From Acidimicrobiia bacterium (GTDB lineage: Bacteria; Actinomycetota; Acidimicrobiia; Spongiisociales; ZC4RG35), in the NCBI GenBank assembly GCA_028285585.1, contig JANQOU010000002.1:267263-331262 (forward strand): a stretch of DNA of 64,000 nucleotides. The letters run 5' to 3'. The notes below the pieces were generated by a model. The model had not been told where the DNA came from. It did not search any database and was given only the letters and a program-made list of their open reading frames with translations. The first letter of the stretch is position 1; each line of letters starts with the position of its first letter. This document shows, in pieces, positions 1-64,000 of this stretch. A program made the position numbers and the translations under genes.

Positions 1-1017
1 CCGGTGGTGACGACGCTGATGGCGCGTGGGGCCTTTCCCGATGATCACAGGCTGGCGCTTGGCATGCCCGGCATGCATGGGACCTACACCGCCACCACGG
101 CCATCCAACAGTCCGACGTCTTGATTTGCCTCGGCGCCCGCTTCGACGACCGGGTCACCGGCAAGGTCTCAGACTTTGCTCCTCAAGCGAAGGTCATCCA
201 TGTCGACGTTGACCCGGCGGAGATCGGCAAGGTTCGCAACGCCGATGTCCCCATCGTCGGTGATGCCAAGAAGGTGCTTCGTTCCCTGGTGGATCGGTTG
301 CTCACCAAGCGCGACGCCGCTGACGCGCCGTGGCGCAAAGATTGGTTCGAGACACTCGACATGTGGCAAGAGACAAAGCCGCTGTCCTACGTCCAGGAAC
401 CCGACGGACCGATCAAGACCCAATACTTCATCGAACGCCTCCAGAAGGTGGCCGGGGATGATGTGGTCATCGCCGCAGGTGTCGGCCAGCACCAGATGTG
501 GGCCTCTCAGTTCTGGTCGTTCTCCCAGCCGAATTCCTGGGTCAACTCGGGAGGGCTGGGAACCATGGGATTCGCCATCCCCGCCGCCATCGGCGCCAAG
601 GCTGCCCGACCCGACGACACCGTCTTCGCCCTCGATGGTGACGGGTGCTTCCAGATGACCTTCCAGGAGTTGATCACGGCCACGACCGAGAACATCCCAG
701 TCAAGGTCGTCGTCTTCAACAACGGCGGTTACGGCATGGTGAAGCAGTGGCAGAACCTGTTCTACGACGGCCGCATCTCGGCCAGCCACCTCCCGCCCGA
801 CGTCCCCGACTATCCCAAGCTCGCCGAGTCGATGGGATGTGTCGGATTGCGGGCCACCCACCCAGACGAAGTCGATGTCGTCATCGACAAGGCCCTCGCA
901 ATCGAGGACCAAGCTGTTGTCGTCGAGGTGGTCACAGACGCCGACGAAATGTGCTTCCCGATGGTCCCGGCCGGAGGTTCCAACGACGACATCGTGATGA
1001 GCAGGGACGATCTATGA
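1..1017 (+). CDS. ilvB: Acetolactate synthase large subunit, 5'-truncated by the window edge
   Basis: This is the C-terminal ~338 residues of the thiamine-diphosphate enzyme that condenses two pyruvates, or pyruvate and 2-ketobutyrate, in valine/leucine/isoleucine synthesis. The reading frame is open to base 1, so the N-terminal pyrimidine-binding domain lies outside the window. Visible are the central domain (LGARFDDRVTGK) and the ThDP/Mg motif, which starts GDGCF and ends in NNGGYGMV about 30 residues later, followed by WQNLFY. The stop overlaps the ilvN start (ATGA), so the two subunits are probably translationally coupled. Identification is secure; the true start is not visible. Confidence 0.97.
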   Translation, partial: PVVTTLMARGAFPDDHRLALGMPGMHGTYTATTAIQQSDVLICLGARFDDRVTGKVSDFAPQAKVIHVDVDPAEIGKVRNADVPIVGDAKKVLRSLVDRLLTKRDAADAPWRKDWFETLDMWQETKPLSYVQEPDGPIKTQYFIERLQKVAGDDVVIAAGVGQHQMWASQFWSFSQPNSWVNSGGLGTMGFAIPAAIGAKAARPDDTVFALDGDGCFQMTFQELITATTENIPVKVVVFNNGGYGMVKQWQNLFYDGRISASHLPPDVPDYPKLAESMGCVGLRATHPDEVDVVIDKALAIEDQAVVVEVVTDADEMCFPMVPAGGSNDDIVMSRDDL

Positions 1018-1532
1018 GCCAGCACACACTCTCGGTGATCGTCGAAGACAAGCCAGGCGTGCTGGCACGGGTGTCCGCGATGTTCTCCAACCGAGGGTTC
1101 AACATCCACTCGCTGGCGGTCGGGCCGACTCACGTCCCCGGCAGGTCGCACATAACCCTCGTGGTCGACGCCCCTGCGTTGGAGCAATTGAAGAAGCAGC
1201 TACACAAGCTGGTCAACGTGATCAAGGTCCAGGAGCTGCAGCCGGTGGAGACCTTGGAGAGCGAAGTGATGATCACCCGGGTCTCGTGTGAGCCTCAGAA
1301 CAGAGGCCAAGTCACTGACACGGCCGCCCTCTTCGGAGCCCGCATGATCGACCTCAGCCCGATCTCGATGACGTTCGAGATCGCCGGCACCCCCAAGCAA
1401 CTCGCTTCTTTCGTAGAGCACATGAAGCCCTACGGGATCATGGACCTCGTCAAGTCAGGGCGGGTCGCCATGAAGAGACTGTCCGACATCGAGCCCGCCG
1501 TGGTAGGCGCGTCGGCACGAGACCGGACCTAA
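1014..1532 (+). CDS. ilvN: Acetolactate synthase regulatory small subunit
   Basis: The 172-residue regulatory subunit of acetolactate synthase carries an N-terminal ACT domain (HTLSVIVEDKPGVLARVSAM, then FSNRGFNIHSLAVGPT) that binds valine in this family. A C-terminal dimerisation domain follows (TRVSCEPQNRG, then SPISMTFEIAGTPKQLASF). The ATG at 1014 overlaps the ilvB stop. A longer in-frame extension upstream lies entirely inside ilvB and is rejected. The length is normal for actinobacterial IlvN. Together with IlvB it would form the holoenzyme feeding the leu genes downstream. Confidence 0.96.
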   Translation: MSQHTLSVIVEDKPGVLARVSAMFSNRGFNIHSLAVGPTHVPGRSHITLVVDAPALEQLKKQLHKLVNVIKVQELQPVETLESEVMITRVSCEPQNRGQVTDTAALFGARMIDLSPISMTFEIAGTPKQLASFVEHMKPYGIMDLVKSGRVAMKRLSDIEPAVVGASARDRT

Positions 1533-1556
1533 GGAACCACGACAAGAAAGCGGACG

Positions 1557-1817
1557 ATGGACCAGGTCACCATCTTTGCCACAACAGAGAGCCACACCGA
1601 GAAGAGACGCGATCAATCCGAGAGAGATTGGCTGCGTGAGCGGCTTGCCGACATGTCGATCCGGCTCAACAACGCCTCCTTCGAGCGTGCCTATCGCAGA
1701 GTTCAGCAAGCAGAGTCGAGGTTCGGCTTCCTGAATGACCAGCAGCTGAGAACGATCATCGAGGAAGCCACGGCAGGAAGTGAAGCCCTCGAGGGAGTAG
1801 CCGAGTCGTTCAGATGA
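1557..1817 (+). CDS. Unrecognised 86-residue protein within the ilv-leu operon
   Basis: I do not recognise this family. The 86 residues are charged and predicted mostly helical (SERDWLRERLADMSIRLNN, then FERAYRRVQQAESRFGFLND), with no signal peptide, membrane segment or cysteine. It starts 24 nt after ilvN, and its stop overlaps the leuB ATG (ATGA), so it is probably expressed with the operon. That coupling is the main evidence that it is real. In many actinobacteria ilvC sits at this point; it is absent here. A small accessory or regulatory protein is possible but untested. Confidence 0.65.
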   Translation: MDQVTIFATTESHTEKRRDQSERDWLRERLADMSIRLNNASFERAYRRVQQAESRFGFLNDQQLRTIIEEATAGSEALEGVAESFR

Positions 1818-2859
1818 GCTCACACCGAATCGCAGTCATCGGCGGGGACGGAACCGGCCCCGAGGTCGTCGCAGAAGCTGTCAAGGTGATTGAGGCCGCC
1901 GAGGCCCGATTCGGGTTCACGGTCGACAAGACGAGCTACGAGATAGGCGGCGAGCGGTACCTGAGCACCGGCGAAACCCTCACCGACTCGGACCTGGAAC
2001 AGCTGAAAGAGGAAGATGCAATCCTCTTCGGAGCGGTCGGCCACCCCGATGCCAAACCCGGGATCCTCGAGCAGGAGATCCTTCTTCGACTGCGCAGAGA
2101 GCTGAGCCAATACATCAACCTGAGGCCGATCAAGCTCTACCCCGGAGTGCGGTCACCGATCTCTGACCTGAAGCCGGAAGACGTCGACATGGTCATCGTG
2201 CGTGAGAACAGCGAAGGGCTCTATGTCGGCAAAGGCGAGTTCACCGACAAGGGGTCTCAATCAGAGGTTGCGGTGCAGGAGTCGGTGAACACGAGGCACG
2301 GAGTCGAGCGTTGCGTGCGGTTCGCTTTCGAACTGGCTGAGACACGTCCCAGAAAGCATCTAACTCTCTGCGGGAAGACAAACGTCCTCACCTACGCCTG
2401 GGATCTGTGGCAGCGCACCTTCGACGAGGTCGGCAAGGAGTTCCCTGACGTTTCGACCGGGTATGCCCATGTAGACGCCGCTTGCCTCTGGATGGTCGAG
2501 GACCCGAGCCGGTTCGACGTGGTGGTCACCGACAACATGTTCGGCGACATCATTACCGACCTGGGGGCCGCGGTCCAAGGGGGGCTGGGCATCGCGTCGG
2601 GAGCCAACATGAATCCATCTGGCGTGTCGATGTTCGAACCGATCGGTGGGACTGCGCCTGGGTTCGAAGGCACTGGCAAGATCAACCCCCTGGCGTCGAT
2701 AGGGTCCGCAGCGATGATGCTCACGGCGCTTGGAGAAACGGCCGCGGGACAGGCGGTCGAAGATGCTGTGGGTGCCGTCGCCGGCACTCTCCCCTCACTT
2801 CGGGCCGGAGAGATGGGCATGTCGACGTCCGAAGTCGGAGACCAGGTGGTGGCACGGGT

Positions 2860-2863
<4 letters not shown>
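1814..2863 (+). CDS. leuB: 3-isopropylmalate dehydrogenase
   Basis: This 349-residue member of the isocitrate/isopropylmalate dehydrogenase family oxidatively decarboxylates 3-isopropylmalate with NAD+ in leucine synthesis. Family marks are the start [18 protein letters not shown], the substrate-binding region [16 protein letters not shown], the [10 protein letters not shown] loop, and the metal/substrate motif [16 protein letters not shown]. The dinucleotide segment [20 protein letters not shown] follows. It overlaps its neighbours by 4 nt on both sides. Tartrate or homoisocitrate dehydrogenases are related, but the adjoining leuC and leuD support LeuB. Confidence 0.94.
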
Positions 2864-4322
<1,459 letters not shown>

Positions 4323-4326
<4 letters not shown>

Positions 4327-4916
4327 GGTCTGTCAGCGTGGTCAAGGGGAAAGCCGTGCCGATGGATCGAGCCAACGTCGACACCGACCAGATCATCCCG
4401 GCCAAGCATCTCAAGAGAATCGAGCGAACCGGCTACGGGGAGTTCGCATTCGAGGCCTGGCGTAGCGACCCCGAATTCGTGCTCAATCGACCGGAGCATG
4501 CCGATGCGAAGGTCATGATCACCAGGGAGAACTTCGGGTCGGGCTCTAGCCGCGAGCACGCAGTGTGGGCATTGGACGGCCTCGGGATCGAGGCACTGAT
4601 CGGTGAAGGCTTCGCCGACATCTTCAAGAACAACTGCTTCCAGGGTGGGATGCTGACCGTCGAACTCCCCGCCGACGACATCGACCACTTGATGGAGGTC
4701 GTCGGCAAGCAGCCCGAGAGTGAGGTCGAAGTCGACCTCGAGGCGCAGACGGTGTCGCTCGGCGACGTGTCATGGCAGCGCCACTTCGACATCGACCCCT
4801 TCCAGAAGTACCGCCTCCTGCGCGGGCTCGACGACATCGGCATGAGCCTCGAATACCAGGCTGACATCGCACGTCACGAGAGCACCCGACCCGGCTGGCT
4901 CCCCGCCACTTCCTGA
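4323..4916 (+). CDS. leuD: 3-isopropylmalate dehydratase small subunit
   Basis: This is the 197-residue swivel-domain subunit that pairs with LeuC. Diagnostic segments are [36 protein letters not shown], and [20 protein letters not shown]. The start is the GTG at 4323, which overlaps the leuC stop (GTGA); an in-frame extension further upstream lies within leuC. It is the last gene of the operon. Six bases later the acyltransferase converges from the other strand, and a palindromic repeat marks the junction. Confidence 0.95.
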
Positions 4917-4919
4917 CCG

Positions 4920-4943
4920 TTGCTATAGCAAGGCGTCGTGCTC
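4920..4943. repeat. Convergent-junction repeat, family B, copy 1
   Basis: This 24-bp unit begins with the perfect palindrome TTGCTATAGCAA and continues GGCGTCGTGCTC. It is repeated with one mismatch at 32865-32888. It lies between converging leuD and the acyltransferase, and supplies the last codons and the TAG stop of the latter (ending D-A-L-L-stop). Function unknown; termination or a protein-binding site are possibilities. Confidence 0.7.
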
Positions 4944-5972
4944 GTCGAACACCTCTGCCGTGTCGGAGAGCTTGTCGCTGATCCAGGAGTCGATTTCGGC
5001 CCACATGTCGTACAGCCACGTCTCCTGCTCTTCTACCGGTGGCAGATTCTCGGATGGCACGTACCAGAGCTTCGTCGCGATCTGGGTGTCGATGGGCATG
5101 CTCCGCCAAAGGTCCCCTGGACTGACCAGGCCCTCGAGGCCGACGTGGCCGATGAAGACAACGTCTGTCTGTTCGGGAGCGGACGCCAGGGCGGTCATCA
5201 CTCCCTTTGGCTTCGGCGGCAGGGTGTTCTCCAACTCCTCCGCTCGCTCGGCGAGATCTAGTCGGCCGATCTCCCTCAACTTCTGGATGGCCCGAACGTG
5301 ACGCTTCAACGTGTAGTTGCCACCCTCCGGGAAGATGACGAAAGCGTCTTCCGACCCCATCGTCGCGCTCATGTCCTCGATGGCCTCCAGGACCCGATCG
5401 CCGGCCTCCTGCTCGAGCGGCACGAAGGCCGAGGGAATGCGATGAAGCAGGATGTCAACCGACGGGTCCCATTTGAAGAACTCTTTGAGAACGATCCTTG
5501 GACGCCGCCTGGCCCGATGCATGATGCCGTCCATGAGCAACATCGAGTCGCCCGGTCCCGCATGACGGGACAGCACGAGCACCGGCCTGGGGCTGGACCC
5601 CACCGGGGCCGGGAGGTTGCGATCGCTGATCGTCCTGACCTTGAACGTGAACTCGGCTGAGGCAACCACCCTCCGCAACGCCCAGCCGAAGAGCCGGTAG
5701 TGCGTGCTCTGCGACCAGTCTGCCTGGAGCCTCCATCCGAAACCGGTGGCGACCCACAGTGCGAACAACGCCATGACGGCGAGCGCATCGACAGCCAGAT
5801 AGAGGAAAAAGAACCAGACCACTCGGAGAGGGCGCCACTTCCCCGGCACGTAGCGCGAGGCGAAGGCCACAGCCAGCAGAAGCAGAGGAAGGGAGACGAT
5901 CGAGAGCCCGACAGCAACGACGAACAAAGGGTCGATGATCAACCGGCGCATCCACCTCGGAGGCGGTCTCAC
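4923..5972 (-). CDS. PlsC-like membrane acyltransferase
   Basis: A 349-residue protein of the glycerophosphate/lysophosphatidate acyltransferase superfamily. Two hydrophobic segments occupy residues ~12-40 and ~52-75. The HX4D catalytic motif is present as SRHAGPGDS, and the acceptor-binding FPEG motif as VIFPEGGNYT. It probably acylates a lysophospholipid or other acceptor at the inner face of the membrane. It starts at a GTG overlapping the patatin stop (GTGA), so acyltransferase and lipase are probably co-translated, suggesting a lipid-remodelling pair. The substrate cannot be read from the sequence. Confidence 0.82.
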   Translation of the reverse strand: MRPPPRWMRRLIIDPLFVVAVGLSIVSLPLLLLAVAFASRYVPGKWRPLRVVWFFFLYLAVDALAVMALFALWVATGFGWRLQADWSQSTHYRLFGWALRRVVASAEFTFKVRTISDRNLPAPVGSSPRPVLVLSRHAGPGDSMLLMDGIMHRARRRPRIVLKEFFKWDPSVDILLHRIPSAFVPLEQEAGDRVLEAIEDMSATMGSEDAFVIFPEGGNYTLKRHVRAIQKLREIGRLDLAERAEELENTLPPKPKGVMTALASAPEQTDVVFIGHVGLEGLVSPGDLWRSMPIDTQIATKLWYVPSENLPPVEEQETWLYDMWAEIDSWISDKLSDTAEVFDEHDALL

Positions 5973-6802
5973 GCCAAACCCTCACCTGCCAGATACTCAC
6001 GAGTGGCCGTCTCTGCTCCCTCAACCAGTTCTGCCGTGCTCCCGGTGTCTCTCCACCTCAGCTGGCGAGGGTCGTCGAACTCCACAGGGTTGCCAGAAGG
6101 GAGAACGTGGACCTCCACTCCGTCTGGGAGATTGGCCATCGCCTCGGCGTAGGCATGGCGTCTAGCGATCTCGAATGAGATGAGAGCAGATTCGTACAGC
6201 CGGGCTGGTGGCCTCAGTGGTGCCTCCATCCGCCCGACTTGAAGAACGAAAATCTTGGAGGTGCCCAACTCGACGGCCCGACCGAGCGGAACGGAGTTGA
6301 CCAGACCTCCGTCATAGAAGTGCTCATCGCCCAATTCCACGGGAGGAAAGAGCACCGGAACGGCAGAGGAGGCGAGAAGCGCTGGCACGAGCGGCCCCTC
6401 GGTGAACCAATGCTCGGCGGATCGTTGAATCGAAGCAGCCACGCATTGGAACGGAACCGCGAGGTCCTCGATTCTCTTGTCTGGCCCATGGATGTGCTCG
6501 AGGACCGCTTTGAGCTCGGCTGAGCGATGGATGGCCGGCTGAAGAGTGGCCACGTTCCTCACCCGTCCCAGCATGCTTGCCTTGAACAACCCGGCTTCAG
6601 ATAGCTCTTCCCAAAGCTCGACGAGCCTCACCACCCCGGGTGCTCCAGGCTGGTCAGCGATGACGGAGCCATTGAAAGCTCCTATCGACGTGCCGAGGAC
6701 CAGATCCGGCTGGATGCCGGCCTCGGCGAGGGCCTTCAGCATCCCCACCTCGACTGCACCCCAGCGACCGCCTCCCCCAAGGACGAACGCCGTTCGGGTC
6801 AA
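5969..6802 (-). CDS. Patatin-like phospholipase
   Basis: A ~277-residue patatin-domain serine hydrolase. It has the oxyanion glycine motif (VLGGGGRWGAVEVG), the nucleophile elbow GTSIGAFNG and the catalytic Asp in FYDGGLVNSVP, so the Ser-Asp dyad is intact. No signal peptide is visible, which suggests a cytoplasmic or membrane-associated lipase. I place the start at the TTG at 6802: it overlaps the upstream stop (TTGA) and is preceded by GGAG. A longer frame starting at 6826 would run into the SnoaL gene. It sits between an SnoaL-fold gene and an acyltransferase in a tight operon. Confidence 0.85.
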   Translation of the reverse strand: MTRTAFVLGGGGRWGAVEVGMLKALAEAGIQPDLVLGTSIGAFNGSVIADQPGAPGVVRLVELWEELSEAGLFKASMLGRVRNVATLQPAIHRSAELKAVLEHIHGPDKRIEDLAVPFQCVAASIQRSAEHWFTEGPLVPALLASSAVPVLFPPVELGDEHFYDGGLVNSVPLGRAVELGTSKIFVLQVGRMEAPLRPPARLYESALISFEIARRHAYAEAMANLPDGVEVHVLPSGNPVEFDDPRQLRWRDTGSTAELVEGAETATREYLAGEGLA

Positions 6803-7158
6803 CCTGACTCCTCTTCGATGTACCACTCGGTGAAGTCGTAACAGCGGCCTTCATCGTCGAAGCGGACGACGAAGAGATTCCTATATGCGAGAGGGGGCTC
6901 GAAGTAGTTGGTCTTCCCCGTGATCACGGCCAAGTCGTCGGTCTCGACGAGGGGCAGCCACTCGAAATCCCAATTGTCCTCGTCATCGGCGATATCAACC
7001 CACCAAGCGACTATCGCTTCGCGACCGGACAACTCGCCGGCTGCCGTCTGCGGGTCGTAAACGGCGTCAGCAGCGAACAGCTCACCGATTTGGCCGGGAT
7101 CATTGGTGCTCCACGCCAAGACATACGCGTCCATCCAGGCGTCAAGTCGCTCACTCAT
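6799..7158 (-). CDS. SnoaL-like (NTF2-fold) protein
   Basis: A 119-residue NTF2-fold protein. It shows the family pattern: an N-terminal helix (MSERLDAWMDAYVLAWSTND), then ELFAADAVYDP and a beta-rich second half ending in YDFTEWYIEEE. Members range from cyclases and isomerases to ligand-binding proteins, so no reaction is assigned. It heads the operon with the patatin and acyltransferase. A TAAGTT hexamer (7165-7170) lies 6 nt before the ATG with no Shine-Dalgarno sequence, consistent with a leaderless transcript. Confidence 0.75.
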   Translation of the reverse strand: MSERLDAWMDAYVLAWSTNDPGQIGELFAADAVYDPQTAAGELSGREAIVAWWVDIADDEDNWDFEWLPLVETDDLAVITGKTNYFEPPLAYRNLFVVRFDDEGRCYDFTEWYIEEESG

Positions 7159-7186
7159 ATGGCGAACTTAGCCGCAGTGGCGACCG

Positions 7187-9241
7187 CTATTCGAGTGATC
7201 GGCCGTTGCCGTTGCCTCTCCCGCCGAGACCCAGAGCTCTGGCCAGCGCCCGATACTGATCGAGGTGCAGTGACTGAGGGCCGTCGCTCAACGCATTCTC
7301 CGGATCGGGATGAATCTCCACCATGATCCCGTCAGCTCCGATGGCCTGTGAAGCCAGCGCCATGGGCGGCACCAGGTCACGGACTCCAGCAGCGTGAGAG
7401 GGGTCGACCACAACCGGCAGGTGGGAACGCGACTTCAGGACCGGAACAGCACTGAGGTCCAAGGTGTTGCGTGTTGAGCGCTCGAATGTCCGTATCCCTC
7501 GCTCACACAGGATGACCTGCTGGTTGCCCTCGGCGAGGACATACTCGGCAGCCTGGAGCAACTCGTCGAGTGAAGAGCTCATGCCGCGCTTGAGCAGCAC
7601 GGGCCGATGAGTCCTTCCTACCGCTTGGAGCAGTGAGAAGTTCTGCATGTTGCGAGTGCCGATCTGGAGCACGTCGGCCTTTCTAGCGACCTGCTCCACA
7701 TCCTCAGGCGAGATCACCTCGGTGACGACTGGCAAACCGAACGTCTTGCCGGCCTCCGCGAGCATGTCGAGACCCTCGAACCCCAACCCTTGGAAGGAGT
7801 AGGGCGAGGTTCTCGGCTTGAAGCACCCGCCTCGCAACAAGGTGCCACCGGCGTCCCTCACCACTCTGGCGGTCTCCGTGACCTGATCCCACGACTCAAC
7901 GGCGCACGGACCGGCGATCAACACGAGATCGTCGCCTCCGACACGCACCCCGCCAACCTCGACGACAGTGTTGTCTTGCTTGTGGCCGCGGCTCCCCAAC
8001 TTGTACCCGCTTGGCTTCGCCTTCGAGAGGACCGGCACCACGAGCTCATCTCGTCCCTCAGGCTCGATCCGCTCCACGCTCTTGCTCCGGGTGTCCGGCC
8101 TCAGGTCGCGTGACGGGTAGGAGCCGAGCACCTTGAGGAAGCGGACCTGCTTGGTCAACGACTCCAGGACCCCGGCGACCGACTCGTCGGAGACGTTGCC
8201 GGCAAAGTCGAGATAGAAGAGCTCCTCCTGCGGATTGTGCGGGATCGGCCGTGACTCCAGCTTCACCAGGTTGATGTCGGCACTCCTGAAGGTGGCAAGA
8301 GCGTCCATGAGGGCACCGGGGTGGTTGCCCACAGCCATGACCACGGACGTCTTGCTGGGCACACCGTCGAGGACGGCCGCCGGCTCAGGAGAGACAACGA
8401 CGAAGCGAGTGAAGTTCTCAGCCCTGTTGGCGATACCGGTCTTGAGCACCTCCAGCCCGAAAAGTCGGGCGGCGTCTTCGCTGGCGATGGCAGCCACACT
8501 GGGGTCGTTGAGATCTTTGATCATCTTCCCGGAGAGGGCCGTGTCCGAGAAGTACACGACCTCGGCACCTTCGAGACCGGCGAGGAAGTCTGTGCATTGA
8601 GCGATGGCCTGCGGATGGCAGTAGACACGCTTGACGTCGGCAATCGAAGCTCCGGAGAGCCCCAGCAGGCAATGACGGACCCTGTACTTGACATCGCCCA
8701 CGAAGTGGAGCCCACTGTCGAGCAGGAGGTCGTAGACCTCTGAGATCGCACCCGATGTCGTGTTCTCGATGGGCAGCACCGCAACATCGGCCTCGCCCTC
8801 TTGAACTCGCGTGATTGCATCGGCGAAGGTCACAGACTTCACATAGCTCGTCTCGAATCCACGCGCCTTGTGGTATTGCTCGGAGGCAAGGTGGCTGTAG
8901 GAGCCTTGAATGCCTTGGATGGCAACTGTGATCGTCCGCTGATCTTGATCGCCACGTCCCAGGCTCTCCTGCTGAACACGCACCGAGTCGTCAACGATCT
9001 CACGCCAGAGTCTGATGATCAGACCGGAATCGAGGTCGTGCTCGAGCGCAGAGGAGATCCTGTCGGCAATCAGGTCTTCCTCGCGGAGCTGGTCACGGGA
9101 TGGCTGGTCGGCACGACCTTTCTCCCTGGCTATTCGAAGACTGTGAGATCGTCGCTCAGCCAGCAGCCGGAGTATCTCTGCGTCGACATCGTCGATGTCG
9201 CGTCGTATGTCAGTGATGTCGTCTTGTTTCTTGTCGCTCAT
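7187..9241 (-). CDS. Trifunctional chorismate mutase / prephenate dehydratase (ACT) / DAHP synthase
   Basis: This 684-residue fusion carries three enzymes. Residues ~8-95 are an AroQ-type chorismate mutase (DIRRDIDDVDAEILRLLAER, RSHSLRIAREKG). Residues ~105-283 are prephenate dehydratase (IQGIQGSYSH, PIENTTSGAI, and the catalytic NFTRF at 276-280). Residues ~298-372 are an ACT domain with the Phe-site motifs GALMDAL and LESRP. Residues ~425-670 are a class I-beta (KDO8P-like) DAHP synthase (AGPCAVES, GGCFKPRTSPYSF, IGTRNMQN, VDPSHAAG). It would catalyse both the entry into the shikimate pathway and the two steps from chorismate to phenylpyruvate. P-proteins (CM-PDT) and CM-DAHPS fusions are known; the three together are unusual. 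A Phe-rich leader lies just upstream. Confidence 0.92.
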   Translation of the reverse strand: MSDKKQDDITDIRRDIDDVDAEILRLLAERRSHSLRIAREKGRADQPSRDQLREEDLIADRISSALEHDLDSGLIIRLWREIVDDSVRVQQESLGRGDQDQRTITVAIQGIQGSYSHLASEQYHKARGFETSYVKSVTFADAITRVQEGEADVAVLPIENTTSGAISEVYDLLLDSGLHFVGDVKYRVRHCLLGLSGASIADVKRVYCHPQAIAQCTDFLAGLEGAEVVYFSDTALSGKMIKDLNDPSVAAIASEDAARLFGLEVLKTGIANRAENFTRFVVVSPEPAAVLDGVPSKTSVVMAVGNHPGALMDALATFRSADINLVKLESRPIPHNPQEELFYLDFAGNVSDESVAGVLESLTKQVRFLKVLGSYPSRDLRPDTRSKSVERIEPEGRDELVVPVLSKAKPSGYKLGSRGHKQDNTVVEVGGVRVGGDDLVLIAGPCAVESWDQVTETARVVRDAGGTLLRGGCFKPRTSPYSFQGLGFEGLDMLAEAGKTFGLPVVTEVISPEDVEQVARKADVLQIGTRNMQNFSLLQAVGRTHRPVLLKRGMSSSLDELLQAAEYVLAEGNQQVILCERGIRTFERSTRNTLDLSAVPVLKSRSHLPVVVDPSHAAGVRDLVPPMALASQAIGADGIMVEIHPDPENALSDGPQSLHLDQYRALARALGLGGRGNGNGRSLE

Positions 9242-9248
9242 GATTGAA

Positions 9249-9292
9249 CCTCGCGGTGAGGGGTGGGTGGGTAGGACGGAATGTGCGGAGGT
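9249..9292 (-). promoter_or_regulatory. Possible Shine-Dalgarno-masking region of the aromatic gene
   Basis: On the minus strand the likely Shine-Dalgarno GAGG (9249-9252) can pair with CCTC (9258-9261) in a hairpin over the loop ACCGC. Alternatively GAGGT can pair with an ACCTC at 9288-9292. These mutually exclusive pairings lie between the leader-peptide stop and the gene. They suggest, by inference only, translational control by a ribosome stalled on the leader. Confidence 0.35.
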
Positions 9293-9306
9293 GGGGTGAT
9301 ACGGCG

Positions 9307-9381
9307 CTAGGCGCCGAAATAGACGAACCCAAAGAAACGGCCGAAGCCGTCAGAGCGACTGGAAGTCGGGTTCGTCGTCAT
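9307..9381 (-). CDS. Phe-rich leader peptide (attenuator)
   Basis: A 24-codon ORF, too short for standard gene callers, ends 65 nt before the trifunctional aromatic enzyme. Its last 13 residues are GFGRFFGFVYFGA: five Phe and one Tyr (Phe at 13, 16, 17, 19, 22; Tyr at 21). That is the composition of a phenylalanine attenuator peptide. The stop codon sits in the loop of a perfect 6-bp hairpin (CGGCGC-CTA-GCGCCG). The ATG lies 9 nt after a -10-like hexamer with no Shine-Dalgarno, suggesting a leaderless start. Ribosome stalling at the Phe codons during charged tRNA-Phe shortage would be the signal. Confidence 0.78.
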   Translation of the reverse strand: MTTNPTSSRSDGFGRFFGFVYFGA

Positions 9382-9390
9382 CGGTGGGGG

Positions 9391-9419
9391 ATGTTGCCGA
9401 CGAAGCGTCGGGATGTCAA
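9391..9419 (-). promoter_or_regulatory. Promoter of the Phe leader / aromatic fusion gene
   Basis: On the minus strand there is a perfect -35 TTGACA (9414-9419), a 17-bp spacer and a -10-like CAACAT (9391-9396). The leader ATG follows 9 nt later, so the expected start of transcription is within a few bases of the ATG. The promoter begins 12 bp after the stop of the histidine kinase gene. Confidence 0.6.
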
Positions 9420-9430
9420 CCCGGAGCCGG

Positions 9431-10831
9431 CTACGTCTTGATCGTATCGGGCCCGGCTCCGACCAATTCGCCGCCGAGTGACTCGCTTTCTGCCAGTTCC
9501 ACCAGTGGCATCGTCACCGAGAATCGTGTCTCACCGTCGACGCGGCGGTATTCGACCTTTCCGCCCATCCCCGTTGCCAGGGCATCGACAATCGACAGGC
9601 CGAGGCCAACGCTGCCTCGTGCCGCAGTCTGCTGACCCTGGTGCACAAATCGGTCGAACAGCCTGTCTGTGATCCCGTCGGGGACACCGGCACCGTCATC
9701 GACGACGTCGCACACGTAGTAGGCGCCGTCCACATAGCCAAGAACGTGAACGTTGGGACCGCCGTACTTCCCGGCGTTGGAGAGCAGGTTGCGAACTATC
9801 TGGCGAAACCTGACCACGTCGGCCCGGATCACGGCAGGCTCGCATGCGACCTCGATGCTCGAGCCCGCCCGGGTCAGGGACTCGGCCACCTCTGCGACCT
9901 CCGCCTCCGGGCGCACGTCCTCGAAGGTGTATGAGAGAGCACCGGCGTCCAGCCGGGCAGTCGCGAGGAGATCGTCAACGATGCGATTGAGGTCAACCGA
10001 CTCCGAGATCATCAGATCTACCAATTCGGCTGAGGCCTCGTCCTCTTTGATTGTCGGCATCTCTTCGAGCAGCATCGCCAGGCCTGTGATCGATGTCAGC
10101 GGTGTGCGTAGCTCGTGGGATGCGTTGGCGATGAACTCCTCGCGAGACTCGGCGATCTGGTGGGCTGCCTCGAGCCGGTTCTCCAACTCGACCTGGCGGG
10201 CATGGCGGCGGACGAGATCTCTATAAGTGAACAAGATCGCCGCCGGGATCAGATAAGCAAAGAGAAGCCGGGCCACGTTCCCGATCTGGTTGAGCAAGGC
10301 GTCCGATGAGCGGACTCTCTCCCTGAGGCCGTCCTGGACCATGATCAACTCCGAGCTCAGGCTCATGAATTGTGCTTCGAGATCCTCGGTCAGCTTCGTT
10401 CCGGCGCCCGGGTAGTTACCGACCCGGATCAGAGCGATTATCTCGTTTGCCGTTGTGGCGAAAACCGCCCCCATCTCATCGATGTGACCAATCTGCTGAT
10501 CCTCGGCAAGCTCGACCAGATACATCTCCATACCTGTGAGCGCTTGAGTCGCCTCGTACGTGGAAAGGGCGATCGCCTCTGAGGAGTCGGAGCCAAACCG
10601 ACTGTCAACGTTCCCAGAGCGAATGCCGAGGGCAAGCTGGGCTCTGACCACGGCGGACGATCTCACCGCCTCGCTGGCATTGTGAAGCGATGTGGCGTCG
10701 GGGGTGATCCGCTGGTTCCCGTAGGCGATGGCAAACACCAAGCCGACGAGAAGGAGCATCACAAGCCCTGCTATGAGCGAGATCGCAAGAGCGCGGTCCC
10801 ATTTGTTGGCGCCCTGCCGCCAAAGAAGCAT
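9431..10831 (-). CDS. Membrane sensor histidine kinase (orphan)
   Basis: A 466-residue HisKA/HATPase sensor kinase. TM1 is at ~13-37 and a ~155-residue extracytoplasmic domain follows, predicted helical and resembling a four-helix sensor. TM2 is at ~190-205. The phosphoacceptor box is FIANASHELRTPLTSITGL. The N box is NLLSNAGKYGG, and the G boxes are DDGAGVPDG and GSVGLGLSIV. No response-regulator gene is adjacent, so its partner is elsewhere. It is divergent from the GNAT gene; the ATG at 10831 is the only plausible start. Confidence 0.88.
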   Translation of the reverse strand: MLLWRQGANKWDRALAISLIAGLVMLLLVGLVFAIAYGNQRITPDATSLHNASEAVRSSAVVRAQLALGIRSGNVDSRFGSDSSEAIALSTYEATQALTGMEMYLVELAEDQQIGHIDEMGAVFATTANEIIALIRVGNYPGAGTKLTEDLEAQFMSLSSELIMVQDGLRERVRSSDALLNQIGNVARLLFAYLIPAAILFTYRDLVRRHARQVELENRLEAAHQIAESREEFIANASHELRTPLTSITGLAMLLEEMPTIKEDEASAELVDLMISESVDLNRIVDDLLATARLDAGALSYTFEDVRPEAEVAEVAESLTRAGSSIEVACEPAVIRADVVRFRQIVRNLLSNAGKYGGPNVHVLGYVDGAYYVCDVVDDGAGVPDGITDRLFDRFVHQGQQTAARGSVGLGLSIVDALATGMGGKVEYRRVDGETRFSVTMPLVELAESESLGGELVGAGPDTIKT

Positions 10832-10924
10832 GAAGGACTATCGGCCTCTGAGCGTGCTGCATTTAGGGCAAACCTGGTTGAGGCTCGAACTGGTCCCTTT
10901 TGACTAGTCAGTAGGATTGTGAGC

Positions 10925-11407
10925 ATGGAGCCGCTGCGAATCTGGGTGGCCGGAGAAGGCGAGTACGACGTCGTCGAAGGGCTGATGCGGGAGTACGTCG
11001 ATTGGCTCCCATTCGAGGTCGGTGAGTTCCAGGATGTGGAGCGGGAGATGAGTGAGCTCTCTGTCGAGTATGGGCCTCCAGCGGGCTTCGCAATCCTCGC
11101 TGCCTTAGGTGACGAGCTGGCCGGCGTTGCCGGCGTCCGTCGGCTCAGCAGCAGTGTGGCTGAGCTGAAACGGATGTGGGTGAGACCCACGGCGAGAGGT
11201 CACAGCGTTGGCAGATGGCTGGCCGACAGGGCCATAGCCGAGGCACGGGCCCGGGGTTATCGATCGGTCCGTTTGGACACCGTCACGGACGTGATGGCGG
11301 CTGCCAACACCCTCTACGAGTCGCTCGGCTTCCGCGACATCCCTGCTTACCGGCACAACCCACTCCCCTCCGCTCGCTTCATGGAACTCACCCTCGAAGA
11401 GGAATAA
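10925..11407 (+). CDS. GNAT-family N-acetyltransferase
   Basis: A ~160-residue GNAT acetyltransferase. The acetyl-CoA pyrophosphate loop is visible in MWVRPTARGHSVGRWLADRA (R/Q-x-x-G-x-G/A region). The C-terminal LYESLGFRDIPAYRHNPLPS segment is typical of the MarR-associated or small-molecule GNATs. The substrate is unknown. Either GTG 10919 or ATG 10925 could start it. A TAGGAT hexamer (10911-10916) lies 8 nt before the ATG, so leaderless initiation is plausible. It converges with the tRNA-Asn/rpoD side across a family A repeat. Confidence 0.82.
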   Translation: MEPLRIWVAGEGEYDVVEGLMREYVDWLPFEVGEFQDVEREMSELSVEYGPPAGFAILAALGDELAGVAGVRRLSSSVAELKRMWVRPTARGHSVGRWLADRAIAEARARGYRSVRLDTVTDVMAAANTLYESLGFRDIPAYRHNPLPSARFMELTLEEE

Positions 11408-11424
11408 CCAACCCCCCAACATGC

Positions 11425-11470
11425 AACCTCAGGCAATGCCGACCAAATACGGTCCCTATGGCCTCCAGTT
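11425..11470 (+). repeat. Convergent-junction repeat, family A, locus 1 (single unit)
   Basis: A 46-bp unit begins AACCTCAGGCAATGCCGACC, continues AAATACGG and ends CCTATGGCCTCCAGTT. It differs from the unit at 41082 at about eight positions. It lies between the GNAT gene and the converging tRNA-Asn, 17 bp after the GNAT stop. The arms are imperfect inverted repeats, so it can fold as a hairpin. No coding potential. Confidence 0.7.
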
Positions 11471-11490
11471 CGCAGCGCCAACCACAACAA

Positions 11491-11515
11491 AGACCCCAAC
11501 TAGAAGCTGGGGTCT
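11491..11515 (-). terminator. Intrinsic-type terminator after tRNA-Asn
   Basis: On the minus strand an 8-9 bp stem (AGACCCCA paired with TGGGGTCT) closes a short loop and is followed by TTGTTG. It begins about 10 nt after the tRNA-Asn 3' end, so it probably terminates that transcript. The T-tract is weak. Confidence 0.55.
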
Positions 11516-11525
11516 TCTGGCACCG

Positions 11526-11598
11526 CTCCGGGGGTGGGACTCGAACCCACAACCTCCGGATTAACAGTCCGCTGCTCTGCCGATTGAGCTACCCCGGA
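11526..11598 (-). tRNA. tRNA-Asn (GTT)
   Basis: On the minus strand the 73-nt cloverleaf has a 7-bp acceptor (TCCGGGG with CCCCGGA) and a G discriminator. The D arm is GCTC...GAGC. The anticodon loop is CTGTTAA with anticodon GTT, and the T arm is GTGGG-TTCGAGT-CCCAC. CCA is not encoded. The discriminator G and GTT anticodon are those of bacterial tRNA-Asn. It lies downstream of rpoD on the same strand. Confidence 0.95.
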
Positions 11599-11621
11599 AT
11601 GAGGTGGAACGGTCGGGCGAG

Positions 11622-11644
11622 GATACCAACCGAAGGTCGATATC
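11622..11644 (-). terminator. Stem-loop between rpoD and tRNA-Asn
   Basis: On the minus strand GATATCGACC pairs with GGTTGGTATC (10 bp with two G-U pairs) around a TTC loop, a few bases after the rpoD stop. There is no T-tract, so it may be a processing site or 3' stabiliser rather than an intrinsic terminator. Confidence 0.35.
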
Positions 11645-11649
11645 CCGAG

Positions 11650-12780
11650 TCAGATGCTCTCGAGGAAGCCCTGTAGCTTGCCCGACTTGTCGGGATGCCG
11701 CAGCTTGGCGAGGGCCTTGGTCTCGAGCTGTCGGATCCTCTCCCGGGTCACGTTGAAGTGAGAGCCGACCTCCTCGAGGGTCCTGGTACGGCCGTCAGCG
11801 AGCCCAAATCTCATGATGAGCACCTCCCGTTCCCGATCGTTGAGTCCTTCTAAGGCTGCGGCCAGCTGATCCTGGAGAGAGGTAAAGGTGGCGACATCGG
11901 CCGGTGCTTCCGAGTCCACGTCCTCGACCAGGTCGCCGAGGGTGCCGTCCTCGTCTTCCCCAACGGGGGTCTCCAGAGAGACTGTGTCCTGGGCGATGCG
12001 GCGCAACTCGGCCACACGGGTCACTTCGAGGTCTAGATCCTCGGCAAGCTCTTCGAGCGTCGGCGCGCGCCCCAGCACCTGGGTGAGCTCGCGTTGGGTC
12101 CGGGTCAGCTTGTTGACCGCATCAAGCACATGGATCGGCATGCGAATTGTCCTGCCCTGATCTGCGATCGCCCGCGAGATCGCCTGCCTGATCCACCAAG
12201 TGGCGTAAGTTGAGAACTTGAAACCACGTCTGTAGTCGAAGCGCTCCACGGCTCGCATCAGGCCGACGTTCCCCTCCTGGATCAAATCGAGGAGAGCCAT
12301 CCCCCTGCCCACGTACCGACGGGCCAACGCAACCACGAGCCGCAAGTTCGATTGAACGAGCTTGCCATGACCCACAGCACCGATCTCGACCTCATGGTTC
12401 AAGAAAAGGCGGTCTTCGTCGGTCAGGTCTTCGTCGCTGTCAAGGCGCTCCTCGGCTCGCCGCCCGGCTTCCATCTGCATTGCCAGCTCGACTTCTTGCT
12501 GCGCCGTCAGCAACGGATACCGGCCGATCTCGTTTAGGTAGAGGCGAACCGGATCGGACACCGAGATCTGACTGACCTCGATCACCTCTTCCTGAACGTC
12601 CGGGCCTTCTTCTTGAAGCTTGATCCCTTTGAGTCGAAGCTCGTCGGCGACCTTCTCGAAAGCCTCACCGGGAGCCTCGATGTCCTCCAGCTCCTGCTGA
12701 ACTTCGGCCATCGTCAAGAAGCCGCGGTGGTTCCCCCGCTTGATCAGTGCCGATGTGACCTTGGCCAGCTCGTCGCTCAT
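11650..12780 (-). CDS. rpoD: Primary RNA polymerase sigma factor (sigma-70 / SigA)
   Basis: This 376-residue group 1 sigma factor directs housekeeping transcription. Region 1.1-like residues (~1-60) precede region 1.2 ([17 protein letters not shown]). Region 2 is complete ([52 protein letters not shown]). Region 3 is [16 protein letters not shown]. Region 4 is [15 protein letters not shown], with the helix-turn-helix [20 protein letters not shown]. The ATG at 12780 overlaps the dnaG stop (ATGA); a longer frame reaches into dnaG and is rejected. The dnaG-rpoD order is the classic macromolecular-synthesis arrangement. Confidence 0.97.
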
Positions 12781-14519
12781 GCTTCCCCTAGGAACCGCTT
12801 CTTCTGCTCTAAAGCTATCAAGCGCCGGAGCGCATCGGAATAGGCATCGCTGCCATCTTCGAGACCATCCAGTTCTTTCCTGATTTTCCCTATCTGCTGG
12901 TCGAGCCGACGAAGCTCCAGCAACGCAGCCATGTCCGACCACTGGGGAAGCGGACGGGTGTCCATCACCAGGCGACGCAGCACCTGCTGAATGTCCGGAT
13001 CTGGCACCGTGGTGATGTCGACTGGCTCACCGGGTGATGCCGCATCGATCGCGGACACGACCGCCTCGTAGGCGGACCTGAGGATGGGGTCGTTGAAGTC
13101 GGATGGTTCAACGGTGCCGACGCCGCGGGGATTGCTGAGCACGACCCGGAGCAACTCGGATTCGGCCCGATCTAAGGGGCGGGAAGAGGCCTCTGCGGGC
13201 CCACCTCTAGATCTGCCGCCTTGCCGAACCGCATCCTCGACTGTCTGAAGCTCTACGCCAATGGCCCTGGCCACGTACCTGGCGTACTCACGCCGGGCGA
13301 TCTCGTCGCCGACCCGGCGGATCTGGGCGGCGGCAGAATGCAGTGCGCGCGCCCTCCCCTCAGGCCCGGTGATGTCGAATCTGGAGATCTCGTTGTCGAT
13401 GCGTGTCTCCAGGAGAGGTCTCGCTGCTTCAACGGCTTTGGCCAGCTCGTCACCCCGGCCGTCCTGGACGAGATCTGCGGGGTCGAGGCCGTCGGGCATC
13501 AGGGCAACGCGCAGGTCCAAGTCGAGTCGGAACGGCGACTCCAACTCGTCACTGCGCAGCGCCGCCTTCTCTCCGGCCTCGTCGGAATCGAAGGCGAGCA
13601 CGACCCTCTCGGTGAACCGCCGAAGAAGGTCGAAGTGGTCGTCGCCGAGGGCGGTGCCGCAGGTGGCGACTGCGGTGTCGACGCCAGCCAGGTGCATGGC
13701 GATCACATCTGTGTAGCCCTCGACGACAACAGCCAGGTCTTGATCGGCCATAGGCCGGCGCGCCCGGTCGAGGCCGAACAGCACTCGGGACTTGTGATAG
13801 ACGATGGAGTCGGCCGAGTTCACATACTTGGCATCGGGATTGTTGGTCTGCTGCCGGTCCACTTCGGCGATGACCCGCCCTCCGAAGCCGACAGCGTCGC
13901 CGCGCACGTCATGGATCGGGAACATCAGACGGCCGCGGAACACGTCGTAAAGACCGTGTCGGCCGCGGCGCGCCAGGCCACCGTCGGTGAGCGCACCGTC
14001 GCTGACACCGGCCGACTTCAGACGTTTGGTCAGCGTGTCCCAATCCACGCCGGCGAACCCGATCTTCCATTGGTCGATCACATCCACGTCGTAGCCCCGG
14101 CCTCTCAGATAGGCACGTGCTGCACCGGCTTCGGGCGCCGACTTGAGCCTCTGGTGATAGATGTCGATGGCTTGGCGAATCGCCTCCACAGCGGCCTCAC
14201 GCCGCCCGCGGTTTCTTGCAGCCGCTGGGTCGGCGACCAGTTGTATCCCGGCCCTCCTCGCCAGCATCTCGAGAGCTTCAGGAAAGTTGACCCCCTGCGT
14301 CTCTTGGACAAAGGCGAAGATGTCTCCCCCCTTACCGCAGCCGAAGCAGTGATAGAGGCCCTGAGCCCGATCGACGGACATCGAGGCGGTCTTCTCTTGA
14401 TGGAACGGGCAGACGGCCATGTAAGAACGGCCCGACTTCTTGACCTTGGTCACCTCAGAGATCAGCTCAACGAGGTCGGTCGCCTCCCGGACCCGATCGA
14501 TGTCTCCACGGTCTGCCAT
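12777..14519 (-). CDS. dnaG: DNA primase
   Basis: This 580-residue bacterial primase synthesises RNA primers at the replication fork. The N-terminal CHC2 zinc finger is complete ([25 protein letters not shown]). The catalytic core contains the TOPRIM motifs [13 protein letters not shown] and [14 protein letters not shown]. The C-terminal ~150 residues would be the helicase-binding domain. The start [19 protein letters not shown] is typical. It is co-transcribed with rpoD through a 4-nt overlap. A long antisense ORF across this gene is a shadow. Confidence 0.96.
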
Positions 14520-14551
14520 TCCCCCGGATCATACGAAGCCGGACGGAGTGT

Positions 14552-15292
14552 TCAGCCAGAGATTGCTGTGAAGTCGAGGCTGAGAGCAACCTCATCGGCC
14601 ACGTTGGCCACACCAGGCACGCTGGGGATGCCGATCTCAAAGTCGGATCTCAACACCTGTGTGCTCGCCGTGCCTTCGATGGTGGAGTCGTCGACCAAAG
14701 TCGCAGTGACATCAAACGAAACGGTCTGGGTGGTGCCCTTGATCGTGATGTCTCCGGTGACGATGAACTCGACCGAGCCACCCACTTCCAAGGATCCACT
14801 CAGGCCATCGATCGAAGTCGGAGTGAAGGTGACGAACTCGAACTCGTCACTGGCCGAGTTGAGGATCACCGGCCCTCGTATCGCTCTATCTCGTCGATCC
14901 GAGTCAGTGGCGAAGGTGCGAGCGTTGATGACGATGTCGGAGAACTGAGCACTGCTCAGATCTGTGAGGTCGACCGAGACTTGGCCTGCCACCTCATTGG
15001 TGGTCCCCACCACTCGCTTCGGCGAGCCCTGGAGCTCCTCGTCGATCTCGAAGGTGGCGACACTGTCACCGCCGGCCTCAATGACGAAAGAACGCGGTCC
15101 CGCGCCGTCTTCCCCGTCGGCTGACGTCGTCGGTGCTTCGCCAGCTTGGGTCGTGGGCGAACTGGCGATAGTGGGAGTGGTCAGCTCTGTCGACGGCTCA
15201 CCCGACCCACCAGCGAACCAAAGCCAGGCAATCGCCGCCACGCCGACAGCGAATGCCGATCCAACGATCCATCCGATAACTTTGCGATTCAT
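14552..15292 (-). CDS. Membrane-anchored YceI-family protein
   Basis: A 246-residue protein with one N-terminal membrane segment (residues ~6-27), a low-complexity Thr/Ser/Pro linker (~30-65) and a YceI beta-barrel domain. Domain marks are VSVDLTDLSSAQFSDIVINA, GDITIKGTTQTVSFDV and LRSDFEIGIPS. YceI proteins bind amphiphilic or isoprenoid molecules in a lipocalin-like barrel; here the barrel would face the cell exterior. It lies between glyS and dnaG on the same strand. The isoprenoid-pathway gene uppS is two genes upstream, which may be coincidence. Confidence 0.82.
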   Translation of the reverse strand: MNRKVIGWIVGSAFAVGVAAIAWLWFAGGSGEPSTELTTPTIASSPTTQAGEAPTTSADGEDGAGPRSFVIEAGGDSVATFEIDEELQGSPKRVVGTTNEVAGQVSVDLTDLSSAQFSDIVINARTFATDSDRRDRAIRGPVILNSASDEFEFVTFTPTSIDGLSGSLEVGGSVEFIVTGDITIKGTTQTVSFDVTATLVDDSTIEGTASTQVLRSDFEIGIPSVPGVANVADEVALSLDFTAISG

Positions 15293-15343
15293 CAGGCCTC
15301 CTGGCGTCGAGTTTGCCTTGAAGATGTCAACAGGTGGTAAACC

Positions 15344-16651
15344 TCAGAACAGCTTCTCTGTCATGAAACCGACAAGTGAGTCCATCCCGACCCGCTCCTG
15401 TTCCATGGTGTCACGGTCTCTGACCGTGACCGCGTTGTCTTCGAGGCTGTCGAAGTCGACTGTGACGCAGTACGGGGTGCCAATCTCGTCCTGACGCCGG
15501 TAGCGACGCCCGATCGACTGAGTCACATCCACCTCGATCATCCATCTTTTTCGAAGCTCGGCGGCGATCTTCTGGGTCGGCTCGATCAACTCCGCTTTCT
15601 TCGACAGGGGGAGCACAGCAATCTTGTAGGGAGCGAGACGGTGGTCGAGCTTCAGCACGGTTCTGGTCTCGTCGTTGACCGTGTCCTCGGAGTAGGCATC
15701 GATCAGGAACGCGAAAGTTGTCCGGGTGGCCCCGGCGGCCGGCTCGATGACATGCGGGAAGAAACGCTCGTCGGCCTCCTGATCGAAGTACGTCAGATCC
15801 TCGCCTGAGTGCTCGGCGTGCTGTCTCAGGTCAAAGTCGGTCCGGTTGGCGACACCCTCCAGCTCATCCCAGCCCCAAGGGAAGAGGTACTCGACGTCGG
15901 CCGTGCCCGACGAGTAGTGAGACAGCTCGTCCGACTCGTGGTCACGAAGACGCAGGTTCTCCGCCGTCATGCCCAGGTCGGTGTACCAGTCGAACCTGGC
16001 CTTCTTCCAGAAGTCGAACCACTCGGCACTCTCCTCCGGGCGGCAGAAGAACTCCATCTCCATCTGCTCGAACTCCCGGGTCCGGAACACAAACTGACCA
16101 GGCGTTATCTCGTTGCGGAAGGCCTTGCCGATCTGGGCGATTCCGAATGGGAGGCGCAGCCGGTTGGTTCTCCGGACGTTCTCGAAGTTGATGAATATGC
16201 CCTGCGCCGTCTCCGGCCGCAGATAGACCATGTTCTCGTCGGCCTCGACTGGCCCCATGTGGGTGCGCAGCATCAGGTTGAAGTCACGTGGCTCGGTGAA
16301 CTCTCCGGTCTTGCCGCACGTCGGGCACTTGTCGGGGTCGGCCAGCTTGTCGGTGCGATGTCGTGCGTTGCAGTTCCGGCACTCGACCATCGGATCGGTG
16401 AAGACCTGCTCGTGGCCCGACGCTTGCCAAACCTTGCGTGCCTGGATGATCGCTGAATCGATACCGACCACATCGTCGCGCTCCCGGACCATCGACCGCC
16501 ACCATTGGTCCTTGACGTTGCGGAGCAGCTCGACACCGAGGGGTCCGTAGTCATAGGCGGAGCGAAGCCCCCCATAGATCTCGGAGGATTGGAAGACGAA
16601 ACCGCGCTTCTTAGCGAGGTTGGAGATGGTTTCGAGCGTCAGTTCAGGCAT
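15344..16651 (-). CDS. glyS: Glycyl-tRNA synthetase (alpha2 type)
   Basis: This 435-residue class II synthetase of the eukaryote/actinobacteria-like homodimeric type (often called GlyQS) charges tRNA-Gly. Class II motifs 1-3 are present: [39 protein letters not shown], and [15 protein letters not shown] zinc-binding insertion CRNCNARHR...CPTCGK is present. The C-terminal anticodon-binding domain contains [11 protein letters not shown] and [17 protein letters not shown] start it at MPELTLETI (16651); the ten upstream in-frame residues are not typical. Confidence 0.95.
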
Positions 16652-16687
16652 TGGTCGTGAGAACGGTGGCCCAGATGGCACACCTAG

Positions 16688-17446
16688 TCAATCTGACTTC
16701 CCCGGTTTGTCTTCGGCAGCACCGAAACGTCGATCCCGAGACTGAAACTCGGCAACGGCGTCGACCAGCGCATGTCGATCGAAATCCGGCCAGAGGATGC
16801 CAGGGAAATAGAACTCGGCGTAAGCGGCTTGCCAGAGGAGGAAGTTGGAAAGGCGGTGCTCGCCCGAAGAGCGGATGATGAGATCGACGTCGGGCATACC
16901 GTCGATATACATCTCGTCGGCAACAGCTGCCTCGTCGATTTGAGCCAGATCGAGCTCGCCCGATAGGGCCCTGGCAGCGAGACGCTTCGCTGCTTCCGCG
17001 ATCTCTTTGCGGCTTCCGTAGTTGAAGGCGAAGACCAAGTGCAAAGCGTCGTTTCCTTTGGTGAGGTCTTCCGCCTCGCGCATATGGAGACGGTTGCGAT
17101 CAGGGATCCGAGGGTCGTCCATGTCTCCTGCGAAGTGCATGCGGACGCCCTTGGCATGCAGCTCGTCGCGTCGTCGGGTGAGAAGATCCTCGTTGAACCA
17201 CATGAGGAATTCGACTTCCTCATCGGATCGTGACCAGTTCTCGGTTGAGAAGGTGTAGGCGGTGACCCACTTGATCCCGATCTCCAGCGCACCTTCAACT
17301 GTGTCGAACAAGGCCGCTTCTCCAGCGAGGTGACCGGCCGTCCTCTCCAGGCCGCGCTCGTTGGCCCATCGGCCGTTGCCGTCGAGGATCAACCCGACGT
17401 GGGTGGGAATTCGCGCCGGATCCAGTCGGCTGACGTCGAGATTCAT
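16688..17446 (-). CDS. uppS: Undecaprenyl diphosphate synthase (cis-prenyltransferase)
   Basis: This 252-residue cis-prenyltransferase makes the C55 (or shorter decaprenyl-type) lipid carrier for cell-wall synthesis. It shows the conserved HVGLILDGNGRWAN start with catalytic Asp, GHLAGEAALFD, TAYTFSTENWSR, and the C-terminal DLIIRSSGEHRLSNFLLWQ and YFPGILWPDF motifs. The ATG at 17446 overlaps the recO stop (ATGA). The frame is open further upstream but that stretch lies inside recO. The product chain length cannot be told by eye. Confidence 0.95.
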   Translation of the reverse strand: MNLDVSRLDPARIPTHVGLILDGNGRWANERGLERTAGHLAGEAALFDTVEGALEIGIKWVTAYTFSTENWSRSDEEVEFLMWFNEDLLTRRRDELHAKGVRMHFAGDMDDPRIPDRNRLHMREAEDLTKGNDALHLVFAFNYGSRKEIAEAAKRLAARALSGELDLAQIDEAAVADEMYIDGMPDVDLIIRSSGEHRLSNFLLWQAAYAEFYFPGILWPDFDRHALVDAVAEFQSRDRRFGAAEDKPGKSD

Positions 17447-18159
17447 TCCATGACCGCCAGGGAAGCCAGCTTGCGGTCGAGGTGATACTCCACGAACCGG
17501 CGAGCGATGCCCATTGCCTCTCCAGATAGGGCCTCGTCCGAAGGCGGAAGCGTCACTAGCTCGGCTTGGGCCAAAGCTGCGAGGTACTCGGTGACACCGT
17601 CGCGGAGGCGAACCGCACCCTCCGTTCGGCAAGTGTCGCAAACGGCCCCTCCCCCGCCGAAGCTGAATCGGTGAAGGTCGTCGATCCTCCCGCAGGAGGC
17701 GCACCGATCGAGAGATGGAGCAACTCCGACCACATCGGCAAGCTTGAGCAGGAACGCCGTGATCAAGTCCTGGCTGGCAGTTCCAGTCTCCAGTGCCTTG
17801 AGCCCGCGCTGGAGGAGCAGGAACAGGCGTATGGATGTTTCCTCTTCCTGGGCGACAGCATCGGCGGCTTCGACCATCGTCCCGGCGGCGACCACAGCGT
17901 CGAGGTCGGAGCGAAGGTTGGGGTAAGGCTCCAAGACCGCCACCTGGGTGATCGTGTCGAGGTTGCGTCCCTCGTAAAGCACCAGGTCTACGTGTGTGAA
18001 TGGCTCTAGGCGGCCACCAAAACGGCTCTTGGTCTTGCGTACGCCTTTGGCCACGGTCCTGATCTTGCCGTTGTTGGGGCTGAGAAGGACCACGACACGG
18101 TCGGCCTCACCGAAGGGGTAAGACCTCAGGACGATCCCTTGGTCATGGCGAATTGCCAT
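17443..18159 (-). CDS. recO: DNA repair protein RecO
   Basis: This 238-residue RecO, with RecF/RecR, loads RecA onto SSB-coated DNA. An N-terminal OB fold is visible (GIVLRSYPFGEADRVVVLLS, KGVRKTKSRFGGRLEPFTH). The C-terminal helical domain carries the zinc cysteines CASCG and CDTC. I use the ATG at 18159 (MAIRHDQGIVLRS), the standard N terminus; the frame extends 16 codons upstream into the divergent PCD gene. A TACCCT hexamer lies 9 nt before this ATG. It heads the recO-uppS-glyS-...-rpoD series. Confidence 0.92.
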   Translation of the reverse strand: MAIRHDQGIVLRSYPFGEADRVVVLLSPNNGKIRTVAKGVRKTKSRFGGRLEPFTHVDLVLYEGRNLDTITQVAVLEPYPNLRSDLDAVVAAGTMVEAADAVAQEEETSIRLFLLLQRGLKALETGTASQDLITAFLLKLADVVGVAPSLDRCASCGRIDDLHRFSFGGGGAVCDTCRTEGAVRLRDGVTEYLAALAQAELVTLPPSDEALSGEAMGIARRFVEYHLDRKLASLAVME

Positions 18160-18200
18160 AGCTGCGACAGGGTATCTGCTCGACTGCGTAGTCTCGCGCC

Positions 18201-18491
18201 ATGTCACTAGTCGGAAGCCACGAAGTCGACGCCTTCCTCGAAGCTCACCCCGAGTGGGAGCTGGCGGGCAATGAGATCACTCGGACCTATGAGTTCGGCA
18301 ACTTCAACGAGTCGATGGGATTCGTCACACGGGTAGCGCTCGAGTCGGAAAAGGCGGACCACCATCCCGACATCGACATCCGCTGGAACAAGGTCACGCT
18401 CACCCTCTCGACCCACTCCGAGGGCGGTCTCACCGCCCGCGACCTCACCCTCGCCGACACCATCGACCCCCTCTCCGGCAACCTCAGGTAA
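18201..18491 (+). CDS. phhB: Pterin-4a-carbinolamine dehydratase
   Basis: A 96-residue PCD/DCoH-fold protein that dehydrates 4a-hydroxytetrahydropterin to recycle the pterin cofactor. The family signature KADHHPDIDIRWNKVTLTLST is present with its His-His pair, and the protein is close to the usual ~95-100 residue length. No aromatic hydroxylase is adjacent. The last three residues and stop (N-L-R-stop) are encoded by the first arm of a family A repeat. A TAGTCT hexamer (18189-18194) sits 6 nt before the ATG without a Shine-Dalgarno sequence, suggesting a leaderless mRNA. Confidence 0.9.
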   Translation: MSLVGSHEVDAFLEAHPEWELAGNEITRTYEFGNFNESMGFVTRVALESEKADHHPDIDIRWNKVTLTLSTHSEGGLTARDLTLADTIDPLSGNLR

Positions 18492-18643
18492 TGCCTGATG
18501 AAATCAGGTTGGAGTTTCTGCCAGAAACTCCGATGCCCTTTCAGGGCACACGACCGTATTTGGTCGCTATAGCCTCGAGTTGGCAGCGGTCGCGTCGAAC
18601 CTGAGGCCATAGGGCCCGTATCTGGTCGCTATTACCTGAGGTT
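18480..18643. repeat. Convergent-junction repeat, family A, locus 2 (two units, one interrupted)
   Basis: Two family A units face each other. The second (18598-18643) is an almost exact reverse complement of the 41082 unit, with three differences in 46 bp. The first is split: its left arm (AACCTCAGGTAAT from 18480) is separated from its core and right arm (18551-18581) by a cassette of three perfect hairpins. The left arm provides the end of the PCD gene and its TAA stop; the right unit ends 5 bp before the stop of the converging enoyl-CoA hydratase gene. Confidence 0.75.
18494..18548. repeat. Cassette of three consecutive perfect hairpins
   Basis: Three hairpins follow one another: CCTGAT-gaa-ATCAGG (18494-18508), GGAGTTTCTG-c-CAGAAACTCC (18511-18531) and TGCCCT-ttc-AGGGCA (18534-18548). 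They split a family A unit. No ORF or T-tract is present. The middle stem is 10 bp without mismatch. Possible roles are transcript 3'-end protection or a structured small insert. Confidence 0.65.
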
Positions 18644-18648
18644 CGCGG

Positions 18649-19437
18649 TTAGGGGAAGGTGGGGGTGCGCTTTTCGCGGGAGGCGGAGACACCTTCGGTG
18701 GCGTCGGAGCCCAGGAACCCGAGAAACTCGTAGGCGACCGAGGCGTCGAAGATCGGGTACGCCATTCGCAGCCAGTGGTTGAGCGTGTGCTTCGTCCAAC
18801 GGATCGCGTCCTGAGCACCTGAAGCCAACTCGTCGGCGATCTCGTCCGTCACCGCCACCAACTCGTCGTCGTCCACCACCCGGGCCACGAGCCCGGCTGC
18901 CGCCGCTGCCTCACCATCGAGAGGGTGGTTGGTGAGCAGGTGGTACTTGGTCCTGGCCATGCCCATCAGCAGCGGCCAGATCACGGCGGCGTGGTCGCCT
19001 GCGGCCACGCCGATCGTGGTGTGGCCGTCGAGGATCCTGGCGGACCGGGAGGCCACCGGGATATCGGCCATTAACGCTGCTGCGAGACCGGCGCCAACTG
19101 CGACGCCGTTGATGGCCGACACGATTGGCTTGGAGCACTCGATGATGTTGCGCACCAGGTCGCGCGTCTCTTTGAGGATGCGACGATGGGCCTCGGGATC
19201 ATCCATGATGCTGTCGATCATCTCGTAGTCGCCGCCGGCCGAGAAAGCCCGGCCCTCACCTCGAAGCAAAACCACCCTGACTTCGGGATCGGCGTCGACG
19301 TCAGGCCAGAGCCGCACCAGCTCCTGGTGGCCTTGCTCAGTGACGGCGTTCAGCTTCGACGGGTTGTCGAACGTGACGACGAGAACCCCGTTTGGACGCA
19401 GTTCGAGCCTCAGAAACTCATATCGGCTGTGATCCAT
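18649..19437 (-). CDS. Enoyl-CoA hydratase/isomerase family protein
   Basis: A ~262-residue crotonase-fold protein. The oxyanion-hole segments are visible (GRAFSAGGDYEMI and INGVAVGAGLAAALMADIPVAS). The substrate CoA is typical of the family, but the reaction is uncertain. At the usual catalytic Glu position after GVAAGDHAAV I do not see the common PGEGG-type acidic residue, so it may be a non-hydratase member. The ATG at 19437 lies 7 nt after a TAGCGT hexamer (19445-19450); a GTG one codon earlier is also possible. It is divergent from an SDR gene, suggesting a small CoA-thioester or alicyclic catabolic pair. Confidence 0.85.
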   Translation of the reverse strand: MDHSRYEFLRLELRPNGVLVVTFDNPSKLNAVTEQGHQELVRLWPDVDADPEVRVVLLRGEGRAFSAGGDYEMIDSIMDDPEAHRRILKETRDLVRNIIECSKPIVSAINGVAVGAGLAAALMADIPVASRSARILDGHTTIGVAAGDHAAVIWPLLMGMARTKYHLLTNHPLDGEAAAAAGLVARVVDDDELVAVTDEIADELASGAQDAIRWTKHTLNHWLRMAYPIFDASVAYEFLGFLGSDATEGVSASREKRTPTFP

Positions 19438-19471
19438 CACAAGGACGCTAGATCAACGCGATACTCCCCTG

Positions 19472-20179
19472 ATGCGATTCAAGGGAGTCAGAGCCATCGT
19501 CACCGGGGGCGCTGCGGGCATCGGCCTTGCCACGGTGGAGCGGTTGATGGACGAGGGAGCAAGAGTGGCCGTGCTCGATCTGTCGGCGACCGATACAGGC
19601 GACATATCCCGGCGGCTCGACATCTCAGAGCTCGAGTCGATACCGGGAGCCATGGCCGAGGTCGTCGATGAGCTCGATGGTCTCGACCTTCTGGTCAATT
19701 GTGCAGGGTGGGACAAGGCACAGCCCTTCGTTGATACCGACCAGGGGTTCTGGGAGCGGATCATCGGTGTGAACCTGCTCGGCCCCATCGCCGTCACCCA
19801 CGCCGCGCTGACACACATGGAAGATGGTTCGACGATCGTCAACGTCGCCTCCGACGCAGGTCGGGTCGGCTCGTCAGGAGAGGTTGTCTACTCGGGGGCC
19901 AAGGGGGGCATCATTGCTTTCACCAAGGCTCTCGCCCGCGAGACGGCTCATCGGCAGATACGGGTCAACGCGGTTGCGCCAGGCCCCACGGACACAGCGT
20001 TCCTAGCGTCCTTCGACGAGACCGGGCAGTTGGCGGACGCAATGACCAAGCAGACGCCTCTGCGAAAGCTGGCGACACCGGACGATGTCGCCGGAGCAAT
20101 CTGCTTCCTTGCCTCTCCCGATGCCGGGCACGTCACGGGTCAGGTGCTGTCGGTGTCCGGCGGCCTGACGATGGTCTGA
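19472..20179 (+). CDS. Short-chain dehydrogenase/reductase
   Basis: A 235-residue classical SDR. The Rossmann motif is AIVTGGAAGIGLATVERL, the LVNCAGW motif is present, and the catalytic Ser...Tyr-x3-Lys are seen in NVASDAG and VYSGAKGG. PGPTDTAF and the C-terminal GQVLSVSGGLTMV are typical of acyl- or alicyclic-CoA dehydrogenases in this fold. The nearby divergent enoyl-CoA hydratase supports a CoA-ester substrate, but this is inference. A GATACT hexamer (19460-19465) is 6 nt before the ATG, suggesting a leaderless transcript. Confidence 0.86.
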   Translation: MRFKGVRAIVTGGAAGIGLATVERLMDEGARVAVLDLSATDTGDISRRLDISELESIPGAMAEVVDELDGLDLLVNCAGWDKAQPFVDTDQGFWERIIGVNLLGPIAVTHAALTHMEDGSTIVNVASDAGRVGSSGEVVYSGAKGGIIAFTKALARETAHRQIRVNAVAPGPTDTAFLASFDETGQLADAMTKQTPLRKLATPDDVAGAICFLASPDAGHVTGQVLSVSGGLTMV

Positions 20180-20181
20180 GG

Positions 20182-21078
20182 TCACTCCGTCTCGAAGCCA
20201 AGCCTGTCCAGCAGCAATGGCTGCCTCTGCCAATCCTTCTCGACCTTCACGTGAAGCATGAGGTTGACCTTGTTGCCCAGGATCGCCTCCAGCTCCTTAC
20301 GCGCCTCGGTGCCCGCATCTTGGAGAAGTGAACCTCCCTTGCCGATGACGATGCCCTTTTGGCTCTTGCGCTCGACCACGAGATCGGCGGAGACATCGAC
20401 AAGGCCATTGTCTCGCTGCTCGATCTCCTCCACCCTCACCACCAGAGAGTGGGGCAGCTCGTCACGAAGCCGATCGAGGAACTTCTCCCTGATGATCTCA
20501 GAGACCACCAGAGACTCCGGCTGATCGGTGACCATTCCTTCCGGGTAGAAACGAGGCCCTTCAGGAAGCCGGCCGGCCAACTCCAGGGTCAGCTCGGCGA
20601 CACCATCTCCCGTCAGCGCCGACACCGGATAGAACTCCTCGAAAGGCCAGCCCGAGGCCTTGATGAGCTGCTCCGCAGTCTCGCCTTTGCTCGCCCTGTC
20701 GACCTTGTTGACCGCAACGACGACTTCGGCCTCCGAAGATATCAGCCGTTCGGCGATGAGCTTGTCTCCCGGTCCTATCGGTGCTGTGGCATCGACCATG
20801 AAGAGGACCGCGTCAGCCTCGCCGAGCGTTCCATAGACCAACGAGTTGAGCCGGGTTCCCAGCTCGTTCTTGGGCTTGTGCAGGCCAGGAGTGTCCACGA
20901 GCACCAGCTGATACTCGGGGTTGTCGGCGTCCGGGCCGACAACCACTCCCCTTATCGCGTTGCGAGTGGTTTGGGGGCGAGACGACGTGATCGTCACCTT
21001 CTCCCCCACCATTTGATTGACCAGCGTCGACTTTCCGACATTGGGCCGTCCGACAACGGCAACGAAACCCGATCTCAT
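20182..21078 (-). CDS. era: Ribosome-assembly GTPase Era
   Basis: This 298-residue Era binds 16S rRNA near its 3' end and assists 30S maturation. The GTPase motifs are G1 GRPNVGKSTLVN, G3 DTPGLHKPKNELG and G4 NKVD. The C-terminal KH domain contains KGIVIGKGGSLL. The start MRSGFVAVVGRPN at 21078 overlaps the upstream stop by 4 nt; an upstream in-frame extension lies in the CBS-protein gene and is rejected. It ends the phoH-HD-ybeY-corC-era series. Confidence 0.96.
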   Translation of the reverse strand: MRSGFVAVVGRPNVGKSTLVNQMVGEKVTITSSRPQTTRNAIRGVVVGPDADNPEYQLVLVDTPGLHKPKNELGTRLNSLVYGTLGEADAVLFMVDATAPIGPGDKLIAERLISSEAEVVVAVNKVDRASKGETAEQLIKASGWPFEEFYPVSALTGDGVAELTLELAGRLPEGPRFYPEGMVTDQPESLVVSEIIREKFLDRLRDELPHSLVVRVEEIEQRDNGLVDVSADLVVERKSQKGIVIGKGGSLLQDAGTEARKELEAILGNKVNLMLHVKVEKDWQRQPLLLDRLGFETE

Positions 21079-22244
21079 TCGGGAACGGGTGCCCCGCTCT
21101 TGACCACCGCCAGCTCCGAGACCCTTCTCCCCTGCATCCGGGTCACCTTGAAGACGAGCTGCTCGTACTCGAAGACCTCGCCTTCTTCGGGCACCCGCTC
21201 GGCCAGAGCCAGCACCAAGCCGCCAACCGTGTCCCACTCGTCGTCGGGAAGCTCGACGCCCACGGCGTCAGCCAGGTCGTCAACGGAAAGGCGGGCGTCG
21301 ACGTCCCAACCGCTTCCGTTGTCTTGAATCAACGTCTCCACCAGGTCGGTCTCGTCGGCGATCTCCCCCACCAGCTCTTCGAGCAGGTCCTCGATAGTGA
21401 CCAACCCGGCGACATCTCCGTACTCATCGACCACGATCACCTGATGCACCTGCGACTCCTGCATCTCACTGAGGAGCGCCGACACCTGTTTCGTCTCCGG
21501 GACGAACTCGGCCGGCCTCATCACTTCGGCGACCGCAGTCGGGCGTGTCTCGTCATTGAGCATCGGCAGCAAGTCCTTCACCATGACAAGACCGACGATG
21601 TCGCCGTGGCTGGCCACGGGCACCCGCGAGAAACCCTCCTCGGTGGCGACATCAACCAGCTCCTCGATAGTGGCCGTCACAGGGATGGTGATCATGTCAG
21701 GCCGCGGAGTCATCACCTCGCGGACGATCGTCTCTCCAAACTCGAGCACCGAGTCGATGAGATCTCGCTCCTGCTCCTCGTCCTCGCCCTCTGGCTCCGT
21801 CTCGTCCTCCTCCTCAGGGAGAAGGTCGTTGGCCCAACCCCCGAAAGCAACCGAGAGGGTCAGAAATCGAGCAGACATGTAAGCGATCCGCCGCGGATTC
21901 CAGCGGCCAGCTCGGCGAGGAACCAGGTCACCCAGCAGAAAAACGACCACTCCGACCCCGATGGCTCCGAGAAGGCTCTGCGTGCCCTCCAGGCCGTCGA
22001 CAACCAACACCACAGCAATCACGGCGCTCAAGATCAGCAAGCCCGAAGCCACCACGCCCACGGCCGGAGCAATCACCTCCCGCTCGTCCAACAGGTCTGC
22101 AACAGCTTCGGCACCCTTGACGCCTTCTGACTCATCACGCAGCGCGTCGGCCCGTGGAACTCGAGAAATCGCAGTCCCGGCGGCTCGCAGCCAGAACGCC
22201 AGGAGCAGCAACAGGACAGTGACAACAACGAGAAGGAGGGTCAT
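21075..22244 (-). CDS. CNNM/CorC-type CBS-domain membrane protein
   Basis: A 389-residue CNNM/HlyC-CorC family protein. TM segments in the N-terminal ~130 residues (MTLLLVVVTVLLLLLAFWLR and two more) form a reduced DUF21 region. A very acidic linker (LLPEEEDETEPEGEDEEQE) precedes a CBS pair with MTPRPDMITIP and VDEYGDVAGLVTIEDLLEEL. The C-terminal transporter-associated CorC_HlyC domain follows. The family includes Mg2+/Co2+ exporters. It is coupled by 4-nt overlaps to ybeY and era, a conserved neighbourhood. Confidence 0.88.
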   Translation of the reverse strand: MTLLLVVVTVLLLLLAFWLRAAGTAISRVPRADALRDESEGVKGAEAVADLLDEREVIAPAVGVVASGLLILSAVIAVVLVVDGLEGTQSLLGAIGVGVVVFLLGDLVPRRAGRWNPRRIAYMSARFLTLSVAFGGWANDLLPEEEDETEPEGEDEEQERDLIDSVLEFGETIVREVMTPRPDMITIPVTATIEELVDVATEEGFSRVPVASHGDIVGLVMVKDLLPMLNDETRPTAVAEVMRPAEFVPETKQVSALLSEMQESQVHQVIVVDEYGDVAGLVTIEDLLEELVGEIADETDLVETLIQDNGSGWDVDARLSVDDLADAVGVELPDDEWDTVGGLVLALAERVPEEGEVFEYEQLVFKVTRMQGRRVSELAVVKSGAPVPE

Positions 22245-22708
22245 GGTCTCACCCGCCCCACCTTGGCCAGCAGATCACGCTCACGGGCTTCCATGCGCTC
22301 GGCATCGGCATCGTTTTCGTGGTCGTAGCCCATGAGATGAAGGATCCCGTGGGTGACCATCAGTGCCATCTCGTCGTCGTAGCCCACTCCGTTTGCCTTG
22401 GCCTGACGCCGCACATAGGTAGGGGCGATGATCACGTCACCTATCAGTATCGGCGGGCCCAACGGGTCGTGCTCGGGCACCACGCCGGGGATGAAGTCCT
22501 CGACAGGAAAGGCGAGGACATCTGTCGGTCCCTCTCTCTCGAGGAAACGTTCGTTGTACCCCGCTATCTCGTCCTCGCTGACAAACAGGATCGTCACCTC
22601 GGTCGTCTCGGGGTAACCCTCCTCGGCGACCACGAGCTCCGCCAATTGGTGCAGAGGGCCTGGGTCGAGAGCTGACTCCGACTGCTCGTTCGCCACGAAA
22701 ACACTCAT
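22241..22708 (-). CDS. ybeY: rRNA maturation endoribonuclease YbeY
   Basis: A 155-residue YbeY/UPF0054 metalloenzyme needed for 16S rRNA 3' processing and ribosome quality control. The zinc-binding motif HGILHLMGYDH is complete. Preceding conserved segments are DEIAGYNERFLEREGPTDVLAFP and ILIGDVIIAP. The ATG at 22708 is well placed 40 nt after the HD gene, and the stop overlaps the CBS-protein start. PhoH upstream is its usual genomic partner. Confidence 0.95.
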   Translation of the reverse strand: MSVFVANEQSESALDPGPLHQLAELVVAEEGYPETTEVTILFVSEDEIAGYNERFLEREGPTDVLAFPVEDFIPGVVPEHDPLGPPILIGDVIIAPTYVRRQAKANGVGYDDEMALMVTHGILHLMGYDHENDADAERMEARERDLLAKVGRVRP

Positions 22709-22748
22709 GACCGGGGCAGGCTCGGTTTCGGACTGGAAGGATCGTCCA

Positions 22749-25292
22749 TCAGGATCCGGGGAAGTTCGGATACGCGATGCGCTGATGGTAGTGACCGACC
22801 AGCGACTCGAGGAAGGCTCGCCGAATCGAGGTCAGCTCTCCGAGTGTCAGAGGAGACTCCATCAGCTGCCCGTCTTCGATCTTCTCGTCCATCACCCTGT
22901 TGACGACCTTCTCGATCGCATCGGGTGTTGGCTCCTCGGTTTGGAAGTGCGCCCGGCAAGCCGCCTCCAGCGAGTCGGCCATCATCAGGATCGCCGTTTC
23001 CGCTGTGCGCGGCTTGTGGCCGACGTGCCGGAACTGCTCGATGTCGACCTCGTGCCCATGGATCTCACGCGCCTTCTCGTAGAAGTAGCGCATCACACCG
23101 TCGCCATGATGACTGACGATTCCTTGAGCGACGTCGGTCGGGATCTTGAACTCTCGAGCCAGGGCGACGCCGGCGGTCACGTGGGAGCGGATGATCTCGG
23201 CTGACTCCTGCGGCGGGAGCTGATCATGTGGGTTGGGGATCCCAAACTGATTCTCGATGTAGAAGCTCGGGTTCTCGGTCTTCCCCAGGTCGTGGTAGTA
23301 CGCCATGGCCCGTGCCAGAAGCGGGTCGGCGCCGATCGACCGTGCGGCGGCGTCGGCCAAGGTCCCCACCATGAGTGAGTGGTTGAAAGTGCCAAAGGCC
23401 TTCTCCTGGAGGAGCTGGAGCGCCCGGTGATTTCGGTCGGTGAGGTCGAGGAGGCTGAGCGTGGTTGTGATGTCGAAGGCCGACTCGAAGAATTGGAGAG
23501 CGGCAAGCCCGACCAGGGACGCCAGGACGGACACACCGAAGGCCCATGCGACCGCCTCCAGAACGACCGTGTAGGGGAACTCGACCCCGAGCGCCATGAA
23601 GACGGGATCGCCAGGAGTCACATGGAAGAACCACGAGGTGGCGACGGCGATCACGCCGGCAGCTGCACCGGAGACGACCACGGCATTCCTGAATGCGCCA
23701 CGTGTGCTCACCGAGCTGACGAACGCCACAGGTGCCAGAGCGGCAAGAACCGCGTAAACGGTGATGCCGGCGTCGAGGCTGCCAACGGCGGTGAGAACGC
23801 CGACAGAGAGGGCCATCAAGATGGCGATTCGCTGGTCGAAGAGAACTGCGGTCATGAACCCGAACGCCACTGCCGGGACCACGTACCAACTCGTCGACTC
23901 TTGAACCGCCACCGTGGCTTTCACCGACGTCGCGGCGAGAAGTATGAGGATGCCGAGCAACGACACCATGCGTGGCCTCGACCAGAACTCGGGGCGGAAT
24001 CTGGCGAGGTAGAGGCCAACCAAAGAGACGAGGACGCCGACAACGAGAAGCAGGCCGAAAGAGGCCTCCCCGGAGGCTGCCGGAATCGCGGTGGCCTCGA
24101 TGGCGGCGATGTCCAAGGCAGTGAGCACCTGCCGGTCTTCAACGATCACCTGCTCGGCCAGGTATGAGAACGTGATCGGATCGACTTCTGCGGCCCTTGC
24201 CTCTCGCGCAGCGTCGGTGGCCTCCTGATCCACGATGTAGTTGGCCTGGAGATTTGCGGCGACAACTTCTCCCGCTGCCAATCCACCGGCGATGTCCTGG
24301 CCGGTATCGGTGTGGAACACAACAGGCGGGTTGGCGATGACTCCGCGCTGAACATCGGCGAGTTGAGTTGGTGCTATCAATCGCCCGAACTCGGCAAAAG
24401 CGGTGTCCAGGGCACGTTGCCGAACGGTGGGCAGATGCAGCGGCTCACCAAGCGGAGCCCTGACCAGGTCCTCCCTTCCCGTAGCCGCCAAGTATTCGAC
24501 GGTCTCTTGTTGAAGGAGGTGGGTGCCTGCCAGCGCCGCAGCAATCTCGGCGGCCGGCCGCAGATTGGTCACAATGGCTACATCGGGTGCGTCACAGGAC
24601 TCTCCCAAGCCACATTCGACCAGTTGGGAATCGTCCTGGGGCCCGAAGACCCAGCCGATGGGGATGACGGGGTCGTTGAGGTCGTAGGTGACGACGATCG
24701 CTCCCGATGAGACCGCAAACGACCAGAGACCATTGACATCGGTGCGCAGCTGATGGGGTCCGTCATCGGCGAGCACTTGAACGGTGGCACCGGCGAGGCC
24801 CTGATCGACACGCTCTCCCTCGGCTTCTGGGTTGAAGACGCCGTCACCGTTGACATCGAGATACAGACGTCCCGTAACGACTCCAGGCGCGATCGGCTCC
24901 GAGGAGGTTGTCGTGGACTCACCCGCAGCGGCGGTTGTGGTGCTGGGTTCAGGTAGGTCGGGCAGCGGGATTGAGCTGCGAGCAGCCGTGTCCCCGACCA
25001 CCAACTGCTCCGTCTCGTCGAACACCGAGTTGATCTGATCGATCGTGGCTGCTTCGAACTGCGAGTTTCGCTTCTGGACAGGTTCTACTTCGTCACGAGC
25101 TGCTTGACGAGCTGCCTCGGTTGCCTCGACATCTTCCACAGTCGCGGCACGGCCGGCGGTATAGGCCTGCGTGGCGACGGTCCCCGCCTGGAGAGTCGTC
25201 GTGCCGTCACCAGAGCCGAGCGAGAGCACACCCCAGCAGGCGACAACGGTGGCCAGAAAGATCGAGAACCTGACCAGAGCAGGACGATTCAT
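22749..25292 (-). CDS. 7TM-HD phosphohydrolase (PgpH-like) with an SdrD-type insert
   Basis: An 847-residue membrane phosphodiesterase of the 7TMR-HDED/HDIG family, whose members (PgpH) hydrolyse cyclic di-AMP. TM1 is at ~8-26 and a large extracytoplasmic region spans ~30-405. Seven-TM core segments lie at ~411-612. The cytoplasmic HD domain (~635-820) has H638 in FNHSLMVGTL and the HD pair in AYYHDLGKTENP, plus SHHGDGVM. Residues ~138-200 do not look like HDED: GRLYLDVNGDGVFN, then GLAGATVQVL and RTDVNGLWSFAV match the SdrD/Cna-B beta-sandwich pattern with a Ca-type DVNGDG loop. The TGATG overlap with phoH indicates coupling. Confidence 0.88.
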   Translation of the reverse strand: MNRPALVRFSIFLATVVACWGVLSLGSGDGTTTLQAGTVATQAYTAGRAATVEDVEATEAARQAARDEVEPVQKRNSQFEAATIDQINSVFDETEQLVVGDTAARSSIPLPDLPEPSTTTAAAGESTTTSSEPIAPGVVTGRLYLDVNGDGVFNPEAEGERVDQGLAGATVQVLADDGPHQLRTDVNGLWSFAVSSGAIVVTYDLNDPVIPIGWVFGPQDDSQLVECGLGESCDAPDVAIVTNLRPAAEIAAALAGTHLLQQETVEYLAATGREDLVRAPLGEPLHLPTVRQRALDTAFAEFGRLIAPTQLADVQRGVIANPPVVFHTDTGQDIAGGLAAGEVVAANLQANYIVDQEATDAAREARAAEVDPITFSYLAEQVIVEDRQVLTALDIAAIEATAIPAASGEASFGLLLVVGVLVSLVGLYLARFRPEFWSRPRMVSLLGILILLAATSVKATVAVQESTSWYVVPAVAFGFMTAVLFDQRIAILMALSVGVLTAVGSLDAGITVYAVLAALAPVAFVSSVSTRGAFRNAVVVSGAAAGVIAVATSWFFHVTPGDPVFMALGVEFPYTVVLEAVAWAFGVSVLASLVGLAALQFFESAFDITTTLSLLDLTDRNHRALQLLQEKAFGTFNHSLMVGTLADAAARSIGADPLLARAMAYYHDLGKTENPSFYIENQFGIPNPHDQLPPQESAEIIRSHVTAGVALAREFKIPTDVAQGIVSHHGDGVMRYFYEKAREIHGHEVDIEQFRHVGHKPRTAETAILMMADSLEAACRAHFQTEEPTPDAIEKVVNRVMDEKIEDGQLMESPLTLGELTSIRRAFLESLVGHYHQRIAYPNFPGS

Positions 25293-26263
25293 CAGCTGTC
25301 CTCTGTCTCGAAGCGCTGATAGGCCTCGACGATGGAGGCGACTATCCGATGCCTCACCACGTCACGGGCACCCAACTCGACGAAAGAGACCCCAGGGATG
25401 TCTCTGAGGATGTTGCGCACGACACGCAGGCCGGACCGACGCCCTGTTGGCAGGTCGGTTTGGGAGATGTCCCCGGTGATGATCATCTTCGAGTTGAAAC
25501 CCAGGCGAGTGAGGAACATCTTCATCTGCTCCGGCGTGGTGTTTTGGGCCTCATCGAGGATCACGCATGCGTCGTTCAAGGTCCTTCCTCGCATGTAAGC
25601 GAGTGGAGCTATCTCGATAGTTCCCCGCTCGATGAGCGAAGCCGTCTCCTCGGGGCCAAGCATGTCCCACAACGCGTCGTAGAGAGGTCGCAGGTACGGG
25701 TCGACTTTTGCGGTGAGATCGCCTGGCAAGAAGCCGAGACGCTCCCCTGCCTCGACCGCCGGCCGAGTGAGGATGATCCTGCGCACCGAGCCGTTGATCA
25801 GGCTGTCAACGGCAGCTGCCATGGCCAGATAGGTCTTACCGGTGCCGGCCGGCCCGATGCCGAACGTCAGCGTGTTCTCGCGAATGGCCTCCATGTAACG
25901 CTGTTGACCGTGTGTCTTGGGCCGCACCATTCGGCCTCGTCCCACCGGTATCCCGTCGGTGAGGACTCCCGAAGGGCTCGGAATCTCGTCGCGAACCATC
26001 TTCACCACTTCGGTGACTCTGCCCTCGTCGAGAGTCTGGCCTTCCTGGACGAGAATCAGAAGCTCGTCGAGAACGGTGCGTGCCTTCTCCACGGCGTCCT
26101 CGTCACCGGAGATGACGATCTCGTCGCCACGCGCGACAAAGCGGACCTCGGGGAAGAGATCCTCGACCTGACGGAGATGTCTGTCGGCTTCGCCGATCAG
26201 ATCCAACATCAAGTGATGACTGGGTACGCGCAAGCGCGCTTCGTTCGATGGGGTCACGGGCAA
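25292..26263 (-). CDS. phoH: PhoH-family ATPase
   Basis: A 323-residue PhoH/YbeZ-type protein. The N-terminal ~85 residues form a KH-like domain. The P-loop ATPase domain has Walker A GIGPAGTGKTYLAM and Walker B CVILDEAQNTTPEQMKMFLTR, followed by TGDISQTDLP. YbeZ acts with YbeY in rRNA processing, matching the local gene order. The start is either TTG 26263 or GTG 26257; neither has a clear Shine-Dalgarno. Its stop overlaps the HD-gene ATG by one base. Confidence 0.93.
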   Translation of the reverse strand: MPVTPSNEARLRVPSHHLMLDLIGEADRHLRQVEDLFPEVRFVARGDEIVISGDEDAVEKARTVLDELLILVQEGQTLDEGRVTEVVKMVRDEIPSPSGVLTDGIPVGRGRMVRPKTHGQQRYMEAIRENTLTFGIGPAGTGKTYLAMAAAVDSLINGSVRRIILTRPAVEAGERLGFLPGDLTAKVDPYLRPLYDALWDMLGPEETASLIERGTIEIAPLAYMRGRTLNDACVILDEAQNTTPEQMKMFLTRLGFNSKMIITGDISQTDLPTGRRSGLRVVRNILRDIPGVSFVELGARDVVRHRIVASIVEAYQRFETEDS

Positions 26264-26333
26264 TCGAAGGGCATGAGACGTCGAGACAACGCCTGGGCCA
26301 TTTTACCGGCCTTTAAAGCCTGGGCCAGATGAT

Positions 26334-26741
26334 TCAGTCAGATGAAGCCGGGCTCATCGCCTGGAGCAGCGAGCTGATGATCGCCCGGTCCGACTGGCGG
26401 ACGACATCCGGGTTGTTCTCTTTGCGGAGAAGCTGGATAGCCGCGAGGTACTTGTCCACCAAGTCACCAGATGCCTCCTCGCTGAGCGAGTCGAGATCGA
26501 TAACGAGATCAGGAACGGTGGTGACAACAGGCAGCAGCTCGGCTGCGGGCACGCGGTAGACCTCGGCGAGACGGGCGAATCGCGACACAGAGATTGCGCG
26601 CTCTCCGCGCTCATAGGCGCCGACAACCGAAGCTTTGAACTCGCCGTCGGTATGCATCTCTATCTCGCCCAGAGACCAACCGCGCTGCCGTCGAGCGGCG
26701 CGCAGCCTCTGACCCAATGCGTTGTTGAATTCGTCCGTCAA
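26334..26741 (-). CDS. BldD-like helix-turn-helix regulator
   Basis: A 135-residue protein resembling BldD, the c-di-GMP-responsive developmental regulator of Streptomyces. The N-terminal XRE helix-turn-helix contains FKASVVGAYERGERAISVSR and FARLAEVYRVPAAELLP, close to BldD by memory. A C-terminal domain (~76-130) begins LVIDLDSLSEEA. In the region of the BldD RxD-X8-RxxD ligand motif this protein has R106-K-E and R115-Q-S-D, with a shorter spacer. The start is a TTG with GGGAG upstream. It sits alone between rsmE and phoH. Confidence 0.8.
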   Translation of the reverse strand: MTDEFNNALGQRLRAARRQRGWSLGEIEMHTDGEFKASVVGAYERGERAISVSRFARLAEVYRVPAAELLPVVTTVPDLVIDLDSLSEEASGDLVDKYLAAIQLLRKENNPDVVRQSDRAIISSLLQAMSPASSD

Positions 26742-26808
26742 GGTCTAGCTCTCCCAGTAGGCCAAGATTCTAAAGGCCATTATGGACGGTTGCTACCAAA
26801 AATCTGTG

Positions 26809-27447
26809 TCATGTCAGAGCTCTGGCTGCAGCAACCACAGCAGCGGTCTCCACGCGGAGGATCCCTGGACCGAGATCCCATGTGGCCAATCCCGGAGGAA
26901 TCTCATCTTCGGCGAACCCTCCTTCCGGACCTATGACCACTGTCCGTGGTCGCGTCGTCAGACCACCACCATCCGGTTGGCACACCACAACAGGCTCTTC
27001 CAGATCCCCGAATCCCACCAATCCGGGGCTGGTTTCCATCAGCCATGCACCTCGTGATTGCTCTGCCGCAGCCAGCACCCAAGAGAAGACTTTGGCCGAG
27101 TTGGCGGCGCGGCCGGAACCGTGCCGTGTGTCCAGCCAGAGAAGCCGGGCGACACCCAATTCGGCCAGCTTCTCGACCAGGAAGCGCTGCCGGTCTTTGT
27201 TCGCCGGAGGAGCAACCGCGACGGTCAGCTCGCCAGGTCGTGTCACCGTGCGCTCTTCTCCGCGCTCGACGGCGTGATCGGAAAGGTGCCCGTCTCCCAC
27301 CGTGCCCAGCCCGTCGGTGTAGCTGACCGGCTTCCCTCTCTTCAGTCGGAGGACCTTGGTCAGGTGTCTCCACTGCTGGATGGAGAGGCCCAGTTCCCGC
27401 CCCTCCCACGGCGCACCAACAACGACGTGTGGAACGTGTTTCGTCAC
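26809..27447 (-). CDS. rsmE: 16S rRNA m3U1498 methyltransferase
   Basis: A 212-residue SPOUT methyltransferase that uses S-adenosylmethionine to methylate U1498 of 16S rRNA. The knot motifs are visible (VVIGPEGGFAEDEI and LGPGILRVETAAVVAAA). The N-terminal PUA-like part contains QWRHLTKVLRLKRG. The start is a GTG overlapping the dnaJ stop (GTGA). It closes the lepA-hemW-hrcA-dnaJ-rsmE series, a common arrangement. Confidence 0.93.
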   Translation of the reverse strand: MTKHVPHVVVGAPWEGRELGLSIQQWRHLTKVLRLKRGKPVSYTDGLGTVGDGHLSDHAVERGEERTVTRPGELTVAVAPPANKDRQRFLVEKLAELGVARLLWLDTRHGSGRAANSAKVFSWVLAAAEQSRGAWLMETSPGLVGFGDLEEPVVVCQPDGGGLTTRPRTVVIGPEGGFAEDEIPPGLATWDLGPGILRVETAAVVAAARALT

Positions 27448-28514
27448 GTCTGAGCCGGCCGGTCGATTCTCTCGTCGCGAAGTTCAGCCCAATTGCGAAG
27501 GAGATCCTCCTCTTCAACTGTGACTTTCGTTGGGATCTCTACATCCACCACCACGAGCAGGTCACCACGCACCCGCCTGCCAAGAACTGTCATGCCCCGG
27601 CCTCTGATACGGAAGGTCGTGCTCGGCTGTGTCCCTGCCGGCACCTCGAGACTCATGGTGTCGCCCTCAATCAACGGGACGTCGAGCCTGGTGCCGAGAG
27701 TGGCCTCGGCGATCCCGATCGAAGCAGCGTGATAGAGGTCGGACTCCGAGCGCCGGAACCTCTCATCGGGCCGAACGCTTACCTCCACAAAGAGGTCACC
27801 CGGAGGTCCTTGCCGTCCACCTGACTCGCCACGCCCGCCGAGCCGAAGCCTGGTCCCGGTGGAAACACCAGCGGGAATCTCGACGCTGACGCTCATGTGG
27901 TCGGCAACAGACCCCGACCCTGCGCACTCGTGGCACGACTCGCTTATCAAAGAGCCCTCCCCCCGGCACGTCGGGCAGGTTTGGACACTCATCATCGTCC
28001 CCAACAGCGAACGCTGCTGAACCCGAACCTGACCGGCCCCGCCACAGTCAGGGCAGGTGTGAATGTCCGCCCCCGGCTCGGCACCGCTGCCATCACAGAC
28101 CGCACAATTCGACCGGGTGTCGTACTCGGCCACTGCCTCACCCCCAAAAGCCGCCTCGAAGAGGTCCACTTCGACACGCACCAGCACATCCCGGCCGCGC
28201 TGCGCCCTCGATCTGGACCCGAACAACCCGCCGTCACCGAACACGGAACGGAGCAGATCGTCAATGCCGCCCAGCCCCGAGAAGAGATCACCGAGGTCGA
28301 CAGTGTCGCCTCTGTCATAACGAGAGCGTCGGTCAGTGTCGCTGAGCACCTCGTAGGCCTCAGCCGCCTCCCTGAACTGCGCCTCGGCATCGGCATCGCC
28401 CGGATTGGTGTCAGGGTGGGTTTCCCTGGCGATACGCCGGAAGGCCTTCTTGATCTGCTCGGTGCTGGCGTCTTGGCCGACACCCAGAACGTCGTAGTAA
28501 CTCCGCTTTGCCAC
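27444..28514 (-). CDS. dnaJ: Chaperone protein DnaJ
   Basis: A 356-residue type I Hsp40 co-chaperone of DnaK. The J domain carries the HPD motif (ARETHPDTNPGD). A short Gly/Phe region (DLFSGLGG, FGDGGLFG) is followed by four zinc motifs (CAVCDGSG, CPDCGGAG, CPTCRGEG, CHECAGSG) and two C-terminal beta domains. The GTG start overlaps the hrcA stop. It is probably DnaJ2, the copy next to hrcA, as in many actinobacteria. Confidence 0.95.
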   Translation of the reverse strand: MAKRSYYDVLGVGQDASTEQIKKAFRRIARETHPDTNPGDADAEAQFREAAEAYEVLSDTDRRSRYDRGDTVDLGDLFSGLGGIDDLLRSVFGDGGLFGSRSRAQRGRDVLVRVEVDLFEAAFGGEAVAEYDTRSNCAVCDGSGAEPGADIHTCPDCGGAGQVRVQQRSLLGTMMSVQTCPTCRGEGSLISESCHECAGSGSVADHMSVSVEIPAGVSTGTRLRLGGRGESGGRQGPPGDLFVEVSVRPDERFRRSESDLYHAASIGIAEATLGTRLDVPLIEGDTMSLEVPAGTQPSTTFRIRGRGMTVLGRRVRGDLLVVVDVEIPTKVTVEEEDLLRNWAELRDERIDRPAQT

Positions 28515-29515
28515 TAGTCGGACCTGGTGACGATCTGGTCTTCCAACTCTCTCGAGACTTCCTCGACAGCTGAGATGGCACGTCGATAGTTCATTCGCAT
28601 CGGGCCTATCACCCCAACGGAACCACCCTCACCGCTGCTCTCGTAAGACTTCGACACCACGGCGAGATCGATGTCGGACTGCTCCATCTCGGAACCGAGC
28701 TGGATCGATGTGCCCGATGCTCCGGCGAGGAGTTTCATGACTTCTGCCTCGCGCTCGAGTATCTCCAGCACTCGCTGGACCGACTCGAGGTCTTCCCAGG
28801 TGGATCCCATGTGCTGCGTGCCGCCAACGAACATCTCGGTGGTCGAAGTGGCGGCGAGATGTAGGGCATCCAGGATGGTCAGGATGGCTTCCCGCGTCGG
28901 CTCTACCAATGCGATCATCTCGTCGTCGGCGACTCCGAGACCAGCGCCCAACTCGCTTCCGACGACCGAAGCAGCCACCACACGCTGGGCCTCTTCCACC
29001 TCCATCGGCGTCACAGGAACCCGGACTCGGCCACGCTGCTGGACGACACGACCGCCGTCGGTGATGACGACGATCAACACTTGATCAGCCGACACCTGAA
29101 CCACATGCAGGGCGCGGACGCGGTCCCTCGCCACTCCAGGGGCGACGACCACGGCTGGGAGGTCAGTTATCTCTGCCAACAACTCCGAGGTGGCCTTGAG
29201 CAGCTTCGACAGTTCCAGGTGAACCTCGCCGAAGACACTGTCGATGCGCTCCTGTGCGGCATGCCGAAGCTCACCGGGGCCGAGATGGTCTACGTAGTAG
29301 CGATATGCCGCTGCTGTCGGGACACGGCCCGCCGACGTGTGGGGCTGCATCACGAAGCCGTCAGCCTCTAGGGCTGTCAGGTCGTTGCGGATGGTCGCCG
29401 CCGAGACCGAAAGTGCTGAGTGCTCCACAATCGAGCGCGAGCTGACAGGCTCACCGGAGCGGATGTGCTCCTCGACGAGCGCACGCAGAACCTCTGAACG
29501 GCGGTCTTCAAGCAT
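28514..29515 (-). CDS. hrcA: Heat-inducible transcription repressor HrcA
   Basis: A 333-residue HrcA, repressor of groE/dnaK-type operons through CIRCE sites. The N-terminal winged helix is visible ([50 protein letters not shown]). The C-terminal effector domain is visible (IQLGSEMEQSDIDLAVVSKS, GVIGPMRMNYRRAISAVEEV). I start it at the ATG 29515, which overlaps the hemW stop by 8 nt; an upstream extension is inside hemW. I saw no CIRCE inverted repeat in the window. Confidence 0.95.
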   Translation of the reverse strand: MLEDRRSEVLRALVEEHIRSGEPVSSRSIVEHSALSVSAATIRNDLTALEADGFVMQPHTSAGRVPTAAAYRYYVDHLGPGELRHAAQERIDSVFGEVHLELSKLLKATSELLAEITDLPAVVVAPGVARDRVRALHVVQVSADQVLIVVITDGGRVVQQRGRVRVPVTPMEVEEAQRVVAASVVGSELGAGLGVADDEMIALVEPTREAILTILDALHLAATSTTEMFVGGTQHMGSTWEDLESVQRVLEILEREAEVMKLLAGASGTSIQLGSEMEQSDIDLAVVSKSYESSGEGGSVGVIGPMRMNYRRAISAVEEVSRELEDQIVTRSD

Positions 29516-30662
29516 GACTTTCGCCCATGACGTTAGGGGCATCGAGTGACATCACTGAGCGATGCACCGCATCAGTCATCAGAGGCCTAGTCACCCGGAG
29601 ACGCTCGGCTTGGCTCTCCACGACTCCGGCCTCGATCAACCTCAGGCCAGCCGGCGATTCCAGGAGCGCTCTGGTGCCCGGCCCGTGGAAGACGCCGACG
29701 ACCCGTCTCAACCCCACGAACAGCCGGTCTTGCTCCAAATCCCACCCGGCCAACGCGTCCTCGCCTGCCCTTGGGAGCGCCCCGGACTCGACATGCTCCA
29801 GATAGGCCTCGAGTCTGCGGTGGTTGCGGTAGCGACGTCCGTCTCGAAAGCCATGGGCGCCGTTCCCGAATGCCTCGTACTCACCTTGAGCCCAGATGGT
29901 CAGGTTGTAGCGGCACTCCTGGCCGGGCAGCGACCAGTTGGAGACCTCATAGCGCTCAAACGGCACGGCCGACTCCACATGCTCGTAGCGGTCAGCTTGG
30001 ATGTCTGGGTCCGGCGCCACCGCACCATCTCTCACCGCACGTCCCAGTGGTGTTCCGGCTTCAACTGTCAGGGCGTAACAGGAAAGGTGATCAGGCTTGA
30101 GTGCGAGGGCTCGAGAAACGGTGGCAGCCCACAACTCGTTGCTCTCGCCAGGTGACCCATAGATCAAGTCGAGTGAGACGTTCTCGAAGCCTCCATCCCG
30201 AGCAGATCCCACCGCCGAATCAATCTGGGAAGGCTCATGACGCCGCCCCAGGTAACTGAGGACGCTCTGATCGAAGCTTTGAGACCCAAACGAGACACGG
30301 TTGAACCCGATCCTGTGGAGCAGGCCGGCGCGCTCGGCCCCGAAGTCCTCAGGGTTGGCTTCAAGCGAGATCTCGGCTCCATCAGCGATGCCGTGCCGAT
30401 CGGAAAGGGCCTCCAGGATCCGGGCGAGAAGCACCGGATCGACGTGACTGGGCGTCCCCCCGCCGAAGTAGATCGCTTCCAGCGGTCGCCACGGCTCGGC
30501 CATGCGAATCTCGGTGACGACGGCGTCGACGTAACGCTCGGCCAACTCGTCTTGGCCCGCCACCACGGCAAAGTCGCAATAAGGGCAGATCGCCGAGCAG
30601 AACGGGATGTGGACATAGGCAGCAGCTGACGCCGAGAAGGAGTCGGCTACCTCAGGTGTCAT
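29508..30662 (-). CDS. hemW: Radical SAM heme chaperone HemW
   Basis: A 384-residue HemW (formerly HemN-like), which inserts heme into respiratory enzymes. The radical SAM cluster CxxxCxxC is [10 protein letters not shown] near residue 22. Other marks are [32 protein letters not shown] and the HemN C-terminal region. The HemW-type cluster motif and the lepA-hemW-hrcA context argue against true coproporphyrinogen dehydrogenase. The start overlaps the lepA stop by 11 nt. Confidence 0.93.
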
Positions 30663-32460
30663 CGTCCACTTTGAGGGCGGCGACGAATGCCTCCTGCGGC
30701 ACCTCGACCGAGCCGACCATCTTCATCCGCTTCTTGCCTTCTTTCTGACGTTGCAAGAGCTTTTTCTTCCGGCTGATGTCACCGCCGTAGCACTTCGCGG
30801 TCACGTCCTTGCGGGTGGCTCGGACCGTCTCACGGGAGATGATCCGCCCGCCGATGGCCGCCTGAATCGGGACGTCAAACAGCTGACGCGGGATGAGCCC
30901 GCGGAGCCGTCCTGTCATCTTCGACCCGTAGTCCTGAGCGTTATCTCTGTGCACAATCGCCGAGAAGGCGTCGACCGGCTGACCGTGGAGAAGGATGTCG
31001 ACCTTGACCAGATCGGCCTCCCGATAGCCGGTGGGCTCGTAATCGAGCGAAGCGTAACCCTTGGTCTTCGACTTGAGCAGGTCGAAGAAGTCGAAGACGA
31101 TCTCGGCGAGTGGTATCTCGAAGTCGAGCTCAACCCGCTCTGGGCTGAGGTAGTTCATGTTGCCGACGATGGCGCGTCGGCTGGTCGCCAGCTCCATGAT
31201 CGGGCCGACGAACTCACTCGGGGTGAGGATCATCGCCTTCACGTAAGGCTCGCTGATGCTCTTTCGATCCGTCGGCTCCGGCAGGTCTTGCGGCGATTTG
31301 ATCTCGACCTCCGAGTCGTCCGGCATCACCACCCGATACGCAACCGATGGAGCAGTGGCCACGAGATCGAGGTCGTACTCACGCTCGAGACGCTCCCGCA
31401 CGATCTCCATGTGGAGAAGGCCGAGGAATCCGACTCTGAACCCGAAACCCAACGCCTTTGACGTCTCGGGCTCCCAGAGCAGCGAGGCGTCGTTGAGACG
31501 CAGCTTCTCCAGCGCCTCCCGAAGCTTCTCGTAGTCGTCGCCGTCGGTTGGGAACAGGCCTGAGAACACCATCGGCTTGGGCTCGGCGTATCCGGGTAGG
31601 GGCTCCGAAGCAGGCTCGCGGGCGGCAGTGACGGTGTCACCGACCTTGATTCGGTCGATCTCCTTGACCCCGGTGATCAGGTAGCCGACCTCTCCCGGGC
31701 CAAGCCTCGCCACCGGCTCCACCTTCGGGGTGAGGAAGCCGATCTCATTCGCGTCCTGGGTCTCGTTGGTTGCCATGAACCTGAGCAGCTCCCCCGTGTC
31801 CAGATAGCCGTCCACGACACGGACGTAGCAAACCACCCCCCGGAAGGCATCAAAATAGGAGTCAAAGACGAGAGCGCGCAGTGGCGCATCAGGATCGCCT
31901 TCCGGTGCCGGGACCAGCTGGACCAGCTCTTCGAGCATGGCATCAACGCCATCCCCCGTCTTCGCCGACATCCGCACCACATGATCCGGCTCTCCACCGA
32001 GTATCGAGACCAGCTCCGCAGCGGCCCGCTCCGGGTCGGCGGCGGGCAGGTCGATCTTGTTCACGGCGGGAATCACCTCGAGGCCGGCGTCGACGGCGAG
32101 GTAAGAGTTGGCCAATGTTTGCGCTTGGACTCCCTGAGCAGCGTCCACCAGCAGCAGAGCCCCTTCGCAAGCGGCAAGGGATCGGCTCACTTCGTAGGAG
32201 AAGTCGACGTGGCCAGGCGTGTCGATGAGATTGAGCACGTACTCCTGACCGTCGGAGGCCTTGTGCTCCAGACGCACGGTCTGAGCCTTGATGGTGATCC
32301 CCCGCTCTCGCTCCAAGTCCATGGTGTCGAGCAGCTGCTCCCTCATCTCCCGCTCGGTGACCGCACCGGTTCGCTCGAGAAGACGATCGGCCAAAGTCGA
32401 CTTGCCATGGTCGATGTGAGCGATGATCGAGAAGTTGCGTATGCGCGATTGGTCAGTCAT
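30652..32460 (-). CDS. lepA: Elongation factor 4 (LepA)
   Basis: A 602-residue translational GTPase that back-translocates or remodels stalled ribosomes. The G1 motif is [17 protein letters not shown]3 is [12 protein letters not shown] and G4 is NKIDLP. The LepA C-terminal domain is visible ([39 protein letters not shown]). Length and order are canonical. It heads the minus-strand operon divergently from rpsT, a very common bacterial arrangement. Confidence 0.97.
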
Positions 32461-32518
32461 GCCGGTCCGCTTGGTCCGTTGGGTCAGTGGTGTGAGCGGA
32501 TCGACAGCCCGCTCTGGG

Positions 32519-32548
32519 TTGTTGCATTCTACCGGCGACTGTTACCAT
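32519..32548 (+). promoter_or_regulatory. Candidate rpsT promoter
   Basis: TTGTTG (32519-32524) and TACCAT (32543-32548) are separated by 18 bp on the plus strand, about 60 bp upstream of the rpsT ATG in the lepA-rpsT divergent gap. The -10 fits TAnnnT and the -35 is moderate. Confidence 0.4.
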
Positions 32549-32609
32549 TCCCGCTCCGCTGACCTTCGTGTCTCAGGTCTTCGGATCCCACAACTCCACG
32601 GATTTAGCC

Positions 32610-32861
32610 ATGGCCAACATCAAGTCACAAAAGAAGCGCAACCGGCAGAACGAGAAGTTGCGGCAGCGCAACAAGTCGCTCATGAGCGACCTCAAGACCG
32701 CGGTCAAGAAGGTCGAGGCCGCTCACGCTGCAGGCGAGCCCACGGACGAGCTGTTCCAGGCGGCTCAGAAGAAGATCGACGTCGCCGCGCAGAAGGGTGT
32801 CCTCCACCCGAGAACTGCTGCCCGTAAGAAGTCGCGTCTCGCCACCTCGATCAACTCTTAG
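32610..32861 (+). CDS. rpsT: 30S ribosomal protein S20
   Basis: The 83-residue primary-binding 30S protein S20 starts ANIKSQKKRNRQNEKLRQRN after the Met and ends with the conserved HPRTAARKKSRLATSIN. The in-frame upstream codons from 32568 are not part of S20. It is monocistronic, divergent from lepA and convergent with holA. A family B palindrome follows 3 nt after the stop. Confidence 0.97.
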   Translation: MANIKSQKKRNRQNEKLRQRNKSLMSDLKTAVKKVEAAHAAGEPTDELFQAAQKKIDVAAQKGVLHPRTAARKKSRLATSINS

Positions 32862-32864
32862 TTC

Positions 32865-32888
32865 TTGCTATAGCAAGGCGTCGCGCTC
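32865..32888. repeat. Convergent-junction repeat, family B, copy 2
   Basis: It matches 4920-4943 at 23 of 24 positions (TTGCTATAGCAAGGCGTCG, one mismatch, GCTC). The palindrome can be extended by a C/G on each side here. It lies 3 nt after the rpsT stop and before the converging holA. A second small stem (GTCGC-gctca-GCGAC) follows. Read on the minus strand it would again encode D-A-L-L-stop, but no gene ends here. Confidence 0.7.
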
Positions 32889-32933
32889 AGCGACACGCTG
32901 TGCACGCCCAACCACGGTTCCGGGCTGATTGCA

Positions 32934-33917
32934 TCACCCGTACCAACGGCACATGGCGACGGTGAGCCGCTCCAGAGTCACCCTGTGAACCTCCTCCGGC
33001 TGCGTCTTGACCACACGGTCGGCCCGCACCAACGCTTCCTGGGCTCGACGTAGAGACGACTCTCGTACTTTCGCCCTCTGTGACCAGAGACGAGACAACT
33101 GGTTGGCGTTGCTCCGACCTCCAAGCCACTCCTTGAGCGTCTCCTGATCTGGTGCAGCCGCTGCCAGAGAACGTCGCTTCAGATCTCCTTCGAGAGCAGC
33201 CAGATACACCAGGGGGTGACCGTGAACGAGGAAGTCGGAAAGGCGTCGCAGAGCCTCACCGGTGTTGCCCTTGCCGATCGCATCTGTGATGAGCCAAGCC
33301 GGCTCGTCGGGCCGGTTCTTGAACCGCTCATGAATGGTCTCGGCGGTGATCTTGGCACTGACCCCCGATAGCTGGTCGAGGGCAGATCCGAGACTGGCCG
33401 TATCTGTGCCGAAGTGCTGGACCAGAGCCTCCCGCGCCCCCTTCTCGAGGGACATCTCCCGCTCTTTCAACTCGGCGTCGAGCCATTGACCGGCCTGACG
33501 CTCCCACATCTTCTTCACCGACACGGAGGCCCCACGACTATCGGCCACAGTCTTCAACGCCTTGGGCACGGTCCCAGCACACAGCACAACAACATGGGTG
33601 TTGGCGAGGTCGGCGCCTTCGAGCAGTTCGACCAGCGTCTCCAGCTCGGCCTTCTGGAGATTTTGTGCGTCGACCAGCTCCAAGCCCTCTGGCTCCCCGA
33701 ACAACGAGCCGGACTGGAGAAGAGGGATCATCGGCTCCAGCTCACCCCGGATAGAGCCTTCCCCAGCCTCACCACCTCCGCGGCCAGGCACATCGACGCG
33801 CACGATCTGTTCTCTGGCCACCCCAGCCTCCTCGAAGTGCTGCCGAGCGGCTTTGAGCATCTGATCGCGCTCCCCCGCCCCGGCGTTGGCAGGTCCGGAG
33901 ACGATCAGCAAAGCCAT
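32934..33917 (-). CDS. holA: DNA polymerase III delta subunit
   Basis: A 327-residue HolA, which opens the beta clamp within the clamp loader. The N-terminal AAA-like domain (ALLIVSGPANAG...) has no functional Walker ATPase, as expected for delta. Conserved segments include SGSLFGEPEGLELVDAQNLQK and the helical C-terminal region with FLVHGHPLVYLAALEGDLKR. The ATG at 33917 is used; 45 upstream in-frame residues are in the FolP-like gene. It usually follows comEC, but here a FolP-like gene intervenes. Confidence 0.87.
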   Translation of the reverse strand: MALLIVSGPANAGAGERDQMLKAARQHFEEAGVAREQIVRVDVPGRGGGEAGEGSIRGELEPMIPLLQSGSLFGEPEGLELVDAQNLQKAELETLVELLEGADLANTHVVVLCAGTVPKALKTVADSRGASVSVKKMWERQAGQWLDAELKEREMSLEKGAREALVQHFGTDTASLGSALDQLSGVSAKITAETIHERFKNRPDEPAWLITDAIGKGNTGEALRRLSDFLVHGHPLVYLAALEGDLKRRSLAAAAPDQETLKEWLGGRSNANQLSRLWSQRAKVRESSLRRAQEALVRADRVVKTQPEEVHRVTLERLTVAMCRWYG

Positions 33918-33933
33918 GAGCTCAACGTAGTCG

Positions 33934-34737
33934 TCACAAACGGCCGAAGAGACGAGCCAGGTCACATGCCATGGCCACGTCGTGGACTCTGACGATGTCT
34001 GCTCGATGCTCGAGGGCAAGCGAGATGTAGGCGGCGACGCGGTGGCCGTCACGCTTGCGCGGTATCGGGATCAGCACCGGCTTACCGAGGGCGTGAAGAT
34101 GCCGGGAAGCCGCGATGACCTCGAGCTGCATGCGGGTGTATGCCTCGTAGTCCCCTCGATAGTTGAGAGCGATCCCCGGGTCGACGATCACGTTGGTGAT
34201 GTCCTCCTGAGCCAGCTCGACCAACAACTCCCTGAACGCCGCTGAGGTCTGCTCAGCCTTCTCAGAGCTGATCTCGATGGCTTCGACATCGTGGGGATTG
34301 TCCCCCTCGACATAGACGGCGACGGTGGCGCTACCGGAGCGGGCAACCACTGCTCTCATGTCCGGGTCGGCGAGGCCGCCGGTGTCATTGACTATCACGG
34401 CACCGGCATCGATCGCCACTTCTGCCACAGCTGGCTTCCAGGTGTCGATCGCAACGAGGTGCCCTTCGGCTGCCATCGCCTCGATCACAGGGACCACTCT
34501 GCTGATCTCATCGGCCGCAGCGATCGTCTCGTTGTCGTAATGAGAAGACTGTCCGCCGACATCGACGATTGTCGCTCCCCATTCGCGGTACCTGTCGGCC
34601 ATGAGCAACGCTTCGTCAACCGACCTTGCCACAGTGTGGGTGTTCTTCGAGTCGGGTGAGACGTTGACCACTCCCATCACATAGGTCCGGTCACCCAGCG
34701 GAAGGTCGACAGTGCCGAGACGCAACGATTCGGTCAT
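33934..34737 (-). CDS. Divergent dihydropteroate synthase-like protein
   Basis: A 267-residue TIM-barrel protein related to FolP. It begins like DHPS (TYVMGVVNVSPDS) but lacks the usual F-S-D-G that follows, having KNTHTV. ATIVDVGGQSSHYDNE replaces the typical DIGGESTRPG. IVNDTGG, DPGIALNYRGDY and VRVHDVAMACDLARL correspond to later DHPS motifs. The substrate loop and the usual SRK motif are altered (PIPRKRDGHR). It could be a genuine but divergent DHPS or a FolP2-like paralogue of other function. It lies between comEC and holA. Confidence 0.75.
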   Translation of the reverse strand: MTESLRLGTVDLPLGDRTYVMGVVNVSPDSKNTHTVARSVDEALLMADRYREWGATIVDVGGQSSHYDNETIAAADEISRVVPVIEAMAAEGHLVAIDTWKPAVAEVAIDAGAVIVNDTGGLADPDMRAVVARSGSATVAVYVEGDNPHDVEAIEISSEKAEQTSAAFRELLVELAQEDITNVIVDPGIALNYRGDYEAYTRMQLEVIAASRHLHALGKPVLIPIPRKRDGHRVAAYISLALEHRADIVRVHDVAMACDLARLFGRL

Positions 34738-34748
34738 TCGCAGCGAGG

Positions 34749-36707
34749 TTACGACAGGGGCACGACAACATCTCCGGCCTCGTCGGTGCGGACGACCTCG
34801 GCTCCGGCCTCCTCCAACACCTCGGTCACCCAGGGCTCGGGATGCCCGAACTGGTTGGGCCCCACGGAGATGACGGCCAGCTCTGCACCAACCCTCTGCA
34901 ACCACGCCGGGTCCGACGTCGCGGCGCCCTGATGAGGCACCTTGAGAACATCTGCCCTGGCCGGAAGATCGGCCTGAGCAAATGTCTCGATGTCACCGGC
35001 GAGCAACATCGAGCGGGCCACACCGCGAACCTCGATGACGATCGATTGGTCGTTGGGCGAGGCATACCGCCGCAACGGCCCCAGGATCTCGAGAGTGAGC
35101 TCCCCCAACTGGTGTGACTCGCCTGGTGAAGGCACACGGACAGCGACTCCGTCGGCGGCTGCCAAGAACTCGGTGACCAGCTCGCTTTGATGTGGCTCCG
35201 TGTCCATCAGGATCTGACCGACCGGCACCGTCCTCACGACATCGATGAGCCCCAACACATGGTCCGCATGGATGTGAGTGAGCACCACGATGTCCAACGC
35301 CGCCACGCCGTAGGAGCGGAGCTTGGACCGAAGCAACACAGGATCGGGACCTCCGTCCACCAGGGCCCACCGTCCCTCGCCGCCGTTGATCAGGATCGCG
35401 TCACCCTGACCCACATCGAGGACAACCACCGACCCGGGCGGCGCTGTCTCCGCTGGGACCACCGTCGCCCAGCCGAACCAGACAGCCGCCAACAGCGCTG
35501 CCGCTGGTGCCAGAGATCTCCATCGCAAGATGACCAATCCAGCCAGCCCGGCCGCCAGCCCGCCCAGAAAGCCGACCTGGGGGAAACCCGAGCCCATGCG
35601 AGCGATGGCTAGAACCAACCCGGCACTGACTGACGCGAGGTCGATGAGGATCTCAGGGCCGGCGACCCCCAAAGCACCCATTGCGGTCGCCGCTGTGACC
35701 AGCGGAGCGGCAAGAAGGTTCAAGACTGGGCTGAGCAGCGGGATCGTCCCAAAGTGAGCCATCAGAAGAGGAGCCACCGAGAGTTGCGCCGCGACAGTCA
35801 CGGCCAATGCCCTCTGAACCACTCCGCCGGTCAGGGGCCACTTGGCTCCGACCAGGACACCTGCGGTCGCAGCCACCGAGAGCTGGAAGCCGACATCACC
35901 GGCCAGATAGGGATCACTAACGAGGAGAATCACCACCGTCACCGAGAGCAACTGCCAAGCATCGAAGCCGATCCCGACCAGTCGCCCACCGAAAGCGACG
36001 GCAGCCATGAGAGATGCCCTCATCACCGACGGCTCAAACCTGGTCGCCGCCGCGTAGACCGGTATGGCCAGCAAGCCGATGACAGCCCGCCGCTTGGGAC
36101 CGAGAGCCAAAGGCCCGCTCAATACAAAGACCAAGAGCAGAAACAGGGCGACGTTCGAGCCGCTCACGGCGACGAAATGTGAGAGGCCGGACAGACGCAT
36201 TGCTTCGACATCGCTGTCGGAAACGTGTGAGACGTCGCCGATCAGGAAACCGGCGAGAAGGCCTCGACCTTCGCCGTAAGGCTCGAGCCGTCGCATCACG
36301 TGGCCTGAAACAGACCCGCCAACGTCGGACAGAACGGACCCGTCAGCCAGTTCGAAGCTCCTGACTCGAATCCGCGCTGCGTAGGGACGGCTACGGGCGA
36401 CGCCGGGCTTGCCGTCGGAGATGCCGACAATCTCGGTCTTGGAGCCGGGCCTCAGACCTGGATCATTGGCGAAGTCGGCAAGAGCATGACTCGACGAGGT
36501 CTCGACCAATGCCCACCAGCCGTGTCGGCCTTCAAACGGTCCCTGGGTGACCGACACCGTGCCGGTGAACGCGCCACCGGGCATTGGGAGGGGTGGCACC
36601 GGATCGAACACCACGACAAGCAGCCATACAGCCGCCGCGGCTGCCAACCACGGGAGGGTGGCCCGAGGCGGTGCCGCAGGATGATCAAGGTACGACGACT
36701 TGATCAC
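34749..36707 (-). CDS. comEC: Competence/DNA-uptake channel ComEC
   Basis: This ~652-residue ComEC would carry single-stranded DNA across the membrane. It has an N-terminal TM pair and a DUF4131-like region. The competence domain contains SGLSHFVAVSGSNVALFLLL and RASLMAAVAFGGRLVG with multiple TMs. The C-terminal metallo-beta-lactamase domain has LDVGQGDAILI, LVDGGPD and LTHIHADHVLGL. The start is uncertain: I choose the GTG at 36707, which overlaps comEA by 23 nt. The longer frame to 36884 lies inside comEA. Confidence 0.88.
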   Translation of the reverse strand: MIKSSYLDHPAAPPRATLPWLAAAAAVWLLVVVFDPVPPLPMPGGAFTGTVSVTQGPFEGRHGWWALVETSSSHALADFANDPGLRPGSKTEIVGISDGKPGVARSRPYAARIRVRSFELADGSVLSDVGGSVSGHVMRRLEPYGEGRGLLAGFLIGDVSHVSDSDVEAMRLSGLSHFVAVSGSNVALFLLLVFVLSGPLALGPKRRAVIGLLAIPVYAAATRFEPSVMRASLMAAVAFGGRLVGIGFDAWQLLSVTVVILLVSDPYLAGDVGFQLSVAATAGVLVGAKWPLTGGVVQRALAVTVAAQLSVAPLLMAHFGTIPLLSPVLNLLAAPLVTAATAMGALGVAGPEILIDLASVSAGLVLAIARMGSGFPQVGFLGGLAAGLAGLVILRWRSLAPAAALLAAVWFGWATVVPAETAPPGSVVVLDVGQGDAILINGGEGRWALVDGGPDPVLLRSKLRSYGVAALDIVVLTHIHADHVLGLIDVVRTVPVGQILMDTEPHQSELVTEFLAAADGVAVRVPSPGESHQLGELTLEILGPLRRYASPNDQSIVIEVRGVARSMLLAGDIETFAQADLPARADVLKVPHQGAATSDPAWLQRVGAELAVISVGPNQFGHPEPWVTEVLEEAGAEVVRTDEAGDVVVPLS

Positions 36708-37209
36708 GGATCGCTGCCAGCTTGGCTTCTCCGATGCCAGGGACGAGTAAGAGATCTTCGGCAACAGTGAAAGGGCCGTTTGCCTCCCGATAGGCGACGA
36801 TCCGCTCGGCGAGGACCGGGCCGACACCGTCCAGCTCCTCCAACTCACCGGCGTTGGCGCTGTTGAGCCGAACCGGGCCATCACCGGTTGGTCCTGCCGT
36901 TGTGCCTTCGGTGCCGGGCACCACTATCTGCTGGCCATCGATGACTGGAGCGGCCAGGTTGATCGCATCAGTGTTGGCACCAGCCAGAAGGCCGCCCGCC
37001 GCGGCCACTGCATCAGCGACTATCGAGCCTTCGGCGACAGTCACGACACCGGGCGATACGACCTGCCCGGCCACGTGCACGTCAAAGCTGGTTGGCGTTG
37101 TCACAGCGGGCGGAGTTGGTGCCGGCTGAGACACGGGTGCGCGGCTCCAGCCGGCAACCACGCCCACGATCAACCCGGCCGTCACGATGACGACTGTCGC
37201 TCCCCTCAC
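36685..37209 (-). CDS. comEA: Competence DNA receptor ComEA
   Basis: A 174-residue ComEA-type protein. A TM anchor at ~4-21 is followed by a Pro/Thr linker. A SLBB domain spans ~42-100 (DVHVAGQVVSPGVVTVAEGS). The C-terminal helix-hairpin-helix DNA-binding repeat is LNSANAGELEELDGVGPVLAERI and LLLVPGIGEAKLAAI. It would bind incoming DNA outside the membrane and pass it to ComEC, encoded directly downstream. Confidence 0.92.
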   Translation of the reverse strand: MRGATVVIVTAGLIVGVVAGWSRAPVSQPAPTPPAVTTPTSFDVHVAGQVVSPGVVTVAEGSIVADAVAAAGGLLAGANTDAINLAAPVIDGQQIVVPGTEGTTAGPTGDGPVRLNSANAGELEELDGVGPVLAERIVAYREANGPFTVAEDLLLVPGIGEAKLAAIRDQVVVP

Positions 37210-37253
37210 TCCGGCCTAACTACCGGACCAGAACGACGGTTGGAACCCTGTTG

Positions 37254-37646
37254 CTAGATCAGCTCAAGCGACCTGGTGCGAGCCTCGACCTCGAGGCCAA
37301 TCTCCAGATAGGCCTGACGATGCGAGAGACCACGCCGTCTTCCCTTGAGATAGTCGGCCAGGTACCGGCGCGAGAACCCAAACCAGCCGAGCTCTCCCCA
37401 CTGTCGAACGTGGATCAACTCGTGCAGGGTAAGCCGAGCGAGCTGCTCCTTATCTCCGTTGAGGATGTCCGGATCGACGAGTATCAGCTTGCCCACCGTC
37501 ATCGCCCCGACACCTTCGCCCCAGATCCACCTCATGAGCGGAGAAGCGGCACGCAACCGCAGTTGATCCGGGTTGATCGGGTCCAGAAGAGCACGCAACC
37601 GCTCCGTGCCATGGCCCGTCTCCTCGAGCAGACGACCTACGCGCAT
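37254..37646 (-). CDS. Small HExxH-motif putative metallopeptidase
   Basis: A 130-residue protein I cannot place in a named family. It contains one gluzincin-type motif (LTLHELIHVRQWGELGWFGF) and a downstream YLEIGLEVEAR with acidic residues that could supply the third ligand. There is no signal peptide or membrane segment. It lies 12 nt downstream of leuS and 44 nt upstream of comEA. An actinobacterial 'DUF4157-like' peptidase is a guess only. Confidence 0.6.
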   Translation of the reverse strand: MRVGRLLEETGHGTERLRALLDPINPDQLRLRAASPLMRWIWGEGVGAMTVGKLILVDPDILNGDKEQLARLTLHELIHVRQWGELGWFGFSRRYLADYLKGRRRGLSHRQAYLEIGLEVEARTRSLELI

Positions 37647-37658
37647 CGACTACGAACG

Positions 37659-40082
37659 TCAGCCGATGACGACGTTGACCAGGTTTGGTGGGCGTGTGAT
37701 CACCCGTCTCACCTCCTGGCCGTCCAGCCACGCCTGGATCTTCTCCGACGCCAGCGCCGCTGCTTCCGCCGCCGCCTCGTCGATGTCCGACTCGACTTCG
37801 AGCCTGTCTCTCACCTTGCCGTTGACCTGGACAATCATCGTGACCGTGTCTTCGCGGGCTAGCTCCTCGTCCCACGACGGCCAGGCTTCGAAAGCCAGCA
37901 TCGACTCGTTGCCGCGCCTCTCCCACAGCTCGTGGGACACGTGAGGTGCCATCGGCGAAAGAAGCTTGAGCATCATCTCGATGACCTCGCCGTGTGTTTC
38001 TTCGCGAGGCTCATCGCCGAGATAGGACTGCAACTCGTTGGACAGCGTCATCAGTGCCGGCACCGTGGTGTTGAACCGGAACCGCTCGATGTCCTCGGTG
38101 ACCTTCTTCACCGTGCGGTGGGCGTGGCCCAGGATCTCCCGATCACGATCATCAGCTGACCTGGCATTCCACCCGCCGTCCCAGGTGGCCTGCTTCCAGA
38201 ACCGGTCGAGGAAACGCTTGCTTCCCGAGACACCCGAATCGTTCCAGACCGCGTCGTCGGTTGGCGGTCCGACGAACAGCTCGAAGAGACGGGTGGCATC
38301 TGCGCCATGGTTGTCGTAGTAGTCGTCCGGCGGCACCACGTTGCCCTTCGACTTGGACATCTTGGCCCCTTTGTGGACCAGCATCCCTTGGGTGAACATC
38401 CGCTGAAACGGTTCCTGAACCGGGCTCAGGCCCAGGTCATACAGGAACCTGGTGATGAACCTGGCATAGAGCAGGTGAAGAATCGCATGCTCCACCCCCC
38501 CGATGTACTGGTCGAGCGGCATCCAGTAGCGCGCCTTCTCGGTGTCGAAGAGGACCTCGTCGTTGTGAGCGTCGGCATAGCGCAGGAAGTACCACGACGA
38601 GTCCATGAACGTGTCCATGGTGTCGGTCTCTCGTCTGGCCGGCCCGTCGCAGTCAGGACACGTTGTGTTCACGAAGTCGTCGTCGGCGGCAAGTGGGGAC
38701 ATGCCTTTGGGCAGGTAGTCCTCGATGTCGGGAAGCAGAACAGGAAGTTGATCGCGTGGCACCGGCACTAGGCCGCACTGGTCGCAGTTGAGCATGGGGA
38801 TCGGGCATCCCCAGTAGCGCTGGCGTGAGATCAGCCAATCGCGAAGCCGGTACTGCACAGTGGCCTCTCCGATTCCCTGGTCGGCCAGCCACTCGATGAT
38901 CTTGGTCTTCGCCTCGTCCTGGCGCATTCCATCGAGGAAATCGGAGTTGATCGTCGGCCCGTCGCCAAGGAAGGCCTCACCGTCGAAGCCCTCCTCTGGC
39001 TGGACGGTGCGCACGATGTCTATCCCGTACTTGGTGGCGAAGTCCCAGTCACGCTGGTCCTGGCCGGGAACCGCCATGATCGCCCCGGTCCCGTAGCCCA
39101 TAAGCACGTAGTCGGCGATGTAGACGGGAACCCGCTTCTCGTTGACCGGGTTGATGGCGTAAGCGCCCGTGAACACACCGGTCTTGTCGCCCTCAGCCAA
39201 TCGCTCGATCTCGCTGGCTCGCTGAGCCGCGGATACGTACTGCCGGGCCTCATCCTCAGTCTCAGAACCTGAGATCAACTCCTCGACCAAAGGATGCTCG
39301 GGGGCAAGGACACAGAACGTCATCCCGAAGATGGTGTCGGGGCGGGTGGTGAAGACGTCGAACGAGCCGCCGCCGTCAACCTGGATGGTGAAGGTGGCCC
39401 CTTCGGAGCGGCCGATCCAGTTGCGCTGCATGGTGCGCACTCGATCCGGCCAGTCGTCCAAGTCGTCGATCGCATCGAGAAGCTCGTCGGCGTACTCGGT
39501 GATCTTGAACTGCCATTGCGACAGCATCTTCTTCTCGACAGGTGTGCCGCAGCGCTCGCACACGTCGTCGCCGACCACCTGCTCGTTGGCCAGGACCGTC
39601 TGGTCCTTCGGACACCAGTTGACCGCAGCCTCGGCCTTGTAGGCCAGGCCCTTCTCCCACAACTCGAGGAAGATCCACTGGTCCCATCGGTAATAGTCAG
39701 GGTCGTGGCTGGCCAGCTCACGACTCCAGTCGAAGCCGACCCCAAGCCGCCTGAACTGGACTTTCATCCTCTCGATCTGTTCGGCCACCGACACCTTGGG
39801 GTGGATGCCGGTCTCGATGGCGTGGTTCTCGGCGTTGAGGCCAAAAGAGTCCCACCCCATCGGGCTCAAGACGTTGAAGCCCTGCATCATCTTGTAGCGG
39901 GTGATGAGGTCGATGTACGTGTAGTTGCGAACGTGGCCGACGTGCAGCTCGCCCGACGGATAGGGGTACATCGCCACGTTGTAGAACTTGGGTTTGGACG
40001 GATCCTCCGTCACCTCGAAGACCTTCTCGGACTCCCACCGGTCCTGCCACTTGGCCTCGATCGCTAAATGGTCATAACTCAT
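37659..40082 (-). CDS. leuS: Leucyl-tRNA synthetase
   Basis: An 807-residue class Ia synthetase. The HIGH motif appears in YPYPSGELHVGHVRNYTYID and KMSKS in GAKMSKSKGNVVPPDDYYDN. The CP1 editing domain includes FTTRPDTIFGMTF. A zinc-ribbon pair (CERCGTP and CPDCDGPARR) is present. I use the ATG at 40082 (MSYDHLAIEAKWQDRWE), the usual start; 23 residues upstream are not conserved-looking. I looked for a T-box or Leu-rich leader upstream and saw none. Confidence 0.96.
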   Translation of the reverse strand: MSYDHLAIEAKWQDRWESEKVFEVTEDPSKPKFYNVAMYPYPSGELHVGHVRNYTYIDLITRYKMMQGFNVLSPMGWDSFGLNAENHAIETGIHPKVSVAEQIERMKVQFRRLGVGFDWSRELASHDPDYYRWDQWIFLELWEKGLAYKAEAAVNWCPKDQTVLANEQVVGDDVCERCGTPVEKKMLSQWQFKITEYADELLDAIDDLDDWPDRVRTMQRNWIGRSEGATFTIQVDGGGSFDVFTTRPDTIFGMTFCVLAPEHPLVEELISGSETEDEARQYVSAAQRASEIERLAEGDKTGVFTGAYAINPVNEKRVPVYIADYVLMGYGTGAIMAVPGQDQRDWDFATKYGIDIVRTVQPEEGFDGEAFLGDGPTINSDFLDGMRQDEAKTKIIEWLADQGIGEATVQYRLRDWLISRQRYWGCPIPMLNCDQCGLVPVPRDQLPVLLPDIEDYLPKGMSPLAADDDFVNTTCPDCDGPARRETDTMDTFMDSSWYFLRYADAHNDEVLFDTEKARYWMPLDQYIGGVEHAILHLLYARFITRFLYDLGLSPVQEPFQRMFTQGMLVHKGAKMSKSKGNVVPPDDYYDNHGADATRLFELFVGPPTDDAVWNDSGVSGSKRFLDRFWKQATWDGGWNARSADDRDREILGHAHRTVKKVTEDIERFRFNTTVPALMTLSNELQSYLGDEPREETHGEVIEMMLKLLSPMAPHVSHELWERRGNESMLAFEAWPSWDEELAREDTVTMIVQVNGKVRDRLEVESDIDEAAAEAAALASEKIQAWLDGQEVRRVITRPPNLVNVVIG

Positions 40083-40214
40083 CAGATTGCGTGAGGGTAA
40101 TTCCGGATCAGAAGTTGACACAGACACATTCTCAGGGCGGAAGCCGGCCACATCGACTGGCAGCGGCCCGCGTCGCCAACCATGATTGCCTGCAACGTCG
40201 AAACGGGAGACACA

Positions 40215-41069
40215 GTGACAATCGAGAGAGTCGGGGTTGTTGGCGGAGGCCTGATGGGCTCGGGTATCGCCGAGGTGAGCGCCAAGGCCGGCGCTGACGT
40301 CGTGATGATGGAAGTGAACGCCGAAGTCGCCGAGAAGTCACTGGGTCGCATCGACAAGTCGCTCGCTCGCGCCGTCGAGCGCGGCAAGCTCGAAGAAGCG
40401 GAGAAGGCGGCCATTCTGGACAGGCTCAACGTCACCACCGATCTGGGTGACATGGCTGACCGCCAGCTGGTGGTCGAGGCGGTCACGGAGAACGAAGACC
40501 TCAAGAAGCAGATCTTCACCAGCCTCGACGAGATCGTCGCCGACGATGACGCCATCCTGGCCTCCAACACATCGTCCATCCCGATCACCAGGCTCGCCGC
40601 AGCCACCAATCGCCCCGACCATGTGGTTGGGATGCACTTCTTCTCTCCCGTGCCGGTGATGGCGCTCATGGAGTTGGTGACGACGGTGATGTCGGACGAA
40701 GGCGTCGAGGATCGAGCACAGGCGTTTGCCGAGGAAATCGGCAAGACGGTGATCCGGGCTCAGGACCGCGCCGGGTTCGTCGTCAACATGCTGCTCGTCC
40801 CTTACTGGCTGGCTGCGATTCGGATGTATGAAGCCGGCATCGCCTCCAAGGAGGACATCGACACCGGGATGAAGCTCGGCGCCAACCATCCCATGGGACC
40901 GCTGGAGCTTGCTGACTTCGTGGGTCTCGACGTCACCAAGTTCGTCGCCGACGTGCTCTTCGACGAGTACAAGGAGCCGCTCTACGCCTCCCCACCGCTG
41001 CTCACGCGGATGGTGGAGGCCGGGTTGCTGGGCCGAAAGTCGGGCAGAGGCTTCTACAACTACACCTAG
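40215..41069 (+). CDS. 3-hydroxyacyl-CoA (3-hydroxybutyryl-CoA) dehydrogenase
   Basis: A ~284-residue NAD(P)-dependent dehydrogenase. The Rossmann motif is RVGVVGGGLMGSGIAEVSAK. SNTSSIPITRLA and HFFSPVPVMALMELV carry the catalytic His. The C-terminal domain has NHPMGPLELADFVGLD and GLLGRKSGRGFYNY, the signature of PaaH/Hbd monofunctional enzymes. The GTG at 40215 has GGGAGA 7 nt upstream and is preferred over an ATG 33 nt earlier. It acts in fatty-acid or butyrate-type metabolism. Confidence 0.92.
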   Translation: MTIERVGVVGGGLMGSGIAEVSAKAGADVVMMEVNAEVAEKSLGRIDKSLARAVERGKLEEAEKAAILDRLNVTTDLGDMADRQLVVEAVTENEDLKKQIFTSLDEIVADDDAILASNTSSIPITRLAAATNRPDHVVGMHFFSPVPVMALMELVTTVMSDEGVEDRAQAFAEEIGKTVIRAQDRAGFVVNMLLVPYWLAAIRMYEAGIASKEDIDTGMKLGANHPMGPLELADFVGLDVTKFVADVLFDEYKEPLYASPPLLTRMVEAGLLGRKSGRGFYNYT

Positions 41070-41081
41070 CCCCCACCTGCG

Positions 41082-41189
41082 AACCTCAGGTAATAGCGAC
41101 CAAATACGGGTTCTATGGCCTCAGGTTCGAAGGGCCCTCTGCCAACTTGAGGCCATAGCTACCAGATACGGGCGGTATTACCTGAGGTT
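41082..41189. repeat. Convergent-junction repeat, family A, locus 3 (two inverted units)
   Basis: Two 46-bp units (41082-41127 and 41144-41189) are arranged as inverted copies. The outer arms AACCTCAGGTAATA and TATTACCTGAGGTT are perfect complements (14 bp). The 18-bp cores (GCGACCAAATACGGGTTC and GCTACCAGATACGGGCGG) lie in the same direction, so one core is inverted relative to its arms. The right unit supplies the end and TAA stop of the converging hydrolase (N-L-R-stop), as at locus 2. Confidence 0.78.
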
Positions 41190-41924
41190 GCGGACGTAGT
41201 GGTCGATGTGGTCGATCAGGGAACGGCCGGAGTCGTCCCACATCGGTTGATGACCAACGCCGGGCAACATGACGAGGTCGGCGTCGAGGCTGTTTGCGGT
41301 GTCACGCCATTCCTCTTCGGTGAAGAAGGCATCGTCTCCCCCGCCGATAACCAAGGCGGGCACGTCCACAGCGGAGAGATCTGGGCGGTTCAGCAGCAGA
41401 TCGAGATACACCCGGTAGGAAGCACGTTCCATCCGGTCGAAGTATTTGGCGCCTAGAGGGCCAAGGAAGTCGACACAGGCTTCAGGTGTCTCCACGATCG
41501 CACCGACGTCGAGGGTCACATTGGCCTTGAGAAAGAGCAAGGGGTGCTTACGGGCGGCCTTGAAGGTGGCACTCCAGCCCCCTTTCCTCGGAACGGGTGA
41601 CACCAGCACGGCGGCGGCCGCCGGATGCTCCTTGGCCAAATAGTGCTGGATTGTGAACCCACCCATCGAATGACCGACGAGAACTGGGACCCTCTCAAAG
41701 GTCCTGACTACACGGGCGAGGTCGGCGACGTTGTCCCTGATGGATGTTCCTCTGATCTTGCCGTCACTCTCCCCATGACCGCCCAGACTCATCGCAACAC
41801 AGTGATGCCCCCGGTCAGCCAGTTCGGGCATAACGAACTCATCCCACGTCCACGCTGCCTGCCAGTAGCCATGGATGAAGAGCAAGGAAGGAATGCCGTC
41901 GGACGGCTCGCCTCTCTCGATCAT
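41178..41924 (-). CDS. Alpha/beta hydrolase
   Basis: A ~248-residue alpha/beta hydrolase. The oxyanion region is LLFIHGYWQAAWTWDEF, the nucleophile elbow is VLVGHSMGGFTIQHYL, the acid lies in VIGGGDDAFFT, and the His is in LPGVGHQPMW. Substrate unknown. The N terminus is puzzling. The family usually has about ten residues before the ATG at 41924, and a strong AAGGAG (41963-41968) lies 8 nt before an in-frame ATC at 41954, with no ATG/GTG/TTG between. It follows cimA by less than 100 nt. Its last three residues come from a repeat. Confidence 0.83.
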   Translation of the reverse strand: MIERGEPSDGIPSLLFIHGYWQAAWTWDEFVMPELADRGHHCVAMSLGGHGESDGKIRGTSIRDNVADLARVVRTFERVPVLVGHSMGGFTIQHYLAKEHPAAAAVLVSPVPRKGGWSATFKAARKHPLLFLKANVTLDVGAIVETPEACVDFLGPLGAKYFDRMERASYRVYLDLLLNRPDLSAVDVPALVIGGGDDAFFTEEEWRDTANSLDADLVMLPGVGHQPMWDDSGRSLIDHIDHYVRNLR

Positions 41925-41984
41925 CTCGAGGTCGATGGTCTCCGTTTGACCGATGAGTGTTTCTCCTTCTTCGACGCCCGGAAC

Positions 41985-43559
41985 CTAGCCGTGGGGGCCG
42001 TTGGCGGCTCCGAGACGGAGCAGGCCGACGATCACGCCGTCGGCGAGTGCCTGCCACGAGGCCTCCATGATGTTCTCGTGCACACCGATCGTCCCCCAGG
42101 CACCGAGATGGTTGGAGGTCTCGATCAGCACCCTCACCCGCGCCGACGTGCCGTCCTCGCTGTCGAGGACCCTCACCCGGTAGTCGGTCAGGCGGAAGTC
42201 GTCGACCTCCGGGTAGCGGCCAATAAGAGCAGAACGCAGCGCCTGGTCGAGAGCATGGACCGGGCCGAGGCCCTCCCCGACAGTGATCGTCCGGACACCG
42301 TCGACGTCGAGCTTGACCGTGGCCTCTGAGACAACACCGCTGCCGTCCCGGTCCGACTGAACGCGGAACGACTCCAACATGAAGAAGGGGTTCTTCCAGC
42401 CGGTAGTCCTCCGCGCCAGCAACTCAAAGGACCCGTCTGCTGCCTCGAAGTGATAGCCCTCGTGCTCCAGCTCCTTGACCCTCTCAACCACCCGTCCGGC
42501 AGTCTCCGCATCCAGCTCGAGACCCATCTCAGCCACTTTGGCCAGAACCGATGCACGTCCGCCCAGCTCGCTGACCACCATCCGGGTCGAGTTTCCGACA
42601 TCTCCCGGAGCCTCGTGCTCGTAGGCGTCGGACCGCCGCGCCAACGCCGAAGTGTGGAGACCAGCCTTGTGGGTAAACGCCGACGAGCCGACATATGGGC
42701 GATGGGGATCAAGGGTTATGTTCACGATCTCGGCCACATGGTGAGAGATCGGAGTGATCAGCTCCAGGTCACCCGCTATCGGCTTGAGACCCTTCTTCAA
42801 CTCGAGATCGGGGATCAGTGTGGAGAGGTCTGCGTTGCCCGTCCTCTCTCCGTAGCCGTTGATGCAGCCTTGGATCTGGCGCACACCGGCATCCACCGCG
42901 GCTAGGGAAGCTGCCACCGCGGTGCCCCCGTCGTTGTGGAAGTGGACACCGACATCAGCCCCAGAAAACGCTTCTTGGACCGCGTTGATCGTGGCCAGAG
43001 TCTCGGCAGGAAGGGTGCCGCCGTTGGTATCGCATAGGACAAGCCGTTCGGCTCCGGCCTCGTGTGCGGCCTTGAGCACCTCGAGGGCGTATGCCGGGTT
43101 GTCCCGGTAGCCGTCGAAGAAGTGCTCGGCGTCGAAGAACACCCGCCGGCCTTTGCCTTTGAGGAATTCGATGCTCTCCCCGACCATCCGGACACCTTCG
43201 TCGAGGTCAACGCGAAGCGCCTCCGAGACGTGATAGTCCCAGGTCTTGCCGACGATGCACAGGTACTCGGTCTCGGCGTCGAGAAGAGCCTTCAATTGGG
43301 CGTCACCAGCGAGGTCACCACCCGGCCGTCGTGTCGCACCGAAGGCGGTGAGAATTGCGTTGGAGAAGTCGAGCTCTGACTTGGCTCTCTCGAAGAATTC
43401 CGTGTCTTTCTGGTTGGCGCCAGGCCAGCCGCCCTCGACGAAGGCCACGCCCAGCTCGTCCAAGAGGCGAGCGACCCGCAGCTTGTCGCCGACGGTCAGG
43501 CTGATGCCCTCCTGCTGGGAGCCATCCCTGAGTGTGGTGTCGTAGATCTCGAGTGTCAT
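41985..43559 (-). CDS. cimA: (R)-citramalate synthase
   Basis: A 524-residue DRE-TIM metallolyase of the LeuA/CimA family, making citramalate from pyruvate and acetyl-CoA. It starts LEIYDTTLRDGSQQEGISL. FVEGGWPGANQKDTEFF, CDTNGGTLPAET and VHFHNDGGTAVAAS supply metal and substrate residues. The C-terminal LeuA-type allosteric domain includes RVRVLIETSNHLGAWGTIGV. Length and the 'EGGWPGANPKD' region match the long CimA subfamily. The Ile-rich leader directly upstream independently supports an isoleucine-pathway role over 2-isopropylmalate synthase. Confidence 0.93.
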   Translation of the reverse strand: MTLEIYDTTLRDGSQQEGISLTVGDKLRVARLLDELGVAFVEGGWPGANQKDTEFFERAKSELDFSNAILTAFGATRRPGGDLAGDAQLKALLDAETEYLCIVGKTWDYHVSEALRVDLDEGVRMVGESIEFLKGKGRRVFFDAEHFFDGYRDNPAYALEVLKAAHEAGAERLVLCDTNGGTLPAETLATINAVQEAFSGADVGVHFHNDGGTAVAASLAAVDAGVRQIQGCINGYGERTGNADLSTLIPDLELKKGLKPIAGDLELITPISHHVAEIVNITLDPHRPYVGSSAFTHKAGLHTSALARRSDAYEHEAPGDVGNSTRMVVSELGGRASVLAKVAEMGLELDAETAGRVVERVKELEHEGYHFEAADGSFELLARRTTGWKNPFFMLESFRVQSDRDGSGVVSEATVKLDVDGVRTITVGEGLGPVHALDQALRSALIGRYPEVDDFRLTDYRVRVLDSEDGTSARVRVLIETSNHLGAWGTIGVHENIMEASWQALADGVIVGLLRLGAANGPHG

Positions 43560-43575
43560 AGGTCCTTGGCAATAG

Positions 43576-43610
43576 AAAAACCCCCTGCCGGTGCAGAGGG
43601 TCAGACGCAG
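43576..43610 (-). terminator. Transcription attenuator of cimA
   Basis: On the minus strand CCCTCTGC pairs with GCAGGGGG (8 bp, one G-U) around ACCG and is followed by TTTTTCTATTG, 17 nt before the cimA ATG. A competing 8-bp stem pairs AGGCGCAG (43624-43631, at the leader stop) with CTGCGTCT (43603-43610). Together they make a classical terminator/pause-hairpin layout. I could not resolve the antiterminator by eye. Confidence 0.75.
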
Positions 43611-43630
43611 TCCGGTATGTGGGCTGCGCC

Positions 43631-43666
43631 TCAGTCGATAATGATGATGGTGTTGATAGGGGCCAT
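43631..43666 (-). CDS. Ile-rich leader peptide of cimA
   Basis: An 11-codon ORF too short for gene callers encodes MAPINTIIIID and stops 71 nt before the cimA ATG. Five of eleven residues are Ile, four in a row. Its stop is the first base of a stem whose other arm precedes the terminator hairpin. Scarce Ile-tRNA would stall the ribosome on the Ile run and alter folding, relieving termination. The ATG is 10 nt after a -10-like GATACT with no Shine-Dalgarno, suggesting leaderless translation. Confidence 0.82.
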   Translation of the reverse strand: MAPINTIIIID

Positions 43667-43676
43667 CGAGGCGAGA

Positions 43677-43705
43677 AGTATCGCGAGTCGTGGTCGAACG
43701 GTCAA
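43677..43705 (-). promoter_or_regulatory. Promoter of the cimA leader
   Basis: TTGACC (43700-43705) and GATACT (43677-43682) are 17 bp apart on the minus strand. The metA stop codon TGA lies inside the -35. Expected transcription start is close to the leader ATG, as at the Phe leader. Confidence 0.6.
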
Positions 43706-44682
43706 GACCTGGCCCTTCGCAGCACCTCAGCAAGCCAGTTGGAGTAGATGGCCTGGCCTTGGGTCACCCAGGCCGGCTTCCGCCTTCGGGTCACCTCGTG
43801 CTCGGGGAATTCTGGAGATTCACCTCCGACCACTAACTCCTTGAACCGGCTCAGGACCTCGCGCGCCTCATCGTCGAAGTAGTGGTCGGGGAACACCGGA
43901 AACTCCCTCTCACCGGCGAGGTAGCGGCCTACCTCCCTCTTGTATTCCTTCAACAGGCTGATGTCGTCGTATTCGGGATGGCCCTGGAAAAAGACGTACC
44001 GGAACCCGTCTTCGCTTGTCGCCATGTGCACGCCGGCCTCGTTGCTCTCCAACAACACGTTGACACCGACGCCCTCCAGGTCGGTTCGGGTCATATCGAA
44101 CCAGTGCGAGTGAGGGGCTTCAACCGACGAGTCGACCCCGTCCAGCAGCGGATGATCGGCGTCGAGCCTGGCGTGCTCATAAACACCCCATCGCTTGCTG
44201 TCGAGCTTGGACCGCTTGAGAAGGCCCTTGTGCTCCAAGACGGCGTGAGTGGCCAGGCAGGAGCAGAGAGTGCTGAGAACCGATTCCTCCCCCCAATCGA
44301 TGACCTCGGTCAACCCCGGCCAAAACGGCTCGTCGGAGAGCTCGAAGTGGGCGGGGTTGGCGCCGGTGATGATCAAGGCATCGAGACTGTGGTCCTTCAC
44401 TTCAGAGAAAGTCAGGTAGTTCTCGGCGACGTAGTCCTGTGCCTCGTCGCCACGTGACCATGCGGCCAGCGTAAAAGGATGCACGTAGAGATTGGCCTGG
44501 TCTTCGAAACCCGAGACGAGTCGCACGAACTGGCGGTCGGTGGCAGCCAGGGCCGCATCCGGCATCAGATTGAGGAGGCCGATGCGGAGGTCGGGCAGGC
44601 CGGACTCGGCCTGGCCGACGGCCACGCCCTCGGAGTGAAGCCGCTGGAACGCCGGCAGCGATGAATGCTCTACGACAGGCAT
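43702..44682 (-). CDS. metA: Homoserine O-acyltransferase, MetA type
   Basis: A 326-residue MetA-family enzyme that activates homoserine with succinyl- or acetyl-CoA for methionine synthesis. It starts with typical IGLLNLMPDAALAATDRQF and LIITGANPAHFE. The nucleophile Cys is in STLCSCLATHAVLEHKG, and FFQGHPEYDDISLL carries His and Glu. Acyl-CoA preference cannot be told from the residues seen. Many actinobacteria use MetX instead. It is co-transcribed with the hydrolase and metY upstream; the hydrolase stop adjoins its ATG. Confidence 0.93.
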   Translation of the reverse strand: MPVVEHSSLPAFQRLHSEGVAVGQAESGLPDLRIGLLNLMPDAALAATDRQFVRLVSGFEDQANLYVHPFTLAAWSRGDEAQDYVAENYLTFSEVKDHSLDALIITGANPAHFELSDEPFWPGLTEVIDWGEESVLSTLCSCLATHAVLEHKGLLKRSKLDSKRWGVYEHARLDADHPLLDGVDSSVEAPHSHWFDMTRTDLEGVGVNVLLESNEAGVHMATSEDGFRYVFFQGHPEYDDISLLKEYKREVGRYLAGEREFPVFPDHYFDDEAREVLSRFKELVVGGESPEFPEHEVTRRRKPAWVTQGQAIYSNWLAEVLRRARS

Positions 44683-45471
44683 TCAGACAATCCGGATCAA
44701 CTCGTCGAGAACGGGATCGGGCCTCTCGCTGAGCAAGGCGTGACCGGCACCCTTGAAGACCACTGTGTCCTCCTGGCTTATGACGTCGCGCAAAGCCCGG
44801 GCCACCTTGACGGGTGTCATCACATCCAGCTCACCGAGCAGGAGCAAGACAGGGCAGATGATCTCGGCAGCCCGCTCCAACCCGGTCACGTATCCGTCAC
44901 AAGCCTTCAGGTCTGCGTGAATGGCCTCCGGTTCGGCCTCCTCCCAGAGCCGCATGCTCCCGCCAACCATCCACATGCCGGGAGTGGCGTTGCCTCCGAT
45001 TTGACCCGTCTTGGAATGACCCCAATAGGTGAGCATCTCGATCGCATCGTGACTGCCTGCTTCGGCGCTGGACATGAGCGGCTCACTCACCGCGATCGGG
45101 ACCGAGACACCGACGAAGGCAACCGCCCGGGCGCGCTGCGGATGCCGGCTTGCAAGGTCGAGAGCAACGAGGGAGCCCAGGCTGTGACCAACGACAGCTG
45201 CTCTCTCGACACCTGCGGCATCCATCACGGCGACCACCCAATCAGCCATGGCTTCCACCGTTTCCAGAGGTGGGACAGCCGATCGCCCATGACCGGGAAG
45301 GTCCAATGCGAGGACGTTGCGGTCGTGTCGTGCGAAGTACCGGGTCGGCAGCACCCAGATCGTGTGGTCCTGGCCGACCCCGTGGATGAAAACCACCGTC
45401 TCCTTGTCCGGGTCTATCGGCTTGTTCCCGGTGGCCGCGTAGGCGGCGAGCCCCCCAACTTCCAGCTCCAT
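44683..45471 (-). CDS. Alpha/beta hydrolase within the methionine operon
   Basis: A 262-residue alpha/beta hydrolase. It has VVFIHGVGQDHTIWVLP, the nucleophile elbow AVVGHSLGSLVALDLA, the acid in LLLGELDVMTP and the His in FKGAGHALLSERPDP. It is too short for MetX (about 370 residues) and lacks the GGSMGG elbow, so it is not the homoserine acetyltransferase. It lies immediately downstream of metY and upstream of metA with near-zero spacing. A link to methionine metabolism (thioester or lactone hydrolysis) is only inferred. Confidence 0.83.
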   Translation of the reverse strand: MELEVGGLAAYAATGNKPIDPDKETVVFIHGVGQDHTIWVLPTRYFARHDRNVLALDLPGHGRSAVPPLETVEAMADWVVAVMDAAGVERAAVVGHSLGSLVALDLASRHPQRARAVAFVGVSVPIAVSEPLMSSAEAGSHDAIEMLTYWGHSKTGQIGGNATPGMWMVGGSMRLWEEAEPEAIHADLKACDGYVTGLERAAEIICPVLLLLGELDVMTPVKVARALRDVISQEDTVVFKGAGHALLSERPDPVLDELIRIV

Positions 45472-45473
45472 GA

Positions 45474-46730
45474 TCAGGCTCTCTGCGACAGATAGAGGGC
45501 TCGGCTCAGGTCTTCCGTCAGATCATCGACGCTCTCCAGACCAACCGAGATCCGGATCAGGCCTTCGGATATCCCACCAGCAGCCAACGCGTCGGCATCC
45601 ATCCGATGATGGGTGGTTGAAGCGGGGTGGATCACAAGAGTCTTGGCGTCCCCGACGTTGGCGAGGTGAGATGCCACCACCACGGACTCGATGAATTTCT
45701 GACCCGCCTCCCTGCCACCTTTGACGTCGAAGCTGAAGATCGACCCGGCTCCCCGAGGCAGCAGCTCTTGGGCCAGCTCGTAGTCGGGATGAGATTCCAG
45801 ACCTGGATACCTGACCCACTCCACCGCATCGTGAGCCTCGAGATAACGAGCGATGCTCATCGCGTTCTCGACGTGCTTGTGCATCCGCAGCGGCAGCGTC
45901 TCCAGGCCTTGGAGAATGAGAAAGGCCGTCATCGGTGCCATGGCCGCACCGAAGTCGCGAGCACCTTCCTTCCGGGCTCTGGTGATGTAGGCAGCGGGGC
46001 CGAACTCCTCGACGAAGTCGAGGTCGTGGAAGCCTTCATACGGCTCGGTGAGTGTGGGGAACTTGCCGGATGACTCCCAGTCGAAGGTGCCGCCGTCGAC
46101 GAGAAGCCCTCCGATGACCACACCGTGACCGCTAAGGAACTTGGTTGCCGAGTGAATGATGATGTCTGCACCCATGTCGAACGGCTTAGCCAGGACCGGA
46201 GTGGCGAAGGTCGAGTCGATCATCAAAGGAAGCTCGTTCTCGTGGGCGATCTCGGCGATGACGGGGATGTTCAGCACCTCGGCTCCCGGGTTGCCCAGGG
46301 TCTCTCCGAAGATGAGCCGTGTCTCGGGCCGAATGGCCGAGCGGAAGCCGTCGGGATCGCGCGGGTCGACGAAAGTCGTCTCGATCCCGAACCGAGGCAA
46401 CGTGTAAGCCATCAGGTTGTGGGTACCGCCGTAGATCGACTGGCTCGACACGATGTGTGAGCCGGCGCCCATCAACGTCGCTATCCCGAGATGGGTCGCA
46501 GCCTGGCCACTGGCGGTGGCGATGGCACCTACCCCGCCTTCGAGGGCGCTGATCCGCTCTTCCAAGACGGCGTTGGTGGGGTTGGTGAGGCGTGAGTAGA
46601 CGTGGCCGGTTCGCTCGATGTTGAAGCGAGAAGCCGCCGTGTCGGCGTCGGGTAAGACGTAGGAGGAGGTCTGATAGATGGGGACCGCGCGCGCTCCAAA
46701 GTCGGAGTCCGGCTGCTGCCCGGCGTGCAA
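45474..46730 (-). CDS. metY: O-acyl-L-homoserine sulfhydrylase (MetY/MetZ)
   Basis: A ~418-residue PLP enzyme of the Cys/Met-metabolism family that replaces the acyl group of O-acyl-homoserine with sulfide. The PLP-binding lysine is in IIHSATKFLSGHGVVIGG. GARAVPIYQTSSYV, RLTNPTNAVLEERI and YPGLESHPDYELA are typical, as is the length for MetY. The start is uncertain. The TTG at 46730 would remove the usual PYDLDTLALHAGQ beginning, while the frame continues to an ATC at 46769 just after an in-frame stop, with no ATG or GTG. Confidence 0.92.
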   Translation of the reverse strand: MHAGQQPDSDFGARAVPIYQTSSYVLPDADTAASRFNIERTGHVYSRLTNPTNAVLEERISALEGGVGAIATASGQAATHLGIATLMGAGSHIVSSQSIYGGTHNLMAYTLPRFGIETTFVDPRDPDGFRSAIRPETRLIFGETLGNPGAEVLNIPVIAEIAHENELPLMIDSTFATPVLAKPFDMGADIIIHSATKFLSGHGVVIGGLLVDGGTFDWESSGKFPTLTEPYEGFHDLDFVEEFGPAAYITRARKEGARDFGAAMAPMTAFLILQGLETLPLRMHKHVENAMSIARYLEAHDAVEWVRYPGLESHPDYELAQELLPRGAGSIFSFDVKGGREAGQKFIESVVVASHLANVGDAKTLVIHPASTTHHRMDADALAAGGISEGLIRISVGLESVDDLTEDLSRALYLSQRA

Positions 46731-46814
46731 CGCCAGGGTGTCGAGATCGTATGGCTTGGGCTTGGCGATGACCTAACGGTAGGCGCTCGCCAGCAGCGGT
46801 AGTGTCGCCGTCTC

Positions 46815-48677
46815 ATGAAGCCCAACGAACTACATCTGCTTGCCTCAGCCGGTGACCCCAGGGTCAGCCCGGACGGGACCAAGATCGCCTATGTGGTGTC
46901 ACGTCCCAACCTCGAAGACGACCGCTACGACAGGACGATCTGGATCGACGACAAAGCCTTCACCTCGGGCCCGAGTGACTCCAATCCTCGCTGGTCCCCC
47001 GACGGCAAACGACTGGCGTTCCTGCGCAGCGACAACGGTAAGCCGGCCCAAGTGACGGTCATCCCGGCTGACGGCGGCGAAGCAACCACACTGACCGATT
47101 TGGAGCATGGCGCGGAGGGAGTCGAGTGGTCTCCTGATGGCAGCAGCCTCGTAGCCGTCGGTGTCACTCCGACCGAAGACTGGGAGGAACTCGACGATGA
47201 CGAGCAGAGCCGGAGACCGAGACGCATCACCCAGGTTCCTTTCCGCTTCGACAATCAGGGATGGATCCACGACCGCAAGCGCCACCTATGGCTGGTAGAC
47301 CCCGATGGGACCGACGACCCGCGTTGCCTGACCCCTGGTGAGTTCGACGAGTCCTCCCCGGCTTGGTCCCCGGATGGCACGACGATCGCCTTCGTCACCG
47401 ACCGCGACCCTTCGAAGGGCCTGGCCAGTGGGAACGATGTCTTCGAAGTCGATGTCGCCTCTGGAGACGTGACCAGAGCTGCCGAACGCGGCCTGTGGGT
47501 GCTCCCCTCGTATCGACCCGACGGGGTGCTCCACATCCTCGGAAGCGCAACGGTCGACTACCCCGGCAACTACTACCTGTACCGCCGTGAAGACGACGGA
47601 GGCTTCACAGACCTCACCGGGGCCACGGACCGATCGTCCGTCGGTCTTTCAGCCGGGCCACCGAACGTCGTCTGGGACAGCGACCGCGCCGTCGTCGGCT
47701 ACGAGGACTCTGGGAAGTTCGGGGTCATCTCAGTCGATCCGAATGGATCGGTCGAACATCTGGTTGAGGGCGAGCAGGTTGTCACCGGGTTCGCCATTTC
47801 GAACGAAGGTGTCGTCTACACGGCGAGCCGATGGGACAGCCCTGGTGAGCTGTATCGGGGCGACACCCAAATCTCGTCGGTCCAATCTGGCGAAGGAGCG
47901 TGGGTCGAGCCGGTTCACATGCGTGTGCCCTCCCCTGGCGGGGAAGTCGACGCCTGGGTGCTGCTGCCCGACGGCGACGACAACGTGCCGCTACTGCTCA
48001 ACGTGCACGGCGGGCCGGCCTCGCAATACGGGTTCGGGCTCTTCGACGAGTTCCAGGTCTACGTGGCGGCCGGTTACGGCGTCGTTGCCTGCAACCCACG
48101 CGGCTCAGCAGGTCGAGGCGAAGAGTGGGTCGAGGCGGTGAAAGGCGAAGCCTGGGGAACGGTTGACGTCGAGGACGTCGATGCCGTTGTCGCCGCCGCC
48201 CTCGAGCAATTCCCTCGGCTCGACCGGGACCGGATGGGTGTCATGGGGGGCTCGTACGGCGGCTTCTTCACCTCTTGGATCACGGCACATCAGGACCGTT
48301 GGAAGTCGGCGGTGGTCGAACGAGCCCTGATCACTTTCAATAGCTTCGCCGGCACCTCCGACATCGGAGCGCACTTCCCCAAGAGCTACCTGGGCGTGGA
48401 CTATCCCGATGCGTGGGACATGTGGTGGCGGCTCTCACCGCTGTCGGTGGCTGAGCAGATCACCACCCCGACTCTCGTGCTCCACGCCGAGGAGGACTGG
48501 CGCTGCCCGATCGAACAGGCCGAGCAGTTCTTCATGGCACTGCTGAAGAACGGGACTCCGTCGGAGATGCTCCGTTTCCCCGGCGAGGGCCACGAGATGA
48601 GCCGGAGCGGATCGCCGAAGCACCGAGCGGAGAGGTTCGAAGCCATCCTCGACTGGCACTACCGCTATCTGAAGTAA
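46815..48677 (+). CDS. S9-family prolyl oligopeptidase-like peptidase
   Basis: A 620-residue peptidase with an N-terminal WD40-like beta propeller (SPDGTKIAYV, SPDGKRLAFL, SPDGSSLVAV repeats, residues ~15-340). A C-terminal alpha/beta hydrolase domain follows, with GVMGGSYGGFFTSW, LHAEEDWRCP and GEGHEMSRSG supplying Ser/Asp/His. It resembles acylaminoacyl peptidases (DPP-like). No signal peptide is seen, so it is cytoplasmic. It is divergent from metY and convergent with the DUF1697 gene, whose stop is 3 nt away. Confidence 0.92.
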   Translation: MKPNELHLLASAGDPRVSPDGTKIAYVVSRPNLEDDRYDRTIWIDDKAFTSGPSDSNPRWSPDGKRLAFLRSDNGKPAQVTVIPADGGEATTLTDLEHGAEGVEWSPDGSSLVAVGVTPTEDWEELDDDEQSRRPRRITQVPFRFDNQGWIHDRKRHLWLVDPDGTDDPRCLTPGEFDESSPAWSPDGTTIAFVTDRDPSKGLASGNDVFEVDVASGDVTRAAERGLWVLPSYRPDGVLHILGSATVDYPGNYYLYRREDDGGFTDLTGATDRSSVGLSAGPPNVVWDSDRAVVGYEDSGKFGVISVDPNGSVEHLVEGEQVVTGFAISNEGVVYTASRWDSPGELYRGDTQISSVQSGEGAWVEPVHMRVPSPGGEVDAWVLLPDGDDNVPLLLNVHGGPASQYGFGLFDEFQVYVAAGYGVVACNPRGSAGRGEEWVEAVKGEAWGTVDVEDVDAVVAAALEQFPRLDRDRMGVMGGSYGGFFTSWITAHQDRWKSAVVERALITFNSFAGTSDIGAHFPKSYLGVDYPDAWDMWWRLSPLSVAEQITTPTLVLHAEEDWRCPIEQAEQFFMALLKNGTPSEMLRFPGEGHEMSRSGSPKHRAERFEAILDWHYRYLK

Positions 48678-48680
48678 CTC

Positions 48681-49208
48681 TCAGCCGAGCTTCGCCGCCA
48701 GCCGGGAGAAGGTACGCTGAGTGCGGATCGTCATCGGGCCGATGGCCGACTCGACCGCACCAACATCGAGCGTGGAGTCTGAGATTCCCTTATTGGGTAA
48801 CCAGTACATCTCACGGCCGTCGACGATGACGCGGTCGTCTTCCGGGATGTCGATCGATGAGAGCGACGCATCCATTGAGTGCTCATCGCGAAGCACTGCC
48901 ACCTGAACCCGGCCTTCGGACCTGGCCAGATGCTCAGTGTCGAAAGGATGAGCCTCCGCGATGCGGGCAACCTGCGATCCGGTCCGGATGAAGCTGGGGA
49001 CCTCGTATCCCAGACGCTCCTCGAGGACAGCTTCGATCTCCGGCTCGAGATCATCCACTTGACGCTCGGTTGTGAAGGCGACGTTTCCGCTGGCCAAGAA
49101 TCCGAAGACGTCGTCGAGCCCCATCGATTCAAAGCAAGCGACCAACGCTTCGTTGGTGACACGGCGATTACCTGTGTTGATCGCTCGGAGAAAGGCGACA
49201 TAGCGCAT
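48681..49208 (-). CDS. DUF1697 family protein
   Basis: A 175-residue protein of the DUF1697 family, marked by the start MRYVAFLRAINTGNRRVTNE and FGFLASGNVAFTTER. WLPNKGISDSTLD and TIRTQRTFSRLAAKL close it. Function is unknown. The first 12 in-frame residues before the ATG at 49208 are not used, I think, because the MRYVAFLRAIN start is the family norm. It converges with the S9 peptidase and is divergent from YibE/F. Confidence 0.82.
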   Translation of the reverse strand: MRYVAFLRAINTGNRRVTNEALVACFESMGLDDVFGFLASGNVAFTTERQVDDLEPEIEAVLEERLGYEVPSFIRTGSQVARIAEAHPFDTEHLARSEGRVQVAVLRDEHSMDASLSSIDIPEDDRVIVDGREMYWLPNKGISDSTLDVGAVESAIGPMTIRTQRTFSRLAAKLG

Positions 49209-49257
49209 CGAGTTCGACGTTACCGATGAAGCGGAAACGGCCACCTACGCTGGCATC

Positions 49258-50445
49258 GTGCCTGAAGACCAGAGCGACTTCGAGACACTGCTCGGCCCGG
49301 ACAAGCGGCGTATCCCGATGCCACGTGGGCTCGGTGCCGTTGTAGCCGTGCTCGCCGCCGCAGTCTTGGTGGGCATGCTGTTCCTCTGGCCCAGAGACTC
49401 CGTGGACATCGACCTGACCACGTTCGGGTTTGCGGAGGGGGCGGTTACTGCTGGCGTGGCGAGCAGCGACGCAACACCATGCAGCTACGACGCGAACCTC
49501 GACTGCAAACTCACAACCTTCGAGATCAACGACGCCGCGTCCGCCGACCTGGGCACCCAGGTGTTGATGGAGCTTCCCGACGAGGACAGCCAACCGGTGT
49601 TCAACCGAGGTGACGCCGTCTTCCTGTTCGTAATCGACAACGGCGACGGGACCGCGAGCTACCAGTACGCCGACCGGGACCGACGGGGATTGCTGGCCAC
49701 CTTGACCGGTCTGTTCGCATTGGCGGTGATTGTCCTCGGGCGCCTGCGCGGTGTAGCCGCCATGGCAGGCCTGGCGATCAGCCTCTTGATCCTCTTCATG
49801 TTCATCCTGCCCGCGATCATCGCCGGGACCGACGCGGTATTGGTGGCGATGGTTGGTGGCGGGGCCATCGCGCTCGTATCCCTGTACCTCGCTCACGGAT
49901 ACACACCGATGACCCATGTGGCCACCTTGGGAGCGTTCAGTGCGCTTGCGCTGACCACCGCCCTTTCGTGGCTGGTAGTGAACATCGCCAACTTCACCGG
50001 ATTGGTCGACGACGAGGCTTTCTATCTGCTGTCGATACCGGACCTCGACCTCAACGGGCTGCTTCTGGCAGGCATCGTCCTCGGCGCCATCGGAGCTCTA
50101 GACGACGTGACAGTCACTCAGGCTTCTGCGGTATGGGAGGTTCGCAAGGCGAACCCGGCCTCATCAGTCACCGATCTCTATGCGGCGGGTCTGAGAGTGG
50201 GGCGCGACCACATCGTCTCGACCGTGAACACCCTGCTCCTCGCCTATGCGGGTGCATCGCTTCCGCTGCTGATCCTCTTCACCTTGTCGTCCCAGTCCTT
50301 CGGCGTCATCGCCAGCAGTGAGGTCGTGGCTGTCGAAATCGTCCGCACCTTGGTGGGATCGATCGGCCTCGTGGCGGCTGTTCCCGTCACGACCTGGCTC
50401 GGCGCCCGGATCGTCTCCCAGCGGGTGGTCGACCAGCCTGATTGA
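49258..50445 (+). CDS. YibE/F-family membrane protein
   Basis: A 395-residue integral membrane protein: one TM at ~24-44, an extracytoplasmic domain with Cys residues (ATPCSYDANLDCKLTTFEIND), then six or more TM segments. The family signature GAIGALDDVTVTQASAVWEV and GLRVGRDHIVSTVNTLLLAYAG is intact. YibE/F proteins have no firm function. The GTG start is 6 nt after a TACGCT hexamer (49246-49251), suggesting a leaderless mRNA. It converges with the siderophore-interacting protein gene. Confidence 0.88.
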   Translation: MPEDQSDFETLLGPDKRRIPMPRGLGAVVAVLAAAVLVGMLFLWPRDSVDIDLTTFGFAEGAVTAGVASSDATPCSYDANLDCKLTTFEINDAASADLGTQVLMELPDEDSQPVFNRGDAVFLFVIDNGDGTASYQYADRDRRGLLATLTGLFALAVIVLGRLRGVAAMAGLAISLLILFMFILPAIIAGTDAVLVAMVGGGAIALVSLYLAHGYTPMTHVATLGAFSALALTTALSWLVVNIANFTGLVDDEAFYLLSIPDLDLNGLLLAGIVLGAIGALDDVTVTQASAVWEVRKANPASSVTDLYAAGLRVGRDHIVSTVNTLLLAYAGASLPLLILFTLSSQSFGVIASSEVVAVEIVRTLVGSIGLVAAVPVTTWLGARIVSQRVVDQPD

Positions 50446-50468
50446 TACTGGAGCCGCAAAGCCTCCGC

Positions 50469-51290
50469 TCAGTCGTCGAGGGGCCGGTGATGGTCATAGT
50501 CCGCCTCACCCCTCCGCCAATATCCGTCCACGGACACCTGCTCCTGCTCGAAATCGTGTTCATCTGAGAGCCAATCTCTTACCGAGCGCATCGCCAGCAC
50601 TTCACCAGCGGCCCACACGTACAAGTCAGGTCGTGTGAGGTCGAGAAGATCGAGGCTAGAAGCAAGTCGATCGGCAGGAACTCCGGACTCGTCGTGGACC
50701 CAGTGGATGGTGGTGCTTGCACGGCTCTGTAGCTCGATCTCGTCTCCTGGCCCGGCCCCGGCCACCAGTGTCTGAGCCGTGGCCGAAGCCGGGAGCTCCT
50801 CTAACCATCTTGCTACCGCCGGTAGCGACGAAAGGTCGCCGATCAGCACATAGTGATCGGATATTGGCATCGGATGGGATCCTCGGGGACCTCCGGTTCC
50901 GACAAGTGCGCCGACCGAAGCAGTGCGGCTCCAGGTTGACACATGACCCGCTTCGTGCACTGCAACGTCGATGTCAATTGCGTTGCTCTGGACATGGTGG
51001 CGACGGATGGTGTAGTCACGCAACGGCGGCCGCCTGCCTGACGGGAACCTGATCCGCCCGTTCTCGATCACAGGCCACTCTGGTTCGTCCTCGCCTTCGC
51101 CAGGCACCAAGAGCTTGATGTGATCCGTGGGGCCGAGACTGGCGAGAGTTTCCAGGTCACCCCCGCCCAACCGCACCCGGACCATGTGAGCAGATAGGTC
51201 CTCCACTGTGATCACTTGAAGCTGGCGAACTGCCAACTCGTGAAGGACGACTTTGGGGATTGTGAGCACAGGTGCCTCCCGTTTTGCCAA
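50469..51290 (-). CDS. Siderophore-interacting protein (ferric-siderophore reductase)
   Basis: A 273-residue SIP family flavoprotein. The FAD-binding motif is visible (PPLRDYTIRR), along with HMVRVRLGGGDLETL and GPTDHIKLLVPG. The NAD(P)H-binding part contains YVLIGDLSSLPAVARWLEELP and the C-terminal VDGYWRRGEADYDH. It would reduce ferric siderophores to release iron in the cytoplasm. It is transcribed divergently from an iron-siderophore ABC importer; a DtxR/IdeR-type palindrome lies between. Confidence 0.92.
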   Translation of the reverse strand: MAKREAPVLTIPKVVLHELAVRQLQVITVEDLSAHMVRVRLGGGDLETLASLGPTDHIKLLVPGEGEDEPEWPVIENGRIRFPSGRRPPLRDYTIRRHHVQSNAIDIDVAVHEAGHVSTWSRTASVGALVGTGGPRGSHPMPISDHYVLIGDLSSLPAVARWLEELPASATAQTLVAGAGPGDEIELQSRASTTIHWVHDESGVPADRLASSLDLLDLTRPDLYVWAAGEVLAMRSVRDWLSDEHDFEQEQVSVDGYWRRGEADYDHHRPLDD

Positions 51291-51327
51291 GCCGGATAAT
51301 TAACACTATCCATGTAGGAGAAATTCG

Positions 51328-51346
51328 TTAGGTGAACCTAACACGG
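51328..51346. promoter_or_regulatory. DtxR/IdeR-type iron operator
   Basis: TTAGGTGAACCTAACACGG matches the DtxR/IdeR consensus (TTAGGTTAGCCTAACCTAA, from memory) at 13 of 19 positions. The left portion forms a perfect palindrome, GTTAGGT-ga-ACCTAAC (51327-51342). It sits in the 93-bp gap between the siderophore-interacting protein gene and the iron-binding protein gene, so one site could repress both when iron is sufficient. Confidence 0.6.
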
Positions 51347-51383
51347 CTCGCAAGGGCAGCCTAATCAAGAGAAAGGAATCCAC

Positions 51384-52427
51384 ATGTATGCGAGATCATC
51401 GAAGCTGCGCTACGTCACACTTGTTGCCGTCGTGGCTCTCTTTGTGACCGCCTGCTCGGGAGACGAGAGTGGTGATGACACCACTACAACCACAGTCGAT
51501 GCGACACCAGCAACCGAGGCTCCCGAACAGACGACAACCACCCAAGCCCCAGCCACCACAATTGGCGCTCCCACCGAGATCGACGTCACCACCTACTACG
51601 GCGGCGATGACACTGTCCCCTACGACCCGCTCCGAGTCGTCGTCTTGGACTACGCCATTCTCGACACTTTGGATGCTCTCGGTCTCGGAGACCGCGTCGT
51701 CGGGATCCCGTCGGGCACAACCGTGCCGCCATACCTCTCGGCATATTCGGATCGCGAGAACGTCGGAAACCTCTTCGAGTTCGACCTCGAGGCCATCAAC
51801 GCCCTCGAACCCGACCTGATCATCGTGGGAGGTCGTTCCTACGACAAAGAGGAGGAGATGGAGGAGATCGCTCCGGCCCTCAACATCACTTACGAGTGGG
51901 GATCGCAAACCTTCATCGACTCGTTCGTCATGAACACGACGGCAATCGGTCAGATCTTTGGGATCGAAGACCAGGTGCAGGCAGCGCTCGCCGCTATCGA
52001 CGCGGCCACCCAAGACGTTGCTGCACAAGCGGCCGATGACGGCACCGGGCTCGTCATCCTGACCAGTGGTGGCGAAGTCTCGGCATATGGCCCTAGCGAG
52101 CAGGGACGATTCGACGTCGTGTACAACGTGCTTGGCGTCAACCCGGCCGCGGATCAAATAGCCATCGATACCCACGGCGACGCCATCTCGTTTGAGTTCC
52201 TGGCTGACACGAACCCAGACATCCTGATCGTCCTCGACCGGGATGCCGCTATTGGCCGAGAGGGTCCCGGAGCCCAGGAGATACTGGACAATGATCTAGT
52301 CAACGGGACAAGTGCGGTTCAGAACGGAAACGTCGTCTACGTGGATACGGCCAAGTGGTACCTCGCTTTCGGGGGGTTAACCGCTATGCAGTCCGTCATC
52401 GACGAGGTCGACTCTGTCGTCGACTAG
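51384..52427 (+). CDS. Iron-siderophore ABC transporter substrate-binding lipoprotein
   Basis: A 347-residue lipoprotein with lipobox VTAC at residues ~21-24, followed by a Thr-rich linker (~30-60). The PBP2-fold binding domain contains VVVLDYAILDTLDALGLGDRVVGIP and LEALEPDLIIVGGRSYDK-like segments, resembling YclQ/FatB-type catecholate-siderophore binding proteins. AAGGAA precedes the ATG. It is the first gene of the importer. The ligand, probably a siderophore, is inferred from the neighbours. Confidence 0.9.
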   Translation: MYARSSKLRYVTLVAVVALFVTACSGDESGDDTTTTTVDATPATEAPEQTTTTQAPATTIGAPTEIDVTTYYGGDDTVPYDPLRVVVLDYAILDTLDALGLGDRVVGIPSGTTVPPYLSAYSDRENVGNLFEFDLEAINALEPDLIIVGGRSYDKEEEMEEIAPALNITYEWGSQTFIDSFVMNTTAIGQIFGIEDQVQAALAAIDAATQDVAAQAADDGTGLVILTSGGEVSAYGPSEQGRFDVVYNVLGVNPAADQIAIDTHGDAISFEFLADTNPDILIVLDRDAAIGREGPGAQEILDNDLVNGTSAVQNGNVVYVDTAKWYLAFGGLTAMQSVIDEVDSVVD

Positions 52428-52430
52428 CAG

Positions 52431-53420
52431 TTGAACTCAGCTCAACCCTCACGTATGGCGACTGTCGTCCTTTGGGCGGCAGTCGCCGCAGTGGTGACCC
52501 TCAGCGTCGCCTCGATGTTCGTGGGTGTCATCGACATCGACTTCGGCGCCGTCCTCACAGACCCTGAAGCAAGACGGGTCTTCGCACTAAGTCGAATCCC
52601 GCGCACATTGGCGCTGATCCTCGCCGGCACCGCCATGGCCGTCGCCGGCCTGATCCTCCAAAGCCTCATGCGCAACCGTTTCGTGGCGCCTACAACGGCT
52701 GGGACGGTCGACGCCGCGGCCGTGGGCCTCCTGGTCGTGATCATCATCAGCCCGGGAGCGCCCGTCATGGGAAAGGTGATGGTCGCGCTGGTGTTTGCCC
52801 TGGTGGGAACCATTCTCTTCCTTGCCGTCGTGAGACGCACCAGGTTTCGTGAAGCAATACTCGTCCCTCTCATAGGGTTGGTGCTCGGCGGCGTCTACCG
52901 AGCCGTTGCCGAGTTTCTCGCCTACAGATACAACCTCGTCCAGTCGATCGACACCTGGTTCAACGCTGACTTCTCGGGGATCATCGCTGGGCGATACGAA
53001 ACACTCTGGCTCGCCGGAGCCGCAGCGGCCGCCGCGTATGTCTTTGCGAATCGCCTAACCGCCGTCGGCATGGGCGAGGCTTTCGCCACGTCCATTGGCG
53101 TCAACTACCGGGCCACGATGGCAGTCGGCATGGGAATAGCGGCCTTTGCCACAGCGGTGGTCGTAGTCACCGTCGGCGCGATCCCGTTCCTGGGGTTGAT
53201 CGTCCCAAACATCGTCACAATCCTTGTTGGGGACAGCCTGCGCAAAGTCCTTCCGATCACGGCGCTAGCAGGAGCCGTTCTGGTGCTGGGGTGCGACATT
53301 GCGGGCCGGATCGTGATCTTCCCCTACGAGATCCCCGTCGGCACCATCGTCGGGACCGTCGGTGCCGGAATCTTCCTCTTCCTCGTGATGCGAAAGGGCA
53401 ATCGCTATGCCGCCGCTTGA
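52431..53420 (+). CDS. Iron-siderophore ABC permease 1 (FecCD)
   Basis: A ~329-residue FecCD-family permease with about nine TM segments. Signatures are RIPRTLALILAGTAMAVAGL, LILQSLMRNRFVAP, GAIPFLGLIVPNIV and the C-terminal EIPVGTIVGTVGAGIFLFL. It begins with TTG 4 nt after the binding-protein stop, or with the ATG at 52455 (MATVVLWAAV). The next permease overlaps it by 14 nt. The pairing with a second permease fits the YclNO/FatCD type. Confidence 0.92.
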   Translation: MNSAQPSRMATVVLWAAVAAVVTLSVASMFVGVIDIDFGAVLTDPEARRVFALSRIPRTLALILAGTAMAVAGLILQSLMRNRFVAPTTAGTVDAAAVGLLVVIIISPGAPVMGKVMVALVFALVGTILFLAVVRRTRFREAILVPLIGLVLGGVYRAVAEFLAYRYNLVQSIDTWFNADFSGIIAGRYETLWLAGAAAAAAYVFANRLTAVGMGEAFATSIGVNYRATMAVGMGIAAFATAVVVVTVGAIPFLGLIVPNIVTILVGDSLRKVLPITALAGAVLVLGCDIAGRIVIFPYEIPVGTIVGTVGAGIFLFLVMRKGNRYAAA

Positions 53421-54420
53421 CACTGCCGTGGCACCGAGAAACGGCTCCACGCGACCGGGGACGAAAGTACGCAATCGCATTCGCACAGTTACGTCCGTCA
53501 TCGTCGTCCTGTTCCTGGCCTCGGTGGCCTTTTTTCTCACGTGGGGCGTAGACGGTCACTGGGACTTCGCACTACCTCGACGTATCGAGCAGCTGGCTGC
53601 TCTGCTCGTCGTCGGCATCGCTGTTGCCGTTTCAACTGTGATCTTCCACACGCTGACCGAGAACCACATTCTGACCCCCTCAATCATGGGGTTTGACGCC
53701 CTCTACATATTGCTCGCAACCTCAATCGTCTTCTTCGTGGGTGCCTACGCCTATGCAGAGATACCTGATCTCCTCTTGTTCTCGATCAACACCGGAATGC
53801 TGGTCTTGGGAGCCACTCTGCTCTACCGCTGGATTCTGTCCGACGCGACGCGAGGGCTGTACACGCTGGTGCTGGTGGGGGTGATTGGAGGGACACTCTT
53901 TGGCTCGGTGACATCGTTCATGTTTCGGGTGATGAACCCCAACGAGTTCGACGTGTTGATGACTGTCCTATTCGCCAGCTTCAGCAGCATCGACACCGCC
54001 GTTCTCGGCATTGCTTCTGTGCTCCTGGTTGGCGGCACAATCGCGGCCTATCGCATGATCTCGGTTCTGGACGTGCTGACCCTCGGCCGAGACCGCGCCA
54101 TCACGCTCGGCGTCGACTATCGACGAGTGGTCACTGTGCTGTTGGTCATCGTGGCCGGTCTTGTTGCCGTTTCCACAGCTCTGGTCGGCCCGATCACATT
54201 CTTGGGACTGCTGGCCGCCAACCTTGCGTACCGTCTCACCAGCACCCATCGTCACACCGTCAACTTTCCAGTCGCTGCATTGCTCGCTGTGACCATGCTG
54301 ATCCTCGGTCAGGCGGCGCTCCAACACATACTTGGTTACGCAGGGACGTTGGGATCAATCATCAACCTGGCAGGGGGCATCTTCTTCGTAATCCTTCTCG
54401 TGAGGCAATCCAAACCATGA
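53407..54420 (+). CDS. Iron-siderophore ABC permease 2 (FecCD)
   Basis: A 337-residue FecCD permease forming the heterodimer with permease 1. There are about nine TM segments, with a ~28-residue charged N-terminal tail (MPPLDTAVAPRNGSTRPGTK). HTLTENHILTPSIMGFDALY, FRVMNPNEFDVLM and LVGPITFLGLLAANLAYRL are typical, and the C-terminal region has GTLGSIINLAGGIFFVI. The start overlaps permease 1 and its stop overlaps the ATPase ATG (ATGA). Confidence 0.9.
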   Translation: MPPLDTAVAPRNGSTRPGTKVRNRIRTVTSVIVVLFLASVAFFLTWGVDGHWDFALPRRIEQLAALLVVGIAVAVSTVIFHTLTENHILTPSIMGFDALYILLATSIVFFVGAYAYAEIPDLLLFSINTGMLVLGATLLYRWILSDATRGLYTLVLVGVIGGTLFGSVTSFMFRVMNPNEFDVLMTVLFASFSSIDTAVLGIASVLLVGGTIAAYRMISVLDVLTLGRDRAITLGVDYRRVVTVLLVIVAGLVAVSTALVGPITFLGLLAANLAYRLTSTHRHTVNFPVAALLAVTMLILGQAALQHILGYAGTLGSIINLAGGIFFVILLVRQSKP

Positions 54421-55175
54421 TCTCAGTCGAATCCCTGACCAAGGCATACAACGGCGACGCCGTTGTGGATGCGGTGACCCTTCAGCTACCAGGCTCTGGC
54501 CTCACGACGATCGTCGGGCCCAACGGTGCCGGTAAGTCCACTCTTCTCTCTCTTATCAGCCGCATTCTCGGCCCGGACGCCGGAACGGTGATCGCCGACG
54601 ACATTGACGTGCTGAGCGCGCCAGGGACCGAGGTCGCAAAGAAGCTGTCGATCTTGCGCCAGGACCAAAACACCACGGCACGCATCACTGTGCGCGAGTT
54701 GGTCGAATTCGGCCGCTATCCCTATTCGAAGGGCCGATTGACCGAAGCGTGTCACATCGCCGTGGAAGAAGCGATCTCCTATTGCGACCTGGTTTCTCTC
54801 GAAGAGCGACCGATTCACGAGATGTCCGGCGGGCAGCGCCAGCGCGCCTACTTGGCGATGGTCCTCGCTCAGGACACACGCTACGTGTTGTTGGACGAGC
54901 CGCTCAACAACCTCGACATGGTTCACGCCACGGGGATGATGAGGCTCTTGCGCTCCCTTGCTGACGACCAGGGCAAGTCGATCGTCTTGGTCCTCCACGA
55001 CATCAACTACGCGAGCGTTTACTCAGACCGCATAGTCGGCATGCGGGACGGCGAGGTTGTTCAAGACGGGCCGACAAGCGAGGTGATCACGCCTGACGCC
55101 CTGCAAGCTGTCTTCGGCACGGCCTTCCCGGTTCACGATCTGGCGGGCAACAAGTTCGCCGACTACTTCCGATGA
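54417..55175 (+). CDS. Iron-siderophore ABC ATPase
   Basis: A 252-residue ATPase of the FepC/FhuC type that drives the two permeases. Walker A is IVGPNGAGKSTLLSL. The Q-loop is KLSILRQDQNT. The ABC signature is HEMSGGQRQRAYLAMVLAQD, Walker B is YVLLDEPLNNLDM, and the H-loop is SIVLVLHDINYA. It completes the importer operon; a 122-bp gap follows before the ABM gene, so the operon probably ends here. Confidence 0.95.
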   Translation: MISVESLTKAYNGDAVVDAVTLQLPGSGLTTIVGPNGAGKSTLLSLISRILGPDAGTVIADDIDVLSAPGTEVAKKLSILRQDQNTTARITVRELVEFGRYPYSKGRLTEACHIAVEEAISYCDLVSLEERPIHEMSGGQRQRAYLAMVLAQDTRYVLLDEPLNNLDMVHATGMMRLLRSLADDQGKSIVLVLHDINYASVYSDRIVGMRDGEVVQDGPTSEVITPDALQAVFGTAFPVHDLAGNKFADYFR

Positions 55176-55297
55176 CATCGACGACCGGCGACACTGTCCC
55201 GGCCGAGCGGACATCTTGATGTGGAACCCATCTTTCGATGGATTCTCAGCCGCGCTCAGCCCCCATACCTTCGACCTCATCCGAAAGAAGGACGCCG

Positions 55298-55606
55298 ATG
55301 GGAAAGCTTGCGATCATCGTGAAGACACAGACTCAGTCGGGGAAACGCGACGAGGTGAAGTCGCTCTACACCGACATCATGGCCCCAAGGGCTTTGGGAA
55401 ACGACTCGCAGGAGGTCGTGGTTTGGTGCGACGATCAGCACGACCCGGACACCTTCTACCTATTCGAGATCTACTCGGACCCCGAGGCAATGGGACAGAA
55501 CGCCCAAGCCGAGTTCTTTGCGGAGTACATGGCCAAAGCCGGTCCGCTCCTCGCCGGCGAGCCGGAGGTGGCAATGGCCACTCCCCAATGGGCCAAAGGC
55601 GTCTAG
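55298..55606 (+). CDS. ABM-superfamily (antibiotic biosynthesis monooxygenase-like) protein
   Basis: A 102-residue dimeric alpha-beta-barrel protein. It begins MGKLAIIVKTQTQSGKRDEV, after an AAGAAGGA Shine-Dalgarno, with central FYLFEIYSDPEAMG. Members are monooxygenases or isomerases acting on small aromatics or heme, and no cofactor is needed in several. The stop overlaps the converging LuxR-type gene by 4 nt. A role near iron/heme is conceivable from the adjacent importer, but I do not assign it. Confidence 0.78.
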   Translation: MGKLAIIVKTQTQSGKRDEVKSLYTDIMAPRALGNDSQEVVVWCDDQHDPDTFYLFEIYSDPEAMGQNAQAEFFAEYMAKAGPLLAGEPEVAMATPQWAKGV

Positions 55607-55986
55607 ATCCTGCCGTACCAGGCAGCGGACACTTCGGATCGCGAGGCCAGGTCGGTCTTGCCGAGGATCGAGTGGACATGGTCTTTGACGGTGGCGACGC
55701 TGATGAAGAGCGCTTCGCCGATCTGTGCGTTGGAGAATCCCGCCGCCACCAGTGTCGCCACCTCGAACTCGCGGCGACTGAGCGCATCGAATCTCGGGTC
55801 CGGCCGAGGGCTCACGTAGACAACCGGCTCCTCGCCTTCCCGATCGACTGTGATCGATATCTTCCCGTCAGACAGCTCGACCAACTCGGCCAGTGGCATC
55901 TCAGATGGGCGCTGCCTGACTGCGTCGAGGAGCTCTCTGACCTTCTTCTTTGTCTCTTTGTCGATCAAGGTGAGGCAAGGTATCAC
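55603..55986 (-). CDS. Short LuxR-type transcriptional regulator
   Basis: A 127-residue protein with a C-terminal LuxR/GerE helix-turn-helix (LSRREFEVATLVAAGFSNAQ, IGEALFISVATVKDHVHSIL). The N-terminal ~65 residues are charged and helical with no receiver or autoinducer domain. The lack of a response-regulator aspartate means it is not a classical NarL-type regulator. The GTG at 55986 is the probable start. It is divergent from the SnoaL-fold gene by 8 nt and could control both flanking genes. Confidence 0.78.
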   Translation of the reverse strand: MIPCLTLIDKETKKKVRELLDAVRQRPSEMPLAELVELSDGKISITVDREGEEPVVYVSPRPDPRFDALSRREFEVATLVAAGFSNAQIGEALFISVATVKDHVHSILGKTDLASRSEVSAAWYGRI

Positions 55987-55994
55987 GACACAAG

Positions 55995-56342
55995 ATGAGC
56001 AATAGAGAAGTAATCGACTCGTACTTCACCGCGATGCGCAGAGGCGCACAAGCGGAAGAAGACCTGATTTCGCTCTTCGCTGAAGAGGCGACCTACAGCG
56101 AGCCGTTCAGTGGCCATCCGTCGGCGAACGGCTTGGAGGAGATCCGGCAGCGGCTTCGACTCGGCTGGGAGCAACCACTCCCCGACCTCGAGCTGGATGT
56201 TCTGGAGATCGAGGTGGATGGCCGCAACGCCCGGGCTCGATGGGAGTGCCGGTCCCCTGCCCTGCCTCGCCCGATGCAAGGCGAAGACAGCTACGAGATC
56301 GTGAACGGACAGATAACCAGACTGGAAGTCCGGCTGCTCTAG
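55995..56342 (+). CDS. SnoaL-like (NTF2-fold) protein
   Basis: A 115-residue NTF2-fold protein (MSNREVIDSYFTAMRRGAQA, ISLFAEEATYSEPFSGHPSA). The C-terminal sheet ends YEIVNGQITRLEVRLL. The pattern resembles the SnoaL_2 group. No reaction is assigned. It lies divergently from the LuxR-type gene and is convergent with the FAD oxidoreductase 14 nt away. Confidence 0.72.
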   Translation: MSNREVIDSYFTAMRRGAQAEEDLISLFAEEATYSEPFSGHPSANGLEEIRQRLRLGWEQPLPDLELDVLEIEVDGRNARARWECRSPALPRPMQGEDSYEIVNGQITRLEVRLL

Positions 56343-56356
56343 ATGTTTGGCGTGAG

Positions 56357-58531
56357 TCAAACGCCGTCGTGCTCTCCGACTATCTCCTTCGGGTAGCCGC
56401 AGATCGCCTGAGAGGCCTGCAGCCCACCCATGGTGGCACTCTCGATGCAACCGAAGTCGAGGCCGTTGCGAACCCAGTCTCCCGCTAGGAAGACGTTCTC
56501 GAAACCGGTTTGGCCTGCCGTGAGCTTGGAAGCCGTGCTCGACGGCACCGACAGCACATACCTTTCGGCTGGAGCCACGTTTGCCCGCCAATACTGCGAG
56601 TCGAATCGGCTTTGCCCAACGCCACCGCCGGGGTCGTCGACCAAGGACCAATCAAACTCACCGTTGGTGTCGTGCGACAGAGGCCAGATGCCGAGGATGT
56701 TCGAACTGACCCACTCGAGGGCATCCTGTTTCGCTAGCGCCGTTTGTTTTGCAGGAAAGCCGTGGTCCGAAAATGGCGGGATAGGGCCGGTAGCCGGCAT
56801 GGCACCGCAGAAGTAGGCGATCGAGCTCGGCCCTTCTCCAGATGGCCACTCTTCACGCGGGATCACTTGGCTCATGTCGGCCCAAGTCTCATAGGGGTGT
56901 GCATAGCCCGTCAGCACGGTGGGTCCAGCCGTCCAACCGAGAGCTTCCAAGTCGGCGTTCATCCACAGCTGGAAGGCTTGTGTCTGGACTGTCTTCACAT
57001 CGCCCATCATCTTCTGCCAGGCCAGGCTCTCGTCGACCAACGATCTGGCGTAGTCGGCGATCGGTGCCAACGATGTCGCCAAGACCACGATGTCGAAATC
57101 GGTCCCCACCTCGAGCTCATAAGACGCCACCGGATTCCAAGGCGCCCAGGGCGACTCGAGATCGATGCCCTCTCTCTTGAGCTCGTCACCTTGAGCCAGC
57201 TGGTCGTACAGAGGCTCCGACGGCCAACATTCCAGGTCTTTGACAGAGACCAGCGGCTGATACTCACCGGAGGTAACCGTTGCCTGCTCACCGATCTCAA
57301 TGGTGGCGACTGACTTCTTGTCCTCGGAGAGGGTGAGGGATTGAGCCTCCTGGAAGAACTTGAAGATCACTCCCCGCTCCTTCAACACCTGATAAAGGGG
57401 CGTGAACACGGTGTCACCCATGCCAGCCTGCATCTTCCAGAAGATGGCGCCCTTGTACCACATGATCAGCCGGAAGATCATGCGCAACCCGGTACCCGCT
57501 TCCAGCAGCGGTTTAGCGGGGTCTCCATCCTCGTAGGCGAAGATGAAGTCGTAGGCGCCGCGTACCACTCCAGATTCGACGGCGGCCTGGCTTGCCCCAT
57601 GTTTGGTGAACCATGCGGCCAGATCCATGCCGTTGATGACGTCGAATCCGTGCAGCAGCACCCCATCGCTAACGATGCCCTTGACCTCGGCGATCCCCAA
57701 GTTGATCAGGATCTCGGTACGCCGGAGGTTGGGGCTCTGCTCGACGGAGGAGGCCCTGCTCTCGCGGATCACTTGGAGCTTGTCGAGCAGCCCAACCAGC
57801 GCATGATGTACTTCGCCGGTGTCCTCGGAAGACGCCAGACCCACTCTCGACATCAGCTTGTAAGCGGCCAAGAGCAACTCGTGTTCTCCTTGGTGCTCGG
57901 CTGTCTCAATCCACTCATGCACATCTGCCGACAAACCTGATCGTCGCTCCGCAAACGCCGGATCGACTGGGAGGGCCAAGGCCTGGAGAACCGACTCAGG
58001 CAACGGGTCTTGGGTCTCCGTGGCTGATGGATCTCCATCTGCTCCATCGTCGAAGTAGGTCTGGATGATCCATTCGATGACCCGCAAGACCCCCTCCCAA
58101 AGACTTGGCATCGGAGTGCCGTCTCCCGGGGTTGACTCGTACTGAGGGAAACGGTTGTTCCAGGCGAGCCATGGATCGAGATCCTCCATCCAGGAAACCA
58201 TGACATTTGGCTTGAAAGCCGCATCCCATGTTGCCAAGGGTGCCGTGGGAGGACGTCCCAACTCGGCGTATGCAGCCCGAATGACTCGGAAGGCGTTTTC
58301 GTAGAAACCGCCCCAAACATGCAACCCGTGCTCTTCGATGCGCTGCATCTTCGAAGCGTTGCGACCGCTGGCACCTTTACCCCCGAGCCGCCATCCCAAC
58401 TGGTAGACGGTCACGTCGAAATGGTCTTGCCAGTCCGGGCTCTCGGTGATGCCGAAGGCGGCGGAGAGGCCACCCATCCCGCCACCCAATATGACGACCT
58501 TTTGCTTCTGAGCCTCACCAGTCACAGCCAC
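56357..58531 (-). CDS. Large FAD-dependent oxidoreductase (phytoene-desaturase-like fold)
   Basis: A 724-residue flavoprotein. The N-terminal dinucleotide motif is KVVILGGGMGGLSAAF, followed by GWRLGGKGASGRN and EEHGLHVWGGFYENAF. The C-terminal FAD motif is VFLAGDWVRNGLDFGCIESA. It resembles the amine-oxidase/carotenoid-desaturase superfamily but is longer than typical (~500). No TM segment is visible. The substrate is unknown, perhaps an isoprenoid or fatty acyl chain; no carotenoid genes are adjacent. The start is the GTG at 58531, after a GGGGG-type sequence. Confidence 0.8.
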   Translation of the reverse strand: MAVTGEAQKQKVVILGGGMGGLSAAFGITESPDWQDHFDVTVYQLGWRLGGKGASGRNASKMQRIEEHGLHVWGGFYENAFRVIRAAYAELGRPPTAPLATWDAAFKPNVMVSWMEDLDPWLAWNNRFPQYESTPGDGTPMPSLWEGVLRVIEWIIQTYFDDGADGDPSATETQDPLPESVLQALALPVDPAFAERRSGLSADVHEWIETAEHQGEHELLLAAYKLMSRVGLASSEDTGEVHHALVGLLDKLQVIRESRASSVEQSPNLRRTEILINLGIAEVKGIVSDGVLLHGFDVINGMDLAAWFTKHGASQAAVESGVVRGAYDFIFAYEDGDPAKPLLEAGTGLRMIFRLIMWYKGAIFWKMQAGMGDTVFTPLYQVLKERGVIFKFFQEAQSLTLSEDKKSVATIEIGEQATVTSGEYQPLVSVKDLECWPSEPLYDQLAQGDELKREGIDLESPWAPWNPVASYELEVGTDFDIVVLATSLAPIADYARSLVDESLAWQKMMGDVKTVQTQAFQLWMNADLEALGWTAGPTVLTGYAHPYETWADMSQVIPREEWPSGEGPSSIAYFCGAMPATGPIPPFSDHGFPAKQTALAKQDALEWVSSNILGIWPLSHDTNGEFDWSLVDDPGGGVGQSRFDSQYWRANVAPAERYVLSVPSSTASKLTAGQTGFENVFLAGDWVRNGLDFGCIESATMGGLQASQAICGYPKEIVGEHDGV

Positions 58532-58649
58532 CCCCTTTACATCAGCTGGACCAGTTCAAACCTAGCCCGTGAAGTCGAGCCGGTGCACGGTTAGCTATCG
58601 GTGAGAGGTCCTACGCGTGAACACTTGCCAGAACTCGTCGCGCCGATGC

Positions 58650-58871
58650 TCAGTTGTCGATCGCCTCTTGCAGTTGACGACGGACAGTCAGCAGGTAGAG
58701 CGCGGGACCGACAACTGGAATCAACAAGATCAGAACCACCCACAAACCCTGATTCTGCTTTGCCGCCGCCCACCTGTCGGTAGGAATTCGCAGCACATCG
58801 ACCAAGGCAACGATGGTCGGAATCCACCAAACCCCCGCGATCAGCCACTCACTAAGTCGTAGAGCAAACAT
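58650..58871 (-). CDS. Small PLDc_N-type membrane protein
   Basis: A 73-residue protein with two TM helices (WLIAGVWWIPTIVALVDVL and NQGLWVVLILLIPVVGPALY). It matches the phospholipase D-nuclease N-terminal (PLDc_N) type of small membrane proteins, with the characteristic I-P-V-V-G-P-x-L-Y end. No catalytic domain is attached. Such proteins are common, and their function is unknown. A GGGAGGGG precedes the ATG at 58871; a TTG is one codon earlier. Confidence 0.75.
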   Translation of the reverse strand: MFALRLSEWLIAGVWWIPTIVALVDVLRIPTDRWAAAKQNQGLWVVLILLIPVVGPALYLLTVRRQLQEAIDN

Positions 58872-58923
58872 CAACCCCTCCCTTGTTGAGGAGAGGCTAC
58901 TTGCTGAGCCGTCAGCTAAGCAG

Positions 58924-59655
58924 CTAGCCGATGTCCAGCCTCTCGAGACGTCCGTCGTTCAGCTTGAGTTGACGATGAGCGAGGGCGGCGATGTCTGAGT
59001 CGTGGGTGATCATGATGATCGTCCTCCCCTCCTGGGGAAGCGTCTTGAACAGCTCCATGACCTCTCTCCCCGACTTGGCATCGAGGTTGCCGGTCGGCTC
59101 GTCGGCAAGCAGCAGCGTGGGGTTGGTGACCAGGGCGCGGGCAATCGCCACTCGTTGTATCTGACCACCTGAAAGCTCACTGGGGTCGTGAGTGACCCGA
59201 TCACTGAGCCCAACCGCGTCAAGGGCGGCCGCGGCTCTCTCGTGCCGCTCTGATCGGGACATGCTCCGATAAATCAGCGGGGTCTCCACGTTGTGAAGCG
59301 CTGAGACTCGCGGCAGCAGGTTGAACCTCTGGAAGATGAACCCGATGTCCCGGTTTCTCGCCTGTGCGCGCTGGTTGTCGTTGAGATCGGTGACCGAAGT
59401 CCCGTTGATGATGTACGAGCCGCTGTCCGGCCGGTCGAGCAGCCCCAAGATGTTGAGCAGGGTCGACTTCCCGGATCCGCTCGGCCCGAGAATGGCAACC
59501 CACTCCCCCGACGCGACCTCCAGATCGACTCCTTTGAGAACTTCGAGCCGGATGGGGCCGGTCTGATACGACTTGGTGATGCCGGAGATCGACACGATCG
59601 GATCCGACCGATTCGACGACTCCCCGGTGATCAGTGAGCTTGATGATATGGACAT
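58924..59655 (-). CDS. MacB-type ABC export ATPase
   Basis: A 243-residue ATPase of the LolD/MacB/FtsE-like exporter family. Walker A is ILGPSGSGKSTLLNILGLLD, the signature is ELSGGQIQRVAIARALV, and Walker B is LLLADEPTGNLDAKSG. The typical 'GFIFQRFNLLP' Q-loop is present. Its partner permease and adaptor are on the other strand, divergently transcribed. A TACGTT hexamer (59663-59668) is 7 nt from the ATG, so it may be leaderless. Confidence 0.92.
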   Translation of the reverse strand: MSISSSSLITGESSNRSDPIVSISGITKSYQTGPIRLEVLKGVDLEVASGEWVAILGPSGSGKSTLLNILGLLDRPDSGSYIINGTSVTDLNDNQRAQARNRDIGFIFQRFNLLPRVSALHNVETPLIYRSMSRSERHERAAAALDAVGLSDRVTHDPSELSGGQIQRVAIARALVTNPTLLLADEPTGNLDAKSGREVMELFKTLPQEGRTIIMITHDSDIAALAHRQLKLNDGRLERLDIG

Positions 59656-59690
59656 GGCGATGAACGTATCCCCCAGGCCATAAGACCTCT

Positions 59691-59703
59691 GTAAGAGCCT
59701 TAC
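59691..59703. promoter_or_regulatory. Candidate operator palindrome in the ABC-adaptor gap
   Basis: GTAAG-agc-CTTAC is a perfect 5-bp inverted repeat in the 104-bp gap between the divergent ATPase and adaptor genes. TCTTACG recurs nearby at 59732-59738. It is a candidate site for the OmpR-type regulator encoded in the same locus. This is inference from position only. Confidence 0.35.
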
Positions 59704-59759
59704 TCCCTGCGTATGAACCCTTTCTTACGTTGAGCGCAAATGTCTCATGAAAGGACGCG

Positions 59760-60818
59760 ATGAAATCCAAATGGTTCGGCAGAGTCTGGAAGACGCTCGG
59801 GGCGATCGCACTGATTGCGATCGTCGTCTGGTTCGTCACCTGGGACGAGGGTGCCGAAACAACGGCAGCCGACGAGAACCGCTTCGAGACCAAGCCGGCG
59901 ACGGTCGAGACCCTCGAAGAGCTGGTCAGCGGCTCGTTCACCTTCGAAGAGCGCGACGCCAAGACGGCCATCGCCGCCGTTCAAGTGTCCGGAGTCGTCA
60001 CAGATATCGCAGTTGAGAAGGGCGACAAGATCGAGCCGTTGCAGCATCTGATGGATGTCGACGGCGAGCCTGTCTATGTCGTGATCGGCGGCGTTCCTGT
60101 CTATAGGGAGATCACATCCCGCACCAAAGATGGGGACGACATCAGGACCCTCGAAGACAACCTGGTGGCCGCCGGCTACGAAGTCGGTGAAGTCGATGGC
60201 AAGGCCGACAGAGATCTCAGAGATGCCCTCAAGGAGTGGCAGGAAGCCGAAGACCTCAAAGAGACCGGGGTGTTCAACCCCTTGTCGTTCGTTTGGTTGC
60301 CGGAAGGCTTCGTTGTCGAGAACGTGCTCGTCGAACAGGGCGAAGTCGTGAGCTTCCAGACGCCTGTCATCGAGACCACAAAGACCGGCAACCTCATGGC
60401 GGTCGCTCGCATCGAGCAGGCCGACATCACCAAGATCCGCCAGGATCTCGACGTCGACCTCACACTCGACGGCATCCCCGAGATCGACCTCTCAGGCACT
60501 GTCCTCAAGATCGAGGATGAGCCCTTCCCAGGCACGTCGGAGTTCTTGGTCGAGATCCGCGTCAACGACCTTCCTTCACAGGTGAGGAAGGGAATGAAGG
60601 GCGAGGCCGAAGTCCTCGTCTCACGCCAGCGCGACGTGCTGGTGGTGCCAACGGGTGCCGTAGGCGGTCCTGCTGGTGCTCCGACCGTTCGAGTGCTGGT
60701 TGACGGCCGTGTCGAGGTCCGCACTATCAAGGTGGGCCTGGTGACTCCGGCGGATACTGTGGTTGTCTCGGGTGTTTCAGCCGGCGAGCTGATCATCGTC
60801 GCGGAAAACGAGGTCTGA
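59760..60818 (+). CDS. MacA-like membrane adaptor with an embedded peptidoglycan-binding domain
   Basis: A 352-residue HlyD/MacA-type adaptor. It has an N-terminal signal anchor (~10-27) and a lipoyl/beta-barrel architecture (GVVTDIAVEKGDKIEPLQHLM, then FVVENVLVEQGEVVSFQTPV). The C-terminal DVLVVPTGAVGG... membrane-proximal domain is present. Between them, residues ~122-165 (IRTLEDNLVAAGYEVGEVDG, KADRDLRDALKEWQEAE) resemble PG_binding_1. AAAGGA precedes the ATG. It leads the adaptor-permease-regulator-kinase operon. Confidence 0.85.
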   Translation: MKSKWFGRVWKTLGAIALIAIVVWFVTWDEGAETTAADENRFETKPATVETLEELVSGSFTFEERDAKTAIAAVQVSGVVTDIAVEKGDKIEPLQHLMDVDGEPVYVVIGGVPVYREITSRTKDGDDIRTLEDNLVAAGYEVGEVDGKADRDLRDALKEWQEAEDLKETGVFNPLSFVWLPEGFVVENVLVEQGEVVSFQTPVIETTKTGNLMAVARIEQADITKIRQDLDVDLTLDGIPEIDLSGTVLKIEDEPFPGTSEFLVEIRVNDLPSQVRKGMKGEAEVLVSRQRDVLVVPTGAVGGPAGAPTVRVLVDGRVEVRTIKVGLVTPADTVVVSGVSAGELIIVAENEV

Positions 60819-62003
60819 GTGATACTCGAGAACCTCATCCAAAGCCTCACACGGCTGCGAGCGAGCCTTCTTCGCTCGGCACTAACGGTGCTGGCGATAG
60901 TCATCGGGATCGCATCGGTGGTGTCCCTCGTGTCGCTGGGAAACGCGGCGCAGGAATGGGTCAGCGGCCAGTTCTCTGGCCTCGGCGCAAACTCGCTGCT
61001 CCTCGCCCAGGGCACGGAGCGCATCGAAGGCAAGCCGATCACATTGGAAGACACCGAAGCGATCGCGAGGCTGCCCAACACGGTGGTTGCCCCGGTGATC
61101 ACCACGACATCGGCGGCGTCCAATGACGGCGAGTCGGTTTTCTTGGACGTGATCGCCTCTACACCTTCCCTCCAAGATGTCGAGCAGTTCGACCTCTCAC
61201 ATGGTGCATTCTTCACCGAGTTCACCGAGGGGTACCGGCTTCCAGTCGTGGTGATCGGAGCACGGGCAGCCGAAGAGCTGGATCTCAAGCCGGACGTGGC
61301 GGTGGGCACCGAGATATCACTCGACGGCCATCGGTTCACTGTGATCGGTGTCCTGGAGCCGGCTGGCGCGGTGAGCTTCGTTGCTCCCGACCTGTCTCTC
61401 ATCGTGCCTCTCGGTGCTGCCCAGGGCAGGTTGGTGGACTCCAACGACAACCTGAGCTACGTCAGAGTCGCTGCCACCAGCGGATCCATCGGACCGATCA
61501 GCGATCAGATCACCGAGTTGATGAGAACACGTCATGAGCTGGCCGAAGGTGAAGCATCGGACTTCACCATCATCAGAGCCGATTCCATCATCGATGCTGC
61601 CAACGAGACCACCACGTTGCTGTCGAGGCTGGTCACGGCCATCGCCGCGATCAGCTTGCTGGTGGGCGGCATCGGCATCGCCAACGTCATGTTGGTGGCT
61701 GTGATCGAGCGCACCCGTGAGATCGGGATCCGGAGGGCAGTTGGCGCCAAACGCCGGGACATCCTCGGCCAGTTCGTCACCGAGGCGATGATGCTCAGTG
61801 TCATCGGCGGGGTGCTCGGGCTTGCCATCGGCGCATCGCTGGCCACCTTCGTGTCCAATCAGCTCGACCTGGGCCCGGCCCTGTCGGGCGGAGCCGTGGC
61901 GCTGGCACTTGGCACCGCGGCGGTCATCGGAGGCCTGGCCGGCATCGGGCCGGCATACAAAGCAGCCTCGGTCGACCCGACCGTCGCCTTACAGTACGAA
62001 TAG
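60819..62003 (+). CDS. MacB-type ABC export permease
   Basis: A 394-residue permease. The FtsX/MacB core has one N-terminal TM (SALTVLAIVIGIASVVSLVS) and a MacB periplasmic domain (~45-250). Three C-terminal TMs follow, with GIANVMLVAVIERTREIGIRR and AVGAKRRDILGQFV at the coupling helix. The GTG start immediately follows the adaptor stop. With the divergent ATPase and the adaptor it would export an unknown compound, such as an antimicrobial peptide or lipid. Confidence 0.92.
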   Translation: MILENLIQSLTRLRASLLRSALTVLAIVIGIASVVSLVSLGNAAQEWVSGQFSGLGANSLLLAQGTERIEGKPITLEDTEAIARLPNTVVAPVITTTSAASNDGESVFLDVIASTPSLQDVEQFDLSHGAFFTEFTEGYRLPVVVIGARAAEELDLKPDVAVGTEISLDGHRFTVIGVLEPAGAVSFVAPDLSLIVPLGAAQGRLVDSNDNLSYVRVAATSGSIGPISDQITELMRTRHELAEGEASDFTIIRADSIIDAANETTTLLSRLVTAIAAISLLVGGIGIANVMLVAVIERTREIGIRRAVGAKRRDILGQFVTEAMMLSVIGGVLGLAIGASLATFVSNQLDLGPALSGGAVALALGTAAVIGGLAGIGPAYKAASVDPTVALQYE

Positions 62004-62005
62004 GC

Positions 62006-62659
62006 ATGCGAATCCTGGTTGTCGAAGATGAAGCTCGGCTCGCCATGACCGTCGCCAAAGGGCTTCAAAACAACGGCATGGCAGTCGACCTTGCCTATGA
62101 CGGGGCGGAGGCTCTGGAGAAGGCGGCCGTCAACGATTACGACGTCGTCGTGCTCGACCGTGATCTTCCAAAGGTGCACGGCGACGACGTCTGCCGGGAG
62201 CTGATCGCAGCTGAAGACCCGGCTCGCATCCTGATGCTGACGGCAGCCCGCTCGATCGACGAGCGGGTCGACGGCCTCAACCTGGGTGCCGACGACTACC
62301 TGTCGAAGCCCTTCGACTTCTCGGAGCTGGTCGCCCGGATCCACGCTTTGCTCAGACGGACGGCGGCACCTGCCGCGACGGTTCTCGAGCACGACGACAT
62401 CCAACTCGACCCGGCCCGACGTACTGTCACCCGTGGCGGATCTGACCTCGCGCTGTCTCCCAAGGAGTTCGGAGTTCTGGAGACCTTGCTTCGAGCCAAA
62501 GGTGGAACGGTGAGCACCGAGGAGTTGCTGGAAAAGGTGTGGGACGAGCACATCGACCCGTTCACCAACGTGGTGCGGGTGACGGTGATGACGCTCCGTC
62601 GCAAGCTCGGCGACCCACCCGTCATCGAGACAGTGACGGGAGTTGGATACCGGTTGTGA
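62006..62659 (+). CDS. OmpR/PhoB-family response regulator
   Basis: A 217-residue regulator. The receiver domain has acidic E7/D8 in VVEDEARL, phosphoacceptor D51 in VVVLDRDLP, and Lys in YLSKPFDFSEL. The C-terminal winged helix is visible (FGVLETLLRAKGGTVSTEEL, TNVVRVTVMTLRRKLGD). Its stop overlaps the kinase GTG, as in coupled two-component pairs. It probably regulates the export genes on both sides. Confidence 0.95.
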   Translation: MRILVVEDEARLAMTVAKGLQNNGMAVDLAYDGAEALEKAAVNDYDVVVLDRDLPKVHGDDVCRELIAAEDPARILMLTAARSIDERVDGLNLGADDYLSKPFDFSELVARIHALLRRTAAPAATVLEHDDIQLDPARRTVTRGGSDLALSPKEFGVLETLLRAKGGTVSTEELLEKVWDEHIDPFTNVVRVTVMTLRRKLGDPPVIETVTGVGYRL

Positions 62660-63849
62660 GGTGGTGGCCCCGGCGAACGATCCGCAACCGGCTAACGCTG
62701 TGGCACGGCGGGTTGTTCTTCCTGGGCGGGCTGCTGCTCCTGGTGCTGACCACAAGCCTTCTGGTATGGGCTGCCTGGTCAGAAGGACAGGCGACCATTG
62801 ACATCGGTCGCGCGGCCGGGATTTCTGAGGAACTCCTCACCGGTGACGACCCGATCGGCGAGATAGAGAAAGCAACCTCTATCAACGGGGTTCCTTACGA
62901 AGACTTGATCGCCCAAGTCGATGTCGAGGATGCCGGTGAGGGCATCGAGGACCTGTTCAACTTCTCCTTGATCTCACTAGCGGTCCTGACGGTGATCGCT
63001 TCTCTCTTCGGCTACTGGTCGTCGGGCCGGATGCTGCGGCCAGTAGCAGCGGTCACCGGAGCGGCGAAGCGGATCTCGGAGTCCAACCTCAGTGAGCGCC
63101 TCGACTTCGGAGGCCCCCAGGACGAGTTGAAGGACCTCGCCGACACCTTCGACGGGATGCTGGAACGCCTCGACGCGGCATTCACTGCTCAAGAGGACTT
63201 CATCTCGAACGCATCTCACGAGTTGAGAACACCGCTGGCGATCATGAGGACCGAGATCGATGTCAACCTTTCCGATCCTTCTCTCACCGACGAGGAGCGG
63301 TCGGCGAGCATCGCCGCCGTCCGTGATGCGGTGTCCCGCTCCGAGCTGGTGATCGACCGGCTGCTGCTCTTGGCCGGGTCGGAGGTGCTGCACGATCGGG
63401 TGGCCGTGGACCTGGCCGATCTTGCCGAGGGGGAGATCGCCCACAGAGAGGGCATGGCTCGTAAGAGGGGCATCGAATTCTCGGTCGAACTGGGCCCGGC
63501 ACCGGTGAGCGGAGATGCTGCACTGCTCGCTCAGATGGTGGGCAACCTGGTTCAAAACGCCATCGTCCACAACAACGACGACGGCTGGATCCGTGTGTCC
63601 ACGGGGCGCGGAGACGGCCAGTCTTGGCTCGTGGTGAGCAACTCCGGCAACCCCATTCCACCCGAAGCCGGAGCGAAGCTGTTTGATCGCTTCTACCGGG
63701 TACCCGGCTCTCAATCAGGCGGGCACCGCGGGATCGGCCTTGGTCTCCCCATCGTGAGGAGCATTGCTCGTGCCCACGGCGGAGACGCTGACGCCACCCC
63801 CCGAACTGAAGGGGGCCTAGAAGTCAGCGTGTGGCTACCCGGACCCTAA
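62656..63849 (+). CDS. Sensor histidine kinase
   Basis: A ~397-residue kinase. TM1 at ~16-40 and TM2 at ~105-122 flank a short ~65-residue sensor domain. A HAMP domain (LRPVAAVTGAAKRISESNLS) is followed by the H-box FISNASHELRTPLAIMRTEI, the N-box MVGNLVQNAIVHN, and the G-boxes FDRFYRVPG and GIGLGLPIVRSIA. The GTG at 62656 overlaps the regulator stop by 4 nt. A longer frame begins inside the regulator and is rejected. The signal is unknown. Confidence 0.93.
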   Translation: MRWWPRRTIRNRLTLWHGGLFFLGGLLLLVLTTSLLVWAAWSEGQATIDIGRAAGISEELLTGDDPIGEIEKATSINGVPYEDLIAQVDVEDAGEGIEDLFNFSLISLAVLTVIASLFGYWSSGRMLRPVAAVTGAAKRISESNLSERLDFGGPQDELKDLADTFDGMLERLDAAFTAQEDFISNASHELRTPLAIMRTEIDVNLSDPSLTDEERSASIAAVRDAVSRSELVIDRLLLLAGSEVLHDRVAVDLADLAEGEIAHREGMARKRGIEFSVELGPAPVSGDAALLAQMVGNLVQNAIVHNNDDGWIRVSTGRGDGQSWLVVSNSGNPIPPEAGAKLFDRFYRVPGSQSGGHRGIGLGLPIVRSIARAHGGDADATPRTEGGLEVSVWLPGP

Positions 63850-64000
63850 GGCTATAGAGCTGCCCCAGGTGAAGAGCGTGTTTGAACTGCTGGACAAAGC
63901 GTCACAACCACTTGGTCTCACCACATCGACCGGAGCGCAGCATCTGGGGATACCTGAACCTCCGCCTCTCCTCCTGGGTCAGATCTTACGCGCCTACCTT
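63850..64000. other. Terminal 151 bp without a recognised feature
   Basis: I see no convincing ORF, hairpin terminator or repeat in this end stretch. A gene could begin beyond the window edge. Confidence 0.5.

Follow-up and report, generated by a model that had tools for sequence, protein, structure and literature searches.

Branched-chain leader peptides in front of ilvB are known from Corynebacterium, Mycobacterium and Streptomyces (PMC1262725, PMC10272879, PMC11857589, PMC13236596), and codon-dependent attenuation has been shown by reporter for the ilvB1 leader of Mycobacterium tuberculosis (PMC13236596). The M. tuberculosis ilvB1NC system resembles the cimA element described here in its phylum, Actinomycetota, in the branched-chain control codons near the leader stop and in the intrinsic terminator; however, it has a leader transcript of about 120 nt, LVVI control codons and a mutually exclusive terminator and antiterminator (PMC13236596), whereas the cimA element uses Ile codons only, is predicted to be near-leaderless and has no antiterminator that we could find. 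The Corynebacterium ilvB-II motif and C. glutamicum ilvBNC also combine a short branched-chain uORF, a hairpin and a terminator, but their uORF covers most of P1 and their antiterminator overlaps the terminator (PMC10272879, PMC11857589); the cimA element has no such overlap, and its hairpin 1 begins at the stop of the leader. The actinobacterial LEU element is a conserved pseudoknot upstream of leuA (PMC1262725), whereas the elements reported here are two simple hairpins.

The E. coli leaders ilvL, leuL, thrL and trpL likewise place a control-codon leader peptide and a terminator before a biosynthetic operon, but these leaders are longer and have a Shine-Dalgarno site. Attenuation of the E. 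coli pyrBI type may be similar in that the proximity of the ribosome itself would block the terminator; it differs in its signal, UTP, and in a leader that is translated into the terminator, whereas the cimA leader carries Ile codons and, counted along the linear sequence, ends 28 nt before the terminator. Within the same genome, the trpE leader MRANTYRNWWWSHP* is also a short control-codon leader followed by a terminator, but it has a classical antiterminator arm. Relative to the known branched-chain leaders, the target gene cimA, the lineage Acidimicrobiia and the unusual anatomy are new; a literature search for cimA or citramalate leader peptides and for attenuation in Acidimicrobiia, covering few subscription journals, returned nothing relevant.

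Results

A leader element precedes cimA

The 64,000-nt stretch of DNA analysed (the window) holds cimA on its minus strand, and the region upstream of the gene had been read in an earlier note, from the sequence alone, as a complete isoleucine attenuator. The individual parts of that reading are borne out (Table 1): the promoter TTGACC-17-GATACT, the leader MAPINTIIIID with four consecutive Ile codons, a stem that begins at the leader stop, and an 8-bp GC-rich terminator with TTTTT, followed by cimA. The leader contains five Ile codons in total, the fifth being codon 4; the first base of hairpin 1 is the last base of the stop codon; and the 8-bp core of the terminator stem is extended by two outer pairs and closed by a loop of 4. 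The predicted 5' UTR is only about 3-5 nt, which would make the leader transcript near-leaderless.

Table 1. Features of the cimA locus and related leaders (window positions unless given with the genome and contig handle G000:C1)
Feature	Position	Strand	Evidence or remark
ilvB sister leader MKTDLTAISVLLLIE*	~G000:C1:266412-266590, just before window position 1		with hairpin at stop and terminator
ilvB, 3' part	1-999	plus	TIGR00118, 773.3 bits at G000:C1:266579-268261
leuA sister leader MNHELRTDLLLLM*	G000:C1 ~13.9-14.1 kb		same genome, class II leuA; four Leu codons before stop
cimA, citramalate synthase, 524 aa	41985-43559, ATG 43559	minus	TIGR00977
Intrinsic terminator	stem 43602-43579, then TTTTT 43580-43576	minus	folding, terminator scan, covariation
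Hairpin 1	~43631-43603	minus	base pairs with last base of leader stop codon; folding and covariation
Ile run ATC ATC ATT ATC	43648-43637	minus	four consecutive codons in the leader
Leader ORF MAPINTIIIID*, 11 codons	ATG 43666 to TGA 43631	minus	sequence reading
-10 box GATACT	43682-43677	minus	17-nt spacer from -35; 10 nt before leader start codon
-35 box TTGACC	43705-43700	minus	sequence reading and promoter scan; TTGAC at same position in nearly all relatives
Homoserine O-acyltransferase (MetA-like)	43702-44682	minus	NF003776, 384.9 bits, cut-off 358; outside element
O-acetylhomoserine sulfhydrylase	45474-46730	minus	upstream, same strand as cimA

The RNA of the cimA leader folds to -37.2 kcal/mol (z -4.48), and 0 of 200 shuffled sequences were equally low. 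Scans for single parts are less informative: between 41000 and 46000 the promoter scan found 1 promoter (TTGACC/GATACT) against 0.9 expected, and the terminator scan of the region found 2 against 2.5 expected, both at chance level, so that the case rests on the combination of parts and on the relatives. With Rfam models at gathering score, the sole match in the whole window was a tRNA at 11526-11598; no T-box or riboregulator was matched.

CimA scores 639.5 bits against TIGR00977 (cut-off 450), no 2-isopropylmalate synthase model reaches its cut-off (best 265.9 against 517), and the protein has an HMGL-like domain and a LeuA allosteric domain; thus, the assignment as a citramalate rather than a 2-isopropylmalate enzyme, for which the earlier note took the leader as independent support, agrees with the protein models. 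Citramalate synthase is usually described as feedback-inhibited. The ten best members of the PALP family in the genome include no biosynthetic threonine deaminase above the curated cut-offs, which fits CimA as the main entry to isoleucine, and one generic serine/threonine dehydratase is above its own cut-off. CimA is likely the sole source of 2-oxobutyrate.

On its upstream side, the -35 box of cimA overlaps the TGA stop of the MetA-like gene. Because of this overlap, transcription running on from the methionine genes would encounter the cimA terminator as well.

The element is conserved and both hairpins covary

Orthologues of cimA were taken from 60 related genomes (58 of which had a match of some kind) and from named genomes; these put the genome of the window within Acidimicrobiia (Actinomycetota), among uncultured members. 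All of the best 30 orthologues in the related-genome set have the promoter, the near-leaderless leader, the stop hairpin and the terminator. After removal of duplicates, 45 distinct cimA elements remain across Acidimicrobiia, and their geometry is tightly kept. Every one of the 45 leaders has 7-15 residues with its last Ile codon 0-2 codons before the stop, and in every element the start of hairpin 1 falls within -3 to +1 nt of the stop codon's end, with 0-7 nt separating hairpin 1 from the terminator. A -10 was recognised in 41 of the cimA leaders, and in 39 of these its end lies 6-11 nt from the start codon. In Actinomarina the leader reads MKKIIIII*, retaining Ile through the AT-rich codons ATT and ATA. 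The earlier note had named loss of the leader codons in relatives that keep the hairpin as an outcome that would count against it; in these relatives the Ile codons are kept along with the hairpin.

Comparative folding, which the same note had suggested as a check, supports both stems. In an alignment of 23 cimA sequences, a better-aligned subset, 96.8% of cells are paired and 11 of 19 base pairs have changed on both sides (7 of 9 in hairpin 1, 4 of 10 in the terminator); none of 500 shuffles scored as high, and structures slid along the same alignment as a control reached at most 59% paired. RNAalifold on the full MAFFT alignment recovered the terminator alone, because hairpin 1 is misaligned in the divergent rows. 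The covariance model R1 was too specific to cimA to retrieve the ilvB and leuA sister elements.

A composition-blind detector finds branched-chain leaders

A search for ATYATYATYATY (ATY x 4) gave a single occurrence in the genome of 2,592,747 bases, and the pattern TTGAC-N19-ATACT-N5..14-ATG gave two, one ahead of cimA and one ahead of ilvB. We also used a detector that is blind to amino acids and requires a short ORF, a stop abutting a hairpin, and a hairpin abutting a terminator. On both strands of the 64-kb window it returned exactly one match, the cimA leader, while 20 shuffled windows gave one match (0.05 per window). When it was run on 1.08 Mb of loci, chosen around branched-chain genes, it returned 96 distinct matches, 90 of which carry three or more codons for Ile, Leu or Val among their last six. 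The other six comprise two weaker cimA leaders, the site of one of these two read in another frame, two leuB-operon leaders and one match that is apparently unrelated.

The detected leaders also show a stop-codon bias, with TAG in 79 of 96; of 48 long ORFs in the window, 9 end in TAG. No other stop codon has G as its last base, and TAG alone can therefore make a G-C pair at the base of hairpin 1, where that G is usually paired; the preference is probably due to this base pair. The cimA leader of the window itself has TGA, which counts against the attenuator proposed below.

Sister leaders match the pathway of the downstream gene

The element recurs in front of other branched-chain genes. It is present at the ilvB loci of 30 of 30 relatives (25 are retained by the strict detector), and four genomes yielded a leuA version. 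Where Acidimicrobiia hold cimA inside an operon, the element lies about 1-2 kb upstream, before leuB or, in one locus, before ilvE. These leuB-operon leaders are nearly without Leu codons and carry Val and Ile codons instead, although LeuB also serves leucine synthesis.

Codon content among the last six positions differs between the sets. The cimA leaders have Ile at a fraction of.59, with Leu and Val at.01 each; the leuA leaders have Leu at.62 and neither Ile nor Val (both 0); the ilvB leaders have Leu.41, Val.18 and Ile.16; and the leuB-ilvE-cimA leaders have Ile.39, Val.20 and Leu.04. Outside the last six codons, Ile, Leu and Val together account for just.07-.12. The leader codons thus track the pathway of the downstream gene, and this is the strongest evidence we have, giving strong support to sensing of charged tRNA. 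For the Ile-tRNA control that the earlier note had proposed at cimA, the sensing part gains from the conserved Ile codons and from sister leaders with matching other codons, and the regulation itself stays a prediction.

No antiterminator above chance at cimA

In one respect, the word "complete" in the earlier description is not supported. We measured sequestration as pairing of the 5' arm of the terminator to upstream sequence in a transcript ending before the 3' arm. In all four sets the 5' arm was on average 0.00-0.04 paired, and none of the 96 elements reached 50%, whereas the genome's own trpE leader, which directly precedes trpE on G000:C6, reached 0.78; there, an arm AGGUGG after the stop pairs with CCACCU of the terminator. 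With the ribosome edge varied, the E. coli controls gave 0.90 (pheL), 0.86 (trpL), 0.75 (hisL) and 0.75 (thrL), a partial signal for ilvL and ivbL (0.50 each), and none for leuL within the stretch tested (0.25), as its switch lies further upstream. Over the same wide range of positions the trpE leader scored 0.83 against a cimA mean of 0.42; over a narrower range, the cimA elements equal their shuffled null (mean 0.40 against 0.41). For ilvB the mean is 0.26 against a null of 0.26, with high scorers commoner (0.20 against 0.06). The leuB-ilvE-cimA group stands apart: a sequestration of 60% is attained by 77% of its elements and by 58% of the null, and in some of them an imperfect pairing of 7 bp recurs between arm 2 and arm 3 (GUG-N-GCG with CGU-C-CAC, about -7 to -9 kcal/mol). 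This weak pairing may act as an antiterminator, in which case the wider family would not be uniform.

Arm-to-arm complementarity over all arm pairs is near or below shuffled expectation, and kissing or other pairing of loop 1 or of the leader with the terminator is at or below chance. A scan taking the best of many positions made 13 of 45 cimA elements seem positive, and the excess disappeared against the shuffled null (0.27 against 0.24). In equilibrium folding with ribosome masks, the terminator formed wherever the ribosome was placed. This measure does not discriminate, as the antiterminator-bearing trpE leader also gave 0.999; similarly, the fold-window z (cimA mean +0.65) fails as a test, being +1.03 for the trpE leader despite its antiterminator. 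Since both measures fail on trpE, we relied on the transcript ending before the 3' arm. Taken over these tests, no antiterminator above chance was found in the cimA, ilvB or leuA elements, while the same kind of test is positive in E. coli trpL, pheL, hisL and thrL and in the trpE leader of the genome itself.

Discussion

We propose that a cis-acting, ribosome-mediated transcription attenuator very probably tunes cimA to the supply of charged Ile-tRNA. From the parts, their conservation, the covariation of the two hairpins and the pathway-matched codons, we infer translation of the leader, stalling of the ribosome and termination of the transcript. Of the features of a Yanofsky-type attenuator, the cimA elements have the run of end-product codons, the intrinsic terminator and a candidate first hairpin by the control codons; an antiterminator mutually exclusive with the terminator was not found above chance. 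On this sequence evidence, the element would work like a ribosome-mediated attenuator, and we do not file it as a classical member.

In the proposed process, the transcript would start about 4 nt before the 11-codon ORF. When Ile-tRNA is charged, the ribosome would run to the stop, occupy the 5' arm of hairpin 1 and leave; the terminator would then fold, and transcription would end ahead of cimA. Under a shortage of Ile-tRNA, the ribosome would stall on the Ile run just before the stop, and the polymerase would read through. For the sensing step this accords with attenuation as already established elsewhere (PMC1183508, PMC13236596). The most speculative part is the means by which a stalled ribosome would avert termination if no antiterminator is involved. 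One tentative answer, which we regard as possible and no more probable than that, is that branched-chain attenuators across the class Acidimicrobiia lack an antiterminator and use the stop-anchored hairpin as a ribosome-gated distance switch: a stall on the first Ile codons would leave hairpin 1 free to fold, and the ribosome, thus brought near the terminator, would block it. With hairpin 1 folded, the stalled ribosome would be 3-28 nt from the terminator stem (median 17 from the first control codon, 8 from the last), whereas a ribosome at the stop would open hairpin 1, so that the distance becomes the linear one of 22-35 nt (median 27). The linear distance from stop to terminator is 28 nt at the cimA of the window, with medians of 27-28 in the four sets and 22-40 nt overall. 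The distance switch is based on a single study of an E. coli terminator, made with unstructured linkers, in which moving the stop from 28 to 5 nt before the terminator lowered its efficiency from about 90% to below 10%, with a threshold at about 27 nt (PMC4824070). It counts against our account that the antiterminator, a defining part of classical attenuation, is missing. The distance switch has the further difficulty that a ribosome halted at the stop would likewise be close to the terminator, and the model thus needs a short dwell there and a long dwell at the Ile codons.

Other readings have to be weighed against this proposal. That an Ile-rich small ORF lies by chance, and without function, beside an ordinary terminator would accord with the chance-level promoter and terminator scans of the region, but it is extremely improbable given 45 distinct conserved leaders, the covariation, the pathway-matched codons and one detector match in the window where 0.05 are expected. 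A classical Yanofsky-type switch would have a 2:3 antiterminator, missed by the folding, that forms in alternation with hairpin 1 (1:2) and the terminator (3:4). Such a switch would account for all the remaining parts being present, and the recurrent arm 2:3 pairing of the leuB-ilvE-cimA group points the same way; nevertheless, sequestration of the cimA 5' arm at the level of its null, beside controls of 0.75-0.90 and a trpE leader of 0.83 over the wider ribosome range, together with arm-to-arm complementarity no higher than shuffled expectation and the mean fold-window z of +0.65, makes it quite unlikely.

Hairpin 1 might instead act directly, hindering closure of the terminator in the exit channel of the polymerase when it is folded and being kept from folding by a ribosome at the stop. 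The start of hairpin 1 in the stop codon and the 0-7 nt spacer suit this, as does the reach of the ribosome, which at the first Ile codon would leave the 5' arm free and at the stop would cover about 10 nt of it, and the on/off logic matches that proposed for M. tuberculosis ilvB1 (PMC13236596). The two hairpins, however, share no sequence. In riboswitches, termination is efficient even when a helix directly precedes the terminator, and hairpin 1 alone is therefore unlikely to block it; we regard this reading as doubtful. We give about the same low weight to the reading of hairpin 1 as a polymerase pause hairpin that keeps the ribosome in step, with regulation by an unknown protein, by translation or by RNA decay. 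Pause hairpins are indeed part of classical attenuators (PMC1183508), and Seliverstov et al. (2005) reported that attenuators of Actinobacteria are often without some components and that codon changes before ilvB of S. coelicolor had no effect (PMC1262725); but the spacing of 0-7 nt to the terminator and the TAG preference are left unexplained, and the strong codon specificity across the four gene sets speaks for leader translation as the sensor.

The attenuator proposed here has consequences beyond cimA. The sister elements amount to a natural codon-swap experiment, in which the codon content of the leader tracks the product of the downstream genes. The signature of a short ORF, a stop-anchored hairpin and a terminator offers a specific means of searching metagenomes to annotate their branched-chain genes. 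Conservation of the element extends through a large and mostly uncultured class, Actinomarina included, and its missing antiterminator, in a genome that also has a classical trp attenuator, raises the question of whether distance alone, set by a hairpin, lets a stalled ribosome disable a terminator.
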